From contig JAEUKI010000021.1 in NCBI GenBank assembly GCA_016793325.1, positions 1 to 64,000 of the forward strand: 64,000 nt of DNA, read 5' to 3'. Positions within the stretch are counted from its first letter, which is position 1. Each line of letters starts with the position of its first letter. This document shows, piece by piece, positions 1-64,000 of this stretch. Below the pieces are notes generated by a model. The model saw only the letters and a program-made list of their open reading frames with translations. It was not told the origin of the DNA and made no database searches. The position numbers and the translations under genes were made by a program. Source of the stretch: Myxococcales bacterium (GTDB lineage: Bacteria > Myxococcota_A > Polyangia > Polyangiales > Ga0077539).

Positions 1-132
1 GCCGAGTTGATTGGCCGCGTGGCCAACTTCGAGCACACCGCGAGAAAGGATCCCGAACGCCTCCGCGAACGCCTCGGTCTCCCGATGAAGCTCGACCCGG
101 CTGTGGAAAAACTACGATGCCCGTCGCGGTAG
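1..132 (+). CDS. C-terminal fragment of an unidentified protein (cut by window edge)
   Basis: The first reading frame is open from base 1 to a TAG at 130-132 and encodes 43 residues rich in Arg, Glu and Leu (for example RVANFEHTARKDPERLRERL), an amphipathic helical pattern typical of real coding sequence. The start lies outside the window. I do not recognise the family. It runs toward the distal end of the CRISPR array and ends 22 bp before the last repeat, so it marks the left boundary of the CRISPR locus. Confidence 0.5.
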   Translation, partial: AELIGRVANFEHTARKDPERLRERLGLPMKLDPAVEKLRCPSR

Positions 133-154
133 TGGTTTAGACTTGCAATCGCTC

Positions 155-1209
155 GTTTCAACACGGCCGCTCGCCTCACGACGAGCAGCACCGGCGCGGA
201 GGGACTGCGCGCGCTCACAGACGCGCTGTTTCAACACGGCCGCTCGCCTCACGACGAGCAGCACCGAATCTCGCGTTGAATGCTGCTCGCGCCAAAAAGT
301 TTCAACACGGCCGCTCGCCTCACGACGAGCAGCACCTCGTCGATCTTCGCGAGCGCTTGCTCGAACGAGAGCGGTTTCAACACGGCCGCTCGCCTCACGA
401 CGAGCAGCACGGACTCCTGCACGTTCTTGCCGCGTCCCTGGCGCAGTTTCAACACGGCCGCTCGCCTCACGACGAGCAGCACGCCCTTTCGCGCGCGGTC
501 GCTCAGTCGCTCACAGAGTTTCAACACGGCCGCTCGCCTCACGACGAGCAGCACTTCGGCGCGCACGGGGGTGGCTCACGGTCGACGCGGTTTCAACACG
601 GCCGCTCGCCTCACGACGAGCAGCACATGCAACAGAAGGCGCGCGGCTTGCGTACGTTCGTGTTTCAACACGGCCGCTCGCCTCACGACGAGCAGCACCG
701 GCGCTGCGATCGACTCGCTCGAGAGTCTCGGGCTGTTTCAACACGGCCGCTCGCCTCACGACGAGCAGCACCGCGCTCTTGATGAGCTCCGCGGCCTCGT
801 CGATCGACGGTTTCAACACGGCCGCTCGCCTCACGACGAGCAGCACGTGCCGAACCAACTGCGCTCGATGTCGAACGCCCAGTTTCAACACGGCCGCTCG
901 CCTCACGACGAGCAGCACCACCGTCGACGACCTCGCGCCGACGATGGGTCACGCGTTTCAACACGGCCGCTCGCCTCACGACGAGCAGCACCGAGGCGAG
1001 CACGCCGCGGCGCTCATCGTGTCGAGCGTTTCAACACGGCCGCTCGCCTCACGACGAGCAGCACCGCGAGCTGCGTGAGCACCTCGAAGGTCGTGCCGGG
1101 TTTCAACACGGCCGCTCGCCTCACGACGAGCAGCACCGCCGCCGTTTGAAACTGTGTGTCTGTGTTGGCGCGGTTTCAACACGGCCGCTCGCCTCACGAC
1201 GAGCAGCAC
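155..1209 (-). CRISPR. CRISPR array, 15 repeats of 37 bp and 14 spacers, type I-C
   Basis: Fifteen copies of a 37-bp repeat begin at 155, 228, 299, 374, 446, 518, 590, 662, 735, 810, 882, 955, 1028, 1100 and 1173. By eye all are identical. Spacers are 34-38 bp. On the plus strand each repeat starts GTTTCAACAC, so on the minus strand it ends GTGTTGAAAC, the usual 3' end of a type I repeat that becomes the crRNA 5' handle. Transcription is therefore inferred to run right to left, away from cas2, with the newest spacer at 1137-1172. In the transcribed sense the repeat forms GCTCGTC / GGCGAGC, a 7-bp stem with one G-U pair closed by a GTGA (GNRA) loop, a plausible Cas5c processing substrate. No degenerate repeat is seen at the leader-distal end. 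Protospacer targets cannot be identified from this sequence alone. Confidence 0.98.
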
Positions 1210-1396
1210 CCCACCCCTCCAAACCCATGGATCTCTTTCAGCAATTTCCTCACTTTCCGCGAACTCTGTCGCCGCGCGTTCGTCGATCGCTTCACTTGAT
1301 GACCTTCGTTGCCAAAGACCGGTTGTCCCTTCGCGCAGTTGCGAGACTGCGCGAACCCAGTGGGGGTTTCATGAGCACTCGTGGTTCGCGCGAGCG
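1210..1396 (-). promoter_or_regulatory. CRISPR leader region
   Basis: This 187-bp non-coding segment separates the cas2 stop from the array. It sits at the end expected for the leader, given repeat orientation and the cas operon. The part touching the first repeat is clearly richer in A/T and purines than its surroundings; on the minus strand it reads GAAAGTGAGGAAATTGCTG, then AAGAGATCCATGG. Leaders of this kind hold the pre-crRNA promoter and the integration signal used by Cas1-Cas2. I cannot place a -35/-10 pair with confidence. Confidence 0.75.
1330..1355. repeat. Perfect 9-bp inverted repeat in the leader
   Basis: TTCGCGCAG (1330-1338) and its exact reverse complement CTGCGCGAA (1347-1355) flank an 8-base loop. 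It lies 42 bp downstream of the cas2 stop and 120 bp before the first repeat. It could be the stem of a cas-operon terminator, although no T tract follows, or a protein-binding site in the leader used in adaptation or transcription. Confidence 0.6.
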
Positions 1397-1687
1397 CTAC
1401 ACCACGAGGGTTCCCTCGAAGTCGACCGGTTCACGAACGCCGTGGTGCTCGGTCTTGCTCGCTGCTCCGTCGTCCAAGAAGTAGAACCGCATGCTGTCCT
1501 CCTTGCCGTCGATCAACCCGAGCAGCCGCGCCCGCAGCTTCACCCAATCGGTCGCGTCGAGTTTGCACTCGAACACCGAGTATTGCACGCGCTGTCCGTA
1601 GTCTTCGCACGCTTGCGCGACCTTGCGCAGCCGCTTGCGTCCCGCCTTGCTCGTCGTCGCGACGTCGTAGCTCACCAAGATCACCAC
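1397..1687 (-). CDS. cas2: CRISPR-associated endonuclease Cas2
   Basis: This 96-residue protein is the normal size for Cas2. It opens with the ferredoxin-fold strand MVILVSYDV, whose Asp is the conserved metal-site residue, followed by KRLRKVAQACEDYGQRVQYSVFEC, the signature of type I-C Cas2. Cas2 dimers bridge two Cas1 dimers in the spacer-integration complex. The gene is last in the cas operon, 16 bp after cas1, and is followed directly by the leader and array. Start ATG at 1687. Confidence 0.97.
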   Translation of the reverse strand: MVILVSYDVATTSKAGRKRLRKVAQACEDYGQRVQYSVFECKLDATDWVKLRARLLGLIDGKEDSMRFYFLDDGAASKTEHHGVREPVDFEGTLVV

Positions 1688-1703
1688 AGCGCACCTCCAT
1701 CGA

Positions 1704-2735
1704 TCACTTCATGACAAACGGCGGGTACGGCCGAAGGTCGCCTCGAATCGCTCGCGCGAGCAGTCGCGCCTGCACCATCGCGACCATGCCCCAACGAACC
1801 TCGTCGCCGGTGTACGGATGGGTCACGGTGTCTCGCTTGCGCGTCTGATACTCCGTGAGAAACAGCTTGCGCGTCGCCTCCGTCATCTCGACGCCACCTC
1901 CGTCGCGAACGACGAAGTCCCGTTCGCGCACCTGCCCGAGGTTCACCATCGCGACCACCATGCGGTCGACGAACGCCACTCGTAGCTCCTCCATCAGATC
2001 GAGCGCGAGCGACGGTCGCCCCGGTCGCTCTTCGTGCAAGAACCCGACGTCGGGGTCGAGCCCCGCAGACCCGAGCGCCGCGACGCAGTCGTGCATGAGC
2101 ATCGTGTAGCCGAAGCTCAACATCGCGTTCACGGGATCGCGCGGAGGACGCCGAGACCGACCCTTGAACCGCAGTCCTTCTTCTCGCGTCCGCAGCGCGT
2201 GGTCGAACCAACCGAAGTACCTCGCAGCAGCCTCGCCCTCGAGCCCACGCAGAACGTCCACCGACTCGGCTCTCTCCAACTGCGACAGGCCTCGCGCGAG
2301 CGAATCGACGACGCTCGCCCCCGCGCTGCGAGCTTCGTCGTCGCCGTCGCGCATCGCGCGCTGCACGAACGTCCTCGTGTTCGCGACCTTTCCCGTGATG
2401 AAGCTGCGCGCGAGCTCGGCGCACTGCGAAGGGTCGTCCGCGGCGCGATGTTGTGTCCGACGCAACACGACGCTGCCAGCGCCCGTCCCGACGACACGAC
2501 CCAAGAACCGGCCAGACTCGCTCACGAAGGTCACGTCGATCCCTTCGTCCATGCACGCTCCCATCGCGTCGGGGCTCATTCCCACACGCCCGAAGCAGAC
2601 GACTCCACCCACGTGAAGCCTCGGAATGCGCAGGAGCTCTTCCTTCTCGAACTTCACGACGAGCGACTCGTGCTCCTTCGAGATGTACGCGCCCTGCGTG
2701 GTCACATACAGCGTGTTCGCGACGGTCACTGCCAT
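1704..2735 (-). CDS. cas1: CRISPR integrase Cas1 (type I-C)
   Basis: The protein has 343 residues, typical of I-C Cas1. The N-terminal beta domain (about 1-90) is followed by the helical catalytic domain. Candidate metal ligands are visible: Glu in GLEGEAAARYF (about 165-174), His in GFLHEERPGRPSLALDLMEE (His234), and the Asp/Glu of the same segment (about 246-250). With Cas2 it integrates new spacers at the leader-proximal repeat. It sits 3 bp after the cas4 stop and 16 bp before cas2, so the three adaptation genes are almost certainly co-translated. No key residue appears to be missing. Confidence 0.97.
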   Translation of the reverse strand: MAVTVANTLYVTTQGAYISKEHESLVVKFEKEELLRIPRLHVGGVVCFGRVGMSPDAMGACMDEGIDVTFVSESGRFLGRVVGTGAGSVVLRRTQHRAADDPSQCAELARSFITGKVANTRTFVQRAMRDGDDEARSAGASVVDSLARGLSQLERAESVDVLRGLEGEAAARYFGWFDHALRTREEGLRFKGRSRRPPRDPVNAMLSFGYTMLMHDCVAALGSAGLDPDVGFLHEERPGRPSLALDLMEELRVAFVDRMVVAMVNLGQVRERDFVVRDGGGVEMTEATRKLFLTEYQTRKRDTVTHPYTGDEVRWGMVAMVQARLLARAIRGDLRPYPPFVMK

Positions 2736-2738
2736 CGA

Positions 2739-3368
2739 TCACTCCGACTCCGTTCCTCGGATCAGCGAACGGATGTAGCCGCTGGCGTCCAGTCGAACCT
2801 TTGGCATGCACGCCTGCTTCAACGAACACTCCTCGCACTTCGCCCCGTACTCCGCCGCGGGAACGACCGCGCCTCGCACCATCGCGTGCAGCTCCCGCGC
2901 GAGCCGCTCGGTCCTCGCTCGCAGCGCTGGCGAGAACACCACCTCGCGACGACGTCGCGATTTGCCGTGGTACAGCGCGCCGGACTCGACCGTGACGCCC
3001 ATCATTTCTTCGAGCGCGATCGCCTGCGCGCAGAGCTGGACCTCGTCGTGTCCCCACTCGCCGCGACGACCGCGCTTGTACTCGACGGGATGAACCCGCT
3101 CTCGGCCCCGATCGTCGCGCACGAACTCCACGACGTCCGCGCGACCGACGAGCCGAAGTCGCTCGCTTCGCAACCACAGCGCGCGCTCGGCGCGTACTTC
3201 TGGTCGTCGCTCACCTCCCGGTCGATCCGCGCGCTCGTGAAGAAGCGTCCCCTCCACGGTCCGAACGTTGTCCGCCCACACGCGATCGACGTGGATCAGC
3301 GCGCACTGCCTGGGGCAAAACGACAGGTGCTGCAGCGCTGACATCGGCAGAAAGTCATCGACGTCCAT
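2739..3368 (-). CDS. cas4: Cas4 RecB-family exonuclease with Fe-S cluster
   Basis: This 209-residue protein contains the RecB-like nuclease core: His44 in LLHERAD, Asp78 in VGRADVVEF, and Glu96 with Lys98 in VEYKRG, plus a downstream Gln. Cys18 (in SFCPRQC) together with Cys178, Cys181 and Cys187 (in KCEECSLKQAC) make up the four-cysteine set expected to hold a 4Fe-4S cluster. In type I-C systems Cas4 works with Cas1-Cas2 to trim prespacers at the PAM and set their orientation. It is a separate gene here, not a Cas4-Cas1 fusion, and lies 19 bp after cas7. Confidence 0.96.
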   Translation of the reverse strand: MDVDDFLPMSALQHLSFCPRQCALIHVDRVWADNVRTVEGTLLHERADRPGGERRPEVRAERALWLRSERLRLVGRADVVEFVRDDRGRERVHPVEYKRGRRGEWGHDEVQLCAQAIALEEMMGVTVESGALYHGKSRRRREVVFSPALRARTERLARELHAMVRGAVVPAAEYGAKCEECSLKQACMPKVRLDASGYIRSLIRGTESE

Positions 3369-3387
3369 CGCCGCGCGCCCTCGTCGC

Positions 3388-4359
3388 CTACGTCGCCGCG
3401 CTGAGCTTCACTCCGCCCGCGCCGTCCCGCTCGACGCGAACCCGGTGCAGAACGCGCTCGCTGCCGAGCTCGCGCTCGTCGAGCTTCACGCTGAAGTCTC
3501 CGAACGCCCGCGGCGCCTTGTTCGTGTCGCGCTGAGTCACCGTCACGCGATCGAACAGCCGGTGCGCCGCGCACAACCCGAGCCCGTGCTCGTCCTCGTG
3601 CTCGAACACGATCAGCGCCCGCGTCGCCATGAGCCCGCGCGCCGCGCTGCGATCGTGCTCGAACATGTTTTCGAGCGCCTCCCACAAGAGCGCCAGGTCG
3701 TTGTCGCCGAACCCCGTCCCCGCGACGCGCTGCCCGCTCGCGCGCTTCGCGCACGACGGGCTGATGAACCCGTGCGCGCGATACAGCCCGTACGGCACCG
3801 TCGCCTTGCGCCCCATCGTCCGGTTGTCGCCCTTCTGCTTCGCGGCTTCTTCTTCCGTCGCGACCGCCATGCGCGTGATCGAGTGCTCGAGCGCGACCAC
3901 GGGAGCGACGCTGCGCGCGAAGGTCAATTGCACGGGGCCGCGCACCTGCCCAGCGTTCACTCCGGTGCTCATCACCGCGCCGAACGTCCGCACGTCGAAG
4001 AAGTCGTCACACATTTTCAATCGCGCGCGGTCCGTCCCCTCGCCAGAGGTCTTCTTGTCCTTCACCTCGATGCCCGCTTCGTGCACCTTCGCTTCGATCA
4101 CGGCGTTGAGCACCGCCTTCTCCTTCACGAAGATGTCGTACGGCGCCGCGCCGCCGTGCTTGATCAGCACGTAGTTGCGCACCTTGCGCTTCAAGCACAC
4201 GTCGGTGACTAGACCGTGGCCCGTCTGCGCGTCGATGCGCGGGAGGTTGCCAGCGTCGGGGTCCCCGTTGGGATTTCCGTCCTGCACGTCGAACAGCAGC
4301 ACGAAGTCGTACCGCTTGGTGATGTCCGAGCCGCGCTCGAGCTTCTTCTTGTCGTTCAT
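3388..4359 (-). CDS. cas7: Cas7 (Csd2 family), type I-C Cascade backbone
   Basis: This is a 323-residue RAMP protein. The N-terminal strand YDFVLLFDVQDGNPNGDPDAGN is the characteristic opening of Csd2/Cas7c. A central segment with RTFGAVMS and GQVRGPVQLTFARS matches the family's crRNA-contacting core. Several copies coat the crRNA spacer in Cascade. A GAGG ribosome-binding site lies just upstream of the ATG at 4359. Unlike other junctions in this operon, which are under about 45 bp, the gap to the preceding gene is 261 bp. Confidence 0.97.
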   Translation of the reverse strand: MNDKKKLERGSDITKRYDFVLLFDVQDGNPNGDPDAGNLPRIDAQTGHGLVTDVCLKRKVRNYVLIKHGGAAPYDIFVKEKAVLNAVIEAKVHEAGIEVKDKKTSGEGTDRARLKMCDDFFDVRTFGAVMSTGVNAGQVRGPVQLTFARSVAPVVALEHSITRMAVATEEEAAKQKGDNRTMGRKATVPYGLYRAHGFISPSCAKRASGQRVAGTGFGDNDLALLWEALENMFEHDRSAARGLMATRALIVFEHEDEHGLGLCAAHRLFDRVTVTQRDTNKAPRAFGDFSVKLDERELGSERVLHRVRVERDGAGGVKLSAAT

Positions 4360-4620
4360 CGTCGCCTCGTTGTCGGTGTTGGTTGTTGCGCTGCTGAGCG
4401 CTTCCGTTTGGCCTTCGATCTGCTTCGGACTCGTCCGCCGCCGCTGTCGCAGCGATCGCCCCGGCCGCAGGGGCCTCCGGCGCGTTGCGCGCCGCGCGCC
4501 TCGAAGCGGTTCGCCCCTGCGCCCTGGGGATTCGCTACTCCAATGCGGCGTCGATCGTGTCGCGCGCGCGTCGGGAGTCGACGCACGAGCGTCGATGGCC
4601 CTCGCGCGTGCGTCGATCGC
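4360..4620. other. 261-bp unexplained gap inside the cas operon
   Basis: I see no convincing gene here on either strand. The stretch is very G+C rich. It contains three direct copies of GCGTCGAT at 4548, 4587 and 4608, spaced 39 and 21 bp, and a CAGGGGC ... GCCCCTG inverted pair near 4480-4520. It may hold an internal promoter or operator for cas7-cas4-cas1-cas2, or be the decayed remainder of a gene lost beside the extra cas-operon gene. Confidence 0.35.
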
Positions 4621-5451
4621 TCACGTCGGCTCTTCCGCGCCTCCGCCCTTGCCCTTTGTCGACTTTCGCTCAGCGAGCCCGAGCTGGATCAAGTAGTCCC
4701 GACGCGAGATCTCCGTTCGAAGCAGCTCGCTCCACTCCTCGAACCACGCTCGTAGCACCCGCAGCTTGCGAAGGTACTCGGCATCGTCCGCAGCGGGGCT
4801 CTTCTCGCTCTTCTTCGAGGCCTTCTCGGGCTCGGGCTTCTTGCTCGCCGCCTTCGCTCCCTTCGCACCATCGCTGCCGGTGTCGCCGCTGGCGGTGCGC
4901 ACGAGACCGAGCAATCGCTTTCGCGCCTCGACGTCGAGCCCCCGCTCCGCGAGGCGCGCGATCGCTGCCTTGCCGCGCTCGGTCGACTCGAGCTTGTCCA
5001 AGCGGTCGAGCACCGTCGAGACAACGAGCACCGACGCAGCGCCGCGCTCCGCGCTGAGGTCCTTGAGCACCGCCTTGGCCTCCGCAGGAAACGTGTGCTG
5101 CAACGTCGCTCGGATTTTCGCGAGAAGCTTCTCGTCGGTCGCATCCAAGGTCGTGATGGCCGTCGCGACGTCGACGTCGATCGCCGGTTCGTCCTCGTCG
5201 TCGAGTGACAGGTCCATTCCCGTGACCGCGTTGAGCTTTCGCCAGCCCTCGACGCGAACCGCCTTGCTGAATCCTACCCGCTCCGCGGCCGCGCGAATCG
5301 GCTTGGATCGGTTCACCGCGAGGATCAGTTGCAGCGTCCGCGCGGGCGTCTCTTCGAGCACCTCGCGCGTCACTGTCACGGTCTCGAAGTCCTCGTGCGC
5401 GTCGCCGCTGTCGGTCGCCTTGTTGTCTGCCTTGCTTTTGCTCGTCGCCAT
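4621..5451 (-). CDS. Unknown 276-aa protein embedded in the type I-C operon
   Basis: The ATG at 5451 lies 5 bp after the cas8c stop, and a strong GGGAGG ribosome-binding site is embedded in the cas8c 3' end, so translation is well supported. The predicted 276-aa protein is mostly alpha-helical. It has an acidic and polar N-terminus (1-25), a helical domain (about 25-190, with TREVLEETPARTLQLILAVN and DEKLLAKIRATLQ), a Lys/Ala/Ser/Glu-rich linker (about 195-220), and a C-terminal helix rich in Trp, Arg and Leu (about 225-265, AWFEEWSELLRTEISRRDYL) ending in a basic GKGGG tail. It has no signal peptide, membrane span, nuclease motif or ATPase motif that I can see. The canonical I-C operon has no gene in this position. 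It could be an added Cascade subunit, an adaptation or anti-plasmid accessory factor, or a lineage-specific protein captured by the operon. I do not recognise the family. Confidence 0.88.
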   Translation of the reverse strand: MATSKSKADNKATDSGDAHEDFETVTVTREVLEETPARTLQLILAVNRSKPIRAAAERVGFSKAVRVEGWRKLNAVTGMDLSLDDEDEPAIDVDVATAITTLDATDEKLLAKIRATLQHTFPAEAKAVLKDLSAERGAASVLVVSTVLDRLDKLESTERGKAAIARLAERGLDVEARKRLLGLVRTASGDTGSDGAKGAKAASKKPEPEKASKKSEKSPAADDAEYLRKLRVLRAWFEEWSELLRTEISRRDYLIQLGLAERKSTKGKGGGAEEPT

Positions 5452-5456
5452 GATCG

Positions 5457-7421
5457 TCAATTTCCTCCCGTGGCTTCTGCCTTCGATCGTTTTGCTTCCT
5501 TCGCTTCTGCGATGCGTCGAAACGTGTGCGAGCGCTGGTGGTAGTAGCCGAGCGCGAACAAGCCCTGCTGCTCGAGGTTGAGCACCGCCGGGAGCGGAGC
5601 CCCGTCGAGCAGATCCATCACTTCGCCGAGCTCGCGATCCGCCGCGCCGTTGTCGAGCTTCGCGATGTGGTGCTGCGCGCGCTGCAAGAGCGGGCCGAAC
5701 ACCGCTGCGGGCGTCGTCGACGCGCTCGCGAAGAACTTGTCTCGAATCGACGCGTTGAGGTCTTGCCCTTGCGCCTGCAACTGCAACGACTCCAGCACGC
5801 TGAACAGTCGTCCGAGCACGTAGCTCACCTCTGTGTTCTTGGGATTCAACGCCACGGTCACCTCTCTCCTCTCGGTCCATGCGGGTCGTCGTAGACACGC
5901 TCGAATCAGCCCCATCCGCACATCGAGCGCGCGTCGATCGCTCGTTCCGTCGCCGCTCGGCAGGCGAATCCTCGCCAACGCCGCCCGCAAGAACTCCGCG
6001 CCGAGCGGCTCGCCATACAACGCCGATCGAACGAGTCGCGCGGCCAACGCAGAGCTCAAGCCTCCCTTGTCGCCGTCCGCCTCGGGGCGCGACTGCATCA
6101 CGCGAAGCAGCTCTCGAACGGTGGGCGGTCGCCACGGATGCGCTGGGTCTCGCGGCTCGCCCACGAGCAGCGACTCGAACCACCATTGAACGTTTCTCTT
6201 CACCTCGGCGGCCGTCGTCTCGAACCAGTCGCGAACGACCACGCGCGACGCGTTGCTGCCGAGCGTCGCTGCGTAGAAGCGCGACACATCGTCGAGCGGA
6301 ACGACCTCGAGGTGTTTCCATACCGCGTCGATCTGCCGGCGGTAGCTCTCGGGATCCGCCTCGGATGCGCCGCCAGAGCTGTCCAAGAGGTCGACGATCA
6401 CATCCTCGAGCTCGGGGCCTTCGTTCGCTCCCTCGGCAGGCTTCGACCAATAGATCATCACCGAGTCGTCGGCGACTTGAACGCCCTGCCGAAATCGCCG
6501 GCCCCGTCCCTTGTCCTCCGAGAGCATCGCGTTGATCGCTCGCGCGTACGCCGTTGCCGCGTGCGACGACATCGGCGCGTTCTCGCCTTGCTCGAAGCCC
6601 CACGAACGAAACGCCGCAGCGTTGAACGAGACGAGGAACGCCCCGCTCGACTGCGCTTCGGGCACGCGCTTGAGGGCAGGGTGCAGCTTCACCATCGGGC
6701 TGACGTCGCCAGTGACGACACAGCGCGCGACCGTGCCTTCGTCGCTCTGGGCGCTCACGCGCTTGCGCCACCATGCCGCGACGCTCTCGCGCTCGTGAAC
6801 GAGCATCCCTCGGTCGGTATCCAGCGCGAACGCGATCGTCTCGTCGCCGCTCCACACGTGAGGCTCGCTCGCGACGAGCGCTGCTGGCTCGCTCTCGACC
6901 TGGGCGTCAGCTTTCTTCGCGCCCTTCTTCGCGGCTTTTTTCGCGCCCTTCTTCGCCGCTCCCTTGGCGGGCACGAGCGCGATCGCGTGCACTCTTGCGC
7001 GTTGCGCATCGAGGTCCGCGCAGAACCGCGAGAGCGCTCGCAGCCCATCGTCGTCGCACTCGCGAAGCGCTTCGTTGACGCTCTCGGCGAACGCGAGCGC
7101 CCGTTCGTCGGCGTTTCGCTTCGCTTTGTCCTCGCCTGCCTTCTGTTTCGCCTCGGTGTCTTCGTCGACCTTCTTCGGCTGCCCCAACGCGTACTGAGCA
7201 TTGTCGACGAGAAATCCGCTCTTCACGGCGACCGTGCGCCCGAGCGGCGGCACGGGAACCCGCTTCTCTCGCGCCTTTCCCCGCTCGTCGAAGTTCGACT
7301 GGACCTGAACGACCTTTCCGTCTGCGTCGAGCACGATCACGAAGCTCACCGGTCGCATGACGAATGCGGTGTCTTCCATCAGCCCTTTTCGCTCGGCGTA
7401 CTCCACCAACGCGTGCAGCAT
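5457..7421 (-). CDS. cas8c: Cas8c (Csd1), type I-C Cascade large subunit
   Basis: The protein has 654 residues, somewhat longer than the roughly 580-600 usual for Csd1. Family features include LVDNAQYALG near 71-80, the central SFNAAAFRSWG, NPKNTEVSYVLGRLFSVLE in the C-terminal half, and GYYHQR near the C-terminus. Cas8c recognises the PAM and recruits Cas3. Part of the extra length comes from a low-complexity Lys/Ala insertion at about 152-172 (AKKGAKKAAKKGAKKA). In other I-C systems the small subunit Cas11c is translated from an internal start in this gene; I have not located one here with confidence. A GGAGGAG ribosome-binding site precedes the ATG at 7421. The gene runs 25 bp after cas5c. 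Confidence 0.96.
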   Translation of the reverse strand: MLHALVEYAERKGLMEDTAFVMRPVSFVIVLDADGKVVQVQSNFDERGKAREKRVPVPPLGRTVAVKSGFLVDNAQYALGQPKKVDEDTEAKQKAGEDKAKRNADERALAFAESVNEALRECDDDGLRALSRFCADLDAQRARVHAIALVPAKGAAKKGAKKAAKKGAKKADAQVESEPAALVASEPHVWSGDETIAFALDTDRGMLVHERESVAAWWRKRVSAQSDEGTVARCVVTGDVSPMVKLHPALKRVPEAQSSGAFLVSFNAAAFRSWGFEQGENAPMSSHAATAYARAINAMLSEDKGRGRRFRQGVQVADDSVMIYWSKPAEGANEGPELEDVIVDLLDSSGGASEADPESYRRQIDAVWKHLEVVPLDDVSRFYAATLGSNASRVVVRDWFETTAAEVKRNVQWWFESLLVGEPRDPAHPWRPPTVRELLRVMQSRPEADGDKGGLSSALAARLVRSALYGEPLGAEFLRAALARIRLPSGDGTSDRRALDVRMGLIRACLRRPAWTERREVTVALNPKNTEVSYVLGRLFSVLESLQLQAQGQDLNASIRDKFFASASTTPAAVFGPLLQRAQHHIAKLDNGAADRELGEVMDLLDGAPLPAVLNLEQQGLFALGYYHQRSHTFRRIAEAKEAKRSKAEATGGN

Positions 7422-7446
7422 GTGTGTGCTCCTCCGAGGCGATCCG

Positions 7447-8142
7447 TTAGCCGTGCCGCGAGTTCATCGCGATGACCTCGCTGCGCGGCGGGACGCGCAG
7501 CACCCCCGACACGAGCCGCGCTTCGAAGAACAGCGGGCGGGCGGGCCCCTTCGTGAGGTCGCGATCGCTCTCGTCCGTCCACTCGAAGTCGTAGAACATC
7601 TGTCCGAGCGAACGCTGAACACCGAACTTCGCCTCGGCGCACTCGAACGCTTCGGGAGCCTCTTCGATCCGCGCTTCGAACTCGCGGCAGCCGAGGTACG
7701 GCGCGCGGTAGTGCTGACCACGCTTCAACCGATCGCGAAACATGTTGAGGTACTTGGGGACGTTGCAGTCGTCGTTGGGCTCTTCGGTCAGCGTGAAGCC
7801 TGCGGTGATCACGTAGTCCACGTCGCGCAGCGCCACGGTGTTTCGCTGCGCTCGGTCTTCGTCCGCGATCAGTTCACCCGTCCGAGGGCTCATCGCCGAG
7901 TTGACCTCGTTGCGCCGAAAGCTCGCCCACTGGATCGCGTTGAGCACCGCGATCTCGCGAATCTCCCAACGGATCTGCGGCTTCCACAGGACGCACGCGA
8001 AGAGCGCTCGCGCGGCGGAGGGCGTGATCACTTCGTAGCTAACCCGCTCGACCTTGAGCTCGGGTCTCGTGAAGCACGCGAGCTCGCCTCGAACACGGAG
8101 CTTCACCGGACCGCTGGAACGCGCTTGGAGCGCACCACCCAT
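7447..8142 (-). CDS. cas5: Cas5c (Cas5d), pre-crRNA endoribonuclease and Cascade subunit
   Basis: This RAMP protein of about 231 residues replaces Cas6 in type I-C: it cleaves the repeat hairpin and stays on the crRNA 5' handle. The segment VERVSYEVITPSAARA holds the conserved Tyr (Tyr36), and KRGQHYRAPYLGCREF holds the Lys/His pair expected to form the active site. I chose the ATG at 8142, about 10 bp after a GGAGG site; a GTG at 8148 in the same frame is also possible. No separate cas6 was found in the window, which agrees with this role. It lies 45 bp downstream of cas3. Confidence 0.95.
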   Translation of the reverse strand: MGGALQARSSGPVKLRVRGELACFTRPELKVERVSYEVITPSAARALFACVLWKPQIRWEIREIAVLNAIQWASFRRNEVNSAMSPRTGELIADEDRAQRNTVALRDVDYVITAGFTLTEEPNDDCNVPKYLNMFRDRLKRGQHYRAPYLGCREFEARIEEAPEAFECAEAKFGVQRSLGQMFYDFEWTDESDRDLTKGPARPLFFEARLVSGVLRVPPRSEVIAMNSRHG

Positions 8143-8187
8143 TGCCACTCTTCCTCCCGCTCGTGGTTCGTCACGAGCGCGGCGCGA

Positions 8188-10578
8188 TCACAGCACAGTC
8201 GCGCCGGGGCTCACAACGCCCAATCGCTCGACATCCAAGCCGAAGCGCTCGCCGTATGCGTCTTTGAACACTGTTGGAATATACAAAACTACCTCACCCG
8301 CCGACAGCACCCGCCCGTCTCGCATCCACTCGTCGACGAGCTCTCGCTTCACGTTCACCGAGTAGCTTTGCAGCTTTCTCAGCCATCGTCCGGGCGGTGC
8401 ACCCGCAGCCATCCCACGTTGGAGTTCACTCACCAGCGACGGCCCGTCTCCCCACGGAACGACCACTGGTACCGCCCACTCGTCGATGATCCGAACCGCC
8501 TCGGCGACCGAGCGAAAGTTCAACGCGCTTCGCAGTTGCTGAACTTCTCTGGTGTCGAGCTCCGCGACGTTTTGCCGGTAGAAGCGCTCGAAGTATTCGT
8601 TCATGACCGCTGGATCGAACAGATCGAGCGCCCTCCGCTGACTGCGCGCCAATCCCAGCATCGCCTTCGCGCAGTGGTAGCCATCCTGCAGCGGACCATT
8701 GGGCGGCAGCGTCTCTGCATCGAACACTCGAAGCTCGCCGCCTTCGCGGCCGAGTCTTCCCTCTCGATTGCAACGCCCTGCCGCCTGCGCGAGCGCGTCG
8801 AGCCCAGCCAGCGCGCGAAACACGACGGCGAAGTCGATGTCGACCCCCGCTTCGACGAGCTGCGTCGCGATGGCTCGGACCGGTTCTCCGCGTGCCTTGC
8901 GCTCTCGGATGGACCGAAGCACCGAGCGCCGATGCTCGCCGCACATCAGCGCTGAGAGATGCACGGTCGAGTGATCCCCGATCACTTCATCGACGAGCCG
9001 ACAGAGTTCTTGCGCATCCGCACGCTTGTGAACGATCGCCAGCGCGTCTCGCTCGCGTGCGATCTCCGTCGCAAGCGCCCGATACGGCGTCGGTTGCTCG
9101 GTCTCGGGCCAACGCACGCGAACACGCCGAAGTACATCGAAGGCCTCCCGGTGGCCCGAGTAGATCTCGCGTTGATCCGTGATCCTGCTCTCGCCGAGCA
9201 CTGGCAAGTCCCACGCCGGTTGCGTTGCAGTGCACACGACGACGGTGGTGCCGAAGTCCTGCACCAACGTCTCCAAGACTTCGAGGATCGCGCGAAGGTA
9301 CTTGAGCGGAACGGTCTGCGCTTCGTCGAGCACCAGCACGCTGTTGGCGAGCCGATGCAGCTTGCGGCAGCGACCCGAGCGATTCGAGAACAGGCTCTCG
9401 AAGAGCTGAACCGTCGTCGTCACGACGATCGGCGCGTCCCAGTTTTCACTCGCGAGCCGATTCCACGCGGTCTCACGAAAGATCGCGCGTCTCGCCGCGC
9501 CGCTCTCCGCGCGCTTTGCGACGAGCCCCGCGTCGTCGAACGCCGAGTGATGCTCCAGGACAACGCCGGCACGATCGCCGAGCGCCGTGCGAAACGCGTC
9601 TGCGCTCTGCTCCGTGATCGAGGTGAACGGGATCGCCACGACGAGTCGGTCCTTACCGTGGAGCTTCGCGTGTTCGAGCGCGAACGAGAGCGAGGCCAGC
9701 GTCTTTCCCCCGCCCGTTGGAACGGTCAGCGTAAAGAACCCTGGCGTCGACGTTGCCTTTTCGATGCATTGCGAACGCACGGCGCGACGCACACGCGCGA
9801 CGGGTCCGTCGTCGCTCCCACGCTCGATCGACGCCATGTGCTCGTGCAAGCGCTCTGCGAGCTCGCCCATGGTCACCGCCGCGCTCGATCGCGCTTCGCT
9901 CCTTCTCGCATCGAAGAACGCCTCTGTGTCGAGGAAGTCTCCGTCACAGAGCGCCGAGAACAGCATGCGTGTCCACAGCTCGACCTTTCGATGCGCCGCT
10001 GCGCTGCGGTCCTTCACCGCCACCTTGTCGGGTACCGCAGCGCGCGTGACGCGAGCCGGTGTGCGTGCCGCGAGCAAATCCGCTGGCGCTCGCGGCCTTG
10101 CCTCGTCGAGCAGCCACTGTCCCCTCGAGTCCAAGCGCGCCGTGAGCTCCGCCGCGTCTGCGAGCCCCGCGTGGTGGCCCGCGATCGCCCACGCGACTGC
10201 GTTGACGCACCATTGGTCCTCGCGAGCGAGTCCCTGCTCCTTCGCCCACGCGCGAACGTACATCGCGCCTGCCGTCGAATGATCGACGCGCTTTCGCCCA
10301 GCGGGCGGTGCGCTCGCATCGATCGCTGCGTCGTCGACGTGCGCTTCACTCGGCGCCGACGAGCTCCGGATGTAGTCCTGAAACGCGCTGCTGTACTTGC
10401 CGAGGTCGTGCCAGCGCCCCGCCAGCGCGGCCCAATCGCCCGCTCCCCACTTGCTCGCGAACGATCGCGAGAGCTCGCCCACACACTCGAGATGCTCTCG
10501 CAGGCTGTGCACCCGGGGCCCATCCGGTTCGACTGTCGTATGTGCCCAGTTGGGGTCTTCCGCCGCCTTCTCTCCCAT
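8188..10578 (-). CDS. cas3: Cas3 nuclease-helicase (HD domain fused to SF2 helicase)
   Basis: With the ATG at 10578 the product is 796 residues. The frame stays open a further 70 codons upstream, but that part is low-quality sequence and I excluded it. The N-terminal HD nuclease domain shows His24, His29 and the HD pair at 57-58 (GRWHDLGKYSSAFQ). The helicase has Walker A TVPTGGGKT (about 285-293), a DEAQ Walker B box (418-421), motif III CTATQ (about 449-453) and a C-terminal QAAGRCNREGR motif VI. It is recruited by Cascade to unwind and degrade target DNA. First gene of the operon. Confidence 0.96.
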   Translation of the reverse strand: MGEKAAEDPNWAHTTVEPDGPRVHSLREHLECVGELSRSFASKWGAGDWAALAGRWHDLGKYSSAFQDYIRSSSAPSEAHVDDAAIDASAPPAGRKRVDHSTAGAMYVRAWAKEQGLAREDQWCVNAVAWAIAGHHAGLADAAELTARLDSRGQWLLDEARPRAPADLLAARTPARVTRAAVPDKVAVKDRSAAAHRKVELWTRMLFSALCDGDFLDTEAFFDARRSEARSSAAVTMGELAERLHEHMASIERGSDDGPVARVRRAVRSQCIEKATSTPGFFTLTVPTGGGKTLASLSFALEHAKLHGKDRLVVAIPFTSITEQSADAFRTALGDRAGVVLEHHSAFDDAGLVAKRAESGAARRAIFRETAWNRLASENWDAPIVVTTTVQLFESLFSNRSGRCRKLHRLANSVLVLDEAQTVPLKYLRAILEVLETLVQDFGTTVVVCTATQPAWDLPVLGESRITDQREIYSGHREAFDVLRRVRVRWPETEQPTPYRALATEIARERDALAIVHKRADAQELCRLVDEVIGDHSTVHLSALMCGEHRRSVLRSIRERKARGEPVRAIATQLVEAGVDIDFAVVFRALAGLDALAQAAGRCNREGRLGREGGELRVFDAETLPPNGPLQDGYHCAKAMLGLARSQRRALDLFDPAVMNEYFERFYRQNVAELDTREVQQLRSALNFRSVAEAVRIIDEWAVPVVVPWGDGPSLVSELQRGMAAGAPPGRWLRKLQSYSVNVKRELVDEWMRDGRVLSAGEVVLYIPTVFKDAYGERFGLDVERLGVVSPGATVL

Positions 10579-11142
10579 GCGTCGATCTTGCCACGACCAC
10601 GCATGCAGTGATCGCTTCGTCGTGAACGCGGTACAGCGCTCGCGACGATCACCGAAGAGGAACTGAGCGAAACGTCGGCGGCCGAGACCACTGAGATACG
10701 GTCGGAATGAACGTCGCGTCACCGTTCCGCGCGTGAGTACGCGAGGGTTTTGCGGGGAGCTGCGCAGCGTTCCGCTGTTGGCGTGCATGCATCCAGGCCT
10801 TCGGCGCGACTTCGACGATTCTGCTCGCGGTCCACGTTGCCAACACCGTCAGAACCTGCCGCAAACTCGACCACGACTTGATCGCGTCCATCACGCAGCT
10901 CGCAACTGGCGAGGCCACCGTCGACGCCACTGCGCTCGTCCCTGCCATCGAGCAGCCCAGTCTCGCGCCCGACAGCGCTGCCGCGGCGTGTGCCTCCCCT
11001 TCCAAGCCTCGACCGCACCTTACCACTGGGTCGATCCCGCACTGGACCGCGCCTTCCCTTCGATCCTCGCGTACACTCTCCACGCTCCGCTCGCGTGCCG
11101 AATCCGCGCACGACGGAGGCACGAATCGGGAGGACTTTGTCG
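10579..11142. other. 564-bp divergent intergenic region, cas operon promoter side
   Basis: This segment separates cas3 (minus) from the TerB-like gene (plus), so it should hold both promoters. I could not fix promoter elements. No stable RNA gene is apparent. One plus-strand frame between roughly 10790 and 10990 reads like a helical peptide (ILLAVHVANTVRTCRKLDHD), with no convincing start and a poor downstream continuation, so it may be the remnant of a gene. A GGGAGGA site at 11128-11134 serves the next gene. Confidence 0.4.
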
Positions 11143-12453
11143 ATGTCGCAGGAAGCTGTGGTCGTTCACGTTGATTCGGCGCAACCCTTCGAGCGCACTG
11201 CTGACGCAGCCGATGCGACCTCCGTTTCGAGCGCGGCGGTCGAGCAGTCGCTCCAGCGACAGATGCCGACGGTCGGACCCAAGCCGATCGGAATCGTCTC
11301 GGCGATCTTCGTCTTCGCGCTGGGCTTAGTGCTCGTTCCGCCGTGGCTCGCGCTCGTCGCCGCGCTCGTCGTGGCGTACGTGTTCGTGACGAAGGAGCCC
11401 GCGCTGCGGCGCCGCATGCGGCGGACCGTGATCGAGTTCGCGTTCGACGGAGGGCCACGATCGTCGCTCGTTCGCGAGGCGCACGCGAGGCTTCTGTCCG
11501 CGCTCGAGCGCTCGGCGATGCAGTGGCTAAGGGTCGAGGACGCGAGCGCCGAGGCCCGTTGGGAGCCCGCGATTCGCGTCGGAATCACCGTCTCGCCCGA
11601 GCAGAACGTGCTCGTCAGCGATCGCGCCGACGTCGCGCTCTTGCCGACTGGGCTTCTCATCGTGCGCGGGTTCGACGTTCGCTTCGCGCTGTGGAGCGAC
11701 GTTCGCGCGTCCGCGTCTCGTGCCTTCATCGGGCCGCTCGATCGCGCGCCGCCCGACAACAAGCACGTCGAGCGCCGCTACCTCCACCAGCGTCTCGACG
11801 GAGGCGCCGACCGACGATACAAACACAACCCCGAGCTGACGTTCTGTTACGCGGACGAGCTCGTCCTGCGAACGCGCAGCGAAGTCGAAGTCCGAATTCG
11901 ATCGAGCCGAACGGGCGCCGCCGCCGAGGCCCTCGCGGCGATCGAGTGCATGCAGCGACCGGGTGCGATGGAGACGTCGAAGCCCGCCTCCGCGCCAACG
12001 CCGAAAGCGTTCCCGACGCATGCGCCAAACGCCGCGACTGGGCAGCCAGAGAGCGACGCTCTCGAACAGGTCTTGCGTGGAATGCAGCCACCCGCTCCGC
12101 CCGTCGACCCCGCGCGCTGCTCCGAGCGCGAGCTTCGCGCGATGGTCGACTTGCTACGCTTCGTCGCGCTCGCCGATCGTCGGTTCACGAGCGACGAAGA
12201 GACGCAGATCATTCTGCAAGTGAGCCGTGTCGCGAACGTGAGCCTCGATCGCGCCGCGACGCTCGTCGTCGCAGCCAGCGATGACAGGAAGGTCGACATC
12301 GACGCGACGCTGACCGTCGTGCGCGCGATGACTGTGACCCAACGAGCCGCGTTGCTCGAAGCCGCACGCACGCTCGCGTCGATCGACGGCCGCGCGACCC
12401 CGAAAGAGCGCGAACGCCTCGCGTTGATCGAAGGCGCGCTCGCGCGGGGATGA
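11143..12453 (+). CDS. Membrane protein with C-terminal TerB-like domain
   Basis: The 436-residue product begins at an ATG 9 bp after a GGGAGGA site. Two adjacent transmembrane helices occupy about 48-83 (IGIVSAIFVFALGLVLVP and LALVAALVVAYVFV). A cytoplasmic middle region of about 200 residues follows, then a disordered Pro/Ala-rich linker (about 280-320). The C-terminal helical domain (about 325-436, with ALADRRFTSDEETQIILQVSR and LASIDGRATPKERERLALIEG) resembles the TerB tellurite-resistance fold, including its acidic loops. The role is unknown; TerB domains often sense membrane or metal stress. It is divergent from the cas operon. Confidence 0.75.
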   Translation: MSQEAVVVHVDSAQPFERTADAADATSVSSAAVEQSLQRQMPTVGPKPIGIVSAIFVFALGLVLVPPWLALVAALVVAYVFVTKEPALRRRMRRTVIEFAFDGGPRSSLVREAHARLLSALERSAMQWLRVEDASAEARWEPAIRVGITVSPEQNVLVSDRADVALLPTGLLIVRGFDVRFALWSDVRASASRAFIGPLDRAPPDNKHVERRYLHQRLDGGADRRYKHNPELTFCYADELVLRTRSEVEVRIRSSRTGAAAEALAAIECMQRPGAMETSKPASAPTPKAFPTHAPNAATGQPESDALEQVLRGMQPPAPPVDPARCSERELRAMVDLLRFVALADRRFTSDEETQIILQVSRVANVSLDRAATLVVAASDDRKVDIDATLTVVRAMTVTQRAALLEAARTLASIDGRATPKERERLALIEGALARG

Positions 12454-12566
12454 TCGCTGCTCCGACGCTCCCTCGCACCCATGCACTGCGGGCCCCTGCG
12501 CCATCGTTGCACCGACGAGCGATCTGTCGAAAGCGCTGCGCAGCTTTCGCGACCTCGACTGCGAAT

Positions 12567-12968
12567 TCAGCGACGCGCGGCGACTGCCTGTTTCAATGCG
12601 AGCGAGATGCGAGCGATGACGTCTGCATCGCGCGATGCGTACGCCGTGATTTGCCCTCCCGCAGTCGCAAGCTGCAGCACGTACTGGTTCTTTGCTGCGA
12701 CGGCCGCGGCAATACCGACCGCAAAGAGCAGAAGCCCGAAGCCGATGACGTAGAGCGCGGCGTCGACCGCGATCGACATCGCGGTGAAGACCGCGCCGAG
12801 CGCGGCGAGAATGATCGCCGACCCGCGCTCGGCCGGAATCTTGTTCGTCGAGATCGCGACGATTCCGGCGATCGGATACGTCGTGTTGTTGAACTGCGCC
12901 TGCGTAGTCGTGATCGTTACGCCGAGCGCTGCGTCATGAAAGTGCGTCTGGTTCCCCGCGTCGGACAT
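12567..12968 (-). CDS. Small two-helix membrane protein, DUF6232-like
   Basis: The product is 133 residues from the ATG at 12968. The N-terminal half contains a beta-rich segment, GVTITTTQAQFNNTTYPIAG, followed by VAISTNKIPAERGSAI. The centre has two hydrophobic segments (IILAALGAVFTAMSIAVDAA and LYVIGFGLLLFAVGIAAAVA), and the C-terminus ends in QLATAGGQITAYASRDADV and a basic tail. This arrangement is that of DUF6232 proteins, whose function is not known. It converges on the TerB-like gene. Three hairpin-repeat units lie upstream of its start. Confidence 0.7.
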   Translation of the reverse strand: MSDAGNQTHFHDAALGVTITTTQAQFNNTTYPIAGIVAISTNKIPAERGSAIILAALGAVFTAMSIAVDAALYVIGFGLLLFAVGIAAAVAAKNQYVLQLATAGGQITAYASRDADVIARISLALKQAVAARR

Positions 12969-13085
12969 CCCTGAAGCGTAGGTGACGGGGTTGTCGACTG
13001 TCGAGTCCGTTTGGCCGCCGAAGTCGTGGGAGGCGTCCAACACTTTCCCTTCGGTGCCTGCCGCCGGCTCGTTTTCGTTTCCGGC

Positions 13086-13275
13086 CTGTTCCCTCGATGC
13101 GGTGATGCCGAAAGGCGTTGGGCACATCGCGCTCACGTAGAGCGTGTCCGGCCCCTCGGCCTCAACGACGTGGTGATGCCGAAAGGCGTCGAGCACGCCG
13201 AGAACGCGCAGCTCGCGCTTCCGGTCTTCCCTCGACCACGCAGCGATGCCGAAAGGCGTGTCGCGCAGTGTGCTT
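13086..13275 (+). repeat. Three hairpin repeat units with 70-71 bp period
   Basis: Units sharing GATGCCGAAAGGCGT occur at 13104, 13175 and 13245. Similarity extends about 10-20 bp on either side (CCTCGACGACG upstream, GAGCACGCC downstream), giving a degenerate unit of about 36 bp separated by unique sequence of about 34 bp. In plus-strand RNA the core folds as GATGCC / GGCGTC around a GAAA tetraloop. The block lies in the divergent spacer between the DUF6232-like gene and a lipoprotein gene. A second block is at 16215-16320. Confidence 0.75.
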
Positions 13276-13296
13276 CTCGTGACATATCCTTTGTGA

Positions 13297-13713
13297 ATGC
13301 GCCTTCTGTTGCCACTGCTGCTCGCGCTCGCCGCGTGCTCGCCCGTCGAGCCGCGCGACGCCGGCATCGACCGCCGATCACCGAGCCCGGACACCGGCGC
13401 GGAGGATGTGGCTGACGAGCTCGACCCGGTTGTGTTCGACGTTCAGCCGATCGACGCGCGTGACGTTGGCGATGTGCTCGATGCGCGCGCGCCGATGGAT
13501 GCAAGGATCGACGCGCGCAGCACGCCAGACACCGGCGTCGACGCTCGCGAGACCGGGCCCGACGCGCGCGACGCTGGCGTCGATGCGCCGGACGTCGTGT
13601 GTCCGCCCGATGGGTTCGGCGGGTATCAGTGGGAGCTGTGCACGAATACGGCGTGCTGTCCGCGCGGACGATGCTTTCTCGATTCACTCGGCCGGCCGTT
13701 TTGCCAGAGCTAG
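13297..13713 (+). CDS. Small lipoprotein with Asp-rich linker
   Basis: The product has 138 residues. It opens with a lipoprotein signal (MRLLLPLLLALAACSP, lipobox Cys near 14), then a long linker in which Asp-Ala and Asp-Ala-Arg are repeated (about 20-95), then a small Cys-containing module (CPPDGFGGYQWELCTNTACC) with six cysteines that may form disulphides. It is predicted to be an exported, lipid-anchored surface protein. The family is not recognised. The hairpin-repeat block ends about 25 bp upstream of the start. Confidence 0.65.
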   Translation: MRLLLPLLLALAACSPVEPRDAGIDRRSPSPDTGAEDVADELDPVVFDVQPIDARDVGDVLDARAPMDARIDARSTPDTGVDARETGPDARDAGVDAPDVVCPPDGFGGYQWELCTNTACCPRGRCFLDSLGRPFCQS

Positions 13714-13893
13714 ATCGCAATGCCCGGCGCGCGGAGGTCATGGAGCGTCGGTGTCGATCAGCGCCCAATCGATCAATCTCGCCGCAAACGCGCCCGGAAA
13801 CCGTCGGGTTCCCAATCCGAATGCCCTGCGGGAACGCGGCTGATGCGCGGGAGATTGGGGGGACAACTGCGGGGGTGAGCGCGCGTCGCACCT

Positions 13894-15594
13894 TCACAGC
13901 ATCGCGCGAATTGGCGTCGTGACCGGATCGGGACCCGGTGTTCCCGCTCCGAGTTCGCCGACGAAGTTGGTTCCCCAGCAGAACACCTGGCCGCTGGCGA
14001 CGATGGCGCACGCGTGGTTCGCGCCCGCTGCGACGTGACGGACAGCGCTCAGTCCTCTGACAGGGGCGATGTCGTACCTCGTGACGGTTGTGCCATCACC
14101 GAGCTCACCGTTGCGATTCTGTCCCATGCACTGCACCGATTCGTCCGCGAGTCGCACGCAAATGAAGCCGAATCCGAGCGCCGTATCGATGGCGCCAGCG
14201 ATCGATCGGACTCCGATGGGCGTGGGAGTGCACAGAACCGTACCGCCCGTGCGGACTGGGCACGGTCCTCCGCCCAGACCGAGCGAGTCGATCACGCCCC
14301 AAGCAAACACTCGCCCGTCGCGCGTTTGCGCGAGAACCCCATCGGCGTGGGTGTGGATCTGCGTCGCGTCGCTCACGCCGAGCGCCGTTACCGGTGTGGT
14401 TCGGTCCATCCTCGTTCCGTCACCGAGCGATCCAGTGCTGTTTCCTCCGAGACATTGAACGCTGCCGCTTCGAAGCAACATGCAGGTCGCCTCGCGGACG
14501 GCGGCGACTCGAACGGCCTGCGAGACACCTGCGAGCGGCGCGGGTGTTTCGCTGCAGCTCATTCGGCCTCCGAGCCGACTGTCGCATACCGCAGTGGTAC
14601 TTCGGCCGAGCTGTCCAGCGCTGTTCGAACCCCAGCAACTCACAGTGTTGTCGGCGAGCACTGCGCAGGTGTGCTCGACGCCGACGCCCACGTCGATCGC
14701 GTTCGTGATGCCCGCGACCGCGGTCGGCGTGCGGGTGCACGCAGTAAAGTCCGTCGTGCAGGTCTCTGAGCTGATGTGCCCCAGGTTGCGCGCTTGATTG
14801 TTGCCCCAACAATGCACGCGCCCGTCACTCGTCACCGCGCACGCGTGATAGAGGCCCGCAGCGATCCGCGTCACATTGCGAAGTCCAGGAACCATCTGCG
14901 GAATCGATCGGCGCGTGGTCGTTCCATCGCCAAGCGTGCCGTATTCGTTGAGGCCCCACGCGCGGACGGTTCCGTCGCTCATTCGAGCGAGCGAATAGGT
15001 CCCGCCGAGGGAGAGTTGGACCGGCGTTCCTGTGCACGAATCGTCGACGGCTCCGTTGCAGTCATCGTCGATCGAGTTGCCGCAGATCTCCGAAGGCGCG
15101 GGCTGCACCTCCCGCGCGCACACCAACGACCATCGCTCAGTCGCTTCGCAGGTCTGCTCCCCTGCGCGGCATCGACCTATCCCGCGCGTCGTCGGTGGTC
15201 CCCCGTAGCAAGGACGCACGCTTCCTGGTGCGCACCGCTCGTCGCCATCTGCGCTCGCATCGACTGCATCGAGCGCGCCGTCGCCGCCCGTGGCATCGAC
15301 GCCGGTGACGTCTTGAACGATCGCGTCGATCGGGCTCGCGTCAGTGTTCGCGATGTCCAGCACGGACGCGTCGTTCGTGGCTGTGCACACGCAGGGCGCC
15401 AATGATCGGTCTGGCTGGCAGACTTGCGCACCCATTCGACCGTCGGTGCAGGCGCACGGGACGCTCGCACCCTGAACGCAGCCCGCCGAGGGCGCTGCGC
15501 ACGATGCGACGAGAGTCACGACGCCGATCAACGCGACCAAGAGTGCTCTAAACCCCAATCCACCTCTCGTGGAAGAAGCAACGTGCCGAACCAT
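13894..15594 (-). CDS. RCC1-repeat (beta-propeller) lipoprotein
   Basis: From the ATG at 15594, after a GGAGG site, the product is 566 residues. A lipoprotein signal (ALIGVVTLVASC, Cys32) leads into a Cys-rich stretch and an Asp/Ala linker. A motif common to myxobacterial surface proteins, EICGNSIDDDCNGAVDDSC, follows at about 180. The remainder is RCC1-type repeats of about 50 residues, each with a signature such as HACAVTSDGRVHCWGNNQ or GQVFCWGTNFVGELG, forming a predicted seven-bladed propeller with paired Cys. It is likely a surface-exposed binding protein. It starts 170 bp from the plus-strand propeller fragment on the other side. Confidence 0.85.
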   Translation of the reverse strand: MVRHVASSTRGGLGFRALLVALIGVVTLVASCAAPSAGCVQGASVPCACTDGRMGAQVCQPDRSLAPCVCTATNDASVLDIANTDASPIDAIVQDVTGVDATGGDGALDAVDASADGDERCAPGSVRPCYGGPPTTRGIGRCRAGEQTCEATERWSLVCAREVQPAPSEICGNSIDDDCNGAVDDSCTGTPVQLSLGGTYSLARMSDGTVRAWGLNEYGTLGDGTTTRRSIPQMVPGLRNVTRIAAGLYHACAVTSDGRVHCWGNNQARNLGHISSETCTTDFTACTRTPTAVAGITNAIDVGVGVEHTCAVLADNTVSCWGSNSAGQLGRSTTAVCDSRLGGRMSCSETPAPLAGVSQAVRVAAVREATCMLLRSGSVQCLGGNSTGSLGDGTRMDRTTPVTALGVSDATQIHTHADGVLAQTRDGRVFAWGVIDSLGLGGGPCPVRTGGTVLCTPTPIGVRSIAGAIDTALGFGFICVRLADESVQCMGQNRNGELGDGTTVTRYDIAPVRGLSAVRHVAAGANHACAIVASGQVFCWGTNFVGELGAGTPGPDPVTTPIRAML

Positions 15595-15763
15595 GACGAC
15601 CTCCAAGACCAGCGGTGGACCATGAAGAACTGAAAACGCCTCTGCTCTTCGATGGTGCGAAGCGCTGAAAGTCTGTCGCAGGCCGCTCGTCTGTACAACG
15701 TCGCGGATCATTTGGTCTAAGCGAAGATCATGTGCTCATGGTCCTCGCTTCTCACCCGCTTCG

Positions 15764-16177
15764 TTGCCAGGAATCCCAGGAATCAACGGGCTTCGCGCGA
15801 CGGATCGTGCGCTGCTCACCGTGAACTCGAGCACCGGCCAGCTGCTCGAAGTGCCTCTGCACGGCGGACCGATCGTCGTGCTCGCGGCCGACCTTCCGGG
15901 CGATGGCCTCGCCGTCGGAGCAGACGGATCCGTGTTTGTCGTGACACATCCTTTCAACACGATCGAGCGGATCGCTCCCGGAGGCGCCCGCACGACGATC
16001 GGCTCGAGCGCGAACGGCGTGTGGGGACCGACGGACATCGACGTGTTGCCCAACGGCGACTTGCTCGTGGTGCAAGACGGCGGTGCGTTCGTGCGGCTTC
16101 TGCCAGCACCCGTTCGCCTGTTGTTTCCATCGGCGCCGTACGCGAACGCGCAGCTGCTCCGCTTGCGACTGCGCTGA
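15764..16177 (+). pseudogene. Beta-propeller (NHL/SMP-30-like) fragment
   Basis: A 137-codon frame starting at a TTG encodes two or three propeller blades (LEVPLHGGPIVVLAADLPG, GLAVGADGSVFVVT, GPTDIDVLPNGDLLVVQDGG). A full NHL or SMP-30 propeller needs about 250-300 residues, and no signal peptide or N-terminal blades are present. The frame stays open upstream without a good start. I read it as the C-terminal remnant of a larger gene; a short standalone protein is the alternative. Confidence 0.45.
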
Positions 16178-16214
16178 GCCTCACGGCGCGCAAAGCTCGA
16201 AACGGCGACGAAGC

Positions 16215-16320
16215 CGAGCGCTTCTGAAAGGCGTTGCGCACAAGCCAATCGAGCCCGCGGTGAAGAAGAAGCCGCCCTCGACGACGCGGTGATGCCGAAA
16301 GGCGTCGAGCACGCCCACTC
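16215..16320 (+). repeat. Second block of the 70-71 bp hairpin repeat, two units
   Basis: A good unit has GATGCCGAAAGGCGTCGAGC at 16291, preceded by CCTCGACGACGCGGT. A diverged unit with TGAAAGGCGTTGCGCAC starts at 16225. The shared GAAAGGCGT core is spaced 71 bp, the same period as at 13.1 kb. As at the first block, the next gene downstream on the plus strand is a lipoprotein gene, here 16417. Confidence 0.65.
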
Positions 16321-16416
16321 CAGCGTTGCCGCTCCGTCGCCCGCTCCTCGACTGACGCACGGACGCCGCCCAACCCGCTGTGCACCGACGGCACCCGGCT
16401 TGCTCTGTGGATCGCC

Positions 16417-17100
16417 ATGACTCTGTCCTCTCTTGCTTCGTTTCTCGGGCTCGCGCTCGCGCTCGTGTCCGCGGCCTCTGGTTGCGCCGCCGTGGCCGCG
16501 CCGACCGACGGTGGCACGGATGCGCCAATCACTGACTCACTTGCCGCACCTGACTCCATGGTTCCGGCCGACGCCACGACGCCCGACGCGACCGCGTCGC
16601 GCTGCGATCCGACACAGCCCCGCGTCGAGCCAACGAGCTACGACGACGTCACGTACGCGTGGGCGACGACGCGACGCGTGCCGTGCCTCGCCGAGGCGTG
16701 TCTCTGCGAATCGCGCAGCCCCGCTGCGAGCGCGCTGCTCACGGATGTCCTGCGCTGCGATCCGATCGCCGGCGGCTACTACTGGGGTCAGGGCTCCGCG
16801 ACGCTGCTCGTGCGCGGGCGACGCGAGCGCCGGTGCGTGATCGAGGTCTTCCAAGAGTTGGAAGGCGGCGGAACGATCTCGCGATGCGAAGTTCCGCTTC
16901 CGATGGCGCCGTGGTCGGGGCTTCGCACGAACGGCGACACGACGATGGGCGGCCAGTCGCTTCTCGCGGGAATCGAGTCGTACTGCACGACCGTGGGCAC
17001 GTGCAGCCTCGTGGTCGGCTCGGGCGCTCCGTGCGGCGAGGACGTGACGACGTGCACGCGAATCGGGCTCGGGGCGTCGGCCTGCGGCGCCACCCGATAG
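16417..17100 (+). CDS. Lipoprotein of unknown function
   Basis: The product is 227 residues with a lipoprotein signal (LASFLGLALALVSAASGC, Cys23), an Asp/Ala/Pro linker to about residue 60, and a globular domain with ten or so cysteines, including CLAEACLCES and CTTVGTCSLVVGSGAPC. The domain is probably disulphide-stabilised in the periplasm or on the surface. I recognise no family. It is the first of a run of plus-strand lipoprotein genes to 22.3 kb with separate short spacers, not a tightly packed operon. Confidence 0.65.
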   Translation: MTLSSLASFLGLALALVSAASGCAAVAAPTDGGTDAPITDSLAAPDSMVPADATTPDATASRCDPTQPRVEPTSYDDVTYAWATTRRVPCLAEACLCESRSPAASALLTDVLRCDPIAGGYYWGQGSATLLVRGRRERRCVIEVFQELEGGGTISRCEVPLPMAPWSGLRTNGDTTMGGQSLLAGIESYCTTVGTCSLVVGSGAPCGEDVTTCTRIGLGASACGATR

Positions 17101-17244
17101 CGCGGGAGACCATCGAACACTCACCGGCGCCGTCTTCATCGGAATCGATCTCGCCAACGGGCGAGCGAACACAGCGGTGCCGCCCACGGTCTCTCACCGC
17201 CGACCGTTGACGCCTTCGCGATCGCGACGCGATGATCGCAGTTG

Positions 17245-17943
17245 ATGACTTCGACTCTCGCATCGCGCGCAGCGGCGCTCGCGCTGGCATGTTCGACCGG
17301 GGCGTGCTCGCCGACCGGCCCGCTCGGACCTCCGTCCGAGTCGTTTCGCGCGGGGCCTGCGACGCAAGAAGAAGTCGAAAGTTTGCAGACGTTCTTGCGT
17401 ATGCAGACCTCGCCGATCGAGCTGCGGGTGATCGATACGTGGGACGGACTCGGCGCCACCTACGAGATGAACGCGATCCTCGCGCGCGTCGGCGACCGCA
17501 TGTCGGGTCAGACCGTGTGCAAGCGCGGAGGCCTCCGGCTCACGGTCACCCTCAACGTGGCTGCCAGTCAGATCGACGCGATCGTCACAGGCGTCACGAC
17601 GATCCCCGTGCTGCGCGATCGCTATCGTCCACGCATCGAGCACACCGACGACTATCCCTTGCGCGCGCTCGGCTGGAGCGCCGGGCACTACGTCTGGCTC
17701 TACAGCGAGTCGCAGGGAAGGGACCACACCCCGTGGGCGATCGTGACCGGCGAACGCGAGTCGAACCGCGCGCTCGCGGTCTCGACGGCGCAAGCGCACA
17801 ACGCCGTCGAAGCGCTGCGGCCGCTCGTGGGCTTCGATCGGTGCGCGGCGTTCAACGAAGCGTGCCCCGGCTACTACACGTCGATCGACGCGGCGCCCGC
17901 CGCGTGTCGCGCGCTCGCGCCGACGGTCGACAACGGGTCGTGA
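17245..17943 (+). CDS. Lipoprotein of unknown function
   Basis: I chose the ATG at 17245; a TTG immediately before it is in frame. The 232-residue product has a signal ending in ACSTGACS (Cys near 21) and a globular domain (about 40-230) with a basic patch RDRYRPRIEH near 125 and a Cys pair in GFDRCAAFNEACPGYY. No family is recognised. The spacing of 144 bp after the preceding gene leaves room for its own promoter. Confidence 0.6.
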   Translation: MTSTLASRAAALALACSTGACSPTGPLGPPSESFRAGPATQEEVESLQTFLRMQTSPIELRVIDTWDGLGATYEMNAILARVGDRMSGQTVCKRGGLRLTVTLNVAASQIDAIVTGVTTIPVLRDRYRPRIEHTDDYPLRALGWSAGHYVWLYSESQGRDHTPWAIVTGERESNRALAVSTAQAHNAVEALRPLVGFDRCAAFNEACPGYYTSIDAAPAACRALAPTVDNGS

Positions 17944-18043
17944 CCGCGGGCGCGGCGCGTTGCGATGTGCGCGCCGAACGCGCCAGCGTTCCACGCTGCG
18001 ATGATGAGCCGCGCTGGTCCGGCGCTTGCGAACGCGGCTCGTC

Positions 18044-18541
18044 ATGAAACACCGAACGCTCCGGATCGCCGCGACGCTCGTGTGCGGCGTGGCGCTGTTC
18101 GTCGCCATGTTCACGAGCACCAAGCGCAGCATGGACCGAGACGCGGAGTTGGCTTCGACGCTGAAGCGCGAGGGCGTCCGCGTCGAAGCCTTGGTCACCG
18201 CGCGGCGCCAGATCGCTGTGCACAATCGAACCGCCAACCAGAACACCCAGGGCTATTCGTGCATGCTTCGCCTAGTTGAGAACGGCATGCGCAACTTGCG
18301 CATCGACTTCGAGCACGAGCATCGAGCCGAGTGTCGCTTCGCCCCCCAGCAAGGCTCGCGAGTCCCCATCGTGGTGCGCCCCGTCGACGCGAGGCAGTAC
18401 ATGCTCGCAGAGACGCTCGACGAGCGAGACGAGCACGGTCGGGTGAAGCACGAGGGCGTTCAACGATTCATCACCGCGGTGTTCGCGGGGATCCTGGGAC
18501 TCTCGTTCGGGTACTACTTCTTGCTGCACAAGCGCGCTTGA
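18044..18541 (+). CDS. Two-helix membrane protein, DUF3592-like
   Basis: From the ATG at 18044 the product is 165 residues. A transmembrane helix at about 6-25 and another at about 144-162 flank a beta-rich exported domain of about 115 residues. That domain has the opening LKREGVRVEALVTARR and a late VRPVDARQYML strand. This architecture fits DUF3592, a family of unknown function. The two helices put both termini in the cytoplasm. Confidence 0.65.
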   Translation: MKHRTLRIAATLVCGVALFVAMFTSTKRSMDRDAELASTLKREGVRVEALVTARRQIAVHNRTANQNTQGYSCMLRLVENGMRNLRIDFEHEHRAECRFAPQQGSRVPIVVRPVDARQYMLAETLDERDEHGRVKHEGVQRFITAVFAGILGLSFGYYFLLHKRA

Positions 18542-18588
18542 TCGATCGCCCCGCGCGACGCGAGCAGAGACCCAATACAATCGAGGCG

Positions 18589-19911
18589 ATGACCGCAGCT
18601 CGCGTCGTGATCGCTGGCGCTCTCCGCACGATGGAGCGCGACCGATGGGCCACGAGACTCTCGCTCGCGTCGGCGGTGGTGGCGCTCGCGGGGTGCCGTC
18701 GCGCGCCGCCCGCGGTCGCGTCGTGGCCGACGCCGCTCGCGGACGAGCTGTTGCGTGGCCGTCGCGTCACCGACGATCCGCGCGCCGGGTGGGCTCCTCG
18801 CTACCGCGCGCTCGACTGCGCGCCGCGCTATCAGCTCGAGTCCGAGCGTGTCGAGTTCTGGTCCGACGGGCAGCGACGAGAAGCCCTCGGCCCCAGCGAG
18901 TTCTCGATGGCACCCACAGGAGCGCCGAACCGAAGACGGTTCGCCCCGCACATCGTCGCAGGAAACCCCGAAGAGATACCCGACGCGCTGCTGCTCGAGC
19001 CCGAGCGACACGAGCGCGCGGGCAGCGTGCTCTTGCTCGGGGCGGATCAACGGAGCTGGTCGCTCGCGCCCGACGACGACGCGACGATGAGTCCAGAAGC
19101 GATCACGGCGACGTTTGCGCCGCTCCCGCAGACGCTCGAGCGTCCTGCGCAGTTCACGGTCGAGCTGAGGGGCCGAGGCGTTCGAGCGCCGCTCGCGGCG
19201 GAGAGCCGCGTCGTGCGGTGGATCGTCATCGACGGCGGGGTTCGCGCAGCGGTCGTCCGATCGCGCGCGCGGCTCGTCGTCGCCGACGCTGGCGTCGAGG
19301 GCAGCGTGCACTGGGTGCACGAGCAGATCGTGCTCGAAGACGGTCTCTCGTTGGGATGGCGCCTCGATCAAGCCTGGTCGCTGCGCGTGCCCGAGCTCGA
19401 CGGCGTCGCGAGCGGAACGTCGCGCGCCGCGATGCGCTACGTGGGCGGGTGCTCGACAGCTGGGCTCGAACCAGCCGCGGCACCGAGGCTCGACGCGAGG
19501 GTCGTTCGCGCGCGAAGCCTCCTGTCGTTCGTGGTTCGCGCGGTGTTCTTGGATCAGCGCGACGTCGGGCTGTCGTTCTTCGACGCTTCGATCGTGCAGC
19601 GCCACGGTTCGCAGGTCGTGTGGGCGGCGCTTCGCCGAGCGATCCACGGTTTTTTTCCCACGGGCTTCGTTGTGAGTCGCGAAGGCGACAGCGACGCGCC
19701 GATGCGGTTTTCAGCGACGCTCACCGCCGCGCCCACGGACCTGAACGAGCCAGCGCGCGCGCGCGTACGGGTCGAGGTGACGCAGAGGGACGCTCCCGTG
19801 ATCACGGCGTTCGACGCAAACGGGCTTCACGTCGACGCCGACACACTCACGACGCCACGACCTGACGAGCGTTCTCCTGTGCTCGGCCGCGCAACGGGCG
19901 TGGGGCGCTGA
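18589..19911 (+). CDS. Lipoprotein of unknown function
   Basis: The ATG at 18589 is preceded by a GAGG site and gives 440 residues. A start at 18631, which gives a shorter n-region (MERDRWATRLSLASAVVALAGC), is equally sensible for the signal peptide. The mature protein is beta-rich with no family motif that I recognise. Blocks such as FTVELRGRGVRAPLAAESRVVRWIVID and RARVRVEVTQRDAPVITAF suggest immunoglobulin-like or sandwich folds. It is predicted to be anchored to the membrane. Confidence 0.6.
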   Translation: MTAARVVIAGALRTMERDRWATRLSLASAVVALAGCRRAPPAVASWPTPLADELLRGRRVTDDPRAGWAPRYRALDCAPRYQLESERVEFWSDGQRREALGPSEFSMAPTGAPNRRRFAPHIVAGNPEEIPDALLLEPERHERAGSVLLLGADQRSWSLAPDDDATMSPEAITATFAPLPQTLERPAQFTVELRGRGVRAPLAAESRVVRWIVIDGGVRAAVVRSRARLVVADAGVEGSVHWVHEQIVLEDGLSLGWRLDQAWSLRVPELDGVASGTSRAAMRYVGGCSTAGLEPAAAPRLDARVVRARSLLSFVVRAVFLDQRDVGLSFFDASIVQRHGSQVVWAALRRAIHGFFPTGFVVSREGDSDAPMRFSATLTAAPTDLNEPARARVRVEVTQRDAPVITAFDANGLHVDADTLTTPRPDERSPVLGRATGVGR

Positions 19912-20059
19912 CGGGGTCGCGCTCGTTCGAGAGCGCCTCCCGATGACGTTGCGCCGCGATCCGCCTTCGAACGAAGCGAACGCGTGGCTCGCCTTCGATC
20001 CACACCGTCGAGCGTCGGCGAGTTGTCGACACACAACGGTCGGCACTACCCTCGAAGCG

Positions 20060-21280
20060 GTGATCGAGCGCCGGTTGCTGAGCATCGTCACGGCAGCGAG
20101 CGTGCTCGCCATCGCGAGTTGCGCGCCGCGGGCCCGCCGCCCGCCCGTGGCGACCGCGAACGACTCCGCAGATCGCGCACGCAGCGCCGGCGCGGCGCCC
20201 CTCGACCGCCACGCGTTCGATCGCGGGTTCGACGGCGGGTTCGACGCGAGGTCGCCGCTGCGGTGGCGGCGCTACGCGATCGGCGACGTCTACTTCGACG
20301 CGCCAGACACCATCACGAGGTATCCCACCGACGCGATCGACTCGACCATGTTCTCGATGCGCGTCGAAGGCATCTCGATCGAGACCGACTCGACGGAGTC
20401 GAGCCGAGTCGAGGGCGCGCGTCGATCGACGATCGCGCTCGGCTCGTGGACGGCAGAGCTCGAGCTCGTCGAGCGCGAACAAGAACGATCCGCGACCGTG
20501 CGGCTCCCGCCGGCAGCACAAGAACCCGCGGACGGAGGTCAGCGGCGCTACATCGCGTCGAGCTCCGGTGGCGTTCGGACCATGCGAATCGCGTGGACGC
20601 GCGCCGAACAAGCGGAGATCGCGATGACCATCTTGCGTTCGTTGCGGCGAGCGTCGGCGCCGCCCGGCGCGCTCGCGGTGCCCGAGGGAGACGCGTTCGT
20701 CGGCGTCGCTGCGTTGCTGCGATTTCGATCGAGCGTCGAGGACGGAAGCCCCGACCGCCCGTTGGCCACGCTCGCCGCCGAGCGGCTGGGGGCCGCGATC
20801 GCCCGCGAGCCGAACCACCCAGACGTGTTGTGGTGGATGTGGAAGCGAGTCGAGGCCCTCGTCGCGCTCGAGCGGCACCGAGATGTGATCGACGTTGCGT
20901 CGCAGGCGAGAGCGTCGATCGCCTCCGACGCGCAGCGCCATCGCTTCAATACGACGGACGACTTGCTGCTCGCCGAGGTCGCGGCGCTCAGCGCCTCGGG
21001 AGAGCACGCGACAGCACTCGAGCGAATCCGCGAGCTGCTCCGCTCGATGTCGCCGTTCGATCAACGAGCGCGCATGGACGTTCGAGGGACGCACGCCGAG
21101 CTCCTCGCCCGAGCAGGCCGCGACGAGGAAGCGCAGGCCGAGTTTCGACAGGTTCGCTTCTCCGCGATCGCTCCAGCGTCGCTCGCCGAACGGCTGCGAC
21201 GCGCGTCGTCCGAGGTCGATGCGCGCCTGCACGCGCGGCGCCGATCAGGAACCCATCTGCGAGGTGACGGCGGTCGCTGA
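20060..21280 (+). CDS. Lipoprotein with C-terminal helical (TPR-like) region
   Basis: I chose the GTG at 20060, which puts a clean lipoprotein signal (IERRLLSIVTAASVLAIASC) at the N-terminus, for 406 residues. After an Arg/Asp-rich linker there is a beta domain (about 70-185, starting WRRYAIGDVYFDAPDTI) that resembles secreted PsbP/Tli4-like folds. A helical region (about 215-390, with LAAERLGAAIAREPNHPDVLWWMWK and AEVAALSASGEHATALERIREL) has the periodicity of TPRs. The function is unknown. Confidence 0.6.
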   Translation: MIERRLLSIVTAASVLAIASCAPRARRPPVATANDSADRARSAGAAPLDRHAFDRGFDGGFDARSPLRWRRYAIGDVYFDAPDTITRYPTDAIDSTMFSMRVEGISIETDSTESSRVEGARRSTIALGSWTAELELVEREQERSATVRLPPAAQEPADGGQRRYIASSSGGVRTMRIAWTRAEQAEIAMTILRSLRRASAPPGALAVPEGDAFVGVAALLRFRSSVEDGSPDRPLATLAAERLGAAIAREPNHPDVLWWMWKRVEALVALERHRDVIDVASQARASIASDAQRHRFNTTDDLLLAEVAALSASGEHATALERIRELLRSMSPFDQRARMDVRGTHAELLARAGRDEEAQAEFRQVRFSAIAPASLAERLRRASSEVDARLHARRRSGTHLRGDGGR

Positions 21281-21427
21281 GACGAACGCCCGGTCGCGTG
21301 TCGCTCGCTCGGGCGACGATCGCGCAGGCGCTTCACGAAACGAAACGGCATTCCCCCGTTCGTGTGTCCCGCGGCGCGGGCGGCTCGGCTCGCAGCGCGC
21401 TGCGATACGATTGTTTCCTCCACGAAC

Positions 21428-22291
21428 ATGAGGACATTCAGCGCGAGCGTCTGCGTTCTGCTGGCGGAGTTTGCGCTCTCTGCTGCTTCGCTCTGCGCGT
21501 GCCGTAGCCAGCGTCCATCGCCATCGACGCACGCGGCAGCGCTCGGTGCTCGCCGCGCGGCGTTGGGCATCGACGCAGCGACCGCCGCTGGGGCAGCGAA
21601 CTCGCCCGCGCTCGACCCGCTCTCCGACGCGCGGTCGACTCGCGCTCGGCTCGCCGTCGATCCGTTTCGCGGGCGGACACAGCTCCCGACTGCCGAAGAA
21701 ATCGCCGGAGAAAATCCGGCCGATCGCGCGCTCGTACCGAGCGGCGCGGAGCGGTACTCCGAGCGATGGGAGCCGTCGGCCCGAGGCGTGACGCGCTGTC
21801 GCGTCCTCGCGGGTGCGACCCTCTCGACGAGCGCGGCGCTCGCGGCGGCGCGAGCCTCGGGGTTCGTTCGGGCCGCGAGCTCGTCTGATCTGTACACGCG
21901 CGGACCGGATAGCATCCGCAGCTACGCGTCGGAGTGGACGATGTGTCGCGAGCTCGCAACGAACGCGCGAGCCGACCCGCGCAGCGCTGTGCTGCAGTCC
22001 ATCACGCGGCTCGACGACGTCTCGGAGCTGTTGCCGAGATTCGGCGCGCCCGGCTCGATCTACGCGCGAATCGACGCGACGGTCTGCGAGGTCAGGATCG
22101 ACTGGAGCGCATCGCCACGGCAATGGTCGTCGATTCAGCAGGCGCTCGACGACGAGGGATTCTCGACGCCGGACATCATCGAAGACCAGCCGCTGCCCGA
22201 GACCATTGCGTACAGCAAGAGCGGCTCGGACGTGACCGTTACCGTGTCGCGCTCGGACGGCGTTCTGAGCATCGAGCTGAGCGCCCGATGA
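21428..22291 (+). CDS. Lipoprotein of unknown function
   Basis: From the ATG at 21428 the product is 287 residues with a lipoprotein signal (VCVLLAEFALSAASLCAC, Cys about 20-22) and an Ala-rich linker. A C-terminal alpha/beta domain (about 160-287) includes LDDVSELLPRFGAPGSIYARID and an ending beta strand VTVTVSRSDGVLSIELSAR. No family is recognised. It is the last gene of the plus-strand lipoprotein run; the 74-bp inverted repeats follow. Confidence 0.6.
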   Translation: MRTFSASVCVLLAEFALSAASLCACRSQRPSPSTHAAALGARRAALGIDAATAAGAANSPALDPLSDARSTRARLAVDPFRGRTQLPTAEEIAGENPADRALVPSGAERYSERWEPSARGVTRCRVLAGATLSTSAALAAARASGFVRAASSSDLYTRGPDSIRSYASEWTMCRELATNARADPRSAVLQSITRLDDVSELLPRFGAPGSIYARIDATVCEVRIDWSASPRQWSSIQQALDDEGFSTPDIIEDQPLPETIAYSKSGSDVTVTVSRSDGVLSIELSAR

Positions 22292-22494
22292 GGTGCAGTC
22301 CTCGACGCATTGCCCGGCGGGGACGTTCGCCGATCGCGTGCACGCTCGTGCCGTGCCCGATGAGCGGCGCAGGGATCTGCGTCGAACAGCGCTCACCGGA
22401 GGGACGACTGCGGGCGAACCCGTGACGCCTCGAACTGTGTCCCGCGCGATCCTCCGTCCGCGTATGGGGCGCGAAGGTGCCTATCGCGACGCTC

Positions 22495-22568
22495 CGTTGG
22501 AAGGACTACACGCATCGAGCCATCTCCTGGGAAATTCCCTGGGATTTCTGCGTGGCGTGTAGCCAACG
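22495..22568. repeat. 74-bp inverted-repeat element, copy 1
   Basis: The outer arms are CGTTGG (22495-22500) and CCAACG (22563-22568), with second arms CTACACGC and GCGTGTAG inside. The centre GGGAAATTCCC is itself near-palindromic. Flanking sequence, TATCGCGACGC before and GAAGGCG after, is also shared with the other copies, giving a full unit of about 105 bp. No coding capacity and no target duplication are evident. Confidence 0.8.
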
Positions 22569-22596
22569 GAAGGCGTCGCGAAATCCATCGACGCCC

Positions 22597-22670
22597 CGTT
22601 GGAAGGACTACACGCATCGAGTCATCTCCCGGGAAATTCCCTAGGATTTCTGCGTGGCGTGTAGCCAACA
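22597..22670. repeat. 74-bp inverted-repeat element, copy 2
   Basis: This copy is in the same orientation, 102 bp after copy 1, and nearly identical to it. Differences include CGAGTCATCTCCCGGG against CGAGCCATCTCCTGGG. The right arm is CCAACA. It is followed by GAAGGCGGAGCCGCTCT, a flank that recurs at the third copy. Confidence 0.8.
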
Positions 22671-22948
22671 GAAGGCGGAGCCGCTCTAGGTGCGTCGTCG
22701 AGCGTCGCGAAGGTCGATATCGACACAGGCACCCTCGCGCCGATCGTCGACGTACACCGCGGGCGCGCGTTCACGTCGACGGCGGCGACCGCATGACAGG
22801 ACTGCGGCCGGGGCGGTGCCGGCCCGCGGGCAGCGATCCCGACGGCACCGTGATCGGATCGAACGACACAAAGCAGGCGACGGACCTCGCATCTCGAGCG
22901 TCGAGAAGACGAGGCTCCCGTTGCGAGGGTTGCCCTCGCTCCGCACGC

Positions 22949-23713
22949 TCACCGCCTGCGACGCTCGCAGCGCTCGTTGCTCTCGCCGCGCGTTCGGGCC
23001 TCGAGCTGACACGCGATCGTCTCGGCACGATCGCAGAACTCCTCGGGCGGCTGGCTGCCGCTCGCGCACAGCGACGCGCGAATCTGCGGCAGGTCCTCGC
23101 GCATCACGTCGAAGCACGACGGACGCCGAGGCTCGGCGCGCGAGCCCAGCATGTAGAGCGAGTCCATGCAGAGATCCGCGGCGAACTCCCGGAGGTCTCG
23201 ATCGAAGCGCTCGCTGCCCGGGCCCAAGACGACGACCCGATAGAGCGCCGCCGCTGCGGCGTACTGCTGCGCGTCGTAGAACGCGCGCGCCATGCGATAG
23301 ACGACGGAGCCGCGCTCGGGCGACGTTCGTTCGAGGCAGAGAAACGCCACGCCGAGCGCGACCAGCTCTTGTTCATCGGCGCTGAGCGCGCGAGCCTCGA
23401 ACGAGGGCTCCCCACGCGTGCGCACCGAACGCGCCGTCGGCGGAGCGGTGAGCGCGCGCCAGCGCGGCTCGTTCCAAGCGACGGCGGCGTCGGGGGCGCT
23501 GCGCGGACAGGACAACAGCGGCGCGGTCGTCGCGTTGTCGAGGCACGCGACCGGAGGCGTCTCGATTTCGTGTGCCGCGACGGGCGCCGCGTCCGCCGTC
23601 GTGACCGCTTCGCGGAGCGAGGGTGCAGCGCGCGTCGCCGACGACGGAGCCGCCCCCGAGCGCGAGGCCGCACAGCCAACGAGCACACAAATCGACAGAC
23701 CGAGGCGCTTCAT
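22949..23713 (-). CDS. Lipoprotein with TPR-like helices
   Basis: From the ATG at 23713 the product is 254 residues with a lipoprotein signal (MKRLGLSICVLVGCAAS, Cys14). The linker is Ala/Pro-rich, and a helical region (about 120-200, VYRMARAFYDAQQYAAAAALYRVVV) has TPR spacing. The C-terminal part is Cys-containing (FCDRAETIACQLEA). Two copies of GCGCATGCAACGAG lie 38 and 100 bp upstream of the start. It is likely periplasmic and the function is unknown. Confidence 0.65.
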   Translation of the reverse strand: MKRLGLSICVLVGCAASRSGAAPSSATRAAPSLREAVTTADAAPVAAHEIETPPVACLDNATTAPLLSCPRSAPDAAVAWNEPRWRALTAPPTARSVRTRGEPSFEARALSADEQELVALGVAFLCLERTSPERGSVVYRMARAFYDAQQYAAAAALYRVVVLGPGSERFDRDLREFAADLCMDSLYMLGSRAEPRRPSCFDVMREDLPQIRASLCASGSQPPEEFCDRAETIACQLEARTRGESNERCERRRR

Positions 23714-24025
23714 CGAACGACAAACACCGAGCTGAGTGTACGCGACGAGCGCGCATGCAACGAGCGCGTGAAGTGCCCGAAACGGGCGCAAGCATTCAGC
23801 GACCAGCAGCGAGCGCATGCAACGAGTGATGCGCACGTGCGCCGTGCGCGGCGGGGCGTCTGCGGTCGCAGCGACCGGACGCCGAGGAGGCTCGGTGTTG
23901 CGCGTGAAGCGATCACGTGACGCGCGGTTCCGTCGCGATCGCGTGGCGCGTGTTTCTGGCTGTGTCGCTTCGGCAACGACGCGCGATCGACCCGTGGACC
24001 GCGAGACTCGGCTACCGTCTTCTCG
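23714..24025. other. 312-bp divergent intergenic region with a repeated 14-bp motif
   Basis: The region separates a minus-strand lipoprotein gene from a plus-strand membrane protein gene and should hold both promoters. GCGCATGCAACGAG occurs at 23751-23764 and again at 23813-23826, and a third copy occurs at 29517. I cannot place -35/-10 elements. Confidence 0.45.
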
Positions 24026-25207
24026 ATGAGCACCCAGCTCCTTCACGCCGCCGTCCTCGCGATGGGGGGAACCGTCGACGCCTCCGGCGCCCACCTCGTC
24101 GTCCGCGGCCGACGCCTCCTGCTCTCGTACGCGCCCGGCGCGAAGGGCAACAGCGCGCAGCTTCGCATCTACGCGTGGGCGGGCTCGGACCCTTCGGCGA
24201 ACCCGATCGCGCACGACGCTCGCGCGAGCGAGGGCGCAGCGTATCGCGACGCGCAGCGCCCTTCGGCGATCGCGACCTCCGCGCTGAGGCCCATCACCAT
24301 TCGCCGCGAGACCTCCAACGATCGCCTGGGAAAACGCCTGCGGATCAACCGCGAGATCCAGCTCGGCGACCCCGCGTTCGACGACGAGCTCTACCTCGAG
24401 ACGACCCTCGCTGAGCCTCTCGTTGTCGCGATCCTCCATCGCGAGGTTCGCGCGCTGGTGCTGAACCTCTTAGCGTCTCCCATCGAGCTCACGCTCTACG
24501 CGGGCCCCTATCTCGTGACCGCGCTCTGGCATCCCATCTTCGAAGAGTCGCTCTCGCGCGAATCGCTCTCGGCCACCGTGGACGCGATCGCGCAGCTCGC
24601 GTCGATGCTACCGCACGACGCGCCCACCCAAACGGTGACACAGTACGGAGCGTTGCTGCCCGTCGTTCTGCCGGCGATCAGCGCACAGCTCGCGGCGGCG
24701 ATCGGGCTCTCGCTCACGACGCGCGCCAAGCACGTCTCGTCCGCGCCGTACGGCTGGGGATTCGTCACGGGACTCGCGGTGTGGGTCGCGCTCACGGTGC
24801 TCGTCGCGCTGCTCGTTCGCGGTCGATCGAACAGCCTTCGAACCTTCGTCGCGTGCAGTCTCTTCTTGCTGCCCGCCGCGCTGGTCGTTGGCATTGCGGG
24901 CGTTCCCGCGCTCAACGCGCGCCTCGACGAGAGCCCAGCGATCGCTCGCGAGCTCGAGATCACCGACACCCGGCTGGTCCGCGGAAAGAACTCGGTCACG
25001 TACTACGCCGTCGCCCCCGCATGGAACGACCCGTCCGAGACGCTCGAAGTGCGCCTCGATCCCGCCGACCGCGAGCGCTGGGGACGCGGCGCGCGCGTTC
25101 GGGTCCTGACGCACAGCGGTCGCTTCGGCTGGGCCTGGTACGACGACGTGACGCTCGTTCGGGCCGCGTGCCGAGACTCGTCACCGTGCCCCGGCGCGCT
25201 GAGGTGA
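24026..25207 (+). CDS. Membrane protein of unknown function
   Basis: The product has 393 residues and no signal peptide. An N-terminal soluble domain (1-215) is followed by three or so hydrophobic segments: LPVVLPAISAQLAAAIGLSL, WGFVTGLAVWVALTVLVALL and VACSLFLLPAALVVGIAGVP (about 205-295). A C-terminal exported beta domain (about 305-393) includes KNSVTYYAVAPAW and RVRVLTHSGRFGWAWYDD. I recognise no family. Two GNRA-loop hairpins begin 8 bp after the stop. Confidence 0.6.
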   Translation: MSTQLLHAAVLAMGGTVDASGAHLVVRGRRLLLSYAPGAKGNSAQLRIYAWAGSDPSANPIAHDARASEGAAYRDAQRPSAIATSALRPITIRRETSNDRLGKRLRINREIQLGDPAFDDELYLETTLAEPLVVAILHREVRALVLNLLASPIELTLYAGPYLVTALWHPIFEESLSRESLSATVDAIAQLASMLPHDAPTQTVTQYGALLPVVLPAISAQLAAAIGLSLTTRAKHVSSAPYGWGFVTGLAVWVALTVLVALLVRGRSNSLRTFVACSLFLLPAALVVGIAGVPALNARLDESPAIARELEITDTRLVRGKNSVTYYAVAPAWNDPSETLEVRLDPADRERWGRGARVRVLTHSGRFGWAWYDDVTLVRAACRDSSPCPGALR

Positions 25208-25214
25208 GCACGCG

Positions 25215-25268
25215 TGCGCCGAGAGGAATCTCGCGGTGCACTCGTGCGCCGAGAGGAATCTCGGCGCA
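25215..25268 (+). terminator. Tandem GNRA-loop hairpins, candidate bidirectional terminator
   Basis: The second hairpin (25245-25268) has perfect 10-bp arms, TGCGCCGAGA and its exact reverse complement, around a GGAA loop. The first (25215-25240) has the same left arm and loop with an imperfect right arm (TCTCGCGGTGCA). They sit just downstream of the membrane protein gene. No T tract follows, so they could equally stabilise the 3' end of the mRNA. Confidence 0.6.
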
Positions 25269-25764
25269 TGGACGCCGCTGCGCGGCGCGCGCAGAGCCGC
25301 GAGGAGGATTGCGAGACCGGGCTGCTGCGGGACCAGCTCTGCGAACTCTGGTCCGCGGGTGATACGCAACGAGGCCGCGACAAAGCGCAGCACGAACACG
25401 ACCGCGCGAGCACGGTTGAATACGTGTGGGTGAATCGCACGATCGATGGCGGAGAGGCCGCAGGAGTCCCGACCGAACCAACGCCGCGGACCGAGATGCG
25501 TACAACGCCCGTCGCGGTGCTGGCACAGGTGTTCGGCGCTCGCCTCCGCGTCACGTCATCGACACGAGACGGCGACGAGCTCGCATCGACGCGCGTCCTC
25601 GCGTGGTCTTCGTTGCGCCGCTCGACCGCAGGGCAGGAGGGGCGTGAACGGGCCGCGGGGCGTGCTACGGTCTCGTCGCCGGGGCGGTCGCGTGTGCTTC
25701 CCGACAACTCGCAAGTCTACGCGGCCACTCGTTCCGTCAACCTTGTGTACTGCGGGGTCGTTCT
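25269..25764. other. 496-bp intergenic region
   Basis: I see no convincing gene. Frames across it have skewed, Arg-rich composition. The downstream end must contain the promoter of the 635-residue lipoprotein gene. A short A/T-richer stretch (25700-25760, ending TTCTATGG) leads into the start. Confidence 0.35.
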
Positions 25765-27672
25765 ATGGCTCGATTCGAATCGAAACGTCTGTGGTTGTCC
25801 GTGGGGTGGGTCTTGCTCGGGTGCGGGCAACCGACGCCGGGACCGCAGCTCCCGAGCGTCGCGTCGTCCGTCACGCGGCCAGCGGCCTGCGAAGGCGCGA
25901 TCGTCGCCAGCGATACGCTGGACATCAACCTCTCGCTGCCGCGCTTGCGCGGAGCCGTGACGGTCAACGGTCAGCCGCTCGCTGCACTGTCGAGCGGGGC
26001 GTCGCGCGGGTCGCTGGTGTTCTTCGATGTCGAGCGCGGAGCGAGCTTGCGGCTCGATCTCGGACGCACGAGCAACGGCGCGTTCGACATGCTGATCGCG
26101 CGCGGGACCTACCAAGTGTGGTTCTCACCCAGCGGCTGCTACCAAAACGCCACGGTGCCGTGTACGCCTGCGCTCCTCGAGCGCGAGCTCCGCGTCGAGA
26201 GCGACGCCACTCGCACGTTCAACATCGAAGCGGTGCGGCTCACGCTCGCGATGACCATCGATGGCGTGCCTTCGACCGAGGGTCGCGCTGGGTTTGTGCT
26301 CGCCAATGAGTACGGCTCGACGTTGGTCGTCAGCGCTCCGAGCGAGCCGGCGACGTACTTGGTGACGAGAGGTACGTACAAGTTCGTCTACAAGCCCTAC
26401 GGATCGACGACGGTGTGCCGCGACGCGAGCGGACCGTCTCCCTGCAACGCCGCGATCGTTCGAGAAGGGATCGCCGTCGATCGTGATCTGTCGCTCGCGA
26501 TCGACGTACCGACGACCGTGCTCACGTTGACGGCGACGTCGGACACGGCTCCAGCGCCGATCGACGCCACGAGCGGCGGGAGCTTGTCGCTACAAAGCGG
26601 TTCGCTCGATCCGACGGTGGTGACTTCGCTCGGCACGGGCAGCGCTTCGAACGTCGCGACGATTCGCGTGGTCCGGGGCCGCTACGACGTCGCGTGGGAG
26701 CGCCGCGAGGGCGTGAACTGCGCTGCGGATTCGGTGGTTCCGTGCAACAGCGGGCGCTTCGCGACCCTCGATGTCCGCGGCGCGACACAATCCGAGACGG
26801 TGACGATGAACACCGTCGCGGCGCGCGGGGCGGTGACGATCAATAGCAGTCCCGTGCTGATCCCCTCGGCGACGACCGCGCCTCGGGTGTTCGCCATCGA
26901 CGTCGCGCGAAAGCAAGTCTTCCCGACGACGGTGGGCGCCGACGGCCGCTATTCGCTTCGCTTGCTTCGTGGGTCGCGGGTCGGCGTCGGGTACGAGTCG
27001 TCGAGCTCGCAATGCTCGTCCTCGACCGGCCCCGTCGGGACCGGCGTCTTCTGCGGCGTCGCAGAGCTCTCGCCCACCACAACGTTCGACAGCGATCGAA
27101 CGTTGGACGCTGCGCTGACTGGTCACCAGATCGAGCTCGCGATCTCGATCGATGGAGCGCCGCGCCCGCCCAGCCTCTCGCCGTCGCAAGTGCAAATGCA
27201 GCTCATACCGGAGCGGATCGGCAGCTTCGTGGGCATCGATCCGAACACCAGGTTCGTCACGCTGATCGACGGGTCCTATCGCCTCGCGATCGGAACGATC
27301 CTCTTCGCGTGCGCCGAGAGCAGAGGACTTCCCTGCGGGCTCAACGTCGTGCCTTCGCCGATCGACGTTCGCGCGGACGTCGCGGTGCCGATCGAGATTC
27401 GCACGAGGAGACTGACGGGCACCGTCCTGATCAACGGCGCCGCGCCGACCGCCGCAGGGCTCACGACGGCCGCGTTCGTCGGCTTCTTCGGCGCGTCTGC
27501 GAGCGCGACCGTCGTGCCGTACGGAAACTCAACGCCGATGGTCTACGAGGCTCGCATGATCGACTCGCCGTTCGTCGGCTTCGTCACGACCGCTGCCCCG
27601 TGCTCGATCGACGAACCCGTACAGGGATCGCGCGTCTGCGGGACGGTGTTCTTCCTCGGGTGCGGGCGCTGA
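25765..27672 (+). CDS. Large repetitive lipoprotein with tandem beta domains
   Basis: The product is 635 residues with a lipoprotein signal (LWLSVGWVLLGCG, Cys near 20). The rest is about six units of roughly 90-100 residues. Each starts with a strand of the form LRGAVTVNGQPL, LTLAMTIDGVPS, ARGAVTINSSPV, IELAISIDGAPR or LTGTVLINGAAP and ends with a Cys-flanked stretch such as YKFVYKPYGSTTVC or YQVWFSPSGCYQN. The pattern is that of carboxypeptidase-regulatory-like or similar Ig-type repeats. It is probably a rod-like surface protein. The family is not recognised. Confidence 0.75.
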   Translation: MARFESKRLWLSVGWVLLGCGQPTPGPQLPSVASSVTRPAACEGAIVASDTLDINLSLPRLRGAVTVNGQPLAALSSGASRGSLVFFDVERGASLRLDLGRTSNGAFDMLIARGTYQVWFSPSGCYQNATVPCTPALLERELRVESDATRTFNIEAVRLTLAMTIDGVPSTEGRAGFVLANEYGSTLVVSAPSEPATYLVTRGTYKFVYKPYGSTTVCRDASGPSPCNAAIVREGIAVDRDLSLAIDVPTTVLTLTATSDTAPAPIDATSGGSLSLQSGSLDPTVVTSLGTGSASNVATIRVVRGRYDVAWERREGVNCAADSVVPCNSGRFATLDVRGATQSETVTMNTVAARGAVTINSSPVLIPSATTAPRVFAIDVARKQVFPTTVGADGRYSLRLLRGSRVGVGYESSSSQCSSSTGPVGTGVFCGVAELSPTTTFDSDRTLDAALTGHQIELAISIDGAPRPPSLSPSQVQMQLIPERIGSFVGIDPNTRFVTLIDGSYRLAIGTILFACAESRGLPCGLNVVPSPIDVRADVAVPIEIRTRRLTGTVLINGAAPTAAGLTTAAFVGFFGASASATVVPYGNSTPMVYEARMIDSPFVGFVTTAAPCSIDEPVQGSRVCGTVFFLGCGR

Positions 27673-27802
27673 GGCAATCGTTCGCCCATTCGCGCCCGCG
27701 TGGCCGCGTTCGTCCTCGGCTCCGTCCGGCGCTCTCCGAAGTGCGCTCGTGTGCCCCGTGCGCCAGCGCTTGCCCTTCGGGGGCACCAAGCCCTCCGCAC
27801 GC

Positions 27803-29440
27803 TCACTCTCGCTCGACGCTCACCTCGCGCGGCGCGATCGCTCGCCCATCGACCCATAGCGCGACCCTCACGCGCTCGGCGCTCGTTGGAATCGACGCTC
27901 TCACTTCGCGACGCCCCGCGGGCGCGGGCAGATACAGCACGGCGCCGTTGTAAGCCGCGGGCGCGCTTCCGCTGGAGATTCCCAAGCGAAATCGATAAGC
28001 GCCCGCGCGCGTGCGCGTGGCTTCGACGGGCTCGATCGCGAGGCGCACCGCGCCGCGGAGGTCTCGGTACGCTCGCGGCATCGCGCCGGGCCTCGGCCGC
28101 AATTGCCGCGTGTCTTCGTCGTTCTCGAATCGAAACGCCCCGCTCTGCGCCACCGGCGTCTGCGTGACAACGCCCGGCTCGAGCTCGAGCGAGACGCGCA
28201 CCTCGACGCGGTCTCGTCCGTCGCGGCGCGCGGTCGCGGCGGTCACCGTCGCGCGGGCGCGGTTGAATACCGGTGCTCCATCGGCGTTTACAATGAGCAT
28301 CTGATCGCGGGCGCACGGCGTTCGCGCTGCGCTGTCTGCGCCGTCGAGCGTGCTGCACGCGCCGCACGCGCAGCCGTCGCACACCGGAAGATCCCCGTCG
28401 TCCTCGCGTCCGGCGCGGCTGCGCAGCCACTGATCGAGCGTGAGCTCCGTCGGCGTTCCGACGCCCGAGTGCGCGCGGGCCGCGGCGAACGCAGCCGCGA
28501 GCTCGGGCCCGACGTACCGAAGGTGCCAGGGCTCGTGGTTGTAGCCCGTGCGCGGATCGATGCCCGAGCCCCCGCGGATCGCGCACGCGCTCTCGCCCTC
28601 GCGCTGATCGACGAACATCGGATAGGGCAAGACGAACCCGTACTCCTCCGCGTGCGAAGCGAGCCAGCGCCCTCCGGTGCTGCAGCCGAAGTCCGCGCTG
28701 AGCCCGCGACCGTCCGCGCGCCACGCGGCGGTCAAGAGATCGAGCGTCGTTCCGAGCTGGTGCTGGCTGTGACCGGGGAGCGCCGAGCCCGTGACCGCGC
28801 GGCAGAACCCGCGACCGTCGTCGTAGGCCCAATTGCCGAACACCATGCACTGCACCGAGTACGAGCGAAAACTCGAGTGAACGTAGCCCCCGACGCGGTC
28901 GCGCCGCATCGCCGCGAGCATCGTCACGAGCGCGCGCGCCGCGTCGCGACGGAGGCACTGCGCCCCTCGCACCACGCACTCGCGCGCCGTGATCGGCGCG
29001 AGCGAGGGAACCTCCACGAGGTCCGACGGCGCATAGCCCGCGGGCAGCGCCGACGCAGCTCCGCGCGACACGACAACGTCGAGCGCGTCTCCGTCGATCG
29101 ACGCCGAACGCTGCACGTCGTCGCGGGACAAGAACTTTCCATCACGATCGGGCCGGGTGAGGGCGGCGCACGTCGCGCCGCCGTTGCTCGCGATCGAGCG
29201 CACGGTCCCAGGCTCGCTCGCCGTCGTTTGCGGCTGCGAGGCGAGAACCGCTCGCGTCGCGGCTTGCGGTCGCGCGCTCGTCGAAGCGACGCGCTGGGGC
29301 GACGCCAACGCCAGCGCGCCCGTTCGATGCGGCGACGGGGCGCGTCCGCCGAGCGACGACAGTCCCCACGCGATCACCAACGCGCGAACGGAGCGCGCGC
29401 CGATCGACGGACGGCGATGCGAAATCGAGCGATGTGCCAT
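27803..29440 (-). CDS. VanY-type (M15B) D-Ala-D-Ala carboxypeptidase with C-terminal domain
   Basis: From the ATG at 29440 the product is 545 residues. After a hydrophobic N-terminal segment (SVRALVIAWGLSSL) the M15 peptidase domain occupies about 150-320. Its zinc site is visible in SQHQLGTTLDL (Ser225, His227, Asp234) and EPWHLRY (Glu303, His306). This family trims peptidoglycan stem peptides. A linker with several Cys (about 340-370) leads to a beta domain (about 390-545). It is more likely a wall-remodelling enzyme than a resistance determinant, since no vanH/A/X-like genes are nearby. A copy of GCGCATGCAACGAG lies 77 bp upstream. Confidence 0.85.
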   Translation of the reverse strand: MAHRSISHRRPSIGARSVRALVIAWGLSSLGGRAPSPHRTGALALASPQRVASTSARPQAATRAVLASQPQTTASEPGTVRSIASNGGATCAALTRPDRDGKFLSRDDVQRSASIDGDALDVVVSRGAASALPAGYAPSDLVEVPSLAPITARECVVRGAQCLRRDAARALVTMLAAMRRDRVGGYVHSSFRSYSVQCMVFGNWAYDDGRGFCRAVTGSALPGHSQHQLGTTLDLLTAAWRADGRGLSADFGCSTGGRWLASHAEEYGFVLPYPMFVDQREGESACAIRGGSGIDPRTGYNHEPWHLRYVGPELAAAFAAARAHSGVGTPTELTLDQWLRSRAGREDDGDLPVCDGCACGACSTLDGADSAARTPCARDQMLIVNADGAPVFNRARATVTAATARRDGRDRVEVRVSLELEPGVVTQTPVAQSGAFRFENDEDTRQLRPRPGAMPRAYRDLRGAVRLAIEPVEATRTRAGAYRFRLGISSGSAPAAYNGAVLYLPAPAGRREVRASIPTSAERVRVALWVDGRAIAPREVSVERE

Positions 29441-29535
29441 GGCGCGGCGCGAGCCTCCGATCGCTGCGATGCCACGGAGCGCGCGCGCTCCGCGAGTTTT
29501 CGGCGAAGCGTGCGCCGCGCATGCAACGAGCGCCG

Positions 29536-29581
29536 CCCGCTGCTTCTCGCCCGCTGCGCCCGCTGCTTCTCGCTCGCTGCG
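29536..29581. repeat. Two tandem copies of a 23-bp repeat
   Basis: The 23-bp unit that begins CCCGCTGCTTCTCGC is present at 29536-29558 and 29559-29581 with one mismatch. It lies between the VanY-type and DegP-like genes. No function can be assigned. Confidence 0.5.
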
Positions 29582-29600
29582 CCTCCCTATCCGCGCCCGC

Positions 29601-31109
29601 TCAATCGAGCACGAGCGGAACAAATCGCTGCTCGTCCCCGCGCCGCACGAGCAACGTGACGCGCCGATCACGCGAGGCTTCGTCCACGGCGTTGAGCGAC
29701 ATCGGCGCGGCGCCATCGACCCGAAGAATCACGTCGCCGCGACGGAGGCCCGCGTCGTCGGCGGCGCTCCCGGGGTCCACCGCGGCGATTCCGAGCGCGG
29801 GGTCCGTGATCCCCAAGCGCTGGAGCCACCGCGGATCGAGCGCCGCGAGCCGAAGTCCGTGCCCCTGTCGCCGCGGAGGAGCCACCGCGGTCGCGACGGC
29901 GTCCGCGACCTCGGGAGCGCCCGGCCTCGGCGCGGTCGTGACCGCGAGCTGAAGCGTCTGTGCGCCGCGCTGCACGCTGAGCGTGATGCGTTCGCCAGGC
30001 GCTTTGCAGGTGATCACGCGAATGAGCGCGTCGCCGTCGGTCACGGGCGCTTGATCGATGGACGTCACGACGTCGCCGACGCGAAGCCCCGCGCGGTCCG
30101 CGGGAGCGCCGCGACCGATGGTGTTGACCAGGGCTCCGCGCGTTCCGGACAAGCGGAGGGACTCGGCGAGCGCGGGCGAGATGTCTTGCACGCCAACGCC
30201 AATCCAACCGCGAGAGACGCGCCCGGTGCGCAGCACTTGATCGACGACGAACTGCGCGATGCGCGAGGACACGGCGAAGCCGATCCCTGTGTTTCGCCCG
30301 GCGATCATCGTGTTGATCCCGAGCACTTCGCCGCGGAGATTGACGAGCGGCCCGCCCGAGTTGCCCGGGTTGATGCTCGCGTCCGTCTGCAAATAGTCTT
30401 CGACGTCGTTGATCCCGAGGTGCGTTCGCCCCGTGGCCGAGAGGATCCCGTGCGTGACCGTGGCCTCGAGTCCGAGCGGAGCTCCCACCGCGAGCACCCA
30501 CTCGCCCGGCCGCGCGCGATCGCTGTCGCCGAGCCTCGCGAGCGGAAGTCCTCGCGCGTCGACCTTCACGAGCGCGAGGTCCGTCGCGCGATCGACGCCG
30601 AGCACGCGCCCGCGCAGCACCCGCCCGTCGCGAAGGTGAACGTTGATGCGCCGAGCGCGCTCGACCACGTGGTAGTTGGTCAGGATCACGCCGTCCTCGC
30701 GGACGATCACGCCCGAGCCCGAGCCGCGAACGATCGGCGCCGCCCGCCCGCCCTCCGCGCCCGGTCCGAAGAAGAACCCGAACCCCATCGCGTCGGGAAC
30801 CTCCGCCTCGCTCTCGACGTGCACGGACACCACGCTCGGGAGCGTTCGCGCCGCGACGTCGGCGAACGCGCGACCGAGCTCGCTGGCGGCCTGCACCGAG
30901 GCGTCCGGCGCGCGCTCGGGCGCGACCGTCGCCGTATTCGAAGCGCCGTTCGACGGCGTGTTCGCGCCAGCGCGGATGGCGACCGGCGCGCTCTGGGCGC
31001 TCGCGCTCGCGGGCACCAAGCTCGCAGCGACGGCAACGATCGGAAAAATGCCTGCGGAAGCGCGATGGCGGGGGGTAGAACGGCGTCGTCCTGGCGCTTT
31101 GTCGGTCAT
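29601..31109 (-). CDS. DegP/HtrA-like periplasmic serine protease with two PDZ domains
   Basis: The product is 502 residues with a signal peptide ending near ASASAQS (about 40). The trypsin-like domain shows the triad His147 (TNYHVVE), Asp177 (ATDLALVKV) and Ser251 (GNSGGPLV). The first PDZ domain starts near 300 (RGWIGVGVQDISP) and the second near 420 (WLQRLGITDPALGIAAVDPGS). These enzymes degrade or refold misfolded envelope proteins, and the second PDZ usually controls oligomerisation. It is not close to a recognisable rpoE system in this window. The start at 31109 is the only one that includes a signal peptide. Confidence 0.93.
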   Translation of the reverse strand: MTDKAPGRRRSTPRHRASAGIFPIVAVAASLVPASASAQSAPVAIRAGANTPSNGASNTATVAPERAPDASVQAASELGRAFADVAARTLPSVVSVHVESEAEVPDAMGFGFFFGPGAEGGRAAPIVRGSGSGVIVREDGVILTNYHVVERARRINVHLRDGRVLRGRVLGVDRATDLALVKVDARGLPLARLGDSDRARPGEWVLAVGAPLGLEATVTHGILSATGRTHLGINDVEDYLQTDASINPGNSGGPLVNLRGEVLGINTMIAGRNTGIGFAVSSRIAQFVVDQVLRTGRVSRGWIGVGVQDISPALAESLRLSGTRGALVNTIGRGAPADRAGLRVGDVVTSIDQAPVTDGDALIRVITCKAPGERITLSVQRGAQTLQLAVTTAPRPGAPEVADAVATAVAPPRRQGHGLRLAALDPRWLQRLGITDPALGIAAVDPGSAADDAGLRRGDVILRVDGAAPMSLNAVDEASRDRRVTLLVRRGDEQRFVPLVLD

Positions 31110-31237
31110 GTCGAGAGCCTCTCGTGCTGCTCCAAACCGTCGGTCGGGGAGTGGCGATGGACGGGGAGGTTTCGGTCGAACAGTGTTGAACGTCGAACCG
31201 GGACCGTCGAGCCTTCATTGACGGTGGGGAAACCGCC

Positions 31238-31567
31238 ATGGCATACGCCGCGGTCATGCGAAGGTTTTTGTGCGCCATGATCGGCGGTGCGTTCGTCGTC
31301 GTGTCGGCCGCGGGCTGCGCGCGCGGGCCGTACGAGAGCGTGTTCGAAGACGGCGGACTCCGGCTCGAGTCGCGCGAGTTCAACACGGGCAACTCCGGCA
31401 ACGACGAGTGCCCGGGCGATTTGCTCGGATATGCGTCGCAGGGCGCTGCCTTCTGCGGCTCGTCCCCGCAGCAGTGCCGCCTGACGCCCGCGCCGGGCGG
31501 GCGCCCGATCCTCTGCTTCTGCGGGGGCACGGGGTCGATGGGTCGCCAAAACTGGTCCTGCCGCTGA
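31238..31567 (+). CDS. Small Cys-rich lipoprotein
   Basis: The product is 109 residues from the ATG at 31238; an ATG at 31256 (MRRFLCAM) gives a shorter n-region. The lipoprotein signal ends in VVSAAGC. The mature part has six cysteines (CPGDLLG, AAFCGSSPQQCRL, ILCFCGG, NWSC). It has its own start region, divergent from the DegP-like gene, and its TGA begins a 16-bp sequence that recurs at the end of the next gene. No family is recognised. Confidence 0.6.
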   Translation: MAYAAVMRRFLCAMIGGAFVVVSAAGCARGPYESVFEDGGLRLESREFNTGNSGNDECPGDLLGYASQGAAFCGSSPQQCRLTPAPGGRPILCFCGGTGSMGRQNWSCR

Positions 31568-31598
31568 TCGCAGCGCCGATCGCACCGGAGCGCTCACT

Positions 31599-32072
31599 GT
31601 GACCGAGACCGCGCCCAATCGCAGGGGAGACGTCGGCTACTGGCTCGTGAAGATCGAGCACGACGTCTACCCGTGGCGAAAGCTGGTCGAGGACAAAAAG
31701 ACCGTGTGGGACGGCGTTCGCAACTACACGGCGCGCAACAACCTTCGCGCGATGCGCGTCGGCGACCTCGTCCTCTACTACCACTCGGGCGGCGAAAAAG
31801 CGGTCGTCGGCGTCGCGCGCGTCTCGCGCGAGGCCTTCGAAGACCCTTCGGCCGAGGGCGAAGACTGGAGCGCGGTCGAGCTCGTTCCCCACTGTCCGCT
31901 CGTGAAGAGCGCGACGCTCGCAGAGCTGAAAAAGAGCGCAGTCCTCGCGAAGTTCATGCTGCTCCGCCAGCCTCGCCTCTCGGTGCTCGCCGTCACGCCC
32001 GCGGAGTTCGACGAAATCCTCTCGATCGGCAAGACTACGCTCCGTGATCGCAGCGCCGATTCGAGCTCGTAG
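31599..32072 (+). CDS. EVE-domain protein
   Basis: The GTG at 31599 starts a 157-residue protein that is essentially one EVE domain: GYWLVKIEHDVYPW, VWDGVRNYTARNNLRAMRVGDLVLYYHSG, VVGVARV and LVKSATLAELKKS are typical. EVE domains are PUA-like folds that bind modified bases in DNA or RNA and are found both in housekeeping and in modification-dependent restriction contexts. Alone it cannot be assigned to defence. Direct repeats of 16 bp flank it (31565 and 32045). Confidence 0.88.
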   Translation: MTETAPNRRGDVGYWLVKIEHDVYPWRKLVEDKKTVWDGVRNYTARNNLRAMRVGDLVLYYHSGGEKAVVGVARVSREAFEDPSAEGEDWSAVELVPHCPLVKSATLAELKKSAVLAKFMLLRQPRLSVLAVTPAEFDEILSIGKTTLRDRSADSSS

Positions 32073-32161
32073 GCCGCACGAACGACCACGCTTCGAGCGT
32101 TCGAACCTCGGCGAACTCGTGCGCCGTCCCTCGAGCCCGGCTCCGCGGGTGGGCTGAAGCC

Positions 32162-33193
32162 TTGCTGCGCGTCCTCCGTCTTCCTGCCCGACGCACGGGC
32201 GCCTCGCTCGTCCTCGCGAGCGCCCTCTGCGTCGCGCCGAACGCGCTCGCGCAGTCCGCCGACGCAGGCCTCCAGATGCCTCCGCCGCCGCCGGACGACC
32301 CGCAGCCGCGCACGATCACCGAGGACGCTGGAGCCCCCACCGCGGCCGCAGGCGAGGGTGACGCGAGCGCTCCCACGGACGCCGCTGCGACGCCATCGCC
32401 ATCGCCTTCGTCCGCGCAAGCTTCGACGCTCCCTCCACCGCCGCCCGGCGCGAGGCCGTCACCGGCCCGAGGCGCCCCGCTCGATCCCCGCGCCCGCCGT
32501 CGCGCCGCCGTCACGCTGCGACGGATCGAGGCCGTGATCCGTGATCAATCCGAGACTGACGCGAGCCAACGCAGGATGCTCGGCGTCTCGATGCTCATCG
32601 GCGGAGGCGTGTGCGCGCTCGCGGGCGTGATCCCCTTCGCTGCGCCGCCGCCCGGCGCGTCGACGGCCGCGACGATCATCACGGGCGCGAGCGCGTTGAC
32701 GCTGGGCGCGGTGATCGCCCTCGGCGGCGCGGTCACCTTCGCGACGCGCGGGTTCTGGGAAGAGCTCGACGAAGAGCTCCGCAACGACCCCGTGATGGAG
32801 CCCGAGCATCGCCTCAGCGCGCTCGTCTCCCGATGGAACACCCGCGTCGCGCGCGAGCGAAGCGCCCAGCGCGCAGGGGCGTTTCTCTTGATGGGCATCG
32901 GCGCCGTGAGCGCTGGGTTCGGCGTGGTCTCCTACGTCAACCCGTTGTTCGCGGGCGGGGTCGGCCTCGCGTTCTCCGCGCCGTTCTTCGCGATCGGGGC
33001 GCTGTACATCCCGCTCGGCGTCGCCGCGCTCTACCAGCGGACGCCCGCCGAGCGCGCGCTGCGCATCCTCCGCGCGTCGCACGGGAGCGCGCTCGACGTG
33101 CAGTCGCGCACGAGCGCGCCCCGAACGAGCGCCGTTCGCATCGCGGGCGTGGGGCTCACCCCGACGAGCCTCGTCGTCGCCGGCGCGTTTTGA
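32162..33193 (+). CDS. Secreted or anchored membrane protein of unknown function
   Basis: A TTG at 32162 begins a 343-residue product with a signal peptide (LVLASALCVAPNALAQS) and a Pro/Ala/Asp linker (about 35-105). Two pairs of transmembrane helices follow (about 140-195: MLIGGGVCALAGVIPFA and ITGASALTLGAVIALGGAVTFA; about 240-280: AFLLMGIGAVSAGFGVVSYV and VGLAFSAPFFAIGALYIPLG), separated by a charged segment. The fold is not recognised. It converges on the subtilase gene, with 6 bp between stops. Confidence 0.6.
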   Translation: MLRVLRLPARRTGASLVLASALCVAPNALAQSADAGLQMPPPPPDDPQPRTITEDAGAPTAAAGEGDASAPTDAAATPSPSPSSAQASTLPPPPPGARPSPARGAPLDPRARRRAAVTLRRIEAVIRDQSETDASQRRMLGVSMLIGGGVCALAGVIPFAAPPPGASTAATIITGASALTLGAVIALGGAVTFATRGFWEELDEELRNDPVMEPEHRLSALVSRWNTRVARERSAQRAGAFLLMGIGAVSAGFGVVSYVNPLFAGGVGLAFSAPFFAIGALYIPLGVAALYQRTPAERALRILRASHGSALDVQSRTSAPRTSAVRIAGVGLTPTSLVVAGAF

Positions 33194-33199
33194 ATTCAG

Positions 33200-34396
33200 T
33201 CACACTTTTTTCGCGCGCGCTCGGTCGACGGCGGCCTTCGGCTGAACGACGCCCCACCCCTGTCGATCGACGGCGACGTCGGGCATCCGCACGGCCGTGT
33301 CGATGAGGATCCGCTTGATCTGCATGGGCGTGAGCGAGGGGTTTACCTCGAGCATCTGCGCGACGATGGACGTGACGATCGGCGCGGCGAAGCTCGTCCC
33401 GTCCACGTGCTTGTAGTGTGCAGAAATCAACTTCTCGTTGCGGCGCTTGAGCGCGACGACGTTGCGCACGTGGTAGGGCTCGCGGTTGCGGCAGATGTCG
33501 AGCTCGGCGTCGACGCCTTGGTGCTCGTCGAGCAAGCGATAGAGCTGCTCGTCGTCCGCCGCCGCGAGCGCGTCGAGCATCGTGGCTTGCGCTGCGGTGG
33601 GCGTCCCCGGGAGGATCGGCGCCGCGACCCAAATCGCAGGCGCGATCACCTCGGGCTTCTGCAGGCCGTCGATCGTGGGCCCGAAGGACGAGTGGTACAT
33701 CCCGCGCGCGCCGGGCTGCGCGTTGTGGTTGTCGTCGAAGCCCCCCACCGAGAGCACCGCGGGCGACGAAGCCGGCGGGAGCACCGGCTGTGACGGAGAG
33801 TTTCCCGCGGCGCAGATCACGGTCATGCCCGCGCGCACGCACTCTTCGGCCGCCTGCGAGAGCGCGTCGCTGAGGTAGCTCGCCTCGTAGTCGCCGCCCG
33901 CGGAGATGTTCACAACGCGGATGTCGTACTTGCGATGGTGCGCGAGGACCCACTGCAGTCCCGCGCGGATGTCGTCGTGTCGCACGCGCGACATCGAGCC
34001 AACCTTCACGAGCACGAGGTCCGACTGGTGCGCGAGGCCCTTGAAGCGGCCGCCCGAGAGCGAGCCGTTTCCCGCGCACACGACGGAGGTCATCATCCCG
34101 TGCCACGAAGACGCGTCCGGCTCGGGAAGCGTGTTCTTCCACGTGCGATTGGACAGAACGTCGTTGTAGGCAATGATGCGATTGCGGGGCGTGATGAGGT
34201 CGGGGTGCGCGTGGAAGCCCGAGTCGAGAAAGGCGATCGTGACGCCCTTTCCCGAGAGGCGGTCGTCGGCCGAGAGGCGCTCGGCGGTGGGCAAAATGGG
34301 CGGCGTTCCCTCGGGGAGCGGCGCCAGCGCGGGCATCTTCGGCGGCGGGGGAAACGAAGATTTCTGCGGCGGTCTTTGCGTTCGTGGATGCGCCAT
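33200..34396 (-). CDS. Subtilisin-like serine protease without a signal peptide (S8 family)
   Basis: From the ATG at 34396 the product is 398 residues. The catalytic residues are Asp58 (AFLDSGFHAHPD), His99 (SWHGMMTS) and Ser335 (DGTSFAAPIV), with the oxyanion Asn in CAAGNSPS near 199. The N-terminus is polar and Pro-rich with no signal sequence, so it may act in the cytoplasm or leave by another route. An insertion of about 70 residues (about 260-330) separates the catalytic subdomains. A 74-bp inverted repeat lies upstream. It is divergent from the glutamine amidotransferase gene. Confidence 0.88.
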   Translation of the reverse strand: MAHPRTQRPPQKSSFPPPPKMPALAPLPEGTPPILPTAERLSADDRLSGKGVTIAFLDSGFHAHPDLITPRNRIIAYNDVLSNRTWKNTLPEPDASSWHGMMTSVVCAGNGSLSGGRFKGLAHQSDLVLVKVGSMSRVRHDDIRAGLQWVLAHHRKYDIRVVNISAGGDYEASYLSDALSQAAEECVRAGMTVICAAGNSPSQPVLPPASSPAVLSVGGFDDNHNAQPGARGMYHSSFGPTIDGLQKPEVIAPAIWVAAPILPGTPTAAQATMLDALAAADDEQLYRLLDEHQGVDAELDICRNREPYHVRNVVALKRRNEKLISAHYKHVDGTSFAAPIVTSIVAQMLEVNPSLTPMQIKRILIDTAVRMPDVAVDRQGWGVVQPKAAVDRARAKKV

Positions 34397-34417
34397 CGGT
34401 GCCCTATCGCGACGCCC

Positions 34418-34491
34418 CGTTGGAAGGACGACGCGCAAAGAGCCATCTCCTGGGCACGATCCCGAGAAACGCAGCCTGCGTATCGCCAACG
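34418..34491. repeat. 74-bp inverted-repeat element, copy 3
   Basis: CGTTGGAAGGAC (34418) and GCCAACGGAAGGC (ending about 34497) match the outer ends of the copies at 22.5 kb. The flanks TATCGCGACGC (before) and CCGAGCGGCTCT (after) are also shared. The interior has diverged to CGCGCAAAG and CTGCGTATC, with the stem only partly conserved. It sits between divergent protease and amidotransferase genes. Confidence 0.75.
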
Positions 34492-34637
34492 GAAGGCCGA
34501 GCGGCTCTGCGAGCCCTCGCGCCGCCAGAGGATGCGCGGGAGCACGCGCGCGCACAACAATTTCGCGGGAGCATTGCAAACGTGAAAGCCGCGGAAAACG
34601 TGCGTTCGCGCGCGATTCGGGTATCGTGCTCGCACCG

Positions 34638-35603
34638 ATGATGGACCCTTCGAGCAACGCTCGCCCCGCGGCGCGCGCGTCCTCCGTACGGCCGTTGCGG
34701 ATGTGCATCGTGGACATGAACGACGGCCACGAGAATCAAGCGATCCGTTGTTTTCGCCTGATTTGCACGGAGTTTCACAAGCACGTCCGCAAGACCAACC
34801 CCGACATCGAGCTCGAGCTCACGCACGTGTCCGTGCGAGACAAGTGCGAGATGCCCCCCCGAGACTGCGACCTCTACGTCTCGTCTGGAGGTCCGGGGTC
34901 TCCGTTCGACGGCGACGGAAAGCCCTGGGTCAAGGGCTACTACGACTTCCTCGATCACGTCGCCGACGACAACCAGCGCCGGGGCGCGAGCGCCAAGGCG
35001 CTCTTCGGCGTGTGCTACTCGTTCGAGATGATCGTTCGTCACTTCGAAGTGGCGACGATGGCCCCGCGCGCGTCGCGAAAGTTCGGCGTGATGCCCGTGT
35101 ACACGACGCGCGTCGGCCGCGAGCACCCGCTGCTCGACGCGTTCGGCGATCGGCTGTTCGCGTTCGAGCATCGCAACTGGGAGGCGATCGACCTCGCTGA
35201 GAACAAGCTCGAAGCCCTCGGCGGAAAGCTCCTCGCGCGCGAGTCTCGCGAAGGCCAAGACGACAAGGGCGTCGCCATCCTCGGGCTCGACGTCACGCCC
35301 GGCGTCGAGACGGTGCAGTTTCACCCCGAGGCCGATCGCGCAGGCGTCGTCGCGTGGGTGCGTCGTCCCGATCAAGCGACGGCGTTTCGCGAGGCGTACG
35401 GCGACGAGACCTACGAGCGCATGCTCAAGACTCTCGACGACCCGACGCGCATCGCGAGGACCTTCTCGATGCTCATCCCTGGATGGATGGTGCGAAAGTT
35501 CAACGGGATGGCCCAAGAGCGCGGCTGGGAGAAGGTCGGTCCGCCCGTGCAGGACATGGCCGCGTTCGGCACCGAGAGCGCTCGCGCCCAAGGCGCGAAC
35601 TAA
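34638..35603 (+). CDS. Class I glutamine amidotransferase-like protein
   Basis: The product is 321 residues. A flavodoxin-like N-terminus (MCIVDMNDGHENQAIRCF) is followed by the oxyanion strand LYVSSGGPGSP, the nucleophile Cys126 in LFGVCYSFEMIV, and the His229-x-Glu231 pair in TVQFHPEAD, the three elements of the GATase1 triad. The C-terminal 80 residues are helical (MLKTLDDPTRIARTFSMLIPG). No synthetase partner is fused or adjacent, so the ammonia acceptor is unknown. It could be a GMP-synthase-like or gamma-glutamyl peptide hydrolase. The ATG at 34638 is chosen; 34641 is an in-frame alternative. Confidence 0.85.
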   Translation: MMDPSSNARPAARASSVRPLRMCIVDMNDGHENQAIRCFRLICTEFHKHVRKTNPDIELELTHVSVRDKCEMPPRDCDLYVSSGGPGSPFDGDGKPWVKGYYDFLDHVADDNQRRGASAKALFGVCYSFEMIVRHFEVATMAPRASRKFGVMPVYTTRVGREHPLLDAFGDRLFAFEHRNWEAIDLAENKLEALGGKLLARESREGQDDKGVAILGLDVTPGVETVQFHPEADRAGVVAWVRRPDQATAFREAYGDETYERMLKTLDDPTRIARTFSMLIPGWMVRKFNGMAQERGWEKVGPPVQDMAAFGTESARAQGAN

Positions 35604-35679
35604 CCGAGCCGCGCTCGATCCCGCGGGTGGGGGGTCGCCTCGCGCCAACAGCGTCGCGCACGCTCGCGGCGCCAGCTGC

Positions 35680-37329
35680 TCAACCCCTGGCGTCGATGCG
35701 CGCGTCCGTGCGCGCGTCGCTCGACGCGTCGCCGCCGTCGCTGAAGCCCGCGTCCGCGCCGCCGTCGTCGGGCGCCGACGCGTCGACGGCGCCGGCCTCG
35801 GGAAGGCATGGATTCGTGCGGATCCCCGCGTTCACTTCGCCCTCGATCGCGCGGATCGGCACAGGGACCAGCGTCACGCCGAAGCTGATCGCGTTGCAGT
35901 CGACGTTGGGGTTGTTCACCGGCGCGTCGCCGACGACGTTGAGGTCCGCGCTCTGCGCGAGCGCGGTGTTCACCGCGAAGCGCTGCAACGGCTCGCACAG
36001 CCCGAGAAACGGCAGGTCGTTCGAGAGCTGTCGAACCTCGACGAACCCGCCGAGCTCGATCGGGCCGAGCTGCCGCCCTCCACAGTGAACGGTCCCCGAC
36101 GCGATGCCGCCCGACACGAGGAAGCGCGACTGACCAAACTCTGTCGCGAACGCGATCGGCGTCTGCGATCGCAGTCGAAGCACGATGCGCGAGCCCGCGA
36201 CGTAGCCGTTCGAAACCGCGTCCTCCGGGGACACCACGACGTAGCGATCGAGCGACCACACGTCGTTGCCGTCCCAGCGCGGCGGCTCCGCGGGGTTGTC
36301 GCCCGCGCGTCCGCGCGCGATCGGAAAGAGCAGCGCTTCGACCGTTCCATCGTCGCCCGTGCCCGAGTAGCCGCGCAGCTCGACGCCCATCGACGCTTCG
36401 CCGCGCGCGATCCCGCTGTTGATTCGCTCTTCGGACACGTTGTTGAGCGTCTGGAGGTACGGACCGAGGCGCGACGCAAACGCGTTGTCGCGTCCGTTCT
36501 CGCCGTCGACGACGACGCCGCCGGGGTTGCGACAGGTCGGAATCGCGCGGTTCATGCTCGTGCAGATCCCGTCGAGGTCCCAGCCGTGTCGTCGCCACGC
36601 GTCCGGGTTGGCCATCGTCGGCCAATCGAACCGCAGGATCCGCACGGCGAAGCACGGCCCGCGCTCGCACAGCCGAGCGCCCGCGTCCGGCGGCGGCGCA
36701 GGAGGGTTCGGAAGGTCGCGAGGCAGCGGCGGTGGACGCGCGAGCTGACAGCGCGACTCACGGTCTTCTTCGCCCGAAAACGGCGTGACGTAGTTTCCCG
36801 CGGGCATCCCGCCAGCGTCGACGTCCGCGCGAATCGTGTCGCAGCCGCACGCCGAACACGACGCGCACATCCCGGCTGTCCCTGCCGCGGCGAGCGTCGC
36901 GCAGTTGATCGTCAACAAGATCGGCACGACCCGCACGCGCCCCGGAATGAACTGCGACTCCGCGTTGACCGTAAACGATCCGCCGCGCGCGAGCTGCGCT
37001 TGCACTTCGATGTAGACCGTCCCGTTGTCCTCGGGCGCGTTCGCGTACAAGCCGACTTCGCCCGGCAATCGAAGGTCGCCCGAGAGCTGAAAATCTTTCT
37101 GCCACACGGCCGGGCCCATCGGCGCTCGTCGCGCTGTCACGATCAACGCGCGCAGGTCGATGCCCGCTTCGATCTGCGAATCGATGTGCAACACGAGCTG
37201 CGTCGGCGGCTTGTCCGCGCGACGACAGCCTTCGGTCGCGACGACTGCGCTCGCCGCTGCGCTCACACAAATCGCGCTCGAGTACGCTCGCGAAGTGCGC
37301 CGCATCCGTCTACGAAGCCCGTCAAGCAT
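35680..37329 (-). CDS. Large lipoprotein of unknown function
   Basis: The product is 549 residues with a lipoprotein-like signal (AICVSAAASAVVATEGC, Cys about 35). Regions include an N-terminal beta domain (about 40-160), a Cys cluster (CASCSACGCDT near 155), a Pro-rich linker (about 200-215), a central domain with GGVVVDGENGRDNAFASRLG and GTGDDGTVEALLFPIA, and an Asp/Ala-rich tail (DASAPDDGGADAGFSDGG). It is likely a surface lipoprotein. No family is recognised. Confidence 0.65.
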   Translation of the reverse strand: MLDGLRRRMRRTSRAYSSAICVSAAASAVVATEGCRRADKPPTQLVLHIDSQIEAGIDLRALIVTARRAPMGPAVWQKDFQLSGDLRLPGEVGLYANAPEDNGTVYIEVQAQLARGGSFTVNAESQFIPGRVRVVPILLTINCATLAAAGTAGMCASCSACGCDTIRADVDAGGMPAGNYVTPFSGEEDRESRCQLARPPPLPRDLPNPPAPPPDAGARLCERGPCFAVRILRFDWPTMANPDAWRRHGWDLDGICTSMNRAIPTCRNPGGVVVDGENGRDNAFASRLGPYLQTLNNVSEERINSGIARGEASMGVELRGYSGTGDDGTVEALLFPIARGRAGDNPAEPPRWDGNDVWSLDRYVVVSPEDAVSNGYVAGSRIVLRLRSQTPIAFATEFGQSRFLVSGGIASGTVHCGGRQLGPIELGGFVEVRQLSNDLPFLGLCEPLQRFAVNTALAQSADLNVVGDAPVNNPNVDCNAISFGVTLVPVPIRAIEGEVNAGIRTNPCLPEAGAVDASAPDDGGADAGFSDGGDASSDARTDARIDARG

Positions 37330-37366
37330 CGCCGCGAGTGTATCTCGTATCTCGACGGTGGCGCAT

Positions 37367-38302
37367 TTAACGCGGAATCGGGAACTCGTCCCACGAGACG
37401 TCCCGCGGCGCAGCCGGCGCGGTCTCGTAGATCACCGCAAACGTCACCGCGCCCGCGACCAGCACGCCCGCCGCGATCAACGTCGGAACGAGCCACGCGC
37501 GCGTCCCCGAGCCCTCGCTCGCCAAGCGCGCGTCCACGCGGACCACTCCGTCACTCGTCACGCGCACCGTCCGTCGATACACGTCGTATCGCGGCGCGCG
37601 CAGCTCGATCTCGTGCTCTCCGGGCGCGATCAACCGATCGATCGATCCCGTGGCGACCTCGCGCCCGTCGATCCGAATGATCGCCGTCGCGACGGACGAG
37701 CTCACGACGATGCGCCCGAGCCCGAGCGACTCGAGCGTCACGTCGAGCACCACGGTCGATCCAGGACGCAGCTCGACCTCGCGCCGCGACGTGCGAAATC
37801 CCTCGGCGCTCACCTCGATCACGTGCCGTCCTGGATCGAGCTGCAGCGCTTCGTCCCGTCGCTCGCCCATGGGCCTTCCATCGACGAGCAGCGTGGCGTT
37901 GGGCGGCGTGACCGTGAGCCGCAGCGACACGACCTGCGTGCGAAGCGCGTCGAGCTCCGCGCGGATCGACTGGAGTCGCGCGCGATCGATCCCGCGCTCG
38001 GGCGACGCGAGATAGCGCTCGAACGTCCCGATCGCGTCTCGAATGCGACCGAGTCCGCGCTGCGCGACCGCGACGTTGTAGAGCGCGACCGGTGAGGGCC
38101 GCAGCCGATAGCTCTCTTCGAAGGCCGCGAGCGCGTCGACGTACCGCTGCGCCTCGAGCGCGCTGATCCCGCGCTCGAACGCCTCTCTCGCCGGGTTGGG
38201 CGCGCGCTGCGCGTGCGCGGCGGGCGGCGCGATGACGGCCGTCGTCGCGCTCGCCACGACGACCCCCGCGAGCAACAACACCACGCGGGTCAGTCGTCGC
38301 AA
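37367..38302 (-). CDS. TPR-PEGA domain protein
   Basis: The product is 311 residues starting at a TTG just after the kinase stop, with a GGGAG site about 10 bp before it. It has a signal peptide (VVLLLAGVVVASATTAVIAPPAAHAQ), TPR helices (about 36-105), and PEGA domains (about 125-255, with TPPNATLLVDGRPMGERR and TAIIRIDGREVATGS). A C-terminal transmembrane helix (about 272-290) follows, then a short tail. It is co-transcribed with the kinase upstream, so it may be a substrate or extracytoplasmic partner of that signalling unit. Confidence 0.85.
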   Translation of the reverse strand: MRRLTRVVLLLAGVVVASATTAVIAPPAAHAQRAPNPAREAFERGISALEAQRYVDALAAFEESYRLRPSPVALYNVAVAQRGLGRIRDAIGTFERYLASPERGIDRARLQSIRAELDALRTQVVSLRLTVTPPNATLLVDGRPMGERRDEALQLDPGRHVIEVSAEGFRTSRREVELRPGSTVVLDVTLESLGLGRIVVSSSVATAIIRIDGREVATGSIDRLIAPGEHEIELRAPRYDVYRRTVRVTSDGVVRVDARLASEGSGTRAWLVPTLIAAGVLVAGAVTFAVIYETAPAAPRDVSWDEFPIPR

Positions 38303-38303
38303 A

Positions 38304-39836
38304 TCACTGCTCCCGATACTGCCGCTGGATGGTCAATCCGTTGCGGCGGATGTGCCGGATCACCCGCGTTCGCTGCGGTCGATTCGACGTGCGCGTCGTC
38401 GTCGCGTTGCCGGCGCTCGGAGCGGAAGCGTCGGGGTGCGCGCTGTTCGACGGGACGCTCGGGCGCTGCGCGTTCGCCGGGCGGGACTCGTGCTGCTGCG
38501 TGCTCGTGTGCGGCGTCGCGTTTGATTGTGTGTGCGGCGTCGAGTCCGCGTTGGTCGTCGCGGCGTTGGCGCGCGCGCGCTCGCTGTAGACGTACCAGCC
38601 GCCCACGCCGATCGCGGCGAGGAGCGCGAGCACGACGAGCGTCCCGATGACCTTCAATCCGCGTCGCGGGTCGACGAAGGCGCTGTCGTCGAGCACGACC
38701 GACGGGAGCTGCGGCTGTTGCGCGGGCGGCGCAGCGGCGGGCGGCGCGCTGAGCGGCGAGCGCGAAGGCGATTGAATGTGCGTCGTCGGCGCGGTGAACA
38801 GCGTCGTCGGCGGCTCGTTGGAGCCGTCCGCAGAGCTCGGCGCCTTCGGGAGACCGGGCGTGCGCACCTCGGCGCTCGCCACGCGCGAGCGACGCCGCAC
38901 GGGCTCGTCTTCGCCGTGAACGAACACCTCTGGCAGGTCGATCGTCACGCCCGAGTCGTGCGCGGCCTTCGAGAGCGCGTCAGCGAACGCCGCCATGTCG
39001 CGGTAGCGCTTGTCGCGGTCGGTCTCGAGCGCGCGGTGGATCACCGTCGCGATCGCCGGGGGAATATCCGGCATGAACAGCTCGATGCGCGGCGGCTGCT
39101 CGGTGATGATCTTCGTCAGCACGAGCGTCGCGGTCTGCGCGACGTACGGCGGGCGCGCGGTGAGCAGCTCGAAGAGCACCGTCGCGAGCGACCACTGATC
39201 GGTGCGCCCGTCGAGCGCGCGGTCGGCGCGCGCTTGCTCGGGAGACATGTAATCGGGCGTGCCGATCGCGACGCCCGTCTGGGTGCGCTTGTCGTTTTCG
39301 AGCTGCGCGTCTTGAAACTTCGAGATCCCGAAGTCGATGAGCTTCGGGATCGCGCCGTTCGGCGTCGTCGTGATGAAGATGTTCTCGGGTTTGACGTCGC
39401 GGTGCAGGATCCCGTGCTTGTGCGCGGCGTCGAGCGCGCTCGCGACCGGCAACGCGATCGCGATGGCCTCACCGACGCTCAGCGTCCCGCGGCGCTGCAA
39501 GATCGTGCGCGCGTCCTCACCGCGCAGGAGCTCCTGGACGATGTAGAGCGCGCCCGACGGCTCGCGCCCCATCTGCGTGACGTACGCGATGTTGGGGTGC
39601 GCGATGCGCGCGGCCGCTTCGGCCTCTTGCATGAAGCGCCGCGCGGAGACGTCGTCGACGGCGTACTGCGCGGCGAGCACTTTGATCGCCACCGTCTCGG
39701 AGCCGTCGATGGGACGCGCCTCGTAGACCGCGCCCATTCCGCCTTCGCCGAGCAGGCGTACGACACGATAGCGACCGGCGATTGGCTTACCGATCAGCAG
39801 GTCGTGCGCGAAGCTCTGCGGCGCGGAGGCGACCAT
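38304..39836 (-). CDS. Membrane-anchored Ser/Thr protein kinase (Hanks type)
   Basis: From the ATG at 39836 the product is 510 residues. Kinase motifs are complete: glycine loop GEGGMGAVYEA (30-40), VAIK with Lys52, HRDVKPEN (145-152), DFG (168-170) and GTPDYMSPEQ (192-201). A disordered Pro/Ser/Ala-rich stretch (about 300-390) leads to a transmembrane helix (about 400-422, VIGTLVVLALLAAIGVGGWYV) and a Thr/Ser/Asn-rich periplasmic tail. It precedes the TPR-PEGA gene by one base in the same operon. Kinases of this kind are abundant in myxobacteria. Confidence 0.95.
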   Translation of the reverse strand: MVASAPQSFAHDLLIGKPIAGRYRVVRLLGEGGMGAVYEARPIDGSETVAIKVLAAQYAVDDVSARRFMQEAEAAARIAHPNIAYVTQMGREPSGALYIVQELLRGEDARTILQRRGTLSVGEAIAIALPVASALDAAHKHGILHRDVKPENIFITTTPNGAIPKLIDFGISKFQDAQLENDKRTQTGVAIGTPDYMSPEQARADRALDGRTDQWSLATVLFELLTARPPYVAQTATLVLTKIITEQPPRIELFMPDIPPAIATVIHRALETDRDKRYRDMAAFADALSKAAHDSGVTIDLPEVFVHGEDEPVRRRSRVASAEVRTPGLPKAPSSADGSNEPPTTLFTAPTTHIQSPSRSPLSAPPAAAPPAQQPQLPSVVLDDSAFVDPRRGLKVIGTLVVLALLAAIGVGGWYVYSERARANAATTNADSTPHTQSNATPHTSTQQHESRPANAQRPSVPSNSAHPDASAPSAGNATTTRTSNRPQRTRVIRHIRRNGLTIQRQYREQ

Positions 39837-39945
39837 CGATTGACGTACCAAGAGTCTAACCCGACACGCGGTCGTCACGCACGACTCTCTGGAAATTTCG
39901 CATCGGCCGCAGTGGGAGATTCTCCTCCCAAGCGATGGTGTGCGC

Positions 39946-40533
39946 TCATGGCGGAAGGTTGGCGGCGCCCGGCGTGAGGCGATTCCGTGCGAACGCGCCC
40001 GTTCCGTTCGGGATTCGCCCCCAGCTCTCGCCTGCGGCCGCTGCGGACATCGGATAGTTCACGGTTTCGGAGACGAGGTCCGATGGCGCGACGAGGTGCA
40101 CGTTTTCGCCGCGCGTCGCGCTGATTCCGAACGTCCCGTGGAAGCACGTCATCGGTCCGCCGTCGGAGAGGCAACGCATCTGCGGCCCTGCGCCTGCGTC
40201 CGATTGATCGACGAGGACGACCACGTACTGACCGGGTTGCACCGTCGTTCCAGCGGGAAAACGCGCGACGTTCGTGAGGCGCGGGGCTCCGTCGGCCTCG
40301 CTGTCGGTCACGCCCCAGTTGCCGAGGTCGACCGCCGTCGAGCCCGTGTTGAAGAGCTCGATCCAGTCTTCGTCCGTCGCGCGGATCTCGTTGATCGTGA
40401 CCGCTGTGGGAGGTCCATCCGCGAGCACGCGATCGGCGGTCGCGTCGCCCGCGTCCGAGCCTCCGTCCGCGGGAGGCGCCGTCGAACACGCCGCGAGCAG
40501 CGCAGTGAGAAGCAAGGTCGTCGCGATTCGCAT
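39946..40533 (-). CDS. Lamin-tail-domain lipoprotein
   Basis: The product is 195 residues with a lipoprotein signal (TTLLLTALLAACS, Cys near 16) and an Asp/Ala/Gly linker. A lamin-tail-like beta domain (about 43-160) has the typical start VTINEIRATDEDWIELFNTGSTAVDLGNWGVTD and a PGQYVVVLVDQ strand. Bacterial copies of this domain are usually secreted or surface-bound and of unknown role. It lies between the kinase and the FPLF-repeat gene. Confidence 0.78.
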   Translation of the reverse strand: MRIATTLLLTALLAACSTAPPADGGSDAGDATADRVLADGPPTAVTINEIRATDEDWIELFNTGSTAVDLGNWGVTDSEADGAPRLTNVARFPAGTTVQPGQYVVVLVDQSDAGAGPQMRCLSDGGPMTCFHGTFGISATRGENVHLVAPSDLVSETVNYPMSAAAAGESWGRIPNGTGAFARNRLTPGAANLPP

Positions 40534-40604
40534 GAGCGTTGTGCGCAGAGTGTAGACCCAACGCCACGCTCGCGCTCACGGCGTCGCGCGACGAGCGCGC
40601 GTGT

Positions 40605-42560
40605 TCACAAATCGACGATCACGTCGCGATCGACGCGCGTCGTCCCTGCGCGACGCGGCCCAGACGTGTCCCGGTCCGCGTCGTTGTCCGCGCGGCCGTT
40701 GGGCGGCCGACGGTTGTTGATCGTCGCCCAGAACACGCGGGTCTGTTCGTAGTTTCCCTGTCGACGAAAGCCCGCGAGTCCGTAGAGAACAGACCAGTAA
40801 TAATCCCCGCGACGCGGCTCTCCGTACTGGAAGAACGGCGCGATGTCGTAGCCCCACGAGAGGCTCTCGCCGCTGCCGTGACGCCACCAGAACACGTCTG
40901 GAAACGCCCACCGCGTGTAGCCGCGACGATCGCCCACGTTCGCGTAGAACGGGAAGATCACCGTGGTCTGTCGGCCTTCGTCTTGATTTCCGATGTCCCA
41001 CACGAACGGGAAGAACACGTTGTGGTGCCAGCGTCGTCCCGCGGCCGAGTACCAGATCGGGTACACGTTCACGACGCGATGCTCGGGGGACGACTCGTAG
41101 TGAACGTTGGCCGCCACCACGATGCGCGACCGTCGCGTCTGGTCGTAGCTGTGTCCGAACACCGGCGTGATCGTCGTGTCGAAGCGACCCTCTTCGTGGA
41201 TGTGCGCGAAGAGCGGGAAGAACACCGTCGTCGAGCCAGTCGCGCGGCGGTTGTGCACGAAGTTGAGCACTTGAATCGTGCTCGATCCCGTGCGCGGCTC
41301 GCGGCTGTAGTAGAAGAACGGCGCGACGGCGTCGAAGCTCGAGACGCCGCGGTGGTTTTGATAGAACGGCAGGATGAGCGTGCTCTCGTTGCGCACGCGC
41401 GTGTAGCCGCCGAGCAGCGTCGCGAGCGTGAAGTGCTCGCGCGACGACTCCGTGTGAAACAGCGGAAACACCGTCGTTCGTGAGGACGTCCGGTCGTGCG
41501 CGTGGAAGAACACCGGCGCGAGGTTGACCGAGAGGCTCGACGACGTTCGCTCGGTCCAGAACGGTCCGACGACGGTGAGGTGTCTGTCGTTGAGGAGGTC
41601 GTTGCGCTGGAAGAACAGCGCAGGCCACACGAGCGTCCACCGAAGGTTCGGCGACGAGTGCCTCGCGACGAGCGGGATCACAGGGCCCGCGGTCCACGTG
41701 GTGCTCGAGCCGTCGCGCACGTACTGAAACAACGGCGTGATCGTGTGCTGACTCGTGCGGCTCCAACGGTGAAACGTGAGGAGCGCAGGGATGATCAAGT
41801 GCTCGCCTTGGAGCCTGCCGTTGGCGCCGAAGTTCTCGTAGTACGAGAACAGCGGAAACGCGCCGAACGCGAGCGAGCGCGCGCGCTCGGGTCCGCGCGT
41901 TCGATGAACCCACACGGGCGGAACGATCGTCGTCGAGTAGTTCGACCCGTCCGCGCTCGTGCCCGTGCCGTGATAAAACAGCGGAAAGAACGCGTCGGCG
42001 TTGGCTGTCCGCGACCGCAGCCGGTAGTACGGCGGGATGAGCAGCCAGCGCGAGTCGCGAACGCGGCTGTTCCAATAGAACGGAAACAGCACCGTCGTGT
42101 CGTGGTCGCGTCCCCACTCGCGAAGGTACGGCGGAAAGAAGAACCGCCTCGGCGCGCGGTCGTTGGGATCGGGCAGCTCGCCATCGCTCGGGATCATCCG
42201 CGCGCGCTGGTCCTCCGTGAGCGGTGCCTCTCGCGTCTCGGCAGCGTCCTCTGCCGGCGCACGCCCGCGCGCGCCTCCCGCGCCGTTGGCGCCCGATCCC
42301 TCGCCCGATCCTTCGCCAGACGTGTCGCCGCTCGTGTCGTTGCCTTCGACCTCGGGGTCCGTTGGCTGCGGTTGTGCCGGCTCGTCGACTGGGTCGGGCA
42401 GCGCGCCTCCGTCGTTGGCTCCGCCCGGCGTCACGCCTGCGTCGGCGCTCGGCGCGGTTTGCGCGAGCGCGCCTGCGGCGAACAGCACAGTCGCGACGGC
42501 CGCTCCGGTCGCGCCGATTCGATGCGCGACGGCGCGGTGCTTCCTCCGTCGGACGTTCAT
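40605..42560 (-). CDS. FPLF-repeat secreted protein, translationally coupled to hisS
   Basis: The 651-residue product starts at 42560, where its ATG overlaps the hisS stop (ATGA). A signal peptide (ATVLFAAGALAQT) and an acidic Gly/Glu/Asp linker (about 40-130) precede some fifteen degenerate units of about 35-40 residues. Each has an aromatic FFPLF-like core, such as TTVLFPFYWNSR, DAFFPLFYHG, TPLFQYVRDG, FFPLFAHIHE, FFPFVWDIGN and VIFPFYANVG. The alternation of aromatic strand and charged loop suggests a long beta structure, possibly an outer-membrane barrel or solenoid. The family is not recognised. Confidence 0.8.
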   Translation of the reverse strand: MNVRRRKHRAVAHRIGATGAAVATVLFAAGALAQTAPSADAGVTPGGANDGGALPDPVDEPAQPQPTDPEVEGNDTSGDTSGEGSGEGSGANGAGGARGRAPAEDAAETREAPLTEDQRARMIPSDGELPDPNDRAPRRFFFPPYLREWGRDHDTTVLFPFYWNSRVRDSRWLLIPPYYRLRSRTANADAFFPLFYHGTGTSADGSNYSTTIVPPVWVHRTRGPERARSLAFGAFPLFSYYENFGANGRLQGEHLIIPALLTFHRWSRTSQHTITPLFQYVRDGSSTTWTAGPVIPLVARHSSPNLRWTLVWPALFFQRNDLLNDRHLTVVGPFWTERTSSSLSVNLAPVFFHAHDRTSSRTTVFPLFHTESSREHFTLATLLGGYTRVRNESTLILPFYQNHRGVSSFDAVAPFFYYSREPRTGSSTIQVLNFVHNRRATGSTTVFFPLFAHIHEEGRFDTTITPVFGHSYDQTRRSRIVVAANVHYESSPEHRVVNVYPIWYSAAGRRWHHNVFFPFVWDIGNQDEGRQTTVIFPFYANVGDRRGYTRWAFPDVFWWRHGSGESLSWGYDIAPFFQYGEPRRGDYYWSVLYGLAGFRRQGNYEQTRVFWATINNRRPPNGRADNDADRDTSGPRRAGTTRVDRDVIVDL

Positions 42561-43900
42561 CCCGGAGCGCTCCCGCTCTTGGCGAGGACCTCGGTGACCT
42601 TCGCGACGATCGCGTCGCGCGGCACCGCGTTCTGCCGTCGCGTATCGAGCTCGCGCAGCTCGACGCGCCCGTTGTCGAGCTCTTGTTTGCCAACGACGAT
42701 CGCGCACGAGGCGCCCACGCGCTCGGCGTGTTGAAACTGTCGGTCGAGCTTTCCGAACCGCGTGTCGATGTGAACGACGATCCCCGCGCTCCGAAGCTCC
42801 TTCGCGATCGCGAGCGCCGCGCTCTGAACGCGCTCGGGCTCGTCGCGATCCACCGCGAACACAGCGCACGATTTCACAGCGGGCGCCGCGAGCGACGACT
42901 CGGGCGCCGCGATCAACAGCCGCTCGACCCCGAGCGCGAAGCCGACCGCGGGCGTGCTCTTTCCGCCGAGCTGCTCGATGAGCCCGTCGTAGCGGCCGCC
43001 GCCGCCGAGGGCGTCTTGCGCGCCGAGCGTCCCGCTCGTGTCGGTGATCTCGAAGATCGTTCGCGAGTAGTAATCCAGCCCGCGGATGATGGTGGCGTCG
43101 ACTTCGTAGGGCGTCCCGAGCGCGTCGAGCGCCGAGCACACGCGGTCGAAGTGACGACGATCTTCGTCGCCGAGCAGCTCCATCAACTTCGGAGCGCCCG
43201 CGCGGAGCGCCACGTCCTCACGCGCCTTGGAGTCGAGGATCCGAAGCGGATTCGTCTCGATCCGTCGTTGACTATCGGGCGAGAGCTTCTCGGCGAGGGG
43301 CTTGTAGTACTCGCGGAGGGCGTCGGCGTAGCGGCGCTTGGTGTCGCCGGAGCCGAGCGAGTTGACGCGCACTTTCGCCTGAGAAATACCAAGCGAAGTG
43401 ACGAAGCTGTACGCGAGGTCGACGAGCTCGGCGTCCACCATCGGTCCGCCGTCGCCGTAGACCTCTGCGCCGACCTGGTGAAACTGGCGGTAGCGCCCCT
43501 TGGCCGGGCGCTCGCCGCGAAACATCGGGCCGACGTAGTACCAGCGCGCGACGCCGCCGAGGTTGCTGATGCGGTGCTCGAGGTACGCGCGAACGGCGCT
43601 CGCCGTGCCCTCGGGCCGCAGCGTGAGCGACCGTCCTCCGCGGTCCTCGAACGTGTACATCTCCTTGGCGACCACGTCGGTCTCTTCGCCGATGCCGCGC
43701 GCGAAGAGCTCTGTGTACTCGCACATCGGCGTGCGAATTTCGCCGAATCCGTAGCGCTCGCACTGCGCGCGAAAGCGCTCTTCGAGCGCGCGCCAGCGGC
43801 CGACGTCCTTCGGCAACACGTCGTTCATGCCCGGAACGGACTCCACCCCTCGCTGACCCTTCGTCCCGCCGCTCGACTCGTTGCCCATGGAAACTTTCAC
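42557..43900 (-). CDS. hisS: Histidine--tRNA ligase
   Basis: The product is 447 residues from the GTG at 43900; an ATG at 43888 (MGNESSGG) is an alternative. It is a class II synthetase: motif 1 lies near PKDVGRWRALEERF, motif 2 in RYRQFHQVGAEVYG, histidine-specific sequence in GRYDGLIEQLGG, and motif 3 in GFALGVERLL. The C-terminal anticodon-binding domain starts near 340. It charges tRNA-His. The gene overlaps the next gene by 4 bp, so the two proteins are probably co-translated. Confidence 0.97.
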   Translation of the reverse strand: MKVSMGNESSGGTKGQRGVESVPGMNDVLPKDVGRWRALEERFRAQCERYGFGEIRTPMCEYTELFARGIGEETDVVAKEMYTFEDRGGRSLTLRPEGTASAVRAYLEHRISNLGGVARWYYVGPMFRGERPAKGRYRQFHQVGAEVYGDGGPMVDAELVDLAYSFVTSLGISQAKVRVNSLGSGDTKRRYADALREYYKPLAEKLSPDSQRRIETNPLRILDSKAREDVALRAGAPKLMELLGDEDRRHFDRVCSALDALGTPYEVDATIIRGLDYYSRTIFEITDTSGTLGAQDALGGGGRYDGLIEQLGGKSTPAVGFALGVERLLIAAPESSLAAPAVKSCAVFAVDRDEPERVQSAALAIAKELRSAGIVVHIDTRFGKLDRQFQHAERVGASCAIVVGKQELDNGRVELRELDTRRQNAVPRDAIVAKVTEVLAKSGSAPG

Positions 43901-44122
43901 CAGAGAAATTTCAGGAGAATCGCTGCTCGGACGGGGTTGGACTGCCCGGCGCGCTCTCGAAAGCGGCGCGGACGGTAGTCACGGGCCAACCCGAGGGTCA
44001 AGCCGCGCCGTACCACGAGCGCCCGCGCGCGTGGGACCGCGAACGCGACGGCGGTCACGAGACGTTCGATCGATTGCCATTCTTGCGTCGCGAGGTCGCT
44101 GCTACATTCCCCGTCCGCTGCC

Positions 44123-44992
44123 GTGGCTTTGCACCGCAACTTCATCGCCCTCGCGCCCCTGATCGTCGGCGCGCTCTCGTGCTCGACGCCGCTCGACACG
44201 CTGCCGCGTCGCTGCGACGAGATCGACCCCAACGTCTGCAACACGCCCGTCGCACAGCGAGAGCGCCTCGCGACGTATCGACAGGCGGACCTCGCCGCGC
44301 GGCCACGGCCGGGCGGACCCGTCGCCGTGTCCAACGTGGTCGTCACCGCGATCGACGACCACCTCGAGGCGCGCGGCGATACCGGGGACATCTGGGTGCA
44401 AGAGGTCATCAACGATCCGATGTTCAACGGCTGCGCGCCGATGCCCGACGGGCGGCGGGTGTGTGGCGTTCAACTCTTCGCGCCGTCGACCATTCCCACG
44501 GGCGCGACGTTGCTCGTGGGCGATCTCGTCACGGTGACGGGAGGGTCGTACGACGAATTCAACTGCACGCCGTGCTGCGCGCCTCCGCGCCCCCCGTGCA
44601 CGTTTACCGACCGAACGCTCCCCGAGTTTTCTCGGGCCGGCGTCGAGCGCGTCGGGACCGGCGTGCAGCCCATCGTCGTCCCCGCCACGGTCCAACAGAT
44701 CATCGACGGCGGCGATCGCTACGTGGGCGTGCTCGTTCGCATCGAGGGCGAGGTCATGCTCGAGACGCCGAGCAGCGGCGACGCAAACCGCGGCGAAATT
44801 CGCATCGTGGGTGGCCTCAACCTCGCGCCTCAGCTCGGCCCCCTCCAAGACCGCACGGGCCGACCCCTCTACGACGCCGCCGCGCGACGCTTGAATTTCA
44901 CGCGCGTGCGCAACGTCACGGGCATCGTCAGCTACTTCTTCGGGCCGAAGCTCTTTCCTCGCTCGCCCGAGGATTTCGAGGCGCTACCCTGA
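44123..44992 (+). CDS. Lipoprotein of unknown function
   Basis: The GTG at 44123 gives 289 residues with a lipoprotein signal (FIALAPLIVGALSCS, Cys20). The remainder is beta-rich with DTGDIWVQEVINDPMFNGC and VGVLVRIEGEVML, reminiscent of OB-like or sandwich domains, and a Cys pair in NCTPCCAPPRPPC. Its 3' end overlaps the end of the converging MFS gene by 9 bp. No family is recognised. Confidence 0.62.
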   Translation: MALHRNFIALAPLIVGALSCSTPLDTLPRRCDEIDPNVCNTPVAQRERLATYRQADLAARPRPGGPVAVSNVVVTAIDDHLEARGDTGDIWVQEVINDPMFNGCAPMPDGRRVCGVQLFAPSTIPTGATLLVGDLVTVTGGSYDEFNCTPCCAPPRPPCTFTDRTLPEFSRAGVERVGTGVQPIVVPATVQQIIDGGDRYVGVLVRIEGEVMLETPSSGDANRGEIRIVGGLNLAPQLGPLQDRTGRPLYDAAARRLNFTRVRNVTGIVSYFFGPKLFPRSPEDFEALP

Positions 44993-46255
44993 CGAATCGC
45001 GGATCGTGAGCGCCGAGCCCCGACGGCCGAGCGCCACGCCCACGAGCGCGATCGCGCCGGGGAGGGCGGCCCACACAATCAACTGCCGGTGCTCGAGCAA
45101 GAGCCCCGACGCGAACGGCGCCGCGATCGCCGCGACCGAGCTCAACGACTGAACGAGCCCGAGCACGACGCCCTGCTCGTGCGGCTCGGCGTGCTGGCTC
45201 GCGAGGCCGGACAAGCTCGGGCGGAGCGTCCCGTTTCCGAACGCCGTGATGGTCGTCGCGAGCGCGAGGCCCCACGTCGTCGGCACGAGCGCCATCACCG
45301 CGTAGCCCAAGGCGTTCGAGAGAAACCCCGCGCGGATGAGCCGGCCTTCGCCGTAGCGCTTGGTCAGCCGCTTGAGCATCCCGCCCTGGAGCACGATCCC
45401 GAGAAAGCCCGCGTACGCGAAGGCGTAGCCCACCTCGCGCGGCGTGAAGAGCTGCCCGTTGTGCCGATACGTTCGCTCGGCGAAGAGCGCGAAGCCCGAC
45501 GTAAACGACGTAAACGCAAAGGAGTACACGAGGTGCTCGAGCAGCACGCCGCCGAGGATCGGCCGCCGAAAGAACGGCGCGTACGAGCCCCACGAGAGCA
45601 GCGACAAACGCCGGCCGCCCGGCCCGTCACCGGTCGCCCGCTGCGGCGGGAGTCCGCCCTCCAGCAACAAGAGCGTGCACACGATGCTCGTCAACGACAG
45701 CCCCGCCGCGAGCCAGATGGGCGCGGTGAAGCTCGATCGAACGAGCAGCCCCGTGATCCACGGGCCGATGAAGAACCCGACGCCGAAGGCGATCCCAATG
45801 AGCGCGAACGCCGACGTGCGGTCCTCGGGCTTCGTGCGATCGCTCACGTACGCCTGCGCGAGCGAGAGGTTTCCCGCGGTGGCTCCGTCGATCGCGCGCG
45901 CGACGAAGATCATCGCGAGCGATTGAGCGCGCGCGAGCATCACGAAACCAATGAGCGTCCCGAGCTGCGAGACGAGCAGCAGTCGCTTGCGCCCATAACG
46001 GTCGCTGAGCGCTCCGAGGATGGGCCCCGAGACGAGCATGCACGCGGCGTAGACGCTCACGAGCAGCGTCGCTTGCAACGGCGACGCGTGATAGCGCTCG
46101 GCGTACGGGCCGAGCAGCGGGATCACCAGCGTCATCCCGAACACGTCGACGAGGACGACGAGAAAAATCGCGAGCAACGGTGAACGGCCAACACCTCCGG
46201 CGCCGCGAGCGCGTGGCGTGGGGTCGGGGGCGGGCGGGGTTCGCGCTTCGGTCAC
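44984..46255 (-). CDS. MFS efflux transporter (TetA-like)
   Basis: The product is 423 residues with twelve predicted transmembrane helices. The major-facilitator signature GALSDRYGRKRLLL (helix 2-3 loop, about 80-95) and the TetA-type opening FLVVLVDVFGMTLVIPLLGPYAERY are present. It probably exports a small hydrophobic compound by proton antiport; the substrate is unknown. The GTG at 46255 overlaps the stop of the haemoglobin gene (GTGA), so the two genes are translationally coupled. Confidence 0.9.
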   Translation of the reverse strand: MTEARTPPAPDPTPRARGAGGVGRSPLLAIFLVVLVDVFGMTLVIPLLGPYAERYHASPLQATLLVSVYAACMLVSGPILGALSDRYGRKRLLLVSQLGTLIGFVMLARAQSLAMIFVARAIDGATAGNLSLAQAYVSDRTKPEDRTSAFALIGIAFGVGFFIGPWITGLLVRSSFTAPIWLAAGLSLTSIVCTLLLLEGGLPPQRATGDGPGGRRLSLLSWGSYAPFFRRPILGGVLLEHLVYSFAFTSFTSGFALFAERTYRHNGQLFTPREVGYAFAYAGFLGIVLQGGMLKRLTKRYGEGRLIRAGFLSNALGYAVMALVPTTWGLALATTITAFGNGTLRPSLSGLASQHAEPHEQGVVLGLVQSLSSVAAIAAPFASGLLLEHRQLIVWAALPGAIALVGVALGRRGSALTIRDSSG

Positions 46256-46692
46256 GTCGGTTCGCCGTTGGGTGCAGGCTTGTCGGGCGTGTTGCGCAAA
46301 AAGTCCGCGAGCTCAGCGAATTTGCTGTCGAGAAACGCGCGGATCGGCCCCTCGACGCCGCTCTCGTCCATGGCGCGGGCCATCGCGCGAAGCCACGCGT
46401 CCCGCATCGCAGAGTCCACCGGAACCCGTCCGTGCCGCATCCGGAGGCGCGGGTGGCCGTGCTGCGCGATGTAGTCCTGCGGCCCGCCGAGCCAACCGAT
46501 GAGAAAGAGCGCGAAGCGGTCGCGCGCCCTTCGCGAGACGCGCTTTTGTTCATCGAGCTCGTGAAGGGCCGCTAGTGCCGGCTCGTGCGCGTCCATCGCG
46601 TCGTAGAAGCGCTCGACGAGCGCGCGGACTACGTCGGCGCCGCCGAGCCGATCGAACGGCGTCTTGCCGGCTTCGTTCTTGATCTCGTCCAT
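46252..46692 (-). CDS. Truncated haemoglobin, group 2-like
   Basis: The product is 146 residues. It shows the truncated-globin opening FDRLGGADVVRALVERFYDAMDAHEPA, a Trp-Gly pair in FALFLIGWLGGPQDY, and the proximal-His region QHGHPRLRMRHGRVPV, as in group 2 (trHbO) proteins. These bind O2 or NO and give tolerance to reactive nitrogen or oxygen. It is followed directly by the MFS gene with a 4-bp overlap. Confidence 0.9.
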   Translation of the reverse strand: MDEIKNEAGKTPFDRLGGADVVRALVERFYDAMDAHEPALAALHELDEQKRVSRRARDRFALFLIGWLGGPQDYIAQHGHPRLRMRHGRVPVDSAMRDAWLRAMARAMDESGVEGPIRAFLDSKFAELADFLRNTPDKPAPNGEPT

Positions 46693-46892
46693 GCGGGGGA
46701 GGTTTGTGCCACGGCGTGCCGCGAATCGGGAGGTGGCGTCGCGGACCTGCCGTCGAATGACCGCGGGTCATCGCAACGCTGCGCTGATCGCGCGCGGATT
46801 CGCGAAAGCGCTGTTGGTGTGGGACAGTTCACTTCGTTCGGCCCGAATCGTGCTGGCTGGGCTTCTTTGCTTCGAAGGATGGAGAGATCTCG

Positions 46893-48296
46893 ATGAACCA
46901 CAAGGCGATGAGCGCGTGGGTGTGGGCAGCGGTCGTGTGGCTGCTCGCAGGCTGTGGAGTCGCAGTGCGACCCAATGGCGACGGTGGCGGACCTTTGCCG
47001 GACGTTCCTGTGATGGACGCGCCGGGCGGCTGTCGACTCGCCAACGGGAATGTCATCCAGGTTGGCGAAACCGCGTTCGACGGTTGCAACACGTGCGTGT
47101 GCGGACCGGGGGGAATCCTCTCGTGCACAGCGCGCGCGTGCATCGACGTCGTGCCGCCTCCGCCTCCGCCGGAGTCCTGTGGGACGCCCGACGGCCAACG
47201 GATCGCCGTCGGACAAATGTGGAGCTCCGTGAGTCGTTGCACCCTCTGCGTGTGCACTGGTCCCGAAGTGCTGCAGTGCCGCATGAACCCGAGCTGTGTC
47301 GACGGGAGTCTGCCAACGGTGTGCACCGCGCCCGATGGAACACCGATCCCCGTCGGCACCGTCGGCACGACGCGCGACGGCTGCCAGCGCTGCGCGTGCA
47401 CCGCGGCGGGAGCTCCACCGCGCTGCAGCCCCACGGGGGATCCGCGATGCACCGACTCGGGCACGCCGCTCGTGTGCCGCGCTCCGGACGGAACGCCGAT
47501 TCCTCCAGGCGGAACCTGGGTGTCGCCCGACCGCTGCAGCGCGTGCCTCTGCGATAGCTCGGGTCGGCTCTCGTGCGCGGCGAATCCTGGCTGCTTCGAC
47601 AGCGGCGTTCCGCTGTGCCGCGCGCCCGACGGGTCGTTTATCCCGGCGAACAGCGCGTGGGTGTCTCGCGATGGCTGCACCAACTGCTTGTGCAGCGCGA
47701 GCGGCTCGCTCTCTTGCTCGACCAACCCGCGTTGCTTCGACAGCGGCGTCGGACCCGCCTGCGTCGACCCGAGCGGAACGCCGATCCCCGTCGGCGCGTG
47801 CTTCGGTGACCGTTGTCGCTCGTGCTGCTGCTCGACCGCGGGTCTCTCGTGCATGACGTCGAGCGATCCGACGTGCTTCGACGCGGGGACCCCGTGCAAC
47901 TCCGTCGCTCCGTCGTCGCTCTTCGCGCCGGTTCGCGCGGGCTTCGGCTCGCCGCCGTCGGGCACGGGCGGGGCGTTCGTCGACGGCTTCTATCAACTCC
48001 GTGAGCTCGTGTTCTACGGCGGAGGATCGCCGCCGATCATGGGCGTTCGCTACTCGGTGCAGGTCACCCGCGGGACGATGCAGTTCAACGTCGACGGCGG
48101 CGGAGGATCGACGCCGCAGCGCGTGAACTTCAGCTACGTCACGGGCGGATCGCTCATTCGTCTCACGCAGACGTGCGCGTCGTCGGGCGGCGGAATGACC
48201 TCGGCGAGCGGCTTCTACTCGATCCGTCCCGACGGCTTCGACCTCTACATCGACTCGGGCAGCGGCTCTGTTCAGCACATGAACTTCGTTCGCTGA
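46893..48296 (+). CDS. Cys-rich modular lipoprotein with six VWC/pacifastin-like repeats
   Basis: The product is 467 residues with a lipoprotein signal (VWAAVVWLLAGCG, Cys21) after a GGAGAG site. Six Cys-rich modules of about 45-50 residues span about 46-336. Each begins with a Cys and a Pro-Asp-Gly stretch (CRAPDGTPIPPGGTW), continues with C-x2-C-x-C (CSACLC, CTNCLC, CQRCAC) and ends with SC...NP.CFDSG. The spacing is like von Willebrand type C or pacifastin domains of animals. The C-terminal domain (about 345-467) is beta-rich and Gly/Ser-rich. The protein is probably a disulphide-rich surface adhesin or inhibitor. Confidence 0.85.
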   Translation: MNHKAMSAWVWAAVVWLLAGCGVAVRPNGDGGGPLPDVPVMDAPGGCRLANGNVIQVGETAFDGCNTCVCGPGGILSCTARACIDVVPPPPPPESCGTPDGQRIAVGQMWSSVSRCTLCVCTGPEVLQCRMNPSCVDGSLPTVCTAPDGTPIPVGTVGTTRDGCQRCACTAAGAPPRCSPTGDPRCTDSGTPLVCRAPDGTPIPPGGTWVSPDRCSACLCDSSGRLSCAANPGCFDSGVPLCRAPDGSFIPANSAWVSRDGCTNCLCSASGSLSCSTNPRCFDSGVGPACVDPSGTPIPVGACFGDRCRSCCCSTAGLSCMTSSDPTCFDAGTPCNSVAPSSLFAPVRAGFGSPPSGTGGAFVDGFYQLRELVFYGGGSPPIMGVRYSVQVTRGTMQFNVDGGGGSTPQRVNFSYVTGGSLIRLTQTCASSGGGMTSASGFYSIRPDGFDLYIDSGSGSVQHMNFVR

Positions 48297-48339
48297 TGAG
48301 CGGTGTGGGGGAGCGCGCCGCGGCGTACACTCCGCGCTC

Positions 48340-49152
48340 GTGCTGAGAAAATTCAAAGCGCAGATCGTTCCGACGACAGCGCTGCGCGCGCTCGCGACGC
48401 TCGTGACCGAGTGCGACTCGACGGGGTGGCCCGATCAGTGGGCGTCGCTGCGCGAGGGCGCGAGGGACGTCCTTCACACCGTGCGCGACGAGACCGACGC
48501 GATGCTGCAAATCATCTCGCGGATCGACGCCGGGCGCGGCGTGCTCGTCTTGTTTGCCGACGAGCAACCCAAGCCCCTCGAGGACGCGGGGATCGTCACG
48601 GTCGCGATCGATTTCGACCTGAGCACCTTGCTCAGCGACGACGAGCACGGGCCCGACGCCCTTCGCGCGTTCGTCGCGTTGATCGAGCGCGTGGGCCAGA
48701 GCAGTCACTACGCGATCGCGCTTCGCATGGGCACGCGCGACGCTGTGTACGCCGACGTCCTCGCAGAGCTCGCGCGGCAAGCGCACGAGCGCGGCGTGCT
48801 GCTCGAAGCGAGAGAGCCCGTGCGCCCGTCCGCTCGTCGTGTTGACTCGGACGATCCAACGCAATCCGCCTGGAAAATCCCCGGCGAACGCATCGACCCG
48901 CGCGACGTCTTCGGCGATGGTTCGGGCGCGATGGACCCCCGCGCCGCGCTCGACGACCTCGACGACGAAGAGCGCTCGTTTCTCGACGAGGCGGGCCTCG
49001 GCTGGCCCGTTCGACTTCGCGCGCTCGAAGAGGCGTGGCGCACCGTCGCGTTCGCAGCCCATCCCGATCGCCGCCCCGACGATCCCGACGCCTCGCGGCG
49101 CTTCGTGTTGCTCAAGTCCGGCTACGAGCGCCTTCGCGAGCGAGCCGTGTAG
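48340..49152 (+). CDS. Unknown protein ending in a J-domain-like segment
   Basis: The GTG at 48340 gives 270 residues. The first 200 residues are alpha/beta with no motif that I recognise. At the C-terminus (about 225-270), RALEEAWRTVAFAAHPDRRPDDPDASRRFVLLKSGYERL contains the HPD tripeptide of DnaJ proteins, with helix II before it and helix III (SGYERLRE) after it. HPD is the motif that stimulates Hsp70. The helix I part is weak, so it may be a partial or divergent J domain. It probably acts in the cytoplasm. Confidence 0.65.
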   Translation: MLRKFKAQIVPTTALRALATLVTECDSTGWPDQWASLREGARDVLHTVRDETDAMLQIISRIDAGRGVLVLFADEQPKPLEDAGIVTVAIDFDLSTLLSDDEHGPDALRAFVALIERVGQSSHYAIALRMGTRDAVYADVLAELARQAHERGVLLEAREPVRPSARRVDSDDPTQSAWKIPGERIDPRDVFGDGSGAMDPRAALDDLDDEERSFLDEAGLGWPVRLRALEEAWRTVAFAAHPDRRPDDPDASRRFVLLKSGYERLRERAV

Positions 49153-49156
49153 CGCG

Positions 49157-50005
49157 TCACGGGCAGCCGGTGCGCTGGCACTGCGGCTGGCCCGCGCACG
49201 TGGTGCACGAAGTCGGAAAGTCCTGTCCAACGATGCAGCTCCCGCCCGTCGGAGCCATCGTGGTCCCCATCGTCGACATCGGCTGGCACGCTGGGGTGTA
49301 GCCCGCGGGAATCGTCAGCAGACAGCCGCAGCACACCGTGAGCGGAAAGCTGTAGGGCCGCACGTTGGTCCACGGTGAACTCCGCTCGGACGTCAGGATG
49401 TCTCCGCCCAGCGTTCGAAAGGTCGGACGCAGCGTCACTTGCACGGTGATCGAATCGTTGCGGCAAAACGGCTCTGGGGGCGTGCCGGCGACGAAGCCCG
49501 TGCAGCCGAGCCGGTCGCGGAGCGCCGCGCCCTGCGTCGCGGTGATCACAGGCATCTCGAGCACGCCGTAGCCCGGCAAGCCGCCGGGCGCGGTCTCGAT
49601 CAGGTCCCCGCGCACGTTGATGCGATAGAGCGCCGGAGCTCCGCCCGGGAGCGTCAGCGCTTGGCCCGCGCTCGTGGTGAGCTCGACGTCGACGTATTGC
49701 GCGAACACCGACCGCGTGTCCGGGCGATTGAGGTCGACCGAGCGATTGCGAAACATGTTGTTCTGCACGAGCGCGATCGCCGTGTAGTTGTCGCGAAGCG
49801 CGAGGTCGAGCACGCTGGAGAGCACCTTCGGAGCGTTGGGATCCGCCGAGCCGAAGCAGGCGCCCGGCACCTGAGGGTTCGGCTGCGGAACCACGAGCTG
49901 CCGAATCTCGACGCTCGCGTAGTTCGGCGCGCACGCGCTGAGCGCGATCGCAGCCACCGCGAGCGACGTGCCCGAAGCCAAACGGCGTGTAAGCGTGCTG
50001 TTCAT
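49157..50005 (-). CDS. Lipoprotein of unknown function
   Basis: The product is 282 residues from the ATG at 50005, with a lipoprotein signal (SGTSLAVAAIALSAC, Cys25). The mature protein is beta-rich with a Cys-rich C-terminal part (TVCCGCLLTIP, CQPMSTM, CIVGQDFPTSCTTCAGQPQC) of about eleven cysteines. It converges on the J-domain-like gene, with stops only 4 bp apart. No family is recognised. Confidence 0.65.
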   Translation of the reverse strand: MNSTLTRRLASGTSLAVAAIALSACAPNYASVEIRQLVVPQPNPQVPGACFGSADPNAPKVLSSVLDLALRDNYTAIALVQNNMFRNRSVDLNRPDTRSVFAQYVDVELTTSAGQALTLPGGAPALYRINVRGDLIETAPGGLPGYGVLEMPVITATQGAALRDRLGCTGFVAGTPPEPFCRNDSITVQVTLRPTFRTLGGDILTSERSSPWTNVRPYSFPLTVCCGCLLTIPAGYTPACQPMSTMGTTMAPTGGSCIVGQDFPTSCTTCAGQPQCQRTGCP

Positions 50006-50090
50006 CGTGGCTTGCAATGCTACGCGCTGCGCGGCGGCCTTGCGAATTTCGCGCACGCGGGGTGCGCCCACGGGTAACAGAATCCGACGA

Positions 50091-51704
50091 TCACCTACGG
50101 CTCGCATGCTCGAGCGACGCGAGGGCGCAGAGCGCGACGTCGAGCGACACGGCGCGGAGCTCGAACGCTCCGACCCTGGGGCAGAGCACGAATCGCAGCG
50201 AATTGTCTGCGCGTTTCTTGTCTCGCGCGAGCGCGTCGAGCACGAGCGACCGGTCGAGCGCCGACGGCAACGACCGCGGAAGCTCGAGCCGATCGAGGAG
50301 GGCTTCGATTCTCTCTCCCTCGGACGCAGGCGCGCCGAGGGTGGTGGCGATCCTGACGGCGGCCCGCATTCCGAGCGCCACACAGAGGCCGTGCGCCATC
50401 GTGTAGCCCGCGGCGGTCTCGATCGCGTGCCCGAGCGTGTGCCCGAAATTGAGCGCCGCGCGCGGGCCCTCTTCGCGCTCGTCCTCGGACACCACGCGCG
50501 CCTTTCGACGAACGGCCTCGGGCAAGCATCGGTCGATCGCGTCGATGTCTCCGCGCGCGAGCGACGGCGCCTCGCGCTCGAGCGCAGTGAACAACGGCTC
50601 GTCCGCGATCGCCGCGATCTTCGCGATCTCGGCGACGCCCGAGCGGCGCTCGACGAGCGGCAACGTCTCGAGCGTTCGCGTGTCGCAAAGGACGAGCGAC
50701 GGCTGGTGAAACGCGCCGATGAGGTTCTTTCCACGCGCGTGATCGACGCCGGTCTTTCCGCCGACCGAGGCGTCGGCCATCGACAGCACCGTGGTGGGCG
50801 CCGACACGAAGCGCACGCCGCGGAGGAGCGTCGAGGCCGCGAACCCTGCGAGGTCCGTGACGACTCCGCCGCCGATCGCGCAGAAGATTCCCTTGCGATC
50901 GAGCGACGCCTCGAGCGCTGCGTCCCACAATCGCGCCGCGCCCTGGAGGGTCTTTTCGCGATCGCCATCCCCGTCGAACGTCACCGTGGCGCGCGGCGCG
51001 AGCGCCGCGATCGTCGAGGCGACCCCGGGCGCGCCGAGCACGTTGCGATCGGTCGCCGCGATCGTCGCGCTCGGCGACGGCCGCAGCCCCTCGACGTGTT
51101 TTGCGAGCGAATCGAGCGGCGAAAAGCGAACCGTGTACGTCCGCTCCCCGAGCCCGACCGCGACGACCCGCGCGCGCTCTGCGTCGCTCAGCGCCTCGAG
51201 CGCCCGCGCGAGCACTTCGTCGGGCGACCCGGACGCGTCGATTCGACCGTGCGCTTCGAGGTACGCCGACCCTCGTTGCGCGAGCAACGCACGAACGCGC
51301 GACTCGTCTCCGCCCTGCAAGAGCGGCCGCGCGTCCGGCTCGCGCGCGATGCGACTGTAGAGCTCGCGCGGGCTCGCTTCGAGCGCGATCACCCAGGCTC
51401 CATCGAGGGCCTCGCGTCGCAGCGCCGCGTCGAGCAGCGCGCCGCCCCCGAGCGAGACCACGCGCCCGTCGTCGCTCGCGAGCATCTCGCGAACCACCGC
51501 GGCTTCGATGCGGCGAAATCCCCACTCGCGCTCTCGAAGAAAGACCTCGCGCACCGGCGCTCCTTCGCGCCGAGCGATCTCGTCATCGGTGTCGAACCGC
51601 CGCCGCCCGAGCGCGCGCGCGAGCTCCGCCGAGAGCGTGCTCTTTCCCGCCGCTGGGGGGCCCCACACAAAGATCGGCCTTCGTCGCGTCACGTTCGAGT
51701 CCAC
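50091..51704 (-). CDS. aroKB: Shikimate kinase / 3-dehydroquinate synthase fusion
   Basis: The product is about 537 residues from the GTG at 51704; a GTG at 51692 is an alternative. The N-terminal 170 residues are a shikimate kinase with P-loop GPPAAGKST (about 15-23), the substrate segment DTDDEIARREGAPVREVF, and GGGALLD. The rest is a dehydroquinate synthase with GGGVVTDLAGFAAS, SVGGKTGVDHARGKNLIGAF and the metal-binding region NFGHTLGHAIE. The enzymes catalyse non-adjacent steps of aromatic amino-acid synthesis. It follows aroC by 11 bp. Confidence 0.94.
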   Translation of the reverse strand: MDSNVTRRRPIFVWGPPAAGKSTLSAELARALGRRRFDTDDEIARREGAPVREVFLREREWGFRRIEAAVVREMLASDDGRVVSLGGGALLDAALRREALDGAWVIALEASPRELYSRIAREPDARPLLQGGDESRVRALLAQRGSAYLEAHGRIDASGSPDEVLARALEALSDAERARVVAVGLGERTYTVRFSPLDSLAKHVEGLRPSPSATIAATDRNVLGAPGVASTIAALAPRATVTFDGDGDREKTLQGAARLWDAALEASLDRKGIFCAIGGGVVTDLAGFAASTLLRGVRFVSAPTTVLSMADASVGGKTGVDHARGKNLIGAFHQPSLVLCDTRTLETLPLVERRSGVAEIAKIAAIADEPLFTALEREAPSLARGDIDAIDRCLPEAVRRKARVVSEDEREEGPRAALNFGHTLGHAIETAAGYTMAHGLCVALGMRAAVRIATTLGAPASEGERIEALLDRLELPRSLPSALDRSLVLDALARDKKRADNSLRFVLCPRVGAFELRAVSLDVALCALASLEHASRR

Positions 51705-51715
51705 GGTGCGTGTCT

Positions 51716-52888
51716 TCAATAGTCGTCGAGCTGCGACTTGTACCGCTCGACATTGCGAAGCAGCTCTCCCATCGAGTCGCCGCCGTGCTTCTCGAGGAGG
51801 GCGTCCGCGAGGACGAGGCACAGCGCCGCCTCGAGCACCACGCCTGCCGCGGGAACCGCGCACACGTCGCTGCGCTCGTGCGCCGCGGGCGCGGGCGCTT
51901 TGCTCTGCAAATCGGCGCTCGGGAGCTGCGCGCGAAGCGTCGCGATCGGCTTCATCGCCGCGCGCACGACGATGGGCTCGCCGTTGGACATGCCCCCTTC
52001 GATCCCGCCCGCGTGGTTGCTCGCGCGGACGAAGCGCCTTCGGCTCGCGTCGTAGTCGATGGGGTCGTGCACCGCGCTGCCCGGCAAATCCGCGGCAGAC
52101 CAGCCGTCGCCGATCTCGACGGCCTTGATCGCTTGAACGCTGAGCATCGCCTGCGCGATCCGGCCGTCGAGCCTGCGGTCCCACTGAACGTGGCTCCCGA
52201 GGCCGGGCAAGACTCCGCGGGCGACGACCTCGAGCGTTCCTCCGGCGGTGTCTCCGGCGTGGGCGCGGGCGAGGATCGCGGCGCGCATGGGCCCCTCGAT
52301 GTCCTGCGAAAACACGCGCAGCTCGCTCGCTTCGATCGAGTCGCGCGCGGCGAAGAGCGCGTCGACCGTCGGCGCAGCTTCGTCGATCACGCCCGCGATC
52401 GATCGAACGCGCGAGCACACCTCGATGCCCGCGGCCGCGAGGAGCGCCCTCGCGATCGCGCCCGCCGCCGTTCGCGCCGCGGTCTCTCTCGCGCTCGCGC
52501 GCTCAAGGATGTCCCGCGCGTCGCGCCGGTCGTACTTGAGCGAGCCCGCGAGGTCCGCGTGACCCGGTCGGGGGAGGGTCACCGCCTCGGGCTGCGCGTC
52601 GAATCGCTCGGGCCCCATGCGTCCGCGCCAGTTTTCGAAGTCGCGGTTGTCGATCTCGAGCGCCACGGGCGAGCCGAGCGTCTCACCGTTGCGGACGCCC
52701 GCGAGGATCTTCACCTGGTCGCGCTCGATCTTCATGCGACCGCCGCGGCCGTAGCCTTTTTGCCGGCGCGCGAGGTCTTCGTTGATTTGTTGTGCCGCAA
52801 TCGAGAGCCCCGCGGGCAGCCCCTCGATCACCGCGACGAGCGCGGGTCCGTGGGACTCTCCAGCGGTCATCCACCGCAGCCGCGTCAC
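51716..52888 (-). CDS. aroC: Chorismate synthase
   Basis: With the GTG at 52888 the product is 390 residues. Signatures are MTAGESHGPALVAVIEG near the start, RQKGYGRGGRMKIERDQV, PRPGHADLAGSLKY and ASARETAARTAAGAIA. It makes chorismate from EPSP, using reduced FMN. The GTG overlaps the sppA stop (GTGA), which supports this start. The downstream neighbour aroKB supplies two other steps of the pathway. Confidence 0.96.
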   Translation of the reverse strand: MTRLRWMTAGESHGPALVAVIEGLPAGLSIAAQQINEDLARRQKGYGRGGRMKIERDQVKILAGVRNGETLGSPVALEIDNRDFENWRGRMGPERFDAQPEAVTLPRPGHADLAGSLKYDRRDARDILERASARETAARTAAGAIARALLAAAGIEVCSRVRSIAGVIDEAAPTVDALFAARDSIEASELRVFSQDIEGPMRAAILARAHAGDTAGGTLEVVARGVLPGLGSHVQWDRRLDGRIAQAMLSVQAIKAVEIGDGWSAADLPGSAVHDPIDYDASRRRFVRASNHAGGIEGGMSNGEPIVVRAAMKPIATLRAQLPSADLQSKAPAPAAHERSDVCAVPAAGVVLEAALCLVLADALLEKHGGDSMGELLRNVERYKSQLDDY

Positions 52889-54666
52889 GGGTCGACTCCG
52901 GCGAGGTTGGGGTCGAAGAGCAGCACGGACTCGCGCTCGAGCGTTCGAACGAGCGCTCGCCACGGCGCGAGGTCGTCGAAGAGGGCGCTCGCGATGGCCG
53001 CGCGCGCGGCGCTCTTCGGGGCTTCGATGGGCGGAAGGTCCTTGCGCGACGCGATCACGCGCACTGGATCGAGCGTCGGGTCGAGCGAGGCGCGCTCGGC
53101 CGCGAGCGCGACGGCGCGCGCGAGGTCACCGAGCTCGTCGACGAGCCCGACCGAGAGGGCCTCGCTCGCGGCGTAGACGCGGCCGCGGGCGAGGGGTTCG
53201 ATCTCGCTCGCAGGGCGCTTTCGGCCGCGCGCGACGATCGAGACGAAATCGTCGTAGACCTCGTCGATGGCGCGGTCGAGCACCGCGCGCTCGTCCTCGG
53301 TCCACGCGCGGTAGGGCGAGTAGATCTCGGCGTTCGCTCCGCGCTTGACGCTCTCGTGCGAGACGCCGAGCTTCGACGCCGCGCCGCCCAGGACGAAGCG
53401 CATCGCGACGACGCCGATCGAGCCGGTGATGGAGGTCGGCTGCGCGACGATGCGATCGGCGAGCGCGGCGACGTAGTAGCCGCCGGACGCAGCGACGTTT
53501 GCGAAGTACGCGATCACAGGCTTCTTCGCGTGCAGTCGCTCGACCTCGCGGGCGATGAGGTCGCTCGCGAGCGCGCTGCCTCCTGGAGAGTCGACGTAGA
53601 GGACGACCGCGCCGACGGAGGGACTCGCGGCCGCGGCGCGGAGGGCAGCGCTCACGTGGGCGACGTCGGCGACGCGATCGGCGCCGCCGCTCGGGGCCTC
53701 GGTGGTGATCGTTCCACGGACGTCGACGATGGCGACGCGCTTCTTTCGACCGAGAAATCTCGGGCGCTTCGCGCGCGCTTCGGCGTAGCGATCGAACTCG
53801 ACGAGCTTGGCGAACGGGAGCGGGTCCGCGTCGCGTCGCAGCTTGGCGAGCAGCTCGTCTTCGTAGAGCGCCCCGTCGATGACCTTCGCGTCGACCGCTT
53901 CTCGTGCTCGCACCGGGCTCTTGTCGATGAACGCGCGCGCTGCGTCTTCGCTCAGCCGACGGCCCTCGACGAGGGCGCGGACGAGCGATCGATGAAGCGC
54001 GTCCGCGAGCGCCTCGGTCTGCATTCGATTGGGCTCGGAGTAGCCGTCGCGCACGAAGGACTCGGCCGCGCTCTTGAACTCTCGACGCGAGAGGACCTCG
54101 ACCTCGATCCCGAGGCGGTCGAGCGCCGAGCGAAAGAACGTGCTGCCCATCGCGATCCCGAGCGGGCCGATCGTGGCGGGCGGGGTCGCGTAGATCTCCG
54201 CGCACGCGGTCGCGACGAGGAGCTCTTTGTTCGCTCCGCCGAAGGGGAGCCACGCGACGGTGCGCACGTTGGCCGCGCGAAGACGGGCGATTTCGTCACG
54301 CAGGCTCTCGGCGGTAGCCCAGCCGAACGACGCGTCACCGAAGCGAACGAGCACGCCCGCGAGCGACGGATCCCGCGCGGCGACCCTGAGCACGCGGCGC
54401 ATCTCGGCGACCGAAGGCGGCGGCGTTCGACCGATCCATCGCTGCCATCGCGGGACGTGCCGCGAGACCTCCGTGATCGGGCCGCGCAAATCGAGCACGA
54501 GCCACGCGCCCGACGGCACCGAGCGCCAACGGAGCAACGCGCGGATCGCGTAGAGCGCGAACACGACGCACGTCGCGACGACGAACGGGACCGCGGGGCC
54601 GAGCAGCGCAAACGGCTGCGTCGTCGCAGCGGTCATCGCGAGAGTGGCGAACGAGGAGTGGAGCAT
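52885..54666 (-). CDS. sppA: Signal peptide peptidase SppA, long form
   Basis: The product is 593 residues, the double-domain size of E. coli-type SppA (67 kDa). An N-terminal transmembrane helix is at about 22-44. The two ClpP-like domains carry the Lys198 (RREFKSAAE) and Ser394 (VAASGGYYVA) dyad, matching the general position of Lys209/Ser409 in E. coli. It degrades signal peptides left in the membrane. It is the first gene of the sppA-aroC-aroKB run and overlaps aroC by 4 bp. Confidence 0.93.
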   Translation of the reverse strand: MLHSSFATLAMTAATTQPFALLGPAVPFVVATCVVFALYAIRALLRWRSVPSGAWLVLDLRGPITEVSRHVPRWQRWIGRTPPPSVAEMRRVLRVAARDPSLAGVLVRFGDASFGWATAESLRDEIARLRAANVRTVAWLPFGGANKELLVATACAEIYATPPATIGPLGIAMGSTFFRSALDRLGIEVEVLSRREFKSAAESFVRDGYSEPNRMQTEALADALHRSLVRALVEGRRLSEDAARAFIDKSPVRAREAVDAKVIDGALYEDELLAKLRRDADPLPFAKLVEFDRYAEARAKRPRFLGRKKRVAIVDVRGTITTEAPSGGADRVADVAHVSAALRAAAASPSVGAVVLYVDSPGGSALASDLIAREVERLHAKKPVIAYFANVAASGGYYVAALADRIVAQPTSITGSIGVVAMRFVLGGAASKLGVSHESVKRGANAEIYSPYRAWTEDERAVLDRAIDEVYDDFVSIVARGRKRPASEIEPLARGRVYAASEALSVGLVDELGDLARAVALAAERASLDPTLDPVRVIASRKDLPPIEAPKSAARAAIASALFDDLAPWRALVRTLERESVLLFDPNLAGVDP

Positions 54667-54873
54667 GCTTCGTCACGAGCGCGGCGCGTCTGGTGGGATC
54701 GTCGCGAAACGCCGCGGGAGTGTTGTGCCAGCGCGCGCGTTTGCAAAGACGCCGACGAGCCCGCGCGCTGGCCAGCAAACGATCGCGGGACGATTGTAAA
54801 CGCACTCTACACAAAACACTGAACGCCTTCGCGATTGTGAGAGCGAGGGACCGAGCGCCATAACCCTCGCGCC

Positions 54874-55830
54874 ATGCACGTCGCCTTTTTGGGCTTGGGA
54901 ACGATGGGCGCCCCCATGGCGCGTCGCCTCGCCTCGCGGTTCTCGCTCTCGGTCTACAACCGAAGCGCTCACCGGGCAGAGCCCTTCGCCGCCCTCGGCG
55001 CCCGCGTGTGCGCGACCCCACGCGAAGCCGTCGAGCGCGCAGACGTCGTGTGCACGATGCTCGCGGACCCCGCGGCGCTGCGCGCGGTGTCCGACGGGCC
55101 CGACGGCGCGCTCGCGTCGCTCCGCGCTGGATCCGTGTGGGTCGAGCTCTCGACCGTGGGCACCGATGCGCTCGACGCGCTCCGCGCAGCTCTCACGCCG
55201 CGCGGTGTTTTGCTGGTGGACGCGCCGGTCTCGGGCTCGCGCATCCCCGCAGAAGAGGGCGCGCTCGTGGTGCTCGCGGGCGGTCCGTGCGACGCCATCG
55301 CGATCGTCGAGCCCGTGCTCCAGGTGTTCGGAACCGTTCGTCGCACGGGCGGACCCAACAGCGGCGCGGCAACGAAGCTCGTCCTCAATCAACTCGGCGC
55401 GCACATGCTCGCGGGGCTCGTGTCGGGCCTTGTGCTCGGGACCAAGCTCGGCCTCGACCCGCGCGAGCTCTTGGCCTCGATCGACGCGAGCGCGTTTCGC
55501 GCTGGAATGTACGCGCACAAGGGCGCGCGGATCGTCGACGGTCGCTTCGAGCCCGCAGACTTCGCCGTCGATCTCTTGCTCAAGGACCAAGAGCTCGTGC
55601 TCGAAGCCGCGCGGCGAAGCGGCGTCTCGCTCCCGACGCTCGAGTCCGTGCGCGACTTGATCGCGCGCGCCGTCGCCGAGGGCGAGGGCGACAAAGACCT
55701 GTGCGCGGTCGTTCGCGTGCTCGAGCGGGTCGCGGGCGTGATGGCGCGCGCTCCGTCGAAGAGCGGTGCAACCCACGGCTACGAGACGCGCGAAGCGGCC
55801 TACTCGACGACGGGCACCGGCGGCGCCTGA
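54874..55830 (+). CDS. NAD(P)-dependent 3-hydroxyisobutyrate dehydrogenase-like protein
   Basis: The product is 318 residues. The Rossmann fold begins HVAFLGLGTMGAPMARRLA. The substrate motif DAPVSGSRIPAEEGALVVLAGG, and the catalytic Lys in GAATKLVLNQLGAHMLAG, are those of the beta-hydroxyacid dehydrogenase family. The substrate could be 3-hydroxyisobutyrate, tartronate semialdehyde or a related beta-hydroxyacid; sequence alone does not separate these. It is divergent from sppA, and its 3' end overlaps the dynamin-like gene by 31 bp. Confidence 0.9.
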   Translation: MHVAFLGLGTMGAPMARRLASRFSLSVYNRSAHRAEPFAALGARVCATPREAVERADVVCTMLADPAALRAVSDGPDGALASLRAGSVWVELSTVGTDALDALRAALTPRGVLLVDAPVSGSRIPAEEGALVVLAGGPCDAIAIVEPVLQVFGTVRRTGGPNSGAATKLVLNQLGAHMLAGLVSGLVLGTKLGLDPRELLASIDASAFRAGMYAHKGARIVDGRFEPADFAVDLLLKDQELVLEAARRSGVSLPTLESVRDLIARAVAEGEGDKDLCAVVRVLERVAGVMARAPSKSGATHGYETREAAYSTTGTGGA

Positions 55831-57671
55831 AACTCGCCGTCCGCCGCGGGCGTCGCTGCGGCGTCCGCGTTGGCGGTGACCTCCCACAGCGCGCCGCGCA
55901 TGAGCCGCACGCGCTCGTTGAGCGCGCGGACCTTCTCGATGATCGAGTCGACCTCGACGATCGCCGCGGCCTTGTCTGCGCTCTCGAGCGCGAGCGCCTT
56001 CTTGGTGTTCTGAAGGATCTCGATGATCGAGCGGCGCAGCTCTTCGTTGGCGTTGGTGACGAAGTCCGCGAGCTTCTCGCCGAAGCGATCGATGGCCGCG
56101 ACGAGCTCGGGCTCGATCTTGCGCGCGACGTTGCGGACGGCTTCTGGGGCGTTTTGCAGGGCCTTTCGCTTCACCTCTTTGTCGACGCGGTCCTTGAAGA
56201 CCAGCGCGAGCACCGGGGCGGCGAGCGTGAGCAGGCCGCCCACGAGGAGGTTGCTCAGGACCATCACGCCGACGCCGAACGCGCCGAGCGCGAAGACGCT
56301 CACGTCGTAGGCGACCGTGTCGACCTTCACGTCGAGCGAGCTCGTTCCTTCGCCCAAGAAGGCCTCGATCTTCTTGTTCGTGTCGCGCGCGTCTTCTTGA
56401 ACGATCGCGACGATCTCTTCAGCGAGCCGCTCGAGCTTCTCGCCGAGCAGCGCGCCCTCGCGCTCGAGCCACTTCTTCCACGTGTCCTCGATGAAGCCCG
56501 CGAGAAACCGCCGAACGTCGTCCGCGCTTTGCTGCTCGATCTGCGCGGGAACGGACGAGGCGAACTCCTCGGCGAACGCCGCGAGGTCGCGCTTGGCCAG
56601 CGATCGAACGGCGCCGATCTCTTCAGCGATCCGCCGATGCCGCTCGGCCACGGTGTCCTTGCTGCCCGCGAGGTCCTTCTCGAGCGCGCGGATGCGATCG
56701 GCGAGCTCGTCGGCGGACATCGAGAGCGCGCGCCTACGCACTTCGAGCCCGCGCAGCAGCATGTTGGACACGCGCAGGCCTTCGTCGGCGCCGTAGTCGA
56801 CGAGCATGCGCAGGCGGTTGTCGCCGAGGAGCTCATCGAGCTTCTGTCGCAGCGGCGCGAACCCCGAGGCCGCCTCGTCGCCCGCGAGCTGCTTCTCTGC
56901 GCTGATGAGCAGCACGGGCGCGCCGGGCACGAGCTGGTCGAGCTGCTTCTTCGCGTACGCGAGCACTTGATCGCGCTCGCTCGCGTCGAGCATGTCCGAC
57001 TTGTTGATGGCGAAGACGATTCGATCGCGTCCGGCGCCCAGCAATTTGTCCCGCAGAAAGCGTCGCTCGCTGTCCTTGAGGATCTGCCCCGCGTCGAGCA
57101 AGAAGACCACGGCGTCCGCGCGAGGGACGTATCCGTACGTGATCTCCGCGCGCTGCTGGTTGAGGTCGTTGACGCCAGGAGTGTCGACGAGGGTGACCTT
57201 GTTCTCGAGGACCGACGCTGGGTACTCGAGCTCGACGCGGAGGACGTCGTCGGGCATCACGTCTCCGCCCACCACGAGGTCCTGCAATTTCGCCCACGGA
57301 ACGACCCTTCGCTCGCCGCCGACGACGCGCAGCGGGTCCGCGATCCCGTCGCCGCCCGTCGCCTTCGAGCGAAAGACGACCTCGGCGCGCGCCTCTTTGC
57401 CGTGCCGCACTTCGTGGATGAGCGCCGTCGTCGGCGTGATCCCCGAGGGCAAGATCGAGCCGCCGAGCAGGGCGTTTACGAAGGTGCTCTTGCCGTGGTT
57501 GAATTCGCCGAGCACGACCAGCACGAGGCGCTCTTCGCGGAGGCGCGGGAGCCGGTCGTTGAGCAGCCTCTCTCGCAGGGAGGGCGCGCCCGAGCCCTGC
57601 GCGAGCTCGGCGAGCGCCTCGAGCTCGGAGAGGAGGTCCTGCTTGGATTTCGTCAGTGCGTCGAGGGTCAT
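55800..57671 (-). CDS. Bacterial dynamin-like GTPase
   Basis: From the ATG at 57671 the product is 623 residues. GTPase motifs are G1 GEFNHGKST (55-63), the G2 threonine in PTTALI (80-82), G3 DTPG (163-166) and G4 NKSD (223-226). A long helical stalk (about 310-440) precedes a hydrophobic paddle-like segment (about 450-495, VSVFALGAFGVGVMVLSNLL). A second helical part follows. Such proteins bind and remodel membranes. The gene lies 45 bp after the M48 peptidase gene, probably in one operon. Confidence 0.92.
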   Translation of the reverse strand: MTLDALTKSKQDLLSELEALAELAQGSGAPSLRERLLNDRLPRLREERLVLVVLGEFNHGKSTFVNALLGGSILPSGITPTTALIHEVRHGKEARAEVVFRSKATGGDGIADPLRVVGGERRVVPWAKLQDLVVGGDVMPDDVLRVELEYPASVLENKVTLVDTPGVNDLNQQRAEITYGYVPRADAVVFLLDAGQILKDSERRFLRDKLLGAGRDRIVFAINKSDMLDASERDQVLAYAKKQLDQLVPGAPVLLISAEKQLAGDEAASGFAPLRQKLDELLGDNRLRMLVDYGADEGLRVSNMLLRGLEVRRRALSMSADELADRIRALEKDLAGSKDTVAERHRRIAEEIGAVRSLAKRDLAAFAEEFASSVPAQIEQQSADDVRRFLAGFIEDTWKKWLEREGALLGEKLERLAEEIVAIVQEDARDTNKKIEAFLGEGTSSLDVKVDTVAYDVSVFALGAFGVGVMVLSNLLVGGLLTLAAPVLALVFKDRVDKEVKRKALQNAPEAVRNVARKIEPELVAAIDRFGEKLADFVTNANEELRRSIIEILQNTKKALALESADKAAAIVEVDSIIEKVRALNERVRLMRGALWEVTANADAAATPAADGEFQAPPVPVVE

Positions 57672-57740
57672 TCGTCGGGGTACTCCTTCAACGTTCAGCG
57701 CTGTCACTTGATTACTTGTGCTGTCCGCGTCACGGCGCGG

Positions 57741-58625
57741 TCACAGCACCTTCACGAGCTCGGCGACTTGTTTGTCGATCGCCGCGAGCTCGACGCCGCC
57801 CGCGAGCCCGGCGGGCTTGCGGTACACTTCGCTCTCGAGAAAGAGCTGCACGGCCTTGATTCGCTTGGGAATGTACGGGTGCGACTGCAGGAGCTCCGAC
57901 GCGCGTCCGTAGCCCTCGCGCCCCTCTTCGAGCTGGTTCAAGAACTCCTCGACGTTGAGCTGCTCGAAGAGCTTCATCGAGCCGATCGCCAGCTTCGAGA
58001 ACGCCGTCGTCGCCGCGCGGGCGTCGCGCGCGCAGAGCATCCCTGCGCGGTCGCAGGTGATCTCGGCGGCGCGCGACCAGGTCTGCAGCGCGATCAGCGC
58101 CGGCTGCACGAGGGGCCCGAGAAACAGCGACGCGACGCGCGTGAGGATGCTCAGCGTCGTCAGGTAGATCACGTGGCCGTTTTGAATGTGCCCGCACTCG
58201 TGGCCGATCACGAAGGTGAGCTCGTCCTCGGTCATGTTGTCGATGAGCGACGCGTGCACGATGATCACCGACTCTTTTTCGGTGCCCGTGGTCATCGCGT
58301 TCATGTTGTCGACGCGGCCCTGGATGAAGACCATCGGCTCGGGGATTCCCAGGGTGTGCGAGCAGTGGCGCACCATCTCGTGGATCCGCGGAAACTGCTT
58401 GGGCCCGACCTTGATCGCCTTGCCGAGCAGGTCGCCCGCGAGCATGCCCTTGCTGAGCCGGACCGCGCTCGAGATCGCCAGCTGAATCGGCGCAAAATTG
58501 CGCATCGTTCGCTGCAGCTCGAGGTCGCCGGAGAACGCGTAGCGGTCGCCCGCGTATTCGCCTACGAAGCCGGACTTTCGCTCGGTCACATACGAGCTGA
58601 AATCCAGCGAGATCGAGTCGGACAT
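57741..58625 (-). CDS. M48 family metallopeptidase (HtpX-like)
   Basis: The product is 294 residues. The zinc motif HECGH is at 142-146 and the third ligand is probably Glu188 (SRAAEITCDRAG), both as in M48. Hydrophobic stretches lie around the active site (LTTLSILTRVASLFLG and PLVQPALIAL). It has no clear signal peptide. The family includes membrane-protein quality-control proteases. The start is 131 bp from the divergent plus-strand gene. The dynamin-like GTPase follows in the same direction. Confidence 0.9.
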   Translation of the reverse strand: MSDSISLDFSSYVTERKSGFVGEYAGDRYAFSGDLELQRTMRNFAPIQLAISSAVRLSKGMLAGDLLGKAIKVGPKQFPRIHEMVRHCSHTLGIPEPMVFIQGRVDNMNAMTTGTEKESVIIVHASLIDNMTEDELTFVIGHECGHIQNGHVIYLTTLSILTRVASLFLGPLVQPALIALQTWSRAAEITCDRAGMLCARDARAATTAFSKLAIGSMKLFEQLNVEEFLNQLEEGREGYGRASELLQSHPYIPKRIKAVQLFLESEVYRKPAGLAGGVELAAIDKQVAELVKVL

Positions 58626-58756
58626 TCGCTTTCGCTCCCTTTGCAGAAGACCAGTTCGCTCGGACCCTAGCGCACAGACCCCCTATCGACTACCCCTCCG
58701 CGCGCGTGCGTCCGACGTTGTCCTGCGCGCGCGGCGTCTGCTACGCAGCGCACGAG

Positions 58757-59257
58757 ATGTTCGATCGTTCGACGAAGGAGCGCGCCAGCGCCGCGTTTGT
58801 CAGCGCGCTGATCGCTGGTGTGGTGTTCGCTCGCTGCAACAACAACACCGCCCGGTCGCAGGGCGACGAGCTCTCGAGCGGCGGACGTTCGGACGCGGGG
58901 CCCGTGCGTTGGCCTTCGCCGCAAGAAGCCGGCGCCGTCGAAGACGCCGCGTCGAGCGTCGGCGACGGCGGCGCCGAGTGCGCGCGCGACGAAGACTGCG
59001 TTCCTGCGTCGTGCTGCCACCCCACCCAGTGCGTCGCCATCTCCGCGCGACCGACGTGCGAAGGAATCATGTGCACCAGCGAGTGCCGCGGCGCGACGCT
59101 CGACTGCGGCGGGAGCTGCGGGTGCGTCGCGGGCCGATGCGCGGCGCACATCGCCAACATGCAGCCGCCGATCGAGCTCGATTCGGGCGTGTCTCCGCCA
59201 GACGCGTCGAGCTCGGACGCGTCGCGCGACGCCGGTCGACGCCCTCGACGACGGTAG
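58757..59257 (+). CDS. Cys-rich putative lipoprotein
   Basis: From the ATG at 58757 the product is 166 residues with a membrane-targeting segment (SALIAGVVFARC) whose Cys could be lipid-modified. An acidic Asp/Ser/Gly linker precedes a Cys-rich module (about 78-135, CARDEDCVPASCCHPTQC and CEGIMCTSECRG). The C-terminus is rich in Asp and Ser and ends in Arg. The function is unknown. Confidence 0.6.
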   Translation: MFDRSTKERASAAFVSALIAGVVFARCNNNTARSQGDELSSGGRSDAGPVRWPSPQEAGAVEDAASSVGDGGAECARDEDCVPASCCHPTQCVAISARPTCEGIMCTSECRGATLDCGGSCGCVAGRCAAHIANMQPPIELDSGVSPPDASSSDASRDAGRRPRRR

Positions 59258-59281
59258 TCTGTCGCGTGGAGGGAGCCCGCT

Positions 59282-60184
59282 TCAGCGCGCGTCGGGCGGC
59301 GCGGCGTCGGGCTGCGCGGTCGGCTCGTTGATTCCGTGTTCACTCGCCCAGCGGCGGACGCCGACGGGCCAAGGGCCGCTCGGATGGCGCGCGATCCACG
59401 CGCGGATCCGGGGGCCGACGACATCTCTCGTCGAGGATTCCATCGCGAGGCGCGACTGCGAGCACAGGCCCGTCGTGTACGCGCCGTCGAAGAGTCGATC
59501 TGCTGTTTCGTCAGCGTTTTGCCTGAGCAATCGCTCGACGAGCCACACGGGCGCCTCGCAGCGAACCGCGGTCTCGAGCAGCGTCGATCGCTGCGCGACG
59601 AGCGTTCGATCGTCGATCGCGTCGAACATCGCCGACGACGCGACGTCTCGAAGCGCTCCGCTCGTCAGCGCTTCGAGCGCGACCCGCGACGGCGCCGCGT
59701 GCGTGCGCGCGACGGTGGCAGCGTCGCCTCGGGCCGAACGCACTGGCGAGAAGAGAGCTCCGTTCGGCGCGATGAGGGCGACGGCGCTCTCCGGTTGGCC
59801 GGCGAGGCTCGCGGCGATGACCGTTCCCTCGGCGTCCGAGCGGACCTCGATCGCGCCTTCGCGCGAGCGGCACGCGGTCGTCAGCTTGATCTCGTCGTCG
59901 TCCGCCGCGTACCCGCCCGCGAGCGGAACGCGCAGCGCAGCCCTCGACGGAGTCTCCACGACGAGCACCACCTGCGCGGCAAATGCGGGGACCGCCGCGC
60001 GCTGTCCGCCCGCGAGCGCCGGCGCGCGGCCAGCGCTTCGCACCACTTCGCATCGGAGCCGCGCCGCGTAGCTGTCGGTCCTGCGCTCGGCGATGTTCTC
60101 GCCCTTCGAGCAAGAGCCCATGCATCCAGCGAAGAGCGGGCCCAGCCACAGCCACGCCAGGGTCTTGTGAGCTTCGAGTTTCAC
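59282..60184 (-). CDS. Lipoprotein of unknown function
   Basis: The product is 300 residues with a lipoprotein-like signal (TLAWLWLGPLFAGCMGSC, Cys about 21 or 25). A beta-rich domain (about 65-140) and a helical one (about 165-285, including VWLVERLLRQNADETADRLFDG) follow. No motif is recognised. It converges on the preceding plus-strand gene, 24 bp between stops. Confidence 0.6.
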   Translation of the reverse strand: MKLEAHKTLAWLWLGPLFAGCMGSCSKGENIAERRTDSYAARLRCEVVRSAGRAPALAGGQRAAVPAFAAQVVLVVETPSRAALRVPLAGGYAADDDEIKLTTACRSREGAIEVRSDAEGTVIAASLAGQPESAVALIAPNGALFSPVRSARGDAATVARTHAAPSRVALEALTSGALRDVASSAMFDAIDDRTLVAQRSTLLETAVRCEAPVWLVERLLRQNADETADRLFDGAYTTGLCSQSRLAMESSTRDVVGPRIRAWIARHPSGPWPVGVRRWASEHGINEPTAQPDAAPPDAR

Positions 60185-60321
60185 GGATCGCTGCGCGTTG
60201 TACGGCCGTCGCTGTGGAGTTGTGCGACCGATTCGACAGGGGGTCGAACACTTGCTGTCCCGCGGTCAGTTGTCGCCGTGTGCGTCTTCGAATATGAGAT
60301 CATTTACAGCATGACCGCAGG

Positions 60322-60960
60322 TCAGTCACCGCTGGCATCCGTCGTCGACTGCGCGTCCGGCGCGCCCGCGTCCGGCAGATCGAGCGGGAAGAACCCGTCT
60401 CCGCACACGTTTTCGGGCGCGCGCCCGGTGAGCCCGAGGACGATGCGCTCGAGCGAGGCTTCGTCGACGCAGTCCGCGGTGTACGCGTGGTTCCATGCCA
60501 TCGCGGCGACGCGCGTGGGCAAGAGCGGGTCCGGCGTCACGATGATGCGCCGACGAACGCCCTGGGCCATGCACCCGGGCTCCGGCGGGAGGCCTCGCGC
60601 AAACGCCTCGAGTCGATCGCGCTCGGCCGGGGCGAGGTCGGGCCGGTACGCGATCACGACCGCGCCGTGCTCGAGGTTGTGCACCCAGTACCCTCGGGGA
60701 ATCGCCTCGCGATAGATCCCCCAGCGCGCCCACTGATCGTAGTGCGTCCCGTTCACCGGCGGATTGTCGCGAAACGCGATCGTGCTCCCCGGCGCGACGT
60801 GGGGCGACGCCTGCTCTTCGACCCGAACGATGCGACCGTTGCACGCCGCGTCCTCGAGCGTCACGAGCGGCGCTCCTCCGTCGCCCGTCGTGGGCCTGGT
60901 GCTGCACGCGGCCATCAACAACGCCACCGCCGAGACCATGATGATCTGTCCTTGCCTCAT
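60322..60960 (-). CDS. DUF3105-domain lipoprotein
   Basis: The product is 212 residues with a lipoprotein signal (MVSAVALLMAACS, Cys19). The DUF3105 signature is visible: NPPVNGTHYDQWARWGIYRE, then WVHNLEHGAVVIAYRPD, a His-rich arrangement that may bind metal. An Asp/Ala tail follows. The family's function is not known. It is divergent from the zinc-protease gene, with 76 bp between them. Confidence 0.85.
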   Translation of the reverse strand: MRQGQIIMVSAVALLMAACSTRPTTGDGGAPLVTLEDAACNGRIVRVEEQASPHVAPGSTIAFRDNPPVNGTHYDQWARWGIYREAIPRGYWVHNLEHGAVVIAYRPDLAPAERDRLEAFARGLPPEPGCMAQGVRRRIIVTPDPLLPTRVAAMAWNHAYTADCVDEASLERIVLGLTGRAPENVCGDGFFPLDLPDAGAPDAQSTTDASGD

Positions 60961-61036
60961 CTCGCGTCGCGCGATCGTGGCACAGACCGCGGCGCGGGAC
61001 GAACGCTCTCGTTGCGGCTACGCTCCCGCTCAGACG

Positions 61037-62701
61037 ATGACGAGGTCTCGACGCGCGCTCGGGTGGATTGCTCTCGCTACCGCGTTGGGATCGTGCGCGC
61101 ACCAGCGCGACGCCAGCCACGACAAGCGCGGACCCGCCGAGCGCGCTGCGCAGCGCGCCCGTCCTCGCGCGACGCGCGTGACAGGGGCGGTCACGTACGA
61201 GTTTCGCGCGCTCACGGACCGTGGCTACGCGAGCGCCACCACCACGAGGCCCGCGCGCTTCGTGATCGTCCGCGCGCTCGACGCAGCCGGCGCGACGCTC
61301 GCCGAGACCTCTGCGGACGCAGACGGACGCTACGCGCTGGACGTTCCCTCGAGCACCGCGCGCATCGTCGCGCGCGCCTCGGTGCAACGACAGCCCTCGT
61401 GTACGCGCGGGGGCTCTGCGGGGTGCACCGCGGGGATGCGCATCGACGTCGCGCCCGATCGCGAGGGCCGCGCGCCGCACGAGCTCTCGTCGCGCTGGAT
61501 CGCGGGGACGCAGACGCTCTCGTTGCACGCGAGCCTCGCGGAGCCGCAGGCGCTCGGCGGCGCGTTTCACATCTTGGACACGCTCGTCACGGGGATGCAG
61601 ACGATCCACCGCTGGTCGGGCCGACAGCTCGCGCCCTTCTTCGTGATCTGGTCGCACGCGAGCGGGACCGATTGGAGCTACTACCGCGGAGAACGACCCG
61701 CGAATTCAGGGCGATTCGCTCTTGAATTAATGGGCGGCGTGCGCGGGCAGCTCCCCACGACGGACGCCGATCAGCACGACGTGTTCATCGTCCTCCACGA
61801 GTTCGGGCACTTCGTGTTCGACACGCTCGCGTCGGACTCGTCCATCGGCGGAATGCACCCCGCCACGGTCAACATCGACCCCGGCGTCGCGTGGGAAGAG
61901 GGCCGCGCGACGTGGCTCGCGTCCGCGATCCTCGGCGACTCGAGGTATCGAGACGCGGTCGGGATCGAGCCCGCTGGGTCGCTTCGCCAGGACGACGAGC
62001 TCGAGCAGCTCCCGCCGAGCGCGCTGCGCGGGATGGGCTCGCAGCGCACGGTCGAAGAGGTCCTCTGGGATCTCTCCGACGGAACGCTCGCAGACCAATC
62101 GACGCCCCTCGCCGACCGAGACAACGACGGCGTGGCGCTCGGGCCTGCGCGGGTGTTCGAAGCGATGCTCACCGCGGCGCGCGAACCTCGGGCGTACCCG
62201 TCGCTCGTGTCGTACTTGCGGCACCTCGTCGCGACCCGCGCGCTCACCGAAGCGCAGGCGCGCGCGATCCTCGAGCGCCCGCAGCGCCAGGGAATTCGCT
62301 ATCCAAACGCGGGTGAGCCCGACCCGTGGCCCGTCGACCTCGCGCCCAGCACCGACGCCCGCAACAAGATCGACGGACGCACCAACCCCGCGCCGTCCGG
62401 CGGCCGCGCGCACCCGACCAACGGCTACGACGCGACGCACGCGTATCGCATCCACGTGACCCGCGCGGGGACGATCAACGTCACGCTCACGATCCAGGGG
62501 ACGGGGCGCGTCCGTGACGTGACCGACCTCGACCTCGAGCTGCGCGATCAGCGCTCGGACGAGGTGGCCTCGGCGCGCACCGAGGCCGCGGTCGAGACGA
62601 TCTCGCGCCGCATCGAGCCCGGGACGTACGTGATCTACGTGCGCGACGGCGGCAACGGCAACGCCGCGCGCTACTCGTTGCGCTGGTCGATTGCACCCTG
62701 A
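61037..62701 (+). CDS. Zincin-like (HEXXH) metalloprotease lipoprotein
   Basis: From the ATG at 61037 the product is 554 residues with a lipoprotein signal (LGWIALATALGSC, Cys20). A beta domain (about 48-165) precedes the protease core. HEFGH is at 254-258 (VLHEFGHFVFDTL), and a likely third ligand Glu sits in WEEGRATWLASAIL (about 292-302). The C-terminal part (about 450-554, TINVTLTIQGTG and RIEPGTYVIYVRDGG) looks like a PPC-type beta-sandwich. The substrate is unknown. Its stop lies 8 bp from the converging minus-strand gene. Confidence 0.82.
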   Translation: MTRSRRALGWIALATALGSCAHQRDASHDKRGPAERAAQRARPRATRVTGAVTYEFRALTDRGYASATTTRPARFVIVRALDAAGATLAETSADADGRYALDVPSSTARIVARASVQRQPSCTRGGSAGCTAGMRIDVAPDREGRAPHELSSRWIAGTQTLSLHASLAEPQALGGAFHILDTLVTGMQTIHRWSGRQLAPFFVIWSHASGTDWSYYRGERPANSGRFALELMGGVRGQLPTTDADQHDVFIVLHEFGHFVFDTLASDSSIGGMHPATVNIDPGVAWEEGRATWLASAILGDSRYRDAVGIEPAGSLRQDDELEQLPPSALRGMGSQRTVEEVLWDLSDGTLADQSTPLADRDNDGVALGPARVFEAMLTAAREPRAYPSLVSYLRHLVATRALTEAQARAILERPQRQGIRYPNAGEPDPWPVDLAPSTDARNKIDGRTNPAPSGGRAHPTNGYDATHAYRIHVTRAGTINVTLTIQGTGRVRDVTDLDLELRDQRSDEVASARTEAAVETISRRIEPGTYVIYVRDGGNGNAARYSLRWSIAP

Positions 62702-62708
62702 CCGCGGG

Positions 62709-63446
62709 TCAGCGCTCGGCGTGAACCGCGACGATCGCGTCGAGGTCGAAGCCCGTCGACGGCGGGCTCAGCTCTTGGGTCGCGAGGTCGCGAACGCACA
62801 CGATCCGCGCGCGCGCGAGGCCCGCGGACGCCAGGTCGAACGCGTCTCCGCCCGCGTAGCGCGGGTCCGTCGCGTCGAGCGTGTTCATCGAGCTCGCGTA
62901 CACGGGGCTCACGCCGGCGCAGCCGCGATAGGGCGCACGCGTGTCGCACGCGAACGTCGCGAAGCGCGTCCCGTCGTCGCTCACCGAGACCTCGCCGAGC
63001 TCGCGAAAGGTGTCCGGCGTTCCCGCGATGATGAACGCGTTCTCGAAGACGATGAAGTCCGGGCCCTCGCGGTCGACGATCGGCGCGGACATTTCCAGGC
63101 AAATCCGACCGCCGCGGCCGAGCGAGACCACGTGCGTCCCTCCGCGCATGTCGCCGGCGCCCTCGGGACGGCCGAGGACGATCTCGGGCATACGCGATTG
63201 CCCGAAGCCCGCGCCTTCACCGACGGCGAACTCGACCACGCGCCCTGCGTACACAGGCGCTCCCGCCTCCGACACGGAGCCCTCTTGGGTCGTCGCCGCG
63301 TCTCGCGCAGCGCCGCCGTCGCCGTCGCTCGATCCGTCGCTCGATCCGTCGGGCGGGTCGACGACGGGGCCGCACGCGGACGCGAGCGCCGCAGAGAGCG
63401 CCGCGATCGCTGCGAATCGTGAGACCGTTTGATTGTGTGTGCGCAT
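62709..63446 (-). CDS. Surface lipoprotein of unknown function
   Basis: From the ATG at 63446 the product is 245 residues; an upstream GTG at 63452 is in frame. The lipoprotein signal (RFAAIAALSAALASAC, Cys25) leads to a Ser/Asp/Gly linker and a beta domain with THVVSLGRGGRICLEMSAPI and DFIVFENAFIIAGTPDTF, a pattern seen in secreted proteins of several phyla. It is downstream of the propeller gene, 14 bp away, so probably co-transcribed. Confidence 0.72.
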   Translation of the reverse strand: MRTHNQTVSRFAAIAALSAALASACGPVVDPPDGSSDGSSDGDGGAARDAATTQEGSVSEAGAPVYAGRVVEFAVGEGAGFGQSRMPEIVLGRPEGAGDMRGGTHVVSLGRGGRICLEMSAPIVDREGPDFIVFENAFIIAGTPDTFRELGEVSVSDDGTRFATFACDTRAPYRGCAGVSPVYASSMNTLDATDPRYAGGDAFDLASAGLARARIVCVRDLATQELSPPSTGFDLDAIVAVHAER

Positions 63447-63460
63447 GGCCACGGCGCGCC

Positions 63461-64000
63461 TCACGGAGCGAACGCGAGCGAGTACGTCCCCGTCGCGCCA
63501 GCGTCGCCGCGGGCCGGGAGGTTGAAGGTGCTCAGCGTCGTCCCGTCCTGTCGAAACACGTAAACCGCGCCGCTCGCGCCGAAGCTGCCGTTGAGCGCCC
63601 ACACGTTGTCGTCCGGTCCGAGCTGCAGGTCCGAGAGGGGTTCGGGACGATCGAAGAGCGGAGCGCCGACGGTCGTCGTCGCGCCGATCGTGAGCGGCAG
63701 CACGCGGCTCACCGCGCCGCTGTCCGTGCTCGGGTGGGTCACGACCCACGCGCGCGTCGCGCTCACGACCGCGAGCGAGCCCGGGTCCGCGCCGAGCTCC
63801 GCCGCCGAAATCGTCGCGACGACGCGCCCCGAGCGCGTGTCGATCACGTCGATCCCGCCGTCCATGCGGTTGCCGAACGTCCCTGTGCTCGCGACGAGCC
63901 AGAAGTTTCCGTCGGGCGTCGCCGAGGCGGTCTGCGGGTTTCCGTAGGTGAGCGAGACCGAGGCTTGAACGCCGGGCATCGCCGCGTCGAGGTCTGCCAG
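63461..64000 (-). CDS. Beta-propeller protein, N-terminus outside the window
   Basis: The frame stays open to base 64000 and ends at 63461, giving 179 residues of the C-terminal part. Blades are visible as ASATPDGNFWLVASTG, GGIDVIDTRSGRVVATIS, SLAVVSATRAWVVTH and LQLGPDDNVWALNGS. This resembles YncE/NHL-type propellers. It is transcribed with the next gene to the left. The start codon and any signal peptide are not in the window. Confidence 0.75.
   Translation of the reverse strand: MADLDAAMPGVQASVSLTYGNPQTASATPDGNFWLVASTGTFGNRMDGGIDVIDTRSGRVVATISAAELGADPGSLAVVSATRAWVVTHPSTDSGAVSRVLPLTIGATTTVGAPLFDRPEPLSDLQLGPDDNVWALNGSFGASGAVYVFRQDGTTLSTFNLPARGDAGATGTYSLAFAP

Follow-up and report, generated by a model that had tools for sequence, protein, structure and literature searches.

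The window, by which we mean the whole 64,000-nucleotide stretch of Myxococcales DNA analysed here, carries a complete type I-C CRISPR-Cas operon on its minus strand. The gene order is cas3-cas5-cas8c-ORFX-cas7-cas4-cas1-cas2, followed by the CRISPR array, and apart from ORFX it is canonical for type I-C. The additional gene occupies the identical place in the operon of a second genome, G006 (locus L037), which belongs to another genus of the same GTDB family. The features of the locus are the following:

138-1212, no strand assigned: CRISPR array, 15 repeat copies
1397-1687, minus strand: cas2
1704-2735, minus strand: cas1
2739-3368, minus strand: cas4
3388-4359, minus strand: cas7 (Csd2), identified with Pfam and NCBIfam
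4360-4620, minus strand: gap between ORFX and cas7, 261 nt, with 21-nt-periodic units and a predicted RNA fold at z -3.7
4543-4617, minus strand: array core within the gap, four units with (A/C)(T/C)CGACGC at 21-nt spacing
4621-5451, minus strand: ORFX, 276 aa from the ATG, a helical protein with two modules, from a paralogous family in Myxococcota
5464-5469, minus strand: GGGAGG ribosome-binding site of ORFX, inside cas8c
5457-7421, minus strand: cas8c (Csd1), full length, identified with Pfam and NCBIfam
5457-5855, minus strand: Cas11c segment inside cas8c, with a GTG start at codon 523 and AGGAG at 5866-5870, 10 nt upstream; conserved in G006
7447-8148, minus strand: cas5c, identified with Pfam and NCBIfam
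8188-10788, minus strand: cas3, with homology from near 10578, its likely start

An earlier note on this DNA had described an extra open frame between cas8c and cas7, with a ribosome-binding site within cas8c and a spacing of 5 bp from the cas8c stop, and this description holds: ORFX is a coding gene whose ATG follows the cas8c stop by 5 nt, with its GGGAGG located inside cas8c. In G006, cas8c and the ORFX orthologue overlap by a few bases, and an AGGAGG lies just upstream. The tight coupling of ORFX to cas8c is real, and some link to operon expression stands. The two orthologues share 54% identity (57% over 260 aa in the homology search), with pS 0.57, pN 0.32 and a dN/dS of about 0.4, like that of cas8c (53% identity, pS 0.63, pN 0.34); cas7 compared between the same genomes shows 73% identity, pS 0.52 and pN 0.19. 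Since the orthologue is conserved and its pS/pN regime is that of cas8c, ORFX is a real, maintained gene, and it is under purifying selection.

The AlphaFold model of ORFX, computed from an alignment of five sequences, displays ten helices and no strands, in agreement with the all-helical product proposed before; the termini and the linker are of low confidence, while the core modelled alone reaches pLDDT 80 and pTM 0.56. An hhalign comparison of the first half of the family profile with the second gives a probability of 94% (E 1.8e-7), which suggests that a helical module has been duplicated in this protein. ORFX shows full-length homology to its family and carries the C-terminal motif W-[FY]-x-E-W-S...R-R-D-x-L-I-x-L-G. 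Five columns are invariant in the family (G60, R150, A163, W236 and W240) and do not resemble an active site; like the earlier note, which saw no known catalytic motif in the sequence, we recognised none, and ORFX itself has no Pfam or NCBIfam match. Its net charge is 0, and that of many family members is negative, reaching -18. No DNA- or RNA-binding domain was recognised in ORFX.

Searches of Pfam, PADLOC, PHROGs, NCBIfam, the PDB and Rfam gave nothing convincing except a sub-threshold match to the NCBIfam family NF052641, 'PQLLE family protein', for which NCBIfam states no function. Foldseek searches, run for the full-length model against the PDB and BFVD and for the core against the PDB, returned best E values of 0.2-1.1, which are meaningless. 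The NF052641 profile is matched by 32 of 39 family members (E up to 0.1, best 1.8e-8), and none of the ten members run individually exceeds 32.4 bits, where the cut-off is 80. Neither ORFX nor its G006 orthologue matches this profile; it is probably a distant relative of NF052641, through the members of its family that do.

In type I-C systems the small subunit is translated from an internal start in cas8c (PMC7684278). Alignments of the solved Cas11c chains to the Cas8c encoded in the window fall on residues 523-636 (E 1e-17 to 1e-24), and Val 523 is a GTG codon in both the window and G006, with AGGAG 10 nt upstream in each; the neighbouring Val 521 is GTG in one genome and GTC in the other. 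Given this segment and its conserved start and ribosome-binding site, the usual internally translated small subunit seems to be present, and the native Cas11c appears from the sequence to be retained inside Cas8c. ORFX as a replacement for Cas11 was rejected, since Cas8c keeps both the segment and the internal start. Searches with ORFX against PDB chains gave no match beyond chance, and those with the family profile gave chance matches only. We found no similarity to Cas11 or any other Cas protein in sequence searches, nor to any small subunit in fold comparisons, for which the ORFX models were of moderate confidence (pTM 0.41 and 0.56). The Cas11-like or Cascade-associated role suggested in the earlier note is thus unsupported.

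Homologues of ORFX occur in 24 of the 57 relatives searched, and the family profile found matches in 37 of 379 Myxococcota genomes; the distribution is patchy, often with several copies per genome and with up to 11 matches in G029. They lie mostly away from cas genes, the pattern that the earlier note held to speak against a Cascade role: among about 40 related loci, a single one, the G006 homologue, proved to lie near cas genes when the Cas proteins of the window served as probes. Order and phylum searches yielded 11 Myxococcota I-C operons, of which two, both from one GTDB family, contain ORFX. In none of the other nine did coordinates or tblastn place a family gene in the cas8c-cas7 interval, although two of these operons end at a contig edge or close to one. 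Phylogenetically, the two cas-linked proteins group together (100/99), and their sister group is a pair of cas-unlinked proteins (99/94) from the same GTDB family. Since the cas-linked pair nests inside a mostly cas-unlinked family of Myxococcota paralogues, ORFX was captured into the operon, as one of the alternatives raised earlier, that of a captured lineage-specific gene, had anticipated.

Elsewhere the gene neighbours of family members are varied, as called with a simple codon-position heuristic in mostly draft assemblies. An obligate operon partner was considered and rejected, a HerA-like ATPase adjoining just one clade (10 loci in G029 and G001: L018, L019, L021, L023, L024, L025, L032, L040, L042 and L048). 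In that clade the ATPase gene lies downstream, mostly within a few bases of the family gene or after one small gene, with many copies in one genome; at L032 and L042 the small gene between the two is of the DUF2188 kind. Plasmid and phage collections contained no homologues of ORFX or of PQLLE proteins, and no clear empty site emerged from a search for the genes that flank the G006 locus.

The gap between ORFX and cas7, which the earlier note does not mention, is the second unusual element of the operon. In the window, lag 21 gives the best self-match among lags 10-45, with 103 matches against 73 expected (shuffle p<=0.0005), in an array that is short, with four clear units. The corresponding gap of G006 presents 161 lag-21 matches against 98 expected (sd 8) and eight units, oriented +++++---. 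As RNA, the gap is predicted to fold much more stably than its shuffles, with a z of -3.7 in the window and -10.1 in G006. The array is present in both operons that bear ORFX.

Upstream of cas3 the window has no 21-nt array. In G006, a 210-bp element upstream of cas3 (L037 11062-11290) is 94% identical to one at L090 1006-1215, which adjoins the CRISPR repeats with which contig C77 begins. When the pattern was searched across the whole G006 genome, array-type matches were confined to three places, namely the gap between ORFX and cas7, the region upstream of cas3 and the vicinity of the CRISPR array; the few other pattern matches look like chance. Contigs C56 and C77 probably join, since both begin inside a CRISPR array with an identical repeat, and if they do, the 210-bp elements may bracket the CRISPR-Cas locus of this draft assembly in direct orientation. 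Separately, two CRISPR spacers of G006, at L037 near 519 and at L090 near 50, overlap in the stretch ACGTGTCCAGCGGGTCGGCCA, as they would if both had been acquired from adjacent positions in a single target.

Taken globally, the flanks of family genes often carry short units at a 21-nt period that are private to each locus and often arranged in two blocks of opposite orientation (++++++++++----- at L053, --------+++++ at L054 and ++++++--- at L041, besides the +++++--- of G006). Flanking direct repeats were also considered as a general feature and set aside, being clear at G006 alone; a count of repeated 9-mers in the flanks is insensitive, as repeats are common in these genomes, and the lag test was used instead. 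Over the 450-bp 5' flanks of 43 family genes, the mean self-match z is 4.2 at lag 21 and 3.1 at lag 42, with adjacent lags near 0, against a mean lag-21 z of 0.5 in 73 control intergenic stretches. Only two controls exceed z=4: one is itself a family flank (L045) and the other is the region upstream of cas3 in G006. An array was scored where the best lag in one or the other flank was 21 or 42 and reached z>=3.5; on this rule, 30 of the 43 discovery genes pass. As this discovery set had itself suggested the pattern, an independent set from other genera was tested, in which 7 of 20 family genes pass, compared with 12 of 125 control genes from the same stretches, a control rate inflated by arrays in coding DNA (Fisher p=0.006); the flanks of the other 13 have no array. 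The link between gene and array across the ORFX family is real, and it is not universal.

Between genomes, the word composition of the array correlates with protein identity (Spearman 0.25, permutation p=0.008, owing in part to common ancestry of the flanking DNA in the most closely related pairs), while control regions from the same loci give 0.006 (p=0.53); the pattern is consistent with joint inheritance or joint evolution of array and protein. The array usually lies 5' of the gene in the relatives and is 3' of ORFX in the window. Four distant NF052641-type loci also have 21-nt arrays (L104, L107, L111 and L112); the one at L107 (G190), downstream of a distant NF052641-like gene, consists of eight copies of exactly 21 nt, CGACCTACTGAGACGACYYCA. 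Between two divergent family genes at L053 (G048) lies a single shared array, with ten units running one way and five the other. The cas3 gene of an I-C operon in G116 is preceded by a further 21-nt array (L066 1256-1471), whose units combine GCTGTCCGGATG with 9 variable nt; the contig has no ORFX-family gene.

The reading that we favour, tentatively and at somewhat less than an even chance, is that the captured ORFX and its array entered the type I-C operon together and were retained there, with ORFX recognising the array and setting operon expression. Mechanistically, ORFX would be made in step with Cas8c and would recognise the array either as DNA, with units two helical turns apart on one face, or, alternatively, as RNA, through the long hairpin that the array would form in the operon mRNA. 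In turn, ORFX would set the level of the cas7-cas4-cas1-cas2 half relative to the cas3-cas5-cas8c half, and in G006 it would act at the cas3 promoter too. We infer the binding and the resulting change in expression from the co-occurrence of gene and array, their co-variation, the array copies at control positions in G006 and the start coupled to cas8c. Against this mechanism stand the neutral or acidic charge of the proteins, the lack of a recognised binding domain, the many members without an array, the array at L066 without ORFX, the shortness of the array in the window and its position 3' of the gene, and the region upstream of cas3, which has no array in the window.

Almost as likely as regulation by ORFX is that gene and array form a self-maintaining or neutral cassette, of a kind common in these genomes, that landed in the cas operon by chance and has no CRISPR role. 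In favour of a passenger, the genes around most homologues are unrelated, copies are numerous in several genomes (G029 has up to 11 matches), and just two of the 11 I-C operons carry ORFX. A passenger would be harder to reconcile with purifying selection at the level of cas8c, with a position and a cas8c coupling kept across two genera at about 53% protein identity, and with the duplication of the array at other sites of the G006 locus.

The 210-bp element beside the CRISPR repeats of G006, nearly identical to that upstream of cas3 (94%), could also suggest an adaptation factor or an architectural factor of the CRISPR array, with ORFX binding arrays near the ends of the CRISPR locus as a host factor does at the leader. 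We regard this as improbable, since the L090 element sits at the end away from the cas2-side leader, and the gap between cas2 and the array lacks such units in both the window and G006.

An equally small place has to be given to a guide system resembling TIGR-Tas, in which a Nop-domain protein is accompanied by an array where edge repeats alternate with loop repeats, UG/CCA boxes are present and spacers are 9 nt long, giving a processed 36-nt guide RNA (PMC12045711). Several family arrays (L018, L066) alternate about 12 conserved nt with about 9 variable nt, the proteins are small and helical and adjoin the array, and at L050 and L054 lag 42 is stronger than lag 21, as in an alternating dual repeat. 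However, Pfam, PDB and fold searches gave no Nop-like match in sequence or fold, the units lack the UG...CCA boxes common to TIGR arrays (PMC12045711), many arrays flip orientation half way, and the units of the G006 arrays are nearly identical and without spacers, so that this idea, too, is very unlikely. Least probable is a Cas11-like or other Cascade subunit, a reading invited by a helical product encoded between cas8c and cas7 and coupled to cas8c, and countered by the Cas11c with internal start still in Cas8c, the lack of likeness to Cas11 or other Cas proteins, the mostly cas-unlinked relatives and the nine other I-C operons in which ORFX was not detected.

Beyond the regulation of this operon, a wider and more doubtful proposal is that the family represents an undescribed module, widespread in Myxococcota, in which a duplicated helical protein would read its own 21-nt array, as DNA or RNA, and which would have become a CRISPR-Cas controller in one lineage. 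If ORFX acts on the array, CRISPR-Cas expression would be set by a regulator working from the middle of the operon. Across the phylum, the family is linked to short arrays that are strictly periodic and often inverted. This has the look of a protein-nucleic acid system not described before, and the capture into a type I-C operon offers a natural, testable setting for it. In general terms, an extra gene within a cas operon need not encode a Cas subunit.

Among open-licence papers we found none on a protein-array system of the ORFX type, and every known kind to which ORFX was compared failed in a defining feature. Type I-C Cas11c (PDB 7KHA, 8G9S) is likewise small, helical and encoded next to cas8c sequence, but the true Cas11c is an in-frame part of cas8c, whereas ORFX is a separate gene with no sequence similarity to it. 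TIGR-Tas systems (PMC12045711) share the gene for a small helical protein beside a tandem array of short units, upstream or downstream; in the ORFX family, in contrast, no Nop domain was found, and its units have a period of 21, often stand in inverted blocks, and by inspection are private to each locus with no shared C/D boxes. As for NF052641, its true members show an internal duplication by eye, as the ORFX family does, both have a C-terminal R-x2-LL-x2-LG-like motif, and several NF052641-like genes also have 21-nt arrays, although the tested relatives of ORFX score far under the 80-bit cut-off and ORFX itself is unmatched. Regulators with operator or iteron arrays are a known general type. 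ORFX differs from them in having no known DNA-binding domain, its binding here being a candidate activity, and resembles them in the arrangement of the locus, with repeats two helical turns apart adjoining the gene of a candidate binding protein.
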